Below, one piece after another: positions 1 through 29,292 of a stretch of DNA of 29,292 nt. This stretch comes from a virus. The stretch spans positions 1 through 29,292 of IMG/VR virus record IMGVR_UViG_3300032246_002678, one strand, 5' to 3'. The position numbers and the translations under genes are program-made. Positions within the stretch are counted from its first letter, which is position 1, and every line of letters begins with the position of its first letter. Below the pieces are notes generated by a model. The model made no database searches and was not told the origin of the DNA. It saw nothing but the letters and a program-made list of their open reading frames with translations.

Positions 1-3000
1 GAGCTAACTGATACTGTATAGGTATCTAAGGTTACATCACTGATGGTCAGCACTGGATCACTGGCTGCTCCACGATAGGTTGTCAGTGTAGAGCTAACAT
101 AAGTACCAAAAATTTCACCAACAGGTATGCCATTGATGCTGGTCAGGCTATTAAGAGCATATTGGCCGGCCCAGTATGAACTAAACAATCTGGTGGTGTC
201 GCCAGAAGCAAATCCATGATTTCTATGGCCAACACGAATCTTGCTGCTGCCATGTTCAAATGTAAGCGGATTATTTGGTAACTGTTCAGCCCCCAGTCCG
301 TTATTAACTACCCAGGCACGAGCTCCAGTATCAGCTGTACTAAACACACAGCGATTGATTCGGAATTTAAGATCGCTCATCTGATCCTCGGTCCAGAGTG
401 TACCATCCTGAGATTTGAATAAACTACCATATAGAGCCTGACTACTGTAATTGGTGCTAGGAGTATATACATCACTCTGACCCATGGTAGCCATCCAGAC
501 TCTGTAGTTCTTGGTATCGCATCGCAATACTATACCATATTGTTTGCCTGGCATCAGGTAGATTGGTTGAGCAAATTTAAATTTAGTTGCAGTCTGACCT
601 GTGCTATCCGTAGTGATATCATCAGGGAACAGTGTAACTGCCGCGCCAGGAACTAGTTCGTTGGCACTAGGGCGTCCACCTTCATCACAGATACGAATAT
701 CCAGATGTATAGGAGCTTTTTCTGTGAGCGGTTTTTGCTGGAAGTAAAAATCAATGTCACTGATAAATGCTCCACTGGTGTACTGATCTGGCAGTCTGAA
801 TGTCTGAGCAATTGGATCGTAGTATCTGGCTACATAGGTTTTGGTACTGATATAATTATTAGTAACAGTAACATCTGTACCTTGTCCATAGAATTGAGCT
901 TCTGCCTTGGCAGTCCAGTCATCTGGATCATTATTAGCATTGTCAGTGATTACTACTGGTTTTTTACCAGCCAGGAACTTAATGGTATCTGCGTTTGGTA
1001 AATCACTCACAGCAATAACCGTACCCTTGGCATCTGAATACAGGTAACCACTGGTATCCTGTGTGAGAGCGCTGGCAACTGTTACTGTGGCATTTACGCG
1101 TTTAACTTCACTACCATCTATGCCTACATAGAATTGACCAGAACTATAGTTGTAAGATCCCTGACTTCTAATAAAGCTAGGACTTAGTTTACCACGAGCA
1201 TTTACCAGGTAAAGTGTGGTTGAATCCTGCCAGGCAGCAACCGCACTACCCACCAGTGCTCGGCTAGCTCCAGTACCTTCGTAATAGTATACACATGGAC
1301 CACCACCCAGAGCTATGCGGAATGTATCACGAGTAGCTGCACTAGGCATATATGTTTCATAATCTTTTGGATTTACTGTTCTATGGAACCAACCATAGTC
1401 ATAGGCCCAGGTTGCATTAGCCCCTGCACCAACCTGATAGGCACGAGTTACTTCTTTGATATCCAAACTGGTGTATTCAGATCTGTATCTAGGAAACTCG
1501 TTGGCTGAGTTAGCTCGGGTTGCATCAAATTCCAGGAATGGCATGCTATCAAAGGTTAACTTAACAGCACCAGTCATGTAGTTTTCTACATGTTGTCCAT
1601 CAAAGAATGTATAGTATTTGGTATTGGGTTTAAGACCAGTTGCTCGCCATAATATGGTGTTGGCACGGCAGTATGGTAATAGGGCATTGCTGACCTTGGT
1701 TGAACCAACCTGTGTTAAAACTTCTTCTACGGTTGTTCCAATGTATCGGCTCCAGCCACCATTTGTAGAAATTGCTATGCTAGCAGTACTTGAACCAACA
1801 ATGTTGGTGTTGTAGTTGATCTGTTCAAAGATATCGGTTTCTGGTATGAGTTTTAGGTTACCCAGGAAAGTAGCTGTAAGGAATGGAGCTACTGCAATGC
1901 TGGTTGTAGCAATTAACTGTGATAATACTGTACTGGTAGTGTATTTAAGAGTTAATAGGTCACCTGTAACAGCATAGTTTTGTGTATCTCGGGCACTGCG
2001 CAATCCAGTTAATTCACTGGATGTAAACAGGCTAGCAGTATAGTTTACCTTTTCAGATAAAGGCAATGAATTTACCTGACCAGCTGGTTCTATGGTCTGA
2101 GTAAATTGATTTATATTAAAGCGAGCATCTCCGGTCAATTCAGCATTGCTTAAATCACTAAAGTTATCAACAAAGAAACCAGTCTTGTATCTTTCTAAAG
2201 TATTGTCCAGATTGTCTCGAATCTGAAGATTTTTAGTCTTGGCTTCAAGGAGACTCAGGCTGGTTGCAAATTCCAGACCACTGACTCTTTTTTCTACATT
2301 ACCAATATCCTTCATGGTAAAACGACGATTATCATATTTGGTATAAAAGACGTCTGGACTATTGCTTGAAGATGTATATGGTTTAAATTCTACATCGTAC
2401 AGTTTTACTGCATTAATGGAATTTGTAATCTTAGGAAAATCCGGTGTAGTACTGCTTACACCACTTACACTATAAAACGCAGCACTTTTATCCAGTATGA
2501 TACTGTGTTTACGTCCCAGATAGTAACTAATATCTGCTACAAAGTTTGTAGCAAATCTAGGAGGAGCATTACCTGTACCCAGATTAGTTAAGCTATCAGA
2601 AATTCTAGGTCTAAAGTCCAGCATGTCACCCAGGTTGTTTCCCTTGTAGCTAGGAATTTTTTCATATGGATGTGTTAGAGCATTATAGCTACTGCGAGCA
2701 AAGAAGTCGCCAGTACCATGAGTAAAGTAATCGTAATAAACTCTGATACTACCAGTTGGTGGCGGAAATCCAGGTCTTAAACTAACAGCACCAAAATCAT
2801 AGAAACAGTCTCGTTGACCAGTGTCTAGATCGTATCGGCTGGTTACGTCAGTAGCAGCAGCCTGAGTGATGCTGTCCCAGCTGGTTACAAAACTCGTAGC
2901 CTGGAATATTTTAACAATTTTAAGTATGTCATTTTTGCTAAGCGGTAAACGAGTCCTGCTGGCCGAACTAGTACCTAAAAAGTCGTCATATACACTTGGT

Positions 3001-5846
3001 GTATAAGTTTTAGATTTAACATTGCCCAGCACAGTACCATTTACTGAACCTCGGGTAACTGGTATGATAACCTTGGCAGTATTGCTGCTAAAGTTACCAG
3101 AGCAGGTAATGGTAACATTCTGACCAATCTGATTTACACTATAGATCGGCATGGGAGTGCTTAGGTTGCTGATGATGTCCTGGCTGATAAAGTATGCATT
3201 GATGTCAGTGGTTGCCAGAGCCTCGGCTGCGGCATTACCAGATGCACTGGCCAGGGTTACTGTAACACTGCTGAATCCACTGATACCACTTACACTATAG
3301 GACTTGTATACTGTATATAGGTTGTCTACAATGCTGCTGGTTGCTGCAGTAACTGGGAATATCAGTGTATTAGAACTGGTTTCGTTTAGATTATTGTTTA
3401 CACGGAATGCTGGGAACTGAGTAGAATTTCCTGACACTGTAGCCAGATCCAGATTGATACCATAGGCTACGGTATTGCTGGAAATTTTGGTAACAAACAA
3501 TCTCTGACCATTGATGTCTAGCAGATCATTGGGAGCTAATTCTGACAGCATCTTGGCATCATTTGATCCCTGAATTCTTAGAGCACTGTGAGCTGCAGCA
3601 ACAGTTGTACCTCCGGTATAATCCAACAACTGGAAGTTACCAGTCAGTTTACGAGCATTAATACCAATCTGGTAATTGCCCCAGACATCAGCAGCAAATG
3701 TAGCTGTTCGTCCAGCATAATATGTTCCATGACTGGTGCCGGCAATATATGCACTAAGGTTACTTGATACAATCATGCGGTTTTCGTTGATAACACTGAC
3801 CACAGTACCGGTTACGGTATTGCTGGCACTAGGTCCCATCCAGATGGTATCACCTGGACGATATTCACTCTGGAAACGAGTGCTGACTGCTGCCACGCTG
3901 GTAGCATGACCAAATACTGTCTGAGCAGCAAATCGGACAAAGATACTGGTAGTCAGGCTACCTGTGATAGGACCACCAGCTACAGTTAAACTGCTGACAC
4001 CATTGACGCCAATGACTGTCCAGCTACTGCCAGCTGTAGTGCCAAAGCTGCTAGTACCAAAGGTAATTAAATCTCCAGTGGAAACTTCGGCCAGGTAGTT
4101 ACAAAGTGTTCCGGTTACTGTGATAAAGGTTGATGAAATACCAGTGCTGGCCATCTGAGCAAAACCACCAATCTGCAGGAATGTGCTGGTTGTGTTGCCA
4201 GCATATTTTACTGTGCCAGTCAGTGTATATGAAGTCTGTGTAATGCTGGTAGTTGTGTCATTGACTATGATGCTGTTTACATCACGATCAAAGCCCTTGC
4301 CAGATTTCATGATAATATCGCTCAGGCTGACTCTTAGTCCACCACGAGCGTCAGGTTCTACCCAGTTAATGCGAGCCGTTCCTACCTTTTGGCCATACCC
4401 AAACTTCTGTATGTTTCGGTTACCAACTACACGGTCAAATAAATCTATGGGTGGTATGGTGCTGATATCTGGTATACCAAACGCAAAGTTTTTATTTACA
4501 TAGATGTAATTGCCCTGGTTCAGAGGTATGCTGCGATTGTTATCGGATTTGGTATCACGAGATTTTGGCAATGTGACATTGCTGTTATTGGTTTTGAGAA
4601 TTTCAAACCCACCTATGTAGGCTTTACCAACTCCAAAAGCTGCCACCAGGTTACTGCTGCTGCCTGTAGTACTCAATCCTCGGTTGCCTATGGGGCTGGA
4701 TGTATATCTCCAGATACAACTACCATCGCTTACTGTGGTTGTTTCATCTACGCTGCTGTTGCTGAGATTTGCTGGTTCTGTTCCACTGCTGACACCTCCC
4801 TGCAGACATTCAAAGTATCTGGTGGTAGCTGAACTGACATTGCTGTAAACATAGTCATTGGGTAAATAGGTCTGTGTAGCAGCCCAGGCACCACGAGCAT
4901 TGCTGCGAGCCTCGCGAATGTCAAATTTAAAGTCATCAACTACATAGTTGCCGCTTTCGTCAAAGGTTCTGCGAGCCAGAGTTTCTTGCAGTATGTTGTA
5001 CTGACTGCCATTGACAATTTCCTGTAATACACCAGATTCAATGCGAATTAATTCAAAGAATCGTTCTGGACTTTCGTTTAGTCCAACCTGTACAAAAACC
5101 GGAGTAATTTTATAGCGATGTGCGCCAGGTGCTGAATAGTTAGGAGTTCCAGCTGCATTATCGTATAGGCTGCTGTCATCGTCAGCAGTAACCAGAGATT
5201 CGGTATACTGTACACCAATTCTTACATTGATATCGGTTAGGGTGTCGGCATATTTTTTAACTACTACACTGGTGGTAGATATGGTTACAAAATGGTTGGC
5301 CAGATAGTAAACACCGTCATTGATGAATGCCAGTGCACTACGTCCACTGATGCCAGTACCATTGGCAGTAATTACGGTTTTGGCATTGTCATCGGTTACA
5401 TACAGGGTCTGATTGGCTGTAAATGTTTTATCGGTCAGCCCACTGAGGCTTTCGTTGCTGCTGGTGTATAATACCACCAGGGTGATTGGATCACCTGCAG
5501 CAGTAGCTGCTATGGCTTTTAATACCTGAGCTTTAACACCTGTACCATCTGAGGCTGTGCTTAAAAACTTATCTTCTAGATAGCCAAGATCGCTGGTGCC
5601 TAAACTGGTGGTCTGTATCTTGATATAGTTAAGCTTGTCATTGTACTGAACATTGCCAGGTATGACCATACTGCCTTCTTTGAACAGATGATCGCCAACA
5701 TTGGTGATCTGATTCTGTAGAATGCTCTGTAATTGATTTAATTCACGAACTTGTACTGCAACACCTGGACGAAACAGGACTCTGTAATAGTCTTTGTTTG
5801 CATCAAAGTCGTCAAAGTACGGAGTTAAATTAAATGACTGTGCCAT
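1..5846 (-). CDS. Giant DUF4815-type virion structural protein (3' end beyond window)
   Basis: The frame is open from the ATG at 5846 to the left edge, giving at least 1948 residues without a stop; the C-terminus lies outside the window. The N-terminus reads MAQSFNLTPYFDDFDANKDY, followed by a 'LFRPGVAVQVRELNQLQ' segment, which is the signature start of the DUF4815 family of T4-like marine phage structural proteins. Near the window edge the protein contains SQDGTLWTEDQMSDLKF, a Thr/Ser-rich beta-type region also seen in such proteins. It lies 16 bases downstream of gp8 with an AAAGG ribosome site, and a late-type box (GATAAATA) sits within the end of gp8. Role inferred: a large peripheral baseplate or fibre-network protein occupying the position of T4 genes 9-12. 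Known of the family: conserved and virion-associated; exact function not established. The family call is strong, the role is inference. Confidence 0.8.
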   Translation of the reverse strand, partial: MAQSFNLTPYFDDFDANKDYYRVLFRPGVAVQVRELNQLQSILQNQITNVGDHLFKEGSMVIPGNVQYNDKLNYIKIQTTSLGTSDLGYLEDKFLSTASDGTGVKAQVLKAIAATAAGDPITLVVLYTSSNESLSGLTDKTFTANQTLYVTDDNAKTVITANGTGISGRSALAFINDGVYYLANHFVTISTTSVVVKKYADTLTDINVRIGVQYTESLVTADDDSSLYDNAAGTPNYSAPGAHRYKITPVFVQVGLNESPERFFELIRIESGVLQEIVNGSQYNILQETLARRTFDESGNYVVDDFKFDIREARSNARGAWAATQTYLPNDYVYSNVSSATTRYFECLQGGVSSGTEPANLSNSSVDETTTVSDGSCIWRYTSSPIGNRGLSTTGSSSNLVAAFGVGKAYIGGFEILKTNNSNVTLPKSRDTKSDNNRSIPLNQGNYIYVNKNFAFGIPDISTIPPIDLFDRVVGNRNIQKFGYGQKVGTARINWVEPDARGGLRVSLSDIIMKSGKGFDRDVNSIIVNDTTTSITQTSYTLTGTVKYAGNTTSTFLQIGGFAQMASTGISSTFITVTGTLCNYLAEVSTGDLITFGTSSFGTTAGSSWTVIGVNGVSSLTVAGGPITGSLTTSIFVRFAAQTVFGHATSVAAVSTRFQSEYRPGDTIWMGPSASNTVTGTVVSVINENRMIVSSNLSAYIAGTSHGTYYAGRTATFAADVWGNYQIGINARKLTGNFQLLDYTGGTTVAAAHSALRIQGSNDAKMLSELAPNDLLDINGQRLFVTKISSNTVAYGINLDLATVSGNSTQFPAFRVNNNLNETSSNTLIFPVTAATSSIVDNLYTVYKSYSVSGISGFSSVTVTLASASGNAAAEALATTDINAYFISQDIISNLSTPMPIYSVNQIGQNVTITCSGNFSSNTAKVIIPVTRGSVNGTVLGNVKSKTYTPSVYDDFLGTSSASRTRLPLSKNDILKIVKIFQATSFVTSWDSITQAAATDVTSRYDLDTGQRDCFYDFGAVSLRPGFPPPTGSIRVYYDYFTHGTGDFFARSSYNALTHPYEKIPSYKGNNLGDMLDFRPRISDSLTNLGTGNAPPRFATNFVADISYYLGRKHSIILDKSAAFYSVSGVSSTTPDFPKITNSINAVKLYDVEFKPYTSSSNSPDVFYTKYDNRRFTMKDIGNVEKRVSGLEFATSLSLLEAKTKNLQIRDNLDNTLERYKTGFFVDNFSDLSNAELTGDARFNINQFTQTIEPAGQVNSLPLSEKVNYTASLFTSSELTGLRSARDTQNYAVTGDLLTLKYTTSTVLSQLIATTSIAVAPFLTATFLGNLKLIPETDIFEQINYNTNIVGSSTASIAISTNGGWSRYIGTTVEEVLTQVGSTKVSNALLPYCRANTILWRATGLKPNTKYYTFFDGQHVENYMTGAVKLTFDSMPFLEFDATRANSANEFPRYRSEYTSLDIKEVTRAYQVGAGANATWAYDYGWFHRTVNPKDYETYMPSAATRDTFRIALGGGPCVYYYEGTGASRALVGSAVAAWQDSTTLYLVNARGKLSPSFIRSQGSYNYSSGQFYVGIDGSEVKRVNATVTVASALTQDTSGYLYSDAKGTVIAVSDLPNADTIKFLAGKKPVVITDNANNDPDDWTAKAEAQFYGQGTDVTVTNNYISTKTYVARYYDPIAQTFRLPDQYTSGAFISDIDFYFQQKPLTEKAPIHLDIRICDEGGRPSANELVPGAAVTLFPDDITTDSTGQTATKFKFAQPIYLMPGKQYGIVLRCDTKNYRVWMATMGQSDVYTPSTNYSSQALYGSLFKSQDGTLWTEDQMSDLKFRINRCVFSTADTGARAWVVNNGLGAEQLPNNPLTFEHGSSKIRVGHRNHGFASGDTTRLFSSYWAGQYALNSLTSINGIPVGEIFGTYVSSTLTTYRGAASDPVLTISDVTLDTYTVSVS

Positions 5847-5862
5847 GGTTTACCTTTTGTTT

Positions 5863-7308
5863 TTAGAAGTTTATGACAATATTTATCTTTTCGTTCTGAC
5901 CTGCACTGCGGGTAACAGGTTGACGATAATCCAGATACAACATCTGTCCAGTGTATGGATGAATTTCTGGCAGAGTGCCTGTAATGCCAATGCTGCTGTT
6001 GGAAATCTGACTATAGCTGGCTCCAGTAATGGTTTCATTGCTGGTAAACTGATACAGTTTACGTGTGCCAGTGGTGTCGATTCTGAGATCACTGATGTTG
6101 CCAGGAACATCTGAATTAATTGGTTGTATGTATTCTAGTCGAACAGTTCCTGAACTCTGGAATACAAATAGTCCGGTTCCCTGGCTACCTGAACCTGTGA
6201 TGACAATATCATTGGCTGGAGCAGTAGTTGCACCAGATGTCATGGTCAGGGTGCGAAGAATACGACCGGTCTGAGTGGTATACAGTGTGCCTGCACCAGT
6301 AACGGTGTTACCAACGCTTGAATTGAATACCAGAGGATTTTTAATAACTGCTACAGTTCGGAAGTCCTGGTTCACAGGGAAATCATTTTGTTCATAACCA
6401 CTTACTGTGCCGGCAATCATGACATTATGTGCCATGGTTTCGGCTAATAGATTACTACCATGTCCACCAGCGGGTGACATGATGGCTATGGCATTGGCAG
6501 TTGTTGGCGAACCACCTCCGGTAAATACTACCTTGGCCCAGGTATAACCTGATCCTGCATTGGTTACGTCAATGCGGCTAACTGTGCCTGCACTGGTTAT
6601 GGCTATGGCAGTAGCGCTGGTTCCATCACCATAGATGGTCAAGCCCGGAGTTCCGGTATAACCAGAACCTGCGGCAGTTACCAGAATAACATCAATGCCA
6701 TTGACACTGCTGATGCTGGTGTTATTATTGACTGGAATATAATTGGCTGTAACAAAGTCAGCATCTGCTGCAGTAATGGTATACAGGTATTTCCAGATAT
6801 AACCATCGGCTGTTTTTTGTGGAGCAGTTCCTGTGGTTGAAGGTTTCACTGTACTAACTGTGCCTGTGGTAGCAGCTGCATTTCGACCATTGTATAAACA
6901 TTTGTAAACACAACCAGTACTGGTATCATACACAATAAAATTGGTATCACTCAGATCAAACTTACCAGTTTCAGTAGCATCTGCTGAGTTGATGTTATGA
7001 CGATACATGTCATAGCGTGTACCATATTGCCAGTTGTTTCGAACAGTTGCTAGTTTAACATCTGTTATGTTTAGTTTTACAGCTGCCATGGCATCGCGCC
7101 AGACTGCATATTCGTTAGTGTAGTTGTCCACGGGATTCGGCGGGTTACTGTCACTCACCGTACCAGATGCCTGAGAGCTAAAATTGGTGCTTAGGCTGTT
7201 GTCCCAGGGTTGTGGACGACCCAATATCATGTAGATATTGTCCGTGGCGAACGTGCTGGCGAACCCAGACGCTGCACTAACTCTAAATTTACTTGTAACA
7301 ATGGCCAT
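5863..7308 (-). CDS. gp8: Baseplate wedge subunit gp8
   Basis: 481 residues, compared with about 334 for T4 gp8. The N-terminus (MAIVTSKFRV, then a 'MILGRPQPWDN' motif), the 'VKLATVRNNWQYGTRYDMYRH' region around 84-104 (shown here only as a location), the DGYIWKYLYTI motif near 168-178 and the C-terminal YLDYRQPVTR motif near 458-467 are the conserved landmarks of marine T4-type gp8. Residues about 206-284 form a Gly-rich insertion with two AGSGYT repeats (213-218 and 251-256), which explains most of the extra length. In T4 gp8 dimers bridge gp7 and gp10 in the wedge. The gene follows gp7 by 31 bases, with an AGGA ribosome site before the ATG and its own late-type promoter box. Its order after gp6 and gp7 matches T4. 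Confidence 0.88.
   Translation of the reverse strand: MAIVTSKFRVSAASGFASTFATDNIYMILGRPQPWDNSLSTNFSSQASGTVSDSNPPNPVDNYTNEYAVWRDAMAAVKLNITDVKLATVRNNWQYGTRYDMYRHNINSADATETGKFDLSDTNFIVYDTSTGCVYKCLYNGRNAAATTGTVSTVKPSTTGTAPQKTADGYIWKYLYTITAADADFVTANYIPVNNNTSISSVNGIDVILVTAAGSGYTGTPGLTIYGDGTSATAIAITSAGTVSRIDVTNAGSGYTWAKVVFTGGGSPTTANAIAIMSPAGGHGSNLLAETMAHNVMIAGTVSGYEQNDFPVNQDFRTVAVIKNPLVFNSSVGNTVTGAGTLYTTQTGRILRTLTMTSGATTAPANDIVITGSGSQGTGLFVFQSSGTVRLEYIQPINSDVPGNISDLRIDTTGTRKLYQFTSNETITGASYSQISNSSIGITGTLPEIHPYTGQMLYLDYRQPVTRSAGQNEKINIVINF
5880..5887 (-). promoter_or_regulatory. T4-late-type promoter box GATAAATA before the DUF4815 gene
   Basis: On the minus strand GATAAATA lies 33 bases upstream of the ATG at 5846, inside the last codons of gp8. 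T4-like late promoters consist only of a TATAAATA-type -10 element recognised by gp55, with gp33 as co-activator, and a gp33 homologue is encoded in this window. Position and spacing are suitable, but the box is one base from the T4 consensus and is AT-rich. Confidence 0.5.
6457..6693 (-). repeat. GSGYT-rich inserted beta module within gp8
   Basis: Residues about 206-284 of gp8. Two copies of a unit beginning VTxAGSGYT (copies at 210-218 and 248-256) are followed by beta-rich Gly/Thr stretches. Similar GSGYT modules occur in other phage surface proteins. Seen directly; that it decorates the wedge surface is inference. Confidence 0.6.
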
Positions 7309-7333
7309 GCTATTTTCCTCGAAGTCTATGTTT

Positions 7334-7341
7334 TATTTATC
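7334..7341 (-). promoter_or_regulatory. T4-late-type promoter box GATAAATA before gp8
   Basis: On the minus strand TGATAAATA overlaps the stop codon of the gp7-like gene, and the box ends 25 bases before the gp8 ATG. This is the only gap of more than about 20 bases inside the wedge block, which supports a real internal late promoter for gp8 and the DUF4815 gene. Confidence 0.5.
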
Positions 7342-10204
7342 AAGTACCTATGGTGGTAATGGTAAAAAAGTCATTATCGTTAATATTTAGCGTAGAATTT
7401 GAACTAACTGCTACACTGATGTTAATGTTTCCTGTGGTTGCCTGATATCTAAAGCTATTAACATTTAAATAGTCTAAAGCATAGGCATCGTCATTGACCG
7501 TAGTCTGATAATTCTGCACGACTCTGAGCATCACACTGGTTTCGGGCCCAGGACCATACACTGTTATGCTGGTGGTGTTAAACTGACGACTGGCCGGCAG
7601 TTTATAGAATCCCGTAGTGCCAGTGATCTTATAGTAATTGCTGTCTGTAAATGTGGTAGAAATTATGGGAGCTATGGTCATGTTGGTATCATTGGTTATG
7701 CTGGTTATGACATAGGCTGTGGTGGTGCTGGTATTGGCTAAACTAAAGTATTCACCCACTCTGAAACTGGTGGCAAAGGTTGTACCTGTACCTGAAACTT
7801 CGGTTCCGTTGATGCCACCGCTGATAACACCGTTGCTGCTTATCAAACCTCGGAATGAAGCTGTAAAGTTTGGTGTTACTGTCAGTACATTGTTGTTGGC
7901 AATGGTGGTAACTGTATAGGCAGTCACGTTTAAACTGCTGTCTATGGTGATCCTGTCACCAACATTGACTACAGTACTGAACAATGTACCAAATCCAGTC
8001 ACAGTATTGCTGCCAGGTTCAGCATAAACCTTACCAGACAGACTGGTGGTTCCATAGGTCCACAGATTGCTGGTTGAACCTTCCCAGAGTTTGGCTGCGG
8101 TAAAGTAACTGCTGCCACCGTTGAGACTGAACTGTATTTCTAGATCATCGCCGCTGTCAGGAATTTCTCCGCCATTGTAGTTGTCGCCTACCAGATAGCT
8201 CAGAGTAGCATCCAGTCGAGAACAACGTATAAAACTGGTGGTGGTTACAAAACGGCTCTGACTGGTGCCACTAAATGGACCATTAAACACAAAACAGTTA
8301 CTGCTAAATGCGAATACTGTGTTGCTGGTGTTGCCACCAAAGGAATTGATGGCCACACTGGTGCTTAAACTGCTCCAGCTGGCTACCAGACCAGTTGATG
8401 TAATGTTGGTGGTGGTAAATGTTTCACTCAGGCTGGTGTTGAGCTGAGTTGGCTGATCAATTTCAAACCGTATGGCACAACGATCATAGCTCTGACCGCG
8501 TTCCCAGTTATAGGGTCTGAATATAATGCGGCTACTGCTGGTGGTTACAGTGTAACTGCTGTTAGGAACATCTGACACCAGGTTGCTGACAACACTGTTG
8601 CTGCTGTGAAAATATACCAATTTATTGTAATCCAGACTATCACCTAGAGCAATGCGTTTAAGATTGCGGTTGGTAACGTCATCAAAATACGGTATCACAG
8701 TAACATTGCTGCTGAAACTTATGACCACGGCATTGTTGCTTTCACCGGCTGCATTATTGCCCTGTGAATTTTTAACCCAGGTGATGAGCAGTATCATGCT
8801 GCCCACACTGGTAGAATTTTGTAATGCAGTACTATAGGCTAAGGTCTGTGTAGTAAAACTGGTCAATGGACTTCCAGCTGTTAGGTTGCTACTGCCAGTA
8901 ACGTATCTGGTGACTACTATGCTGGTGTTTACGTCTCGGGGATAGGCAATAATTTGCGGATCCAGTCCTACAGCTCGGCTCAGTTTATCAAAACTAGGAC
9001 CGTCTATGCGGGTAGCCTCAGTTGTAACACCATAAGTAATATAATCATTGAGATTCTGCAGAGCCCAGGTTACGTTTTCACCTGGATAGTCATAGGTTGC
9101 ACTGCGGGTAATTGATCCTATGCTGGTATAGGTAATGGTGGTAAAACCAGTTGTAGTGGCCACCTTGGTGGTGCTGGTGCCGGTCTGTTCATCTCCGGTT
9201 CGATCAAAGGTAAATGTTGGACTGGTCAAATAGGTCTTGATGCTGGGGATGCGCACCGTGGTTTCGGTTCTGTTGTTTATGCAGATGGCTGTAGTGTTGC
9301 TGGTAGAAAAATCTGCCAGGGTATCACTAAGATATTCATTGAACAGTCTGGTGCCGGTTGGATGCAACTGACTTAATACATGATCATACCAGGATTGTCG
9401 TTCGGTATGGCTTCGTATCACATAACTGTATTGCTGATAGTACAGGCTGTCCTGCAGTACCTGATCAGTGCTGAGCTGACTGACATCATCTAGAAATTTA
9501 CCTGGCGCAGCTATGACACTGCTAACTGCTACAGAAGTAATATAGCTGGAAGTCCCAGCAAAATTATTATAAAATCCAACTATGGTTTCACCTGTGGTAA
9601 AAGTTCCAACCCAACTACCTGGTTGCAGCACCAGATCATAATAGTTGGCACCGCCGGCGCCTACCACCTGTATGACATTATCTACAATAGCATAGGCTTT
9701 ACTGGTAACTCCACTAACTTGGGTATGGATTAGGTTAACTGGATTACCACTTACGGAACTTATGCGTATGGTTTTTTCCGAATACCAGTTACTGGCGCTG
9801 GGTTTGAACAGATAATCTCGGGGATAACTGATTTCAATTTCATCGTTAAAGAACGCTCGGAAAAATAACCTAAAGCTTTTTTCTGAACCTTTTAATCGAT
9901 AAAACTGCTGAGCATATTTGACAAAAGTAGCTGTATTGCTGGAAGTTTGATCTGGTAAAAATGGAGCATAGGTATGCAGAAATTCACGCTCTAAACTTGC
10001 AGCAGTAGTGTCAATATCACGATTTAACTGCAGGTTTTGTAAACTATACTGAGTGCCCACACTGGTGGCATTGGTATCGCCAGCAGTTTCTAACCAGTTA
10101 AAATATTTGGTTACAAATACTACAAATAACGGATAGAATTCCTGAACATAGTCCGGAATCTGATCTGTTAGCAGATGCGTTATTTTTTGGGTACTGTCAG
10201 TCAT
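7340..10204 (-). CDS. gp7: Baseplate wedge gp7-like protein with jelly-roll adhesion module
   Basis: 954 residues (T4 gp7 is about 1032). The N-terminal ~300 residues carry conserved marine T4-like landmarks: YVQEFYPLFVVFVTKYFNWL at 19-38, the FYRLKGSEKSFRLFFRAFFN segment at 101-120, SYPRDYLF at 126-133, and FLDDVSQLS...QDSLYYQQYSYVIR at 237-264. From about 590 the protein is Ser/Thr-rich beta structure. Residues 660-720 and 870-915 together resemble a Reelin-type jelly roll (DSGDDLEIQFSLNGG and a terminal NDDAYALDYLNV), split by two tandem repeats at about 724-860. The call gp7 rests mainly on gene order gp25-gp6-this-gp8, identical to T4 6-7-8, plus length and the conserved N-terminus; direct similarity to T4 gp7 cannot be judged by eye. 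It overlaps gp6 by one base. Confidence 0.68.
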   Translation of the reverse strand: MTDSTQKITHLLTDQIPDYVQEFYPLFVVFVTKYFNWLETAGDTNATSVGTQYSLQNLQLNRDIDTTAASLEREFLHTYAPFLPDQTSSNTATFVKYAQQFYRLKGSEKSFRLFFRAFFNDEIEISYPRDYLFKPSASNWYSEKTIRISSVSGNPVNLIHTQVSGVTSKAYAIVDNVIQVVGAGGANYYDLVLQPGSWVGTFTTGETIVGFYNNFAGTSSYITSVAVSSVIAAPGKFLDDVSQLSTDQVLQDSLYYQQYSYVIRSHTERQSWYDHVLSQLHPTGTRLFNEYLSDTLADFSTSNTTAICINNRTETTVRIPSIKTYLTSPTFTFDRTGDEQTGTSTTKVATTTGFTTITYTSIGSITRSATYDYPGENVTWALQNLNDYITYGVTTEATRIDGPSFDKLSRAVGLDPQIIAYPRDVNTSIVVTRYVTGSSNLTAGSPLTSFTTQTLAYSTALQNSTSVGSMILLITWVKNSQGNNAAGESNNAVVISFSSNVTVIPYFDDVTNRNLKRIALGDSLDYNKLVYFHSSNSVVSNLVSDVPNSSYTVTTSSSRIIFRPYNWERGQSYDRCAIRFEIDQPTQLNTSLSETFTTTNITSTGLVASWSSLSTSVAINSFGGNTSNTVFAFSSNCFVFNGPFSGTSQSRFVTTTSFIRCSRLDATLSYLVGDNYNGGEIPDSGDDLEIQFSLNGGSSYFTAAKLWEGSTSNLWTYGTTSLSGKVYAEPGSNTVTGFGTLFSTVVNVGDRITIDSSLNVTAYTVTTIANNNVLTVTPNFTASFRGLISSNGVISGGINGTEVSGTGTTFATSFRVGEYFSLANTSTTTAYVITSITNDTNMTIAPIISTTFTDSNYYKITGTTGFYKLPASRQFNTTSITVYGPGPETSVMLRVVQNYQTTVNDDAYALDYLNVNSFRYQATTGNINISVAVSSNSTLNINDNDFFTITTIGT
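7625..8035 (-). repeat. Two tandem GTxF/VGD repeats inside the gp7-like protein
   Basis: Residues about 724-790 and 793-860 share the pattern VxGxGTxFxTxxxVGxxxxxxxxxxxTAYxxTxIxNxxxxTxxP. Copy 1 contains TVTGFGTLFSTVVNVGD; copy 2 contains EVSGTGTTFATSFRVGE. This is a common small beta repeat of phage surface proteins. The pair interrupts a flanking domain. Confidence 0.65.
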
Positions 10205-12063
10205 TAATTATTTGCCGCTTCCACTTCGATGGTTATGCCATTGTTTACATTGGCTGATACTACTGCTGCTGTATCGTCCTGAACTAAAATTTCGTTGAAT
10301 GCTGGATAAATATCACCAACACTTTCCTGTGGATTAGCATACACATACAATTGAGATATACCACTTGGATACCCACTAATTGTCAGTGGTGATGTTGAGC
10401 TAAGTGTGATCAGACCCTTGCCATAGTCAATGGTTCCTGGACTATCTAAAATTTCACCAGTGTTTAGATCATAGGTGTATAGGGTGCCAGTTCCTTCATA
10501 GTCCGGTGGACTTTCATCTGGTATGTCCTTGATGCTGCAAAAATGCACCCCGGCTGCATCAGTAAAATAAAAATAACTGGTGGTGAGTTCAGCTGGATGA
10601 ACTTTGATGGGTAACTGTATGGTGCTGCCAAAACTTAATCTGACATTGGGCACCAGAGGTAATCGTTTGGACAGTTTATACAGTACATTTACACTTAGTA
10701 TAGCATCATCTACATTCATGAGCTGTTCTTCTAGCTGGCTGCGATAGAAATTTGATTTAAAACTTGTTAGATTGGTCTGCATGAACTCTGCAACCTTGGC
10801 ATTGATCAGACTCTTGATCTGATCACTGGATCTGGTTGTGCGGGTATCTGTGTATCTTACCTTAATGTTAAAGCTTACATAGGTATAGGTTGGATCCACA
10901 AACTCATGCTGAGATGTCATCATGCTGCGGGGTTTTAGTAATTCATTAACAATGCGAGTTTTTTCACTGGTGGTCAGCACATACCCGGTTTTAGGTTTGA
11001 TGCTGATAAAGGTCTTACCGTATTCTGGAGGATCATTGTTTTCTCCACCCCAGACATTTACGCTGTCTGCACCTGGAACGTTGTCTGAAATATAAGTAGC
11101 ATAATCCGTAGTTGTAATCACACGGCCCTGGCTGGCATAGTTATTCAATGATCTGTATCTAACCTGTTCTGTGGTTTCTTTTTCACTACCGCCTGCGGGT
11201 TTACTAATAGAAGTAATAGTTCTGTTAGCACTGTTTTCACCGGCTATGCTATTGGTGCTCCAGCCTACACTGACATTGGTGCTGACATTGGCGTCGGCTC
11301 CGTCGGTTATGAGATAACTAATCTTGATTACATCTCCCTGACTTAGGTTGGCACCCAGTACATCATCACCAAAATTAATTTCATAAAAACCTCGGGTATT
11401 TTCCTGCAGGTAAAATACCTTGGCAGTCTGATTAACAGCACTTAGATCAGTTACTAGATTGTAAGGTTCCGAATAAGAACCAACTCCACCATACTGAATC
11501 TGCACCTGCAGGGTGCTGGTGTCAATGTCTGTGTTAGGAATTTCATATTTTACGTCAGGGCCTGGATTAGCCGACACAGTCCAGTAATAGTCCTGTTTAC
11601 GACCCTGATAAAGTTTAACACTGCTAAATGTATAAACACCTGCAACTGGTGTAGCTGAAAATGAATCAATGGTGTAAAAATTATAGCTGGTGCCATCTAT
11701 GCTGGTAGTAAAAACCGTATAGGGATTAAGTGTAATAAAATTAGGTACTGTGGTGGTGTTCTGTATGATAACATTCACAACAGCCGTGGCTGCTCTGCGA
11801 CTGCGAGGTACATAGCTGATCTGCTTGGCCAGGCTGACTACTGAACTGCGTTTGATAGCTGTGTCCAGGAACATTTCATTACTGACCATGTTGGCCAGCA
11901 CTGCGTTATAATGTGTATTATAGGCCAGGAGATCTATTAGCACACTGAGGTTAGATGCATCAAAGTCATAGTCTGTAAACTGACTCTGATTGCGTAAATA
12001 GGTTTTTAGATTAGACTTAATGTCTTCAAAATCTAATTCGGTTACTCGTACATTATTGGCCAT
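10204..12063 (-). CDS. gp6: Baseplate wedge subunit gp6 (baseplate J family)
   Basis: 619 residues, close to T4 gp6 (about 660). The N-terminus NVRVTELDFEDIKSNLKTYL, the 'FDASNLSVLIDLLAYNTHYN' segment at about 34-53 and MFLDTAIKR are the typical start of gp6/baseplate_J proteins. Downstream, DYATYISDNVPGADSVNVWG and the RTTRSSDQIKSLINAKVAEF region match the wedge-ring core. gp6 dimers form the inner ring that holds the wedges together through gp53, gp25 and gp7. It overlaps both neighbours by one base (gp25 upstream, gp7-like downstream), suggesting translational coupling. Confidence 0.93.
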   Translation of the reverse strand: MANNVRVTELDFEDIKSNLKTYLRNQSQFTDYDFDASNLSVLIDLLAYNTHYNAVLANMVSNEMFLDTAIKRSSVVSLAKQISYVPRSRRAATAVVNVIIQNTTTVPNFITLNPYTVFTTSIDGTSYNFYTIDSFSATPVAGVYTFSSVKLYQGRKQDYYWTVSANPGPDVKYEIPNTDIDTSTLQVQIQYGGVGSYSEPYNLVTDLSAVNQTAKVFYLQENTRGFYEINFGDDVLGANLSQGDVIKISYLITDGADANVSTNVSVGWSTNSIAGENSANRTITSISKPAGGSEKETTEQVRYRSLNNYASQGRVITTTDYATYISDNVPGADSVNVWGGENNDPPEYGKTFISIKPKTGYVLTTSEKTRIVNELLKPRSMMTSQHEFVDPTYTYVSFNIKVRYTDTRTTRSSDQIKSLINAKVAEFMQTNLTSFKSNFYRSQLEEQLMNVDDAILSVNVLYKLSKRLPLVPNVRLSFGSTIQLPIKVHPAELTTSYFYFTDAAGVHFCSIKDIPDESPPDYEGTGTLYTYDLNTGEILDSPGTIDYGKGLITLSSTSPLTISGYPSGISQLYVYANPQESVGDIYPAFNEILVQDDTAAVVSANVNNGITIEVEAANN

Positions 12064-12452
12064 TATCGTACTCGGGTAAATTTAGTTGTAAAAAGTTGTG
12101 GTTCTTTGCTGTTTTTTAAACGATATTCTATGTTGATATAAACATCATTGTCTTCAGCAGATGTCAGAGTCACCTGTATGAGCTGCAATCTGGGTTCAAA
12201 TTTTGTTATGGCATCCTCTATGACTCGTTCAGCAATCATCAACGTCATGGGATCCATGTTTTCAAATAATAAATTTGATATCTGACAGCCTAGGTCAGGC
12301 TGAAATGGGCGCTCATAGTGTTTGGTATAGATTAAATTACGCAGAGCATTTCGCACGGCATTATCGTCAGTTTTAGTGGCTACATCCCGAGTTCGGGGAT
12401 TGTATCCAAACGCTGCGTCTAGGTCTATGAATTGTCGGGTTGCTCTGGCCAT
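12063..12452 (-). CDS. gp25: Baseplate wedge subunit gp25 (GPW/gp25 family)
   Basis: 129 residues, the usual family length (T4 gp25 is 132). It carries AVRNALRNLIYTKHYERPFQ, PDLGCQISNLLFE and the diagnostic EPR motif in KFEPRLQLI. gp25 joins the wedge core bundle with gp6 and gp53 and resembles TssE of type VI secretion. It is followed with a one-base overlap by gp6, its direct structural partner. A GATAAATA sequence lies only 4 bases before its ATG, too close for a normal leader. Confidence 0.95.
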   Translation of the reverse strand: MARATRQFIDLDAAFGYNPRTRDVATKTDDNAVRNALRNLIYTKHYERPFQPDLGCQISNLLFENMDPMTLMIAERVIEDAITKFEPRLQLIQVTLTSAEDNDVYINIEYRLKNSKEPQLFTTKFTRVR

Positions 12453-12463
12453 CGATTATTTAT

Positions 12464-12766
12464 CTATTCGGTCTTGGGTATTTGTGATTTTACTGAATCT
12501 ATTCGGGCTTTCCAGCCATCTATGCCTAGATCATAGATCATGGCCAGTTGTTCTTCAGCCGTGGGATAGTGTTTCTTTCTTTCTATGCGATAGTCTCGGC
12601 CAGATTGCTGACTTAAAACTGCATATCTATGAGCTGATTCTAGTTCTAATTTCGTGGGTTTTGGAAAGAATACATCATCCCAGACCAGATGTTCATAGTC
12701 AGTACCACCCTCCAGATGCCATTTGGCCTGAGGGCACATCCACATTATAGCTGTTAAAATATTCAT
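12464..12766 (-). CDS. Small tail-fibre-assembly-chaperone-like protein
   Basis: 100 residues. The middle and C-terminal part (KPTKLELESAHRYAVLSQQ, then YRIERKKHYPTAEEQLAMIY and GWKARIDSVKSQIPK) has the layout of the Phage_tail_APC / phage 'YPxxxEQLDxLY' family found directly downstream of tail fibre and adhesin genes. An N-terminal WMCPQAKWHLEGG segment precedes it. It starts 8 bases after the polyglycine adhesin, which suggests it assists that protein's folding or attachment; this is inference from neighbourhood. No catalytic motif is visible. Confidence 0.55.
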   Translation of the reverse strand: MNILTAIMWMCPQAKWHLEGGTDYEHLVWDDVFFPKPTKLELESAHRYAVLSQQSGRDYRIERKKHYPTAEEQLAMIYDLGIDGWKARIDSVKSQIPKTE

Positions 12767-12774
12767 GTCTTATC

Positions 12775-13833
12775 CTAGTAATAAATGACTACCAATCCTA
12801 GTCCACCATAGCCGGCTTCTTCACCGCCCAGAGCAAACTGTATGGTCTGGCTACTGCTCATGCTCAGATCTGGATCTCCGGCATTGCCTGGAACTCGTCC
12901 ATTTCCTGACTGAGTTACAGCCATGATCAGTGCCGGATGCACATAACCGCTGCCACCACCGCCACCGCCCATGCTTGAACCTCCATAAGCACCACTGCCT
13001 CCGCCATAGTAACCACCACCGCCTCCACCACCATAGCAGTTGGCGTTCTGATGAGTGCCACCCTGACCTAGGCTACCAGCACCGCCTGCTGTTTGATTAC
13101 CTGCACCAGCAGAACCTCCGGCTGTTTGTGATCCACCTCCGCCATGTTGGTTTCCAAAACTACCATTATTAGCTGCACCATTTAGCGAATAACTGGTTAT
13201 ACTACCGGCATGTCCGGTCAGACCGCCGCCGGCTCCGCCTGAATTTACAGCATATCCAGTAACAGCTCCCCCACCACCTCCACCACCGGCCCAGAGACAA
13301 AAACTTGCTGATATAGATGGAACTTGAATGCTGGAACTGCCACCAGCAGACGCTGCATATTGATTGTCTCCTCCACTTAGGCTGGCGCCGCCGCCGTCAG
13401 GAAATGCCTTAGTATTACTTGGTTGTGGTCCACCACCAGCTCCAGGTCTAATGGTTATGGTTTCACCTGGGACTACTGGAACTATGGCATGGCTGTATCC
13501 ACCAGCTCCGCCCAGACTGCCCTGACGCCACCCACCATAGCTGCCACCGCCACCACCGGCTCCCCACATTTTTACCAGTATGGATGTTACAGTTGCAGGT
13601 ATGACCAGGGTGCTGGTTGTACCATTGCCATAGGTTACCTTGGTAGGTGTAGCTCCGCGTGGGGTAGACAGGGGTAAAAGATAATTGCTGTGATTCTGTA
13701 TGAGCCAACCTGATCGGGTCAGTACACCAGTTGAAAAATTTGTTGTATAGGTTTCCAGAAACGTAAAGTTCTGATCCAGTTTGGTCACTGATACTGAACT
13801 AAATTCATTGGCAAATATATTGGGCAAACTCAT
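12775..13833 (-). CDS. Polyglycine-rich tail adhesin
   Basis: 352 residues. Residues 1-60 are an ordinary N-terminal attachment region (MSLPNIFANEFSSVSVTKLD, with a KLDQNFTFLE motif common in phage fibre tips). Residues about 64-90 are a beta strand segment ending VKMWGAGGGGG. Residues about 90-300 are dominated by Gly runs separated by short variable loops (SYGGWRQGS, AVTGYAVNS, NCYGGGGGGGYYGGG). The C-terminus ends with hydrophobic GLGLVVIYY. This matches the glycine-rich 'VxxWGAGGGGG' domain family. T4-like adhesins of the Salmonella phage S16 gp38 type use polyglycine-II sandwiches with variable loops for receptor binding; by analogy this is a host-range determinant. It overlaps the lectin gene by four bases (ATGA) and is followed by a chaperone-like gene. 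Confidence 0.7.
   Translation of the reverse strand: MSLPNIFANEFSSVSVTKLDQNFTFLETYTTNFSTGVLTRSGWLIQNHSNYLLPLSTPRGATPTKVTYGNGTTSTLVIPATVTSILVKMWGAGGGGGSYGGWRQGSLGGAGGYSHAIVPVVPGETITIRPGAGGGPQPSNTKAFPDGGGASLSGGDNQYAASAGGSSSIQVPSISASFCLWAGGGGGGGAVTGYAVNSGGAGGGLTGHAGSITSYSLNGAANNGSFGNQHGGGGSQTAGGSAGAGNQTAGGAGSLGQGGTHQNANCYGGGGGGGYYGGGSGAYGGSSMGGGGGGSGYVHPALIMAVTQSGNGRVPGNAGDPDLSMSSSQTIQFALGGEEAGYGGLGLVVIYY
12934..13572 (-). repeat. Glycine-run region of the adhesin
   Basis: At least six runs of four or more Gly codons occur in residues 88-300, with Asn, Ser, Tyr and Gln loops between them. On the plus strand the region reads as repeated (g/a)cc(a/g)cc-type triplets, so spurious reverse frames rich in His and Pro appear there. 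Confidence 0.7.
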
Positions 13834-14531
13834 AAAGTATTTTTCCAGGTAATTGCTGAACCACTGTTGGTCCAGACTAGGGTGCTTGTTGACTCAGATC
13901 TAGTTGTTGTTGATGTAGCTATAGCCGTAGCTTGAACATATAATTGTTTAGCAGTTCCAATGCAAGGGTCACCAAATACTTCATTGGTGGCTGGTATGGT
14001 TATGGTTCCACTTCGTCCCAGCACATAATTCTTAACTATACTAAGGCTATTTGAAGCATGACACCCTCCAATGGCAAATGATCCACATGTACCAGTTGGA
14101 GTACCATAGCTGGCAAATTCTACGCTGGTAAACGTACTACCAGGTGGAGCTGTTAGAGATACTGAGCTACTTTCAACAGCAGTTCCGCAGATCTGATACA
14201 CACTACCACTACTACTAACACTACTACTATTTATCCAGGTCACAGGCCAGTCTACTGCGCTCCACTTGGGTGGAAATGCCGAATAGGTTATGCTGGTTTG
14301 GTTCAGTGGTATAACACTAATAGTACTAGTTGCAAAATTTGCCATGCCACCCAGAGGTATGGTTAAACTAGTATCTGCATATAAACTAAAACTGCGAAGT
14401 GATAAAACTTTAACATAGTAATTATGACCATTTATGCCCATGCCAGTATTACTTATTCTGACCAGGGTGCCAGTGCTTAATCCATGATTAATGCTGGTGG
14501 TAATTACCGAATTAAATATTTTCGTAATCAT
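13830..14531 (-). CDS. Tail protein with SUEL / rhamnose-binding-type lectin domain
   Basis: 233 residues. Residues 1-75 hold a small beta module (TTSINHGLSTGTLVRISN) typical of phage surface proteins. Residues about 114-202 match a SUEL/Gal_Lectin (PF02140-type) domain: opening ICG (C115), FASYGTPTGTCGSF (139-152, C149), GGCHASNSLSIV (155-166, C157), and the terminal FGDPCIGTAKQLYV (186-199, C190). FASYGTPxGTCGxF, CHAxNS and FGDPC are hallmarks of the plant beta-galactosidase subtype of this domain. The tail after 203 is Ser/Thr-rich. Role inferred: carbohydrate binding during adsorption. It sits between the PAAR spike tip and the polyglycine adhesin, overlapping each by a few bases. The domain call rests on motif recognition by eye. 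Confidence 0.75.
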   Translation of the reverse strand: MITKIFNSVITTSINHGLSTGTLVRISNTGMGINGHNYYVKVLSLRSFSLYADTSLTIPLGGMANFATSTISVIPLNQTSITYSAFPPKWSAVDWPVTWINSSSVSSSGSVYQICGTAVESSSVSLTAPPGSTFTSVEFASYGTPTGTCGSFAIGGCHASNSLSIVKNYVLGRSGTITIPATNEVFGDPCIGTAKQLYVQATAIATSTTTRSESTSTLVWTNSGSAITWKNTL

Positions 14532-14962
14532 TAGAAACCAAAATCAAAATCAAAGAATTCTGATAATCCTCCGGTAATGACATCTTCTAGATAATCCTGC
14601 ACATAATCTTCGGCAAAGCCTAAAGCACCATCTATTAAACTACCTGCACCACTACGACCACCGCCACGACTCTGACTGCCTATGCTTACATTAGGACTAC
14701 CCATGGCAATTAAACTACCACAACTGATGCTGTCACCTATGCGAGCTGCTGGTCTGCCATTGATAAACACCGTGGCACTGCCACTGGCAACTTCACCTGG
14801 ATGACATCCATCTAATGGACAACAGTGCACATTCCAGGGATCTTTAAGTTTATGAGCTGCTATGCCATTGATATAAACATTAGGGCTACCACTGACTCCA
14901 GTGCGAGGAGGCCAGCATCCATGCCCTGTGCAATAATCTCCTAGTCTAGCTGCGGCTGGCAT
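14531..14962 (-). CDS. PAAR-repeat spike-tip protein
   Basis: 143 residues. The N-terminal ~100 residues carry the PAAR pattern: PAAARLGDYCTGHGCWPP, then SPNVYINGIAAHKL, HCCPLDGCHPGEVASGS, TVFINGRPAARIGD and MGSPNVSIG. His and Cys residues (C11, H14, C16 and the HCC/CH cluster) are candidates for the tip metal site. PAAR proteins sharpen the central spike of contractile tails and type VI secretion systems by capping the gp5/VgrG beta-helix. Residues about 105-143 form an acidic, aromatic C-terminal extension ending DFDFGF that is not part of PAAR and could carry another tip component. It lies two genes downstream of gp5, as expected. Confidence 0.92.
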   Translation of the reverse strand: MPAAARLGDYCTGHGCWPPRTGVSGSPNVYINGIAAHKLKDPWNVHCCPLDGCHPGEVASGSATVFINGRPAARIGDSISCGSLIAMGSPNVSIGSQSRGGGRSGAGSLIDGALGFAEDYVQDYLEDVITGGLSEFFDFDFGF

Positions 14963-14964
14963 GA

Positions 14965-15486
14965 TTAGGTAGGCAAGTCACTGATGGACTGATTAAAATA
15001 AAGGGTGTTGCTAGTAACACTATCAAACTCTCCTCGGCGTATGAACCCATTGATGAATCTGTTGCGTTCGTAGTTCCAATCATTGTACACAGTCTGAGTC
15101 ATGTTTATGGTGCCATTGTTGGTGACTATGATGATGTTCACACTGGTGGTGGTGTTTAGATCTGGTCTAAATTTTACAGCCTTGTAATAATTAGCCGGCA
15201 GGCTGGCATAACTGGTCACAGAGCTTAATGTAGTTGTATAAGCACTGGTTCTGAACTGAAAATACTGATCTATGAAACAATCTGTATAATAACCACTTAT
15301 GGTCAGGGTGCTGCCTGTAATTGCTACACTTAAAGTACTGGTGTTGGCCACCCTGATGCTGTAACTGCTCAGCACACAGGCAATGCTGGTCAATAACAGT
15401 GCATCCTGATACAGGGTATGTGTACTGGTAAATGTTCGATACACATAGGTGCTGACCGGATTGGGTGCTAGTGCATAAACTGCCAT
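14965..15486 (-). CDS. Unknown tail protein between gp5 and PAAR
   Basis: 173 residues, not recognised as a named family. It is Thr/Ser/Tyr-rich and mostly beta by composition, with TISGYYTDCFIDQYFQF in the middle and a basic C-terminal segment YNDWNYERNRFINGFIRRGE. No signal peptide or membrane segment is seen. It overlaps the gp5 stop by one base and precedes the PAAR gene by two bases, so it is made together with the spike. A spike-associated or hub-decorating role is inference from position only. Confidence 0.7.
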   Translation of the reverse strand: MAVYALAPNPVSTYVYRTFTSTHTLYQDALLLTSIACVLSSYSIRVANTSTLSVAITGSTLTISGYYTDCFIDQYFQFRTSAYTTTLSSVTSYASLPANYYKAVKFRPDLNTTTSVNIIIVTNNGTINMTQTVYNDWNYERNRFINGFIRRGEFDSVTSNTLYFNQSISDLPT

Positions 15487-18400
15487 TATGAATTCAGATC
15501 CGCTAGGTAATTAGCTACTACCTGTCCATTCATGCAGGTTACTACTTTATCATAGTAATCAACTGATCGATTGCTGATGGCATTATAGCTGATACCAATC
15601 CAGGGTTCCTGACTACCAAAGGTAGTATATTCTAATCTTAGCTGATCATAGGGAACATTATTTTTAATCCACTGAGCTATGCTATAGTAATCACTTACAC
15701 TGGCTCCGGTAAAATGCAGGTTTACAGCCTGACCGGCCTGATAAGGGGTAAGAGTGTCTATCTGTGCCTGCACAACATCTGCATCAATAGCATTTAACTG
15801 TATGGTTTCTATGAGATCTTTGTAGGCATTATTTTCATCCAGACTGGCCAGGTAACTATTTGATGGTTTAAATCCATCACTGATTACCACATTAGGATAC
15901 TGTTCACGTATGGCATCCAGAGTGTTAGCTGCCAGGGACTTCAGGTTGCTGATGATATCATAGCGAGTCAGATCTCCCTGATCCTGAATCTCAAATTGTG
16001 CATTGGTATCTAATACTCTGGAACTTAGATCACCCAGAGTATAGTATTTGCTTAGTTGTGCAGCAGCAGGATAGTCTGTCCAGTTGGCAAATTCAGTTGC
16101 ATCAACTACAGCACCCAGAACCTGAGCTGGTAGGGCAGTATCTATGTTGGCTACTCCATTTTTATAAAAATCAACTATGAGAGCCTCACCAGCTGCTAAA
16201 GCTGTTTGATCTATGAGAGTTGAACTCTTAAGAGCATTCAGTATGCTCAGTTGAGCTGGACTAACCGATCTGCTGATTAAACTGTTAAGATCCAGACCAG
16301 CATTGGCTACTAGTTTTTCTGCGCTGGGCAACCCATATTCAGTCAACACTGAATTTAATCCACCTAGTCCATTGGTGTCTATGTAACTGTTTAAATTACC
16401 CAGCCCGCCCACGGCATCCAGAGCTGTACTAAATCCAGTTATGGCATCGCGTATGGCTGGGTTAGCTGCTGCATTGCCTATGATGTCTGTGAAGCTTTCA
16501 CTAATGCCAGCTGAACTTAATACGGAATTTAGGCCATCTATGCCACCAATTTTTAATAAACTACCTATGCCGCCGCCACCTAGTCCGCCCAGTGTAGATT
16601 GTAATGCGCCTGATCCCAGTAGATTTCCAGCCTGACTAAACCCAGCTACTGCATTGGCTATGGCCGGATTGCTTAGAGCATTGCCTAACAATCCCAATCC
16701 CCCACCAGAAAATCCACCTAGTAATCCACTGAATCCTTTACCATAACTGTTGCCTGGATTAGCTATGTCAGTTGGCAGAGGATTTAATCCTGTGGCTGCA
16801 AATCCCTGAGCAGTTACATTGCCCAGATCGCCATTGCCTAACGCAGTAGTTGTAGCAGTATATGGATTAGCTGTGCCTGAATTTAAATTTATATCCTGGG
16901 CATCCATGTCAATGCTGCCAGTTACTCTATGTTGTTCATCGCCCGTGACTCTAAAGTTTAGGTCGCCAGCTACCTTATGATTTTCATAATTGCCCGCAGT
17001 TATGTTGATGTCCTGTTGTGCTTCCATGTAGATGTTCTGAGCTTTAATGCGCAGGTCTTTGCTGACATTGATGTCGGCATCGTCTTTGAGATTGATGGTG
17101 GTCTTGCCAACTACTTCCACATCTAAAGTGTTTTTAACTAATAATGTTTTGGCACCATCTACGGTAACGTCATAATTACCCTGGGTATATACTCGATTAT
17201 TGCGAGCAAAGATGTTGTAGTTTTCACCTTTGACTTTATAGCTGACTGAACCTTCTCGATCAATTTCAACATAGGTTCCGGTTCTATGATAGATGTGTAT
17301 GCGTTCGGCATTAGGTGTATCATCAAACTCTACTACATGGCCGCTTTCGGTTTCCCTAACATGATTATATGGATACTTGGCAGCAAAAGCACTGGGTGGT
17401 TCACTCCAGCTACCATCGGCATCGTTGGCCGTGGCTACATCACCAATGCGAGTGCTGTCTTTTTCGGGTTTGGGAGTAGCTTTTAGATCGTCATTGTTGG
17501 TGGCTAATTTGTTGGTATCCTGTCTCTGCGTATACGGACAGGTTGGATATACACCATTGGGATCTGCATAGGCATCTGGCTGACCCAGTTTTGGATTATT
17601 TAAAGCTCCAAAAGCAGTTTTTATTAGTTGCAGACCAGAATTTAATGATGCAGTAGTTGAATTGCGATTGGCAGCAGCCACGGGTTTGGTTCCAGCTCCA
17701 CCTATGCTTTGTGAACCCAGTGCATAATAATCACTGGCTCGGGTTCCCAGAATGTCTGCAGGATCCTTGCCCAATCGTAATTGATTGGCACCGCCGGCTC
17801 CGGCTATGTGTGCAGCTGCCAGATAACCAGCGGTTTCATAATTGTTGCCAGTACTGGCATCTACAGCACCTAGATTTTTTAACTGATTGTAGTTAAAATT
17901 AATGTTCTCAAACATAACAGTTTCCTGAACATTATTTCTGTTAGCAAGAAACTCGTCTAGATTATTTACATCACCTTTGCCGGTCCAGTTTCGGCTGTCA
18001 TTTAATAAAACATTATTAACTTTAGCATTAGGACCCAGTACTGGTTTTAGGTAACCATTGGTGATCAATGCTGCAGCACCAAACTGATATTTGCCAACAT
18101 AGCCCTGACTATTTACGGTGCTGTAATTCTGAACACCTCCGGCTATGCTACTGCTTTCTCTATAGGCAATATCATCCATAAGCTTTTGAATTTCGGCCTG
18201 AGTCAGTGGAGGCAGGGTGGATGTTATGCTGTTACTTACAGTTGATTCAGGGCTGGCATCGGATGGTAACACAGGCTGAGAATTACCATTGCTATCATAG
18301 ATAATGTTTCCTGCGGTGTCACGCTGAGCGTTGGCACTGTTGTCTGAATTACTTTGTTGATTACCACAGGCTACTGACGGTTCAGGAATACCACCCATGG

Positions 18401-18692
18401 TTCCCATCATGATGGGCTGCTGACAATCTTTGCCATCAGCAAAGAATCCTATGACCCAGGTTCCTTCCAACGGACCCAGAGGTGTCTGTCCTTTGCCAGA
18501 ATTAGCTGCGCTGGTAATAGGTTGCATGGGCATGGCCCAGGGTAAGTCATAGGTGGGTAATTCAAATTTGTTATCTATGTGATAACCCATGATTCGAACT
18601 CGGCATCGACCTAGTTTAAGAGGGTCTTTTCGATCCTCTACTACACCAACCCACCAATAAAACCCGTCTCGGGCAAATAAATTGTCTATCAT
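15486..18692 (-). CDS. gp5: Baseplate hub spike gp5 with lysozyme-like and degenerate M15-like domains
   Basis: 1068 residues, almost twice T4 gp5 (575). Domains in order: OB-fold at about 1-105 (WWVGVVEDRKDPLKLGRCRV, then WVIGFFADG and MMGTMGG); a transglycosylase/lysozyme-like domain at about 161-330 with YRESSS (candidate catalytic Glu179) and GYVGKYQFG, unlike the T4-lysozyme fold domain of T4 gp5; a trimeric beta-helix needle at about 448-608 (SGHVVEFDDTP, then repeated DVTVDG/DINV/DINITAG strands); a Gly/Leu-rich region at 640-790 with an internal duplication; and a C-terminal M15-peptidase-like domain at about 908-1046 whose zinc-ligand positions are Tyr984, Asn991 and Gly1033. gp5 binds gp27 and pierces the envelope while locally cutting peptidoglycan. 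The gp27-like gene ends two bases upstream. Confidence 0.92.
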   Translation of the reverse strand: MIDNLFARDGFYWWVGVVEDRKDPLKLGRCRVRIMGYHIDNKFELPTYDLPWAMPMQPITSAANSGKGQTPLGPLEGTWVIGFFADGKDCQQPIMMGTMGGIPEPSVACGNQQSNSDNSANAQRDTAGNIIYDSNGNSQPVLPSDASPESTVSNSITSTLPPLTQAEIQKLMDDIAYRESSSIAGGVQNYSTVNSQGYVGKYQFGAAALITNGYLKPVLGPNAKVNNVLLNDSRNWTGKGDVNNLDEFLANRNNVQETVMFENINFNYNQLKNLGAVDASTGNNYETAGYLAAAHIAGAGGANQLRLGKDPADILGTRASDYYALGSQSIGGAGTKPVAAANRNSTTASLNSGLQLIKTAFGALNNPKLGQPDAYADPNGVYPTCPYTQRQDTNKLATNNDDLKATPKPEKDSTRIGDVATANDADGSWSEPPSAFAAKYPYNHVRETESGHVVEFDDTPNAERIHIYHRTGTYVEIDREGSVSYKVKGENYNIFARNNRVYTQGNYDVTVDGAKTLLVKNTLDVEVVGKTTINLKDDADINVSKDLRIKAQNIYMEAQQDINITAGNYENHKVAGDLNFRVTGDEQHRVTGSIDMDAQDINLNSGTANPYTATTTALGNGDLGNVTAQGFAATGLNPLPTDIANPGNSYGKGFSGLLGGFSGGGLGLLGNALSNPAIANAVAGFSQAGNLLGSGALQSTLGGLGGGGIGSLLKIGGIDGLNSVLSSAGISESFTDIIGNAAANPAIRDAITGFSTALDAVGGLGNLNSYIDTNGLGGLNSVLTEYGLPSAEKLVANAGLDLNSLISRSVSPAQLSILNALKSSTLIDQTALAAGEALIVDFYKNGVANIDTALPAQVLGAVVDATEFANWTDYPAAAQLSKYYTLGDLSSRVLDTNAQFEIQDQGDLTRYDIISNLKSLAANTLDAIREQYPNVVISDGFKPSNSYLASLDENNAYKDLIETIQLNAIDADVVQAQIDTLTPYQAGQAVNLHFTGASVSDYYSIAQWIKNNVPYDQLRLEYTTFGSQEPWIGISYNAISNRSVDYYDKVVTCMNGQVVANYLADLNS
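15555..15971 (-). other. Degenerate M15 peptidase-like domain of gp5
   Basis: Residues about 908-1046. The family pattern SxHxxGxAxD appears as TPYQAGQAVN (982-991); the usual WIHIS appears as WIGIS (1031-1035); the intervening WIKNNVPYDQLRLEY (1008-1022) matches the helix-strand of phage D-Ala-D-Ala-type endopeptidases. The two His and one Asp zinc ligands are therefore Tyr, Gly and Asn, so peptidase activity is not expected. A peptidoglycan-binding role would be an inference. Confidence 0.65.
16323..16670 (-). repeat. Internal duplication in the gp5 Gly-rich region
   Basis: NPAIANAVAGFSQAGNLLG (675-693) is repeated as NPAIRDAITGFSTALDAVG (744-762), and GLNSVLSSAG (720-729) as GLNSVLTEYG (778-787). 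The two units follow each other in the same order, 58-69 residues apart. Confidence 0.7.
17703..18212 (-). other. Lysozyme/transglycosylase-like domain of gp5
   Basis: Residues about 161-330. The AYRESSS motif supplies candidate catalytic Glu179, followed by VNSQGYVGKYQFG (193-205) and AGYLAAAHIAGAGGANQLRLG (288-308, location only). This arrangement (ES, then GxYQFG, then AAHxAG) fits a soluble lytic transglycosylase-like fold rather than the GH24 T4 lysozyme inserted at the same place in T4 gp5. Confidence 0.65.
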
Positions 18693-18694
18693 AA

Positions 18695-20032
18695 TTATTT
18701 AGTATCCTGTAATGAATCTCGAACTAATTCTAATACCATGGTATGGCTTATGGGAGTTATCTGATGCCTGATGGCAGAAATTAAATACAAACCTGAATAT
18801 AAAGGGTCATCATTAGATAAAGATTTATCAGTTAAATTTTTAGGGCTAGCATTGGGGAAATGGAAATTTACTATGCTGCCAATCTCTGCATCGGTTCGAC
18901 CCGGCACGGTTATTTCTATTTTAAAATTAGTCAATTCAGCCATGGTGCTGGTTCTACGAGTTGTTACTTGGCCAGCCTGTTCACCAACATTATTTTTTAC
19001 ACCAGTATATAACTGATCATGTTGCATATAAATCTGATTAAATCCAGTTGGGGATCTGAGACTAGCACTGCCTTCAATTGGAAACGGCGGTTTATTGCCC
19101 ATGTGCTTGTATTGATTCCAGGAACTAACATGATCATAATCATAGATAGTTCGTTTTTTATTTACAACATCAAAAGCATACATTCTGTTGGCTAGATAAC
19201 CGTTTTGAGTATTTTTTAACCCATTATAGGTTTCTATGACCCGCATATCTATAACCTGTTTATACTGACGGTCTATGTCATCAAAATAGGCATCAGATTC
19301 ATTTCCATAATTTCCTGTAATTTTACTGGCCATGACATAATAGTCCTGATAGTATTGTTTACTATCTGTGGCACTTTTTATCAAAGCTTCGGTGCTGGCA
19401 AAATAATATGCTTTATTGCTTTCATAAAATAAAAAATTAGGACCTACAAAACCATTGCCCTGAGCTTTGCTGGCTAACCAGTTTAATATCTTGCCTGGAT
19501 GCCAGCCCGGACTGGTAAATTGTATGTCGTTGGTAGTTTCCGGTACTATGATCATGGGAGTATAAGCTCCAGTACCTATTCTGCTCAACGCCAGATAATT
19601 TTCAAATACCTTTTTAGCATGTTCATGAACCTTGGCTTTTTTAAATGTTTTATACACCGGACTAAGAGCATCAACAAATACTTCGGGGCTGCAAAAGTGC
19701 ATGATAAAAGTCTGTTTACCAGTATCACTGATAAAAATTTTATCGGTTATGCTGTAAATTTTAAATGTTTTCCAGATATAACTGGTCTGGGTTGGAGTAA
19801 CTAATTTTAAGCGAACATATTCGTCACCGGTTAGTCCTAGTGCTGTAGATAGATTCAGGGCATCTACTATGAGAATATTGCCATATAATCCCTGAGCATA
19901 GATATCTTCAAATAAGTTTAATTCACCTATGTAACCTGCAGTTAAATCAAACTCCTGACCACCAGCAGTAATTAAAGTTACTTGCTGTAAGTCAATGTCA
20001 CCGGCTTTGCGTACGCCATCACTATTCGCCAT
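18695..20032 (-). CDS. gp27: Baseplate central hub protein gp27-like
   Basis: 445 residues (T4 gp27 is 391). It begins GDIDLQQVTLITAGGQEFDL and NLFEDIYAQGLYGNILIVDA, a first hub domain with tube-like fold common to gp27, VgrG and P2 gpD. AKKVFENYLALSRIG and FTSPGWHPGKILNWLASKAQ are typical of this hub family, where the 'W.p...i.wL..ra' motif precedes the second domain. gp27 trimers form the torus between the tube and the gp5 needle. It sits directly upstream of gp5 (two-base gap) and overlaps gp53 by 11 bases. The identification rests on those motifs plus gene order. Confidence 0.8.
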   Translation of the reverse strand: MANSDGVRKAGDIDLQQVTLITAGGQEFDLTAGYIGELNLFEDIYAQGLYGNILIVDALNLSTALGLTGDEYVRLKLVTPTQTSYIWKTFKIYSITDKIFISDTGKQTFIMHFCSPEVFVDALSPVYKTFKKAKVHEHAKKVFENYLALSRIGTGAYTPMIIVPETTNDIQFTSPGWHPGKILNWLASKAQGNGFVGPNFLFYESNKAYYFASTEALIKSATDSKQYYQDYYVMASKITGNYGNESDAYFDDIDRQYKQVIDMRVIETYNGLKNTQNGYLANRMYAFDVVNKKRTIYDYDHVSSWNQYKHMGNKPPFPIEGSASLRSPTGFNQIYMQHDQLYTGVKNNVGEQAGQVTTRRTSTMAELTNFKIEITVPGRTDAEIGSIVNFHFPNASPKNLTDKSLSNDDPLYSGLYLISAIRHQITPISHTMVLELVRDSLQDTK

Positions 20033-20531
20033 CTAATAAAACCCCATTGAAATCATTGATAAAATTTGGTAAAAATTGTGCTTTAACTATTTTAATTTTG
20101 CGTTTAGCTTCATTGATTTGATCCTCATAATCAGTATTGTTGACTGATAATTTGCTTCCGGCATAGCTGCTATGAACTACATCTTCATAAGCATCGTTGG
20201 TGACGTAATATTTTAGAGCATATTCGTTACCTGTACCATATTTGTCAGTAATATAATTTTTTAACTGTGCAGATGTTAGAGGCCATTCCCAACGTGGATC
20301 AATGATGTCATTGGCTATTAGTATAACCCAGTGTAGATCTGAATTACCATAAAACTTATGAGCAATAATTTCTGGGGTTTCACCATCTTTGATGTCATAT
20401 TCATCATAGGCTGCTGCAGTTAATAGCTCTTGGGTCTGAGATCTGACTCTGCGAAAGATATCAGTAACCGGGAATCCTGAAACACCGCCATCAAGACTAT
20501 AAACAATCTTTGGGAATTTTTCAAAGTACAT
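20022..20531 (-). CDS. gp53: Baseplate wedge subunit gp53
   Basis: 169 residues (T4 gp53 is 196). It begins MYFEKFPKIVYSL and has YDEYDIKDGETPEIIAHKFY followed by GNSDLHWVILIANDIIDP and WPL, the LysM-like signature of gp53. gp53 clamps adjacent wedges together around the hub through contacts with gp6, gp25 and gp27. In T4 it lies next to gene 5; here the hub protein gp27 is inserted between them. Confidence 0.92.
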   Translation of the reverse strand: MYFEKFPKIVYSLDGGVSGFPVTDIFRRVRSQTQELLTAAAYDEYDIKDGETPEIIAHKFYGNSDLHWVILIANDIIDPRWEWPLTSAQLKNYITDKYGTGNEYALKYYVTNDAYEDVVHSSYAGSKLSVNNTDYEDQINEAKRKIKIVKAQFLPNFINDFNGVLLDGE

Positions 20532-20532
20532 G

Positions 20533-21735
20533 TTAATATCCTTTTTCTATGCGTTCGCGAGTTAGTACTTCCAGCTCTCTGAACTTAAGACTAAGATTAA
20601 TTTCAGTAGGCATACCATCATCAAAGGTATTAAATCCTTGACCACCATAGTCTACGGCCAGATCTTCTAGCACGCAAGTAGAAATTTTATTTAGGTTGGT
20701 ATTTTCACTGCTGTTAAAATAATAGGCTATGTCAAAGGTGCTAGGGTATATGTAAAAATTGCCACCTGAACTAATTTCAGGATGCATATGCAGTTTAAAT
20801 TCCTGAATTATTTGTCGTACATTACGAGCCTCAGTTTCGGTTCGAGGTAAGAATTTATACTTGAACATAAACTCACGATTTTGAACATTACGGAAAATTT
20901 GTTCGCGGAATGGATTTGGTGCCTGAGCAGTTCCAGCCTGGATAGCTTCGGCAAATCCTAGTTTACCACCAAATAAATCAGCAACTGCTCCAGGCAACTG
21001 AGCTACTGTCATGGCTGCAATCATGGCTAATTCCCTGGTAGGCTGACCCTTCATTAGATCGGTTGCACCTGCTCCACGCGCCAGATAGCCAACTAAACTG
21101 CCTAATTCTGCTCCCTCATAGGTTACACCATATTTGGCTTCGGGTGCAGAAGATATAGCCAACATTATGGCTTTACTAATTCTGCGACTCTGATCGGGTT
21201 TAAAAATATTTAGAGCTTCATTTACACTTACTGAACCTATGGCACCGCCTACGGCACCTAGTCCTACAACTATTGTTTTGGCTGCACCTTTACTTACTGC
21301 TTCAAATGCTTTCCCTGCTAAAGCTGCTGCTCCAACTCCAACTGCAGCCCCAATGCCAGCAACACCAGCATTAACTTTACCTCCAGATGATAATGTATTA
21401 GCTCCGCCTATGGAAACTGGGACGGATTGTGTTTTATTCTTATATTTACTGGCACCACGAATGTTAATAAAAAACACTATGTGATGTTGCAGATCTGCAG
21501 TAGCACCTGTTTTTTCAGGGTACGAAGTTATATTAACATTGTAATTTAATCCACCAGCACTGCCACCAGCATTGTTAAAATATCTGGGTTTTAGATCGTC
21601 ATTACTAAAACTTTTTGATTCCTCTGCACGCGGTTGCGGTTTCTTTAGCCCAAAATTTGGATAAATTTGTTGAGAGGAATCTACTGATCCCATACTAACT
21701 GGGTCATATCCACCTGCTGTTTTATTGTCAGCCAT
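20533..21735 (-). CDS. gp48: Baseplate tail-tube cap gp48
   Basis: 400 residues. The C-terminal domain (about 275-392) has the gp48 tail-cap pattern: FREQIFRNVQNREFMFKYKF, FLPRTETEARNVRQIIQEFK, GNFYIYPSTFDIAYYF, NKISTCVLEDLAVDY and GMPTEINLSLKFRELEVLTR. An N-terminal disordered leader (1-60) precedes a beta segment (62-95). A very Ala/Gly-rich hydrophobic stretch at about 121-172 is longer than in T4 and could contact the tape measure; that is inference. gp48 sits on the hub and, with gp54, starts tube polymerisation. It is the first gene of the minus-strand block and has AGGA before the ATG. Confidence 0.88.
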   Translation of the reverse strand: MADNKTAGGYDPVSMGSVDSSQQIYPNFGLKKPQPRAEESKSFSNDDLKPRYFNNAGGSAGGLNYNVNITSYPEKTGATADLQHHIVFFINIRGASKYKNKTQSVPVSIGGANTLSSGGKVNAGVAGIGAAVGVGAAALAGKAFEAVSKGAAKTIVVGLGAVGGAIGSVSVNEALNIFKPDQSRRISKAIMLAISSAPEAKYGVTYEGAELGSLVGYLARGAGATDLMKGQPTRELAMIAAMTVAQLPGAVADLFGGKLGFAEAIQAGTAQAPNPFREQIFRNVQNREFMFKYKFLPRTETEARNVRQIIQEFKLHMHPEISSGGNFYIYPSTFDIAYYFNSSENTNLNKISTCVLEDLAVDYGGQGFNTFDDGMPTEINLSLKFRELEVLTRERIEKGY

Positions 21736-21745
21736 GTGCTGGTCC

Positions 21746-21753
21746 TATAAATA
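21746..21753 (+). promoter_or_regulatory. T4-late consensus promoter box TATAAATA for gp4
   Basis: An exact T4 late -10 octamer TATAAATA on the plus strand, 28 bases upstream of the gp4 ATG, in the 46-base gap between divergent gene blocks. It is the only exact TATAAATA I found in a position to drive a gene here. Confidence 0.65.
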
Positions 21754-21773
21754 AGTAATACTAGTTAATAAGT

Positions 21774-21781
21774 TATTTATC
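21774..21781 (-). promoter_or_regulatory. T4-late-type promoter box GATAAATA for gp48 block
   Basis: GATAAATA on the minus strand, ending 38 bases before the gp48 ATG and directly abutting the gp4 ATG. It faces the plus-strand box at 21746-21753, so the two predicted start sites lie between the boxes and the two transcripts would overlap by a few bases or just meet. Confidence 0.55.
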
Positions 21782-22234
21782 ATGTATTCTAATAATGTTT
21801 ATAAAGGTCGATATCGAGTTTTAAATCCAGCCAAATATACTGGCAACCCCACCAATGTGATATATCGCAGCATGTGGGAGTTTAAGTTCATGAAGTATTG
21901 TGATAACAATACCAATGTTTTGGAATGGGGAAGCGAAGAAGTCGTCATACCTTATTTATCACCGGTCGATGGAAAAGTACACAGATACTTTGTGGATTTT
22001 TACATGAAGATTCAGGAAAGCTCTGGGCGCACCAAGAAATATCTCATAGAGATCAAACCTCTTAAATTCACTCAACCACCAGATATACCCAAGCGTCGCA
22101 CTCGTCAGTTTGTGCAGGAAGTCTATACCTGGGGTGTGAACCAGGCCAAGTGGAAGGCGGCTCAGAACTTCTGTGAAGATCGTGGCTGGAAATTTGAGAT
22201 TATCACAGAAAAAGAGCTGGGATTAGATAAATAA
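21782..22234 (+). CDS. gp4: Head completion nuclease-like protein gp4
   Basis: 150 residues, matching T4 gp4 (also called 50/65). Motifs: KGRYRVLNPAKYTGNPTNVI, YRSMWEFKFMKYCD, VLEWGSEEVVIPY, HRYFVDFYMK and YLIEIKP. Glu33, Asp72 and the Glu90-x-Lys92 pair form the PD-(D/E)xK nuclease arrangement, as in TnsA-like proteins. gp4 finishes the packaged head before tail joining; whether the fold cuts DNA in the particle is not settled. The ATG has no clear ribosome site, being preceded by AAGTTATTTATC. The next gene starts 4 bases later. Confidence 0.93.
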   Translation: MYSNNVYKGRYRVLNPAKYTGNPTNVIYRSMWEFKFMKYCDNNTNVLEWGSEEVVIPYLSPVDGKVHRYFVDFYMKIQESSGRTKKYLIEIKPLKFTQPPDIPKRRTRQFVQEVYTWGVNQAKWKAAQNFCEDRGWKFEIITEKELGLDK

Positions 22235-22237
22235 ACA

Positions 22238-22795
22238 ATGGCAAATCCTTTTCAGCAACTTAGAGTAGATCCACAGAGTGTGAGACGCAGTCAGGCCTGG
22301 TATCAGAAACAGATACAAAATCTGAAAAACATCAACACTGGAGTTAATGCTGCTCTCAAACAGGGGCAGGCCAGCATAGTTCCTGGTGGTTTGTATCTGT
22401 TTAAATACGATCCTAAACATAAAGACAAGTTGCCCTATTATGATACACTGCCTCTGGTACTACCATTTGCTGACGCACCTGGAGGATTCCTGGGTATAAA
22501 CCTGCATTATCTGCCCTATGGGCTGAGATTCAAACTCATGGGAGCACTCATGGATTTGGTCACAGACATTGAAGATCCACAGAGCCGAGCTCAGGTAAGC
22601 TGGAGCATACTTAATGGCAGTAGTAAATATTCAGGTGTCAGTGCCTGTGTGAAGCATTATTTAACTGCACAGGTAAAGTCACAGTTTTTAGACATACCCA
22701 ATGATCAATGGCTGGCCGCAGCCATGATGCCCATAGAACAATTTAATGGTGCATCCAAAGAACAGGTATATAAAAATTCACGTAGGATGCTATAA
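22238..22795 (+). CDS. Conserved phage protein, possibly gp2-type DNA end protector
   Basis: 185 residues. Landmarks: GGLYLFKYDPKHKDKLPYYD, LPLVLPFADAPGGFLGINLH, YLPYGLRFKLM, ACVKHYLTAQVKSQFLDIP and MMPIEQFNGASKEQVYKNSR. This 'YDPKxKxxLPYYDxxPLVLP...GFLGLNxHYLP' family is widespread in T4-like and related myoviruses beside gp4. T4 has genes 2 and 4 adjacent, so the DNA end protector (which shields packaged ends from RecBCD) is the best positional guess, but I cannot show homology to T4 gp2 by eye. No catalytic motif is evident. It starts 4 bases after gp4 and overlaps the next gene by one base. Confidence 0.6.
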   Translation: MANPFQQLRVDPQSVRRSQAWYQKQIQNLKNINTGVNAALKQGQASIVPGGLYLFKYDPKHKDKLPYYDTLPLVLPFADAPGGFLGINLHYLPYGLRFKLMGALMDLVTDIEDPQSRAQVSWSILNGSSKYSGVSACVKHYLTAQVKSQFLDIPNDQWLAAAMMPIEQFNGASKEQVYKNSRRML

Positions 22796-23556
22796 TGGCT
22801 CTAATGGACATCATAAATGCAGTATCTGGATTTGGTAATGTACAACAGGCACCAGGTAATGCTCAGTTTAAACTTAATGACTTTATCAGTCAGGTAAAGA
22901 GTGGTGTTGCCAAACCCTGCAGATTTGAAGTCAGCATTTCAAATCCACGCTGTATAAACAATCCAGCCTGGGGTAAAACAGTTAGTTTAATGTGTGATCA
23001 GGCCATGTTGCCCATGACCAGACTTATCACCAGCCGACAACAGATATTTGGTCCGCCCAGCTTCCATCCAGTTGGAGTTGATTACGGTGGCGATAATCTA
23101 GGCATGCAATTCCTGGTAGATCGCGAAATGAATGTAAAAAACTATTTTGATAGCTGGGTAGATGGTATAGTAAACCACACAAACTATACAACAGCCTATC
23201 AGGCCAGATATTTAACTTCCATGGAAATTCGTCAGTTAGACGAAGCTGATAATGTAGTCTATGCAGTAAAATTAGAAGACATTTTTCCTGTGGTAGTAAA
23301 TCCTTTACAACTTGATTCTGGACTGGCTAATTCAGTTCATAAGTTAAATGTTACATTTAATTATCGTCGCTGGTATAGAATTGGCATAGGCCAACAAACT
23401 GCTCCAGCCAATACAAAAAATAACATTCTGGGTGGTCTTTTAAATATTCAGAATGGTAACATAAATTATTTTAATAATAACCCAACTGCACAACAACAGG
23501 CGCAGAACTTATTACAACCTGGTTATGGAGCAGATTCATACTTTTTAGTTAAATAG
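22795..23556 (+). CDS. gp54: Tail tube family protein, gp54-like tube initiator
   Basis: 253 residues, longer than the gp19 tube protein (163 in T4) and shorter than T4 gp54 (320). After a ~30-residue leader it shows the gp19/gp54 core: FISQVKSGVAKPCRFEVSIS, LMCDQAMLPMTRLITSRQQI, MQFLVDREMNVKNYFDSWVD and AVKLEDIFPVVVNPLQLD, ending with VHKLNVTFNYRRWYRI. A Gln/Asn-rich C-terminal tail (about 200-253) is extra. A tube-fold protein placed beside gp26 and near gp48, rather than beside the sheath gene gp18, fits the tube initiator gp54; the alternative is a second tube subunit. It starts on a TAATG overlap. Confidence 0.7.
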   Translation: MALMDIINAVSGFGNVQQAPGNAQFKLNDFISQVKSGVAKPCRFEVSISNPRCINNPAWGKTVSLMCDQAMLPMTRLITSRQQIFGPPSFHPVGVDYGGDNLGMQFLVDREMNVKNYFDSWVDGIVNHTNYTTAYQARYLTSMEIRQLDEADNVVYAVKLEDIFPVVVNPLQLDSGLANSVHKLNVTFNYRRWYRIGIGQQTAPANTKNNILGGLLNIQNGNINYFNNNPTAQQQAQNLLQPGYGADSYFLVK

Positions 23557-23564
23557 GAGTTGTC

Positions 23565-24269
23565 ATGGCATTACCCAAAATTGACGTGCCGGTTTATTCT
23601 ACAGAATTACCTAGTACTGGTGAAGTCATAAAATACCGACCATTTTTGGTCCGAGAGCAAAAGCAATTATTAATTGCACAAAACGCAGGATTAGAACAAC
23701 AAACTCAGGCAGTTATTGATCTGGTGTCTGAATGTACATTTAACAAACTAGATGTACGTAAATTACCAGCTTATGATCTAGAGTTTTTATTTTTAAAACT
23801 CAGAGCCAACAGTGTAGGAGAGAACATAGATCTGGTCCTGACCTGTGGTGAATGCGGTAATAAACAGGATGCTCAATTAGATCTAACCACAGTTAAAGTT
23901 GAAACATATCCTGATCATGATCATAAAGTTGATCTAGGGCATGGATTATTGGTAACATTAACAGATCCAGATCTGGAAAGTCTAACCAGTCTCAGAGGTG
24001 TTACTAACCCTGATGCAGATCAGATCATTGGTTTAATTGCCAAGTGTATTAATACTATTTGGAAAGATGATGACATGTACTCAGCTCTGGATTATAGTCC
24101 AGCTGATTTGATTGAATTTGTAGAAAATTTAAGTCCAGGTAATTTTAGTAAACTAGAAAAGTTTTTCATTACTTTACCTAAGCTTAGACATGAAATTAGT
24201 TTTAAGTGTATCAAATGTGAATCAGATAATACCGCAGCCCTGGAGGGTTTGCAAAGTTTTTTCGGTTAA
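23565..24269 (+). CDS. gp26: Baseplate hub assembly protein gp26
   Basis: 234 residues, similar to T4 gp26 (208). YSTELPSTGEVIKYRPFLVR and EQKQLLIAQ at the N-terminus and LSPGNFSKLEKFFITLPKLR near the C-terminus are family landmarks. Two CxxC pairs (Cys94/Cys97 in CGEC and Cys215/Cys218 in CIKC) look like a zinc site closing over the inserted middle domain. gp26 is an accessory factor for hub assembly. A good AGGAG ribosome site precedes the ATG. The last codons contain a TTTTTTC run that could let ribosomes slip into the -1 frame, making a 295-residue fusion with the downstream small frame. Confidence 0.88.
   Translation: MALPKIDVPVYSTELPSTGEVIKYRPFLVREQKQLLIAQNAGLEQQTQAVIDLVSECTFNKLDVRKLPAYDLEFLFLKLRANSVGENIDLVLTCGECGNKQDAQLDLTTVKVETYPDHDHKVDLGHGLLVTLTDPDLESLTSLRGVTNPDADQIIGLIAKCINTIWKDDDMYSALDYSPADLIEFVENLSPGNFSKLEKFFITLPKLRHEISFKCIKCESDNTAALEGLQSFFG
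24257..24263 (+). other. Candidate -1 ribosomal frameshift heptamer at the end of gp26
   Basis: In the gp26 frame the bases split T-TTT-TTC (codons AGT TTT TTC GGT TAA), the X-XXY-YYZ form needed for simultaneous -1 slippage. After slipping, translation reads CGG TTA ATC CTT and stays open to the TAA at 24449-24451. Only one sense codon (GGT) and the stop follow in the zero frame. A weak hairpin candidate (TCTGA at 24289-24293 with TCAGA at 24301-24305, or ATCAGA with TCTGAT further on) lies about 25 bases downstream, further than usual. Confidence 0.6.
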
Positions 24270-24319
24270 TCCTTTCACACGAGACACTTCTGAACTATTA
24301 TCAGACTAACTTTAATCTG

Positions 24320-24451
24320 ATGCAGTTTCATAAGTACAGTTTAACAGAGTTAGAAAATATGATGCCGTGGGAGAGGGAAATTTATATTATGTTGTTGGTT
24401 AATTATCTCAAGGAAGAGAACCAGCGTTTACAACAACAGAAAGGAACTTAA
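24320..24451 (+). CDS. Small tail/hub assembly protein in the -1 frame after gp26 (gp51-position)
   Basis: From the only ATG available this encodes 43 residues: QFHKYSLTELENMMPWEREI followed by YIMLLVNYLKEENQRLQQQ. However the open frame continues upstream without stop to the gp26 slippery run at 24257-24263, and the upstream codons (SHETLLNYYQTNFNLMQFHK) look coding, so the real product is probably the last 62 residues of a gp26 frameshift fusion. The ATG at 24320 has no ribosome site. The 'LTELExMxPWEREIY...L..EE' pattern is like small tail assembly proteins that follow gp26 in T4-like phages; T4 has gene 51 here. It ends one base before the holin ATG, and its AAGGA serves as the holin ribosome site. 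Confidence 0.7.
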   Translation: MQFHKYSLTELENMMPWEREIYIMLLVNYLKEENQRLQQQKGT

Positions 24452-24452
24452 A

Positions 24453-24821
24453 ATGGCAAAAGAATATATTGCAGAACCTATTAAGCAGGACAAAGAAGAT
24501 TGGATGACTAAAAAGTGGCGTCCCATGATGGCCATAGTCTACATGATGATCAATCTATTTGATTTTATCATTGGACCTATACTATATAACCTATTACAGT
24601 ACTGGAATCCAGGTCAGGCAGTTGGTATGTGGCAACCACTAACCCTGCAGGGCGGTGGATTAATTCACATAGCCTTTGGTGCTATTCTGGGTATCAGTGC
24701 CTGGACTCGTGGTCAGGAAAAAATTGAAACCATTAAAAATCCACCACCAGCTCCAACCATGAGTGCTAATGTTTCTGCTCCTGCAGATGAACCAACACCT
24801 AATGCAAGATACGCTGAATAA
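24453..24821 (+). CDS. Holin-like membrane protein
   Basis: 122 residues. A short charged N-terminus is followed by WRPMMAIVYMMINLFDFIIG (22-41), with hydrophobic residues continuing to about 47, then PLTLQGGGLIHIAFGAILGI (62-81) ending in SAWTRGQEK. This 'WRPLMA...FD.I..P......LTLQGGGL.H.A.GAILG..AW.RGQEK' pattern is that of the 3-TM / GTA-type holin family. The C-terminal ~35 residues are Pro/Ala-rich and presumably soluble. Holins open the inner membrane at the end of infection. No endolysin lies next to it; the gene sits in a tail-hub operon, one base after the gp51-position protein and with a one-base TAATG overlap into the next gene. A virion-associated membrane function is a less likely alternative. 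Confidence 0.75.
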   Translation: MAKEYIAEPIKQDKEDWMTKKWRPMMAIVYMMINLFDFIIGPILYNLLQYWNPGQAVGMWQPLTLQGGGLIHIAFGAILGISAWTRGQEKIETIKNPPPAPTMSANVSAPADEPTPNARYAE

Positions 24822-26137
24822 TGGCTATTAAATTAAAAGATTTAATTGCTGGTCAGCAAAGACTAGATCAAAAGGAAGAAGCTCCGGTTAGACTTAACCC
24901 AGACCAATTTAAAGGACTGGTAGAAGCTCTGTCTGGGGCAGCTACTTCTGCTGGAGCTAAAAGCGGCGCACAGATCTTTGAAGATTTCGTTAATCAGACT
25001 CGCAAACGCGAAGAGTTATTAAAAGACGCTACTGAAGAACAAAAGACAATATTTCATGAGCTAGAAGAAACCCTTAAAAAATTACAGACTGCTAATCATA
25101 CTGATAGTATAGGATTACGCAGAAGCATAGATGCCCTAAATCGTCGCCTGGCTGGTACTGCTAATACCGGAGCTAAGGCTCGCATGGCTAGCATGATACC
25201 ACCTGCTCCGGCATCAGCATCAACTAAAAATACATTTGTTCCAACACTGAGCCCAGAAAATTATGCTGTAAATGAAAGCGCTACTACTGCTGGAACAGCC
25301 GAAACTAAAACAGCTGGTACGGGTGGCGGAGGCATAGGAGCAGCCATACAGGGCATAGGTACAGCCATAGGTGGCATAGCCGAGGGCATTGGTCGAGCCA
25401 TAGAGGGACTAGGCCGAGTTTTAGGTGCAGCTATTGGCGCATTAGCAGCTGCCATGGGCATTAAAAATTTACCAGGCTTTCCTGATACTCCTGGTGGTCC
25501 AGGTGGACCAGATGTCATTGGTGAAAAAGATGATCCTAAGAAACAAGGACCAGGTTCCAAAAAAAGGCCCTCGGCTAAACCAACACTAAAACAAAGAATA
25601 GGACAAAATTTAAAATTAGGTGGTAAATTAGGTATTGCTGGAATAGCTACTAATATTTTAGGTAATGTTGCTGCTGATCAGTTGGCTGAACATGGACATG
25701 AAAATATTGGGGCTGGTGTGGGCATAGCTGCAGATGTTGCAGGTTATGCTGGCACTGGTGCCATGTTAGGAAGTATTCTTGGCCCAGGCGGCGCAGTTGT
25801 TGGAGGTGCTTTGGGTGCAGGTTACGGTCTAATTGAGGGTGTAAAAAATCGTACTAATTTATTTGATACAAACCCTAACGGAACTTCTTTTAGCAGTGGT
25901 TCTGCGCCTGCTGAAGTTAAACCAAGACCTATGCTTAGTAGACAGGTTCAGGATCTACAAAATGAAAATCAAAATCTTCAGGCTCAGTTTGGTAGTAATC
26001 CAACTATAATTAATAACATATCAGCTGCTCCTCCTGCAGTTACAACTTCTCCACCAATATTTGCTCCAGGACCAAGCATTAGACCCAACGAAAGTGCTTT
26101 TGAACGTCACATGTTCCGTGGCATGATGCCACTATAA
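24821..26137 (+). CDS. Gly/Ala-rich coiled-coil protein, candidate tape measure or hub component
   Basis: 438 residues. Residues about 50-112 are charged and helical (VNQTRKREELLKDATEEQKT onward), likely coiled coil. Residues 168-213 are a Gly/Ile/Ala amphipathic or membrane-active repeat (GIGAAIQGIGTAIGGIAEGI onward). A Pro/Lys-rich linker follows (215-258), then a second Gly/Ala hydrophobic region (265-340) and a short Gln/Asn coiled coil (372-390). This mix is typical of tape measure proteins. In T4 the tape measure gp29 lies after 26, 51, 27 and 28, so the place fits. The length is shorter than T4 gp29 (590). No sequence similarity to gp29 can be claimed; a minor hub or injected protein is the alternative. 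Confidence 0.6.
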   Translation: MAIKLKDLIAGQQRLDQKEEAPVRLNPDQFKGLVEALSGAATSAGAKSGAQIFEDFVNQTRKREELLKDATEEQKTIFHELEETLKKLQTANHTDSIGLRRSIDALNRRLAGTANTGAKARMASMIPPAPASASTKNTFVPTLSPENYAVNESATTAGTAETKTAGTGGGGIGAAIQGIGTAIGGIAEGIGRAIEGLGRVLGAAIGALAAAMGIKNLPGFPDTPGGPGGPDVIGEKDDPKKQGPGSKKRPSAKPTLKQRIGQNLKLGGKLGIAGIATNILGNVAADQLAEHGHENIGAGVGIAADVAGYAGTGAMLGSILGPGGAVVGGALGAGYGLIEGVKNRTNLFDTNPNGTSFSSGSAPAEVKPRPMLSRQVQDLQNENQNLQAQFGSNPTIINNISAAPPAVTTSPPIFAPGPSIRPNESAFERHMFRGMMPL

Positions 26138-26158
26138 AAAAAGGGGCCGAAGCCCCTT
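26136..26158 (-). terminator. Intrinsic terminator with UUCG loop after gp32
   Basis: On the minus strand the sequence is AAGGGGC-TTCG-GCCCC followed by seven T residues. The C(UUCG)G tetraloop on a GC stem plus T tract is a textbook terminator, placed 27 bases after the gp32 stop. The T tract overlaps the TAA stop of the convergent plus-strand gene. In the plus direction the same hairpin lacks a good U tract. Confidence 0.88.
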
Positions 26159-26159
26159 C

Positions 26160-26186
26160 AAAACATCCTTCTTTAAGGGACGTTTT
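26160..26186 (+). terminator. Imperfect hairpin, possible terminator for the plus-strand block
   Basis: AAAACATCCTT, loop CTTT, AAGGGACGTTTT: an imperfect inverted repeat ending in four T residues in the plus direction, lying 22 bases after the stop of the 438-residue gene. It partly overlaps the gp32 stop codon. With its mismatch and bulge it is weaker than the neighbouring terminator. Confidence 0.4.
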
Positions 26187-27081
26187 AATCTTCCGCAGCC
26201 AGGTTAGCAAAGTAACTTAGGCTACTGTCATCATCCTCTTCAGGCTGTGGAGCTGGTCTAGCAGCTGCCGCAGGTTTAACTGCAGCTGGTGTTGCCAGGT
26301 CAACTTCTTCAGCATGTCGTACTGCTGCTGGAACACCACTTAGAACACTGTCTAATTTCTTCTTGAGCTCTTCATATGATTTGAAATGACGAGCATCTGA
26401 AAAATCTACCAGGCTGTGTTGTTGTGTCCAAACTTTTTCAATTTCTGCATCATCCGCGTTCAAAGGCGCAATGCTTTCAAACTCTGATTTGTCATAGTTG
26501 CGATAACCTTCAACTTTACGAATCTTTAATTTGAAGTTAGCACCTTTCCAAAAATCAAACGGATTAACTGGTTCTTCATCCTGAAACTGAGGTTGCATGA
26601 CATCTTTGATCTTGTCAAAGATGCGTTTGCCAAATTTAAATAATTTAACTTTGCCTTCGTTTTCTGGATGTGCAGGATCCTGTATGACTAGAACGTTACA
26701 GGTATAATTTAAGCGACGTTTTTGTTTACGAGCAATTTCTTTGTTGGCTTCAGAACCTGAGTTCCAAAGTTCGTTGTTCATTTCAGACACTGGGTCAGGT
26801 TTACCAATAGTGGTTAGTGAATTCTCAATATACCACTTACCAGTTGGACCTTGGAATCCATGACTCCAGATTCTTGCCCAGGGCATTTCTTCACCTTTAG
26901 GTGCAGGAAGGAAACGAATTACTGCAAAGCCATTGCCGGCTTTATCGACTTCAGGTTGCCAAAAACGGTCATCGTCTCGGCTATCTGAGGTTTGAGGATT
27001 GGCAATCTTCTCAACTTCTTTCATTAATGAATCAAAATTGCCACGACTATTTCTTAGATCGGATAAGCTATTAAAAGCCAT
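26185..27081 (-). CDS. gp32: Single-stranded DNA-binding protein gp32
   Basis: 298 residues (T4 gp32 is 301). N-terminal basic cooperativity segment with SLSDLRNSRGNFDSLMKEVE; OB-fold core with DDDRFWQPEVDKAGNGFAVI and RFLPAPKGEEMPWARIWSHG; KLFKFGKRIFDKIKD and NPFDFWKGANFKLKIRKVEG; acidic C-terminal tail EEDDDSSLSYFANLAAED for partner binding. The zinc-finger Cys residues of T4 gp32 (Cys77, 87, 90) are absent; the region reads YIENSLTTIGKPDPVSEMN, as in cyanophage versions. It coats ssDNA in replication, recombination and repair and recruits gp59. AAGGAG lies 8 bases before the ATG, with a consensus promoter and a strong terminator, consistent with high expression. Confidence 0.95.
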   Translation of the reverse strand: MAFNSLSDLRNSRGNFDSLMKEVEKIANPQTSDSRDDDRFWQPEVDKAGNGFAVIRFLPAPKGEEMPWARIWSHGFQGPTGKWYIENSLTTIGKPDPVSEMNNELWNSGSEANKEIARKQKRRLNYTCNVLVIQDPAHPENEGKVKLFKFGKRIFDKIKDVMQPQFQDEEPVNPFDFWKGANFKLKIRKVEGYRNYDKSEFESIAPLNADDAEIEKVWTQQHSLVDFSDARHFKSYEELKKKLDSVLSGVPAAVRHAEEVDLATPAAVKPAAAARPAPQPEEDDDSSLSYFANLAAED

Positions 27082-27161
27082 TTGTATTACTCCTTGTATG
27101 CGTTGTATAAATTGTATTTTAGTTTTGGTATTACCATGACGAATTACTACTCATCAAAGAC

Positions 27162-27190
27162 ATTATATAATAAAACTCTGTTACTGTCAA
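27162..27190 (-). promoter_or_regulatory. Consensus sigma70-type promoter for gp32
   Basis: On the minus strand TTGACA (27185-27190) and TATAAT (27162-27167) are exact consensus hexamers separated by 17 bases. Start of transcription is expected near 27155, leaving a leader of about 70 bases before gp32, with the AAGGAG ribosome site at 27090-27095. The TGA stop of the upstream small gene lies inside the -35 hexamer. A consensus promoter implies host RNA polymerase can transcribe gp32 without phage factors. The 27082-27186 gap holds nothing else I can support. Confidence 0.9.
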
Positions 27191-27432
27191 TATATATCTC
27201 CCTCCGGCGGTCTGGGTTTACGACTGCGTTTGGTTTCGACCTTGACATAAGGCCACATGCTGACCCTTTCGGCCATTTGTTGCTGATTTGTGGCTATTTT
27301 AACTATCATGTTCTGGCAATCTCGCACAGCCTGACTGATGTTCTGTATGTCTGCGCTCAGGGCCATGACTGCTTCTTCTAGTTGGCGAATGCGTTCCAGA
27401 CTGATTTGCTCTTCCATTTCATTTAAAGCCAT
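27187..27432 (-). CDS. Small coiled-coil protein between gp59 and gp32
   Basis: 81 residues. Residues about 4-58 are a long heptad-like helix (EEQISLERIRQLEEAVMALS, then DIQNISQAVRDCQNMIVKIA and NQQQMAERVSM), followed by a basic, Pro-rich tail (KRSRKPRPPEGDIY). It overlaps the end of gp59 by 14 bases and ends within the gp32 promoter -35 box. T4 has no gene at this place. Family not recognised; a replication-accessory or gp59/gp32-linked role is only suggested by neighbours. Confidence 0.75.
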   Translation of the reverse strand: MALNEMEEQISLERIRQLEEAVMALSADIQNISQAVRDCQNMIVKIATNQQQMAERVSMWPYVKVETKRSRKPRPPEGDIY

Positions 27433-28000
27433 GATAAATTTCCTGGTAATGTTCTAGTTTAATCTTTAGAAACGGTGCATATTTAACTATGAGTCTGTGT
27501 ATGTCTGGCCACACAGGATCAGATTCCAGATCTATGTCTGCTGCAAATCCAGTTAGTTTGTTCAGTATGATCAGAGTTTCTGGAGTTATGCTGCGCCTCA
27601 GATAGGCTTTCAGTACCAGTGGATGCTGACCGGCTTCATGAGCAAATATGTCAGTAACCGCATGATCAGCAGCTTCGTCATATAGTTGTCGGAGATCCTG
27701 TTCAAATATATAACGCAGGCTTTGCTGACGACGTTGCCAGTCTGCGTATTCACGCGCAGCTGCTACATCAAATACGCCACCCCAGCGATTACCTGTGATG
27801 AAGTTAGCCACCATGAAATTACAGACTTCCTCGTCCTTGTACAGCTTGACTAATCGACGAAATGCCAACTCTTTGCCTGCACCATCAAAGCTCTTGCGAC
27901 TGGCACTGATGCGTCCTTTCATTTTGAACACATCATAATTTTCAGTCTGGAAATGAGCCTTGAGTGCCAGATACATCTTATAGGCATCGTATTCCGACAT
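27419..28000 (-). CDS. gp59: Helicase loader gp59
   Basis: 193 residues (T4 gp59 is 217). It begins SEYDAYKMYLALKAHFQTEN and YDVFKMKGRISAS, the family opening, with FRRLVKLYKDEEVCNFMVAN, FITGNRWGGVF and the C-terminal KYAPFLKIKLEHYQEIYHGF. gp59 binds forked DNA and gp32, loads the gp41 helicase and gates the polymerase at recombination-dependent replication forks. Gene order gp33-gp59-gp32 is that of T4 apart from the small inserted gene. It starts two bases after gp33. Confidence 0.9.
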   Translation of the reverse strand: MSEYDAYKMYLALKAHFQTENYDVFKMKGRISASRKSFDGAGKELAFRRLVKLYKDEEVCNFMVANFITGNRWGGVFDVAAAREYADWQRRQQSLRYIFEQDLRQLYDEAADHAVTDIFAHEAGQHPLVLKAYLRRSITPETLIILNKLTGFAADIDLESDPVWPDIHRLIVKYAPFLKIKLEHYQEIYHGFK

Positions 28001-28002
28001 TG

Positions 28003-28362
28003 CTATAATGGTAATCTGCCCGTGGGTTTCATGAGTTTGGCTTCTTCGGCTTCGACTCGGATTTTTTCTTTTAGTACACGATTGATCAGAGGTGCAACTG
28101 ATTCAATGTCTATGTCTCGACTCTGACAATAGTCAATGATGATGTCCATGCGTGGGATACGAGTCTGCACATGATAGTTGTCTACCCAGGTGCTGAAGTC
28201 GTTGCTGCTGGTGAACTCTCGACTGATTAAGAATTCATTGGTCAACACGACTTCGCTCTCTTCGTCTACTAAACGATTATCCTTGACCTGGCCGTCTGGA
28301 CCCATGAGCTTGAGACCCATGATGTCCTGACCTGCACTAACCTTGTCCTTGATTCCGGCCAT
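28003..28362 (-). CDS. gp33: Late transcription co-activator gp33-like
   Basis: 119 residues (T4 gp33 is 112). The N-terminal half is acidic and poorly conserved. The C-terminal half (TRIPRMDIIIDYCQSRDIDI, ESVAPLINRVLKEKIRVEAE) matches the 'Y.dail.fce...ie.e.v.klin..LkekI..eA' pattern of marine T4-like gp33. gp33 binds the beta flap of host RNA polymerase and links it to the sliding clamp for gp55-directed late transcription. Position directly upstream of gp59 supports the call, as does the presence of late-type boxes in this window. It overlaps the glycosyltransferase stop by one base. Confidence 0.75.
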   Translation of the reverse strand: MAGIKDKVSAGQDIMGLKLMGPDGQVKDNRLVDEESEVVLTNEFLISREFTSSNDFSTWVDNYHVQTRIPRMDIIIDYCQSRDIDIESVAPLINRVLKEKIRVEAEEAKLMKPTGRLPL

Positions 28363-29292
28363 TATGCTGGAACCTGTACTGGTTTAATTTCTGCACCAGC
28401 TGGACTCTGAGGGAATGGTGTACTATTCGCAGTTGGACTATGATCCATCATCTGTTGTGTGTATTTAGCAACTGCACCCAGATCACAAACATATTCATAA
28501 GTACCTACGTGAACTGTACGAGTCCATGGAGCCAGGAATACCTGTCCACCAATTTGTCTCCAGCGTTTACAGAAGGTAAAGTCTTCGCTGGTATATGCAC
28601 GACTTACTGGGTCAATGCTTACGTCAAAGAATGAATAAGCTCTGCGATGTGCATCTGTAACACGAGTCATGGTCTTGGGATCCATGGTTTCTGAACCACC
28701 AGAGATGATATTAAGTTCATCACCTAATTTTTCAATCATGCCTTCGAATACTTCACGCTTGATCAGCATCATACCAGTAGCAATGCTTTCTACTTCAACT
28801 GGTTGGTTGATGTCAAAGCTCATGGTATCACCAATGGGTCTGAAAGTACTTTCAGCTATGACAGCATTAACATGAGCTGGAGGAATGTCTGGACAACCCT
28901 GAACTACACGCTTAACTACATCCCAGTTAATTTTCTTCTTGGCATACTGACCGCCAATAAGATGTTTGTCTGCCTGAATCATTCGTAATACATCGTCGGC
29001 ATCAAAGCCTAAGTCGGCATCCAGGAATAACATATGAGTAGCAGAGGATTTTAGGAATCCTTCTACCAGAATATTACGAGCTTTAGTAATAAGAGATTCA
29101 TTTGCAGCAATCTCAAACATGCTGGGAATACCTGCCTGACCTAACTTGGTCAAGAGATTGATCAGGCTAATCATGTACATGTAATTAGCACTACCACCAA
29201 ACATGGGAGTAGCAATAAAAATATGCGGTGGTTTTTTGTCTTGGGGTTTATTGATAAAAAGTGGATTGTTGTTGAATAATTGCTGTTGCAAC
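28362..29292 (-). CDS. GT-A-type glycosyltransferase (5' end at or beyond window edge)
   Basis: About 310 residues are visible. The first possible start inside the window is a TTG at 29291-29289, so the true start may lie outside. HIFIATPMFGGSANYMYMIS is the nucleotide-sugar-binding first strand and helix. ANESLITKARNILVEGFL precedes MLFLDADLGFDADD, in which DxD (Asp91-Ala-Asp93 counting from the TTG) should bind the metal and sugar nucleotide. A late YTSEDFTFCKRWRQIGGQVF segment and TVHVG supply the acceptor-side acidic residues and a possible metal His. Proteins of this type are common in T4-like marine phages. The substrate cannot be read from sequence; DNA modification, virion decoration or host-surface change are all possible. 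It lies directly upstream of gp33. Confidence 0.75.
   Translation of the reverse strand, partial: LQQQLFNNNPLFINKPQDKKPPHIFIATPMFGGSANYMYMISLINLLTKLGQAGIPSMFEIAANESLITKARNILVEGFLKSSATHMLFLDADLGFDADDVLRMIQADKHLIGGQYAKKKINWDVVKRVVQGCPDIPPAHVNAVIAESTFRPIGDTMSFDINQPVEVESIATGMMLIKREVFEGMIEKLGDELNIISGGSETMDPKTMTRVTDAHRRAYSFFDVSIDPVSRAYTSEDFTFCKRWRQIGGQVFLAPWTRTVHVGTYEYVCDLGAVAKYTQQMMDHSPTANSTPFPQSPAGAEIKPVQVPA

Follow-up and report, generated by a model that had tools for sequence, protein, structure and literature searches.

A SUEL/rhamnose-binding-type lectin domain as a likely exchangeable receptor-binding tip in the baseplate gene cluster of a T4-type phage

We asked whether a gene in the tail gene cluster of an uncultivated phage encodes a SUEL/rhamnose-binding-type lectin domain and, if so, what such a domain could do there. 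The class of sugar is known for few phage receptor-binding modules, most of them from cultivated phages, whereas the SUEL lectin fold is well understood, both in its sugar chemistry and in the residues whose change knocks out binding. The window, by which we mean the whole stretch of DNA analysed, is an IMG/VR record of 29,292 bases from a T4-type phage. Profile matches identify gp32, gp59, gp6, gp8, gp25, a gp5-like hub and T4 baseplate proteins among its genes. The nearest relatives of its gp6 are found in Methylophilales and Pelagibacter phages (about 35%), those of its gp32 in cyanophages (about 56%).

The gene in question (13830-14531, on the minus strand, like the other genes of the window given with coordinates below) has an ATG start and encodes a 233 aa protein, which consists of an N-terminal phage domain, the SUEL lectin domain and a short C-terminal tail. 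The open reading frame has an 84% identical homologue in the closest relative of the window, L002. The Pfam profile PF02140 (SUEL_Lectin) matches aa 128-201 of the protein with 45.8 bits (E 8e-12), which is above its gathering cut-off of 31.4 bits. Moreover, a phmmer search of the PDB with the window protein recovers the sea-urchin lectin SUL-I (2.7e-27) and RemA of Flavobacterium (1.5e-21). The AlphaFold model of aa 111-205 (13917-14201) has a pLDDT of 97-98, shows the SUEL alpha/beta fold and superposes on eleven solved SUEL entries with Z scores of 11.2-14.9. Among these are the SUEL domain of rice beta-galactosidase (5iaz, Z 14.9), SUL-I (5h4s, Z 13.0) and CSL3 (2zx0, Z 12.2), with an rmsd of 1.7-2.1 over 83-98 aligned residues. 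Thus, as judged by profile and predicted structure, the phage protein contains a genuine SUEL/rhamnose-binding-type lectin domain; the profile, PDB sequence and fold matches together rule out a chance match. An earlier note on this DNA had recognized the domain from three peptides, and all of them are present in the order it described, FASYGTPTGTCGSF at aa 139-152, CHASNS at aa 157-162 and FGDPCIGTAKQLYV at aa 186-199. Its assignment therefore withstands both the profile and the structure comparison, with the small correction that the span it gave (13926-14192, aa 114-202) is slightly narrower than the modelled domain. Neither NCBIfam nor PHROGs has a family that covers the protein.

The gene is flanked by the gene of a PAAR spike-tip protein (143 aa, 14531-14962; PF05488, E 1.6e-24) and by that of a glycine-rich protein (352 aa, 12775-13833; PF12810, ALK_LTK_GRD, E 1e-13). 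Close by are the genes of the baseplate wedge proteins gp25 (12063-12452; PF04965, E 5.1e-18) and gp6 (10204-12063; PHROG 219, E 3.2e-149). The SUEL gene thus lies inside a T4-type baseplate gene cluster, in keeping with the claim of the earlier note that the domain belongs to a phage tail protein. Beyond the PAAR gene follow the genes of a 173 aa protein (14965-15486) and of the gp5-like baseplate hub protein (1068 aa, 15486-18692; PF06714, Gp5_OB, E 4.6e-17). The start of the SUEL gene overlaps the PAAR stop codon (TAATGA), and its stop codon overlaps the start of the glycine-rich gene (tATGAg), so that translation of the three genes is probably coupled.

The N-terminal domain of the SUEL protein (aa 1-87, 14271-14531) is matched by PF16190 (E1_FCCH) only below the cut-off (E 0.014), and its model is poor (pLDDT 52). 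Repeated FCCH-like units (HG....V.....LN...YYVK...) that resemble this domain occur in two large phage proteins (L171:2329-6165 and L173:1-4323). In three related phages (L036, L037 and L043), the gene following PAAR opens with the same N-terminal domain, with 45-54% identity over ~80 residues, and then continues into a glycine-rich domain without any SUEL domain. In four others (L035, L038, L039 and L041), the slot is empty, with no gene separating PAAR from gp25. A conserved N-terminal part joined to an exchanged C-terminal binding part is what is expected of a tail receptor-binding protein. T4-type gp38 adhesins and other glycine-rich tail adhesins are comparable in that glycine-rich domains take this slot, on this N-terminal domain, in the related phages; one of these domains, that of L036, has a weak GP38 match (PF05268, E 2.3e-4, 21.5 bits, below the cut-off of 25). 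Their fold, however, is unrelated to SUEL, which in the window replaces the glycine-rich domain. From this comparison of gene order and sequence, the accessory slot that follows PAAR and precedes gp25 most likely accepts several alternative tips, of which the lectin is one, and a single genomic slot thus displays the exchange of an adhesin for a lectin.

The 352 aa glycine-rich protein of the window is a probable second adhesin. The 173 aa gene after the hub gene, in turn, probably marks a second adhesin slot, as relatives of the first ~155 aa of its product (L035:5556-6674, L037:462-1820 and L043:3675-5084) all carry added C-terminal modules. These modules are glycine-rich in L037 and L043, and of a different kind, without a Pfam match, in L035.

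The comparison between the window and L002 shows where the SUEL protein diverges. The other proteins of the cluster, tube cap through gp25, show 93-99.8% identity, whereas the SUEL domain reaches only 75%. At the nucleotide level, identity is 0.74-0.82 in the SUEL core and mostly 0.88-0.98 on both sides of it, and third codon positions differ at 36 of 94 sites in the SUEL part, compared to 9 of 101 in the N-terminal part (p 1e-6). Both linkers have changed in length, and so has the C-terminal tail (aa 206-233 plus stop, 13830-13916; low pLDDT), in which the terminal WTNSGSAITWKNTL is nevertheless kept. Since the excess divergence is largely synonymous (dN/dS 0.19), recombinational exchange of the domain accounts for it better than rapid selection at single positions. 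Synonymous divergence from L002 varies widely across the entire window, and recombination is therefore not special to the SUEL gene. The replacement of the tip in relatives and the jump in divergence over the SUEL domain together fit a swappable receptor-binding module.

We then consider the sugar site. In CSL3, the sugar is contacted by Glu7, Tyr27, Asn74, Asp79, Gly83 and Lys86 (PMC3269628), and in alignments all six have equivalents in the window domain, namely E120, Y142, N183, D188, G192 and K195. They lie in the stretch from E120 to K195 (13947-14174; residue roles according to PMC3269628 and PMC2430599). Substitution of the residues that correspond to E120 or K195 in latrophilin-1 eliminated binding or severely weakened it (PMC2430599). 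All six residues are kept in 58 of 66 distinct viral domains and in each of the 37 distinct domains from bacterial genomes; the conservation of Y142, N183 and D188 is partly built in because they lie inside the peptide search patterns, while E120, G192 and K195 lie outside them. Given the SUEL domain, the baseplate cluster setting and the intact contact residues, binding of a host sugar, as the earlier note proposed, is the best reading of what the domain would do.

Animal SUEL members typically have eight cysteines, which form four disulfides. The window domain has four of them, C115, C149, C157 and C190. Its membership stands despite this reduced set, because the disulfide bonds vary within the family (PMC3269628). 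By alignment, C157 and C190 match the Cys83-Cys115 bridge of latrophilin, which ties two binding loops together (PMC2430599). The other two cysteines occur jointly: 39 domains have both C115 (codon at 14187) and C149 (codon at 14085), 62 have neither, two have C149 alone and none has C115 alone. This co-occurrence suggests that the two may form a second bridge, with its first cysteine shifted upstream by a few residues; it would be a relocated disulfide that is absent in animal members. The earlier note had proposed that the missing disulfides suit a protein folded in the cytoplasm. We reject such an adaptation, since exported proteins of Bacteroidota share the same cysteine set, with C115 and C149 occurring together in 27 of 37 distinct bacterial domains. 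Having fewer cysteines is thus characteristic of the bacterial and phage branch.

The phage domain can be compared with three groups of known SUEL proteins. With the animal egg lectins (SUL-I, 5h4s; CSL3, 2zx0) it shares the family, the fold, the six CSL3 contacts, the DPCxGTxK motif and one of four disulfide pairs, the equivalent of C157-C190. However, the egg lectins are secreted tandem repeats, whereas the phage has one domain within a phage protein, with YGT in place of the YGR motif; of the four standard disulfides, two lack their cysteines and a third pair is apparently relocated. Among cellular sequences, the nearest relatives belong to large proteins exported by Bacteroidota, of the same type as the surface adhesin RemA. 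The Flavobacterium johnsoniae RemA (8gl6) is 54% identical to the window over the domain and has the same cysteine set, and the identity to SUEL domains of Flavipsychrobacter reaches 69%. These proteins, which are exported to the bacterial surface and serve the bacterium itself, are long (1436 aa in RemA, about 800 to more than 2700 aa in the others), in contrast to the phage protein of 233 aa with its phage N-terminal domain. Finally, only few phage proteins in UniProt are named after SUEL. Two of these, A0A6J5PD65 and A0A6J5NGG5 from uncultured Caudovirales, carry SUEL in their database names; they are about 650 aa long and have a SUEL domain that is 36-38% identical in structural alignment. 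Our literature search found no paper on what they do or where in the virion they are located.

Together, the family and fold of the domain, its intact sugar site, the place of the gene in the baseplate cluster, the replacement of the tip in relatives and the concentration of divergence in this tip, all shown by computation, lead us to infer a protein of the virion that would bind sugar and act in adsorption. We consider it likely that the gene encodes a tail-associated receptor-binding protein, in which the N-terminal domain provides docking and the lectin domain, as an interchangeable tip, binds sugar. The N-terminal domain would dock the protein at the tail tip, near the spike or baseplate; as this domain lacks a confident model, we infer its docking site from gene order. 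The SUEL domain would bind a non-reducing sugar on the host surface with the hydroxyl pattern common to L-rhamnose and D-galactose, and thereby establish a reversible first contact with the host. A single SUEL domain binds weakly, as the affinities in PMC2430599 indicate, and useful binding would thus need several copies to be engaged, before other tail parts perform commitment and injection. The predicted receptor sugar, terminal L-rhamnose or D-galactose, is directly testable on one purified domain.

SUEL domains can also act as protein-protein contacts. Latrophilin SUEL domains bind teneurin and FLRT proteins in solved complexes (6ska and 6ske for teneurin), and the best structural match of the window domain, the SUEL domain of rice beta-galactosidase, is without several of the contact residues. 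The phage domain could accordingly be a protein-binding or structural baseplate module that has lost sugar binding. Such a purely structural role would not require conservation of the sugar site, yet the six contacts are all kept in the window and in the great majority of viral domains, including the pattern-independent Glu, Gly and Lys, and we regard this explanation as unlikely. Only a little less probable still is that the protein does bind sugar but serves as a decoration, which would anchor free phage to slime, biofilm or the polysaccharide of other organisms rather than to a host receptor. The decoration of phages by carbohydrate-binding domains is known in general, and the kinship with RemA-type surface adhesins would suit it. 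On the other hand, the SUEL gene adjoins the spike-tip gene and is near the baseplate wedge genes, not among capsid genes, and its slot-mates are glycine-rich adhesin-like domains. That the gene is a non-virion accessory (moron) gene, whose product acts in the infected cell, appears very improbable to us. A slot that varies, and that several relatives leave empty, might be expected of a moron, but the gene overlaps the PAAR and glycine-rich genes at its start and stop, no signal peptide is seen at the N-terminus of its product, the type of N-terminal domain recurs in large phage virion proteins, and in other phages SUEL genes adjoin tail genes. We therefore retain the tail receptor-binding protein as the preferred reading.

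The earlier note had also suggested a survey for further cases in phages, and this was productive: SUEL domains are encoded at at least 119 IMG/VR loci, of which 80 were kept. Some are of a tail type. A 114 aa SUEL gene follows the gene of a 2639 aa tail fibre in L005, a 437 aa SUEL protein is encoded shortly after a short tail fibre gene on the 156-kb contig L079, and in L083 a SUEL gene follows the tail sheath gene. Moreover, L003 combines SUEL with a LamG-type domain and L071 has two SUEL domains in one protein. In 50,697 deposited phage records, five tblastn queries detected no SUEL domain; one match in a terminase (E 0.2) is weak and was taken as chance. We also found no paper on SUEL domains in phages in the literature searched. 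What is new is thus the known lectin fold as an exchangeable tail module, while the fold family and SUEL names of phage proteins were already known.

In a tree of 68 domains, the neighbours of the window are L002, L003 and Flavipsychrobacter, although the 88 alignment columns resolve little and do not settle this fork. Within this limit, a single origin of SUEL in phages is disfavoured, since two or more label changes are required on starred branches, and eight in the best tree. In our estimate it is as likely as not that tail receptor-binding modules of the SUEL type are widespread in uncultivated phages but have been overlooked, that phages obtained them from surface adhesins of Bacteroidota on more than one occasion, and that they move in and out of the adhesin slots of the tail. 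The finding also connects animal egg lectins, bacterial gliding adhesins and phage tails.

A second and larger class of phage SUEL proteins is of a secreted type (L008-L029, L074, L080, L088-L092 and L096-L126). These proteins are long and Pro/Thr-rich, appear to have a signal sequence, may contain FN3-like stretches and in many cases carry a hydrophobic segment at the C-terminus. In bacterial genomes, 36 SUEL loci were found, nearly all of them in Bacteroidota and encoding long exported proteins where inspected. Among the few matches outside Bacteroidota is a Myxococcales protein from a MAG (L159:2471-4270), which ends in a SUEL domain.
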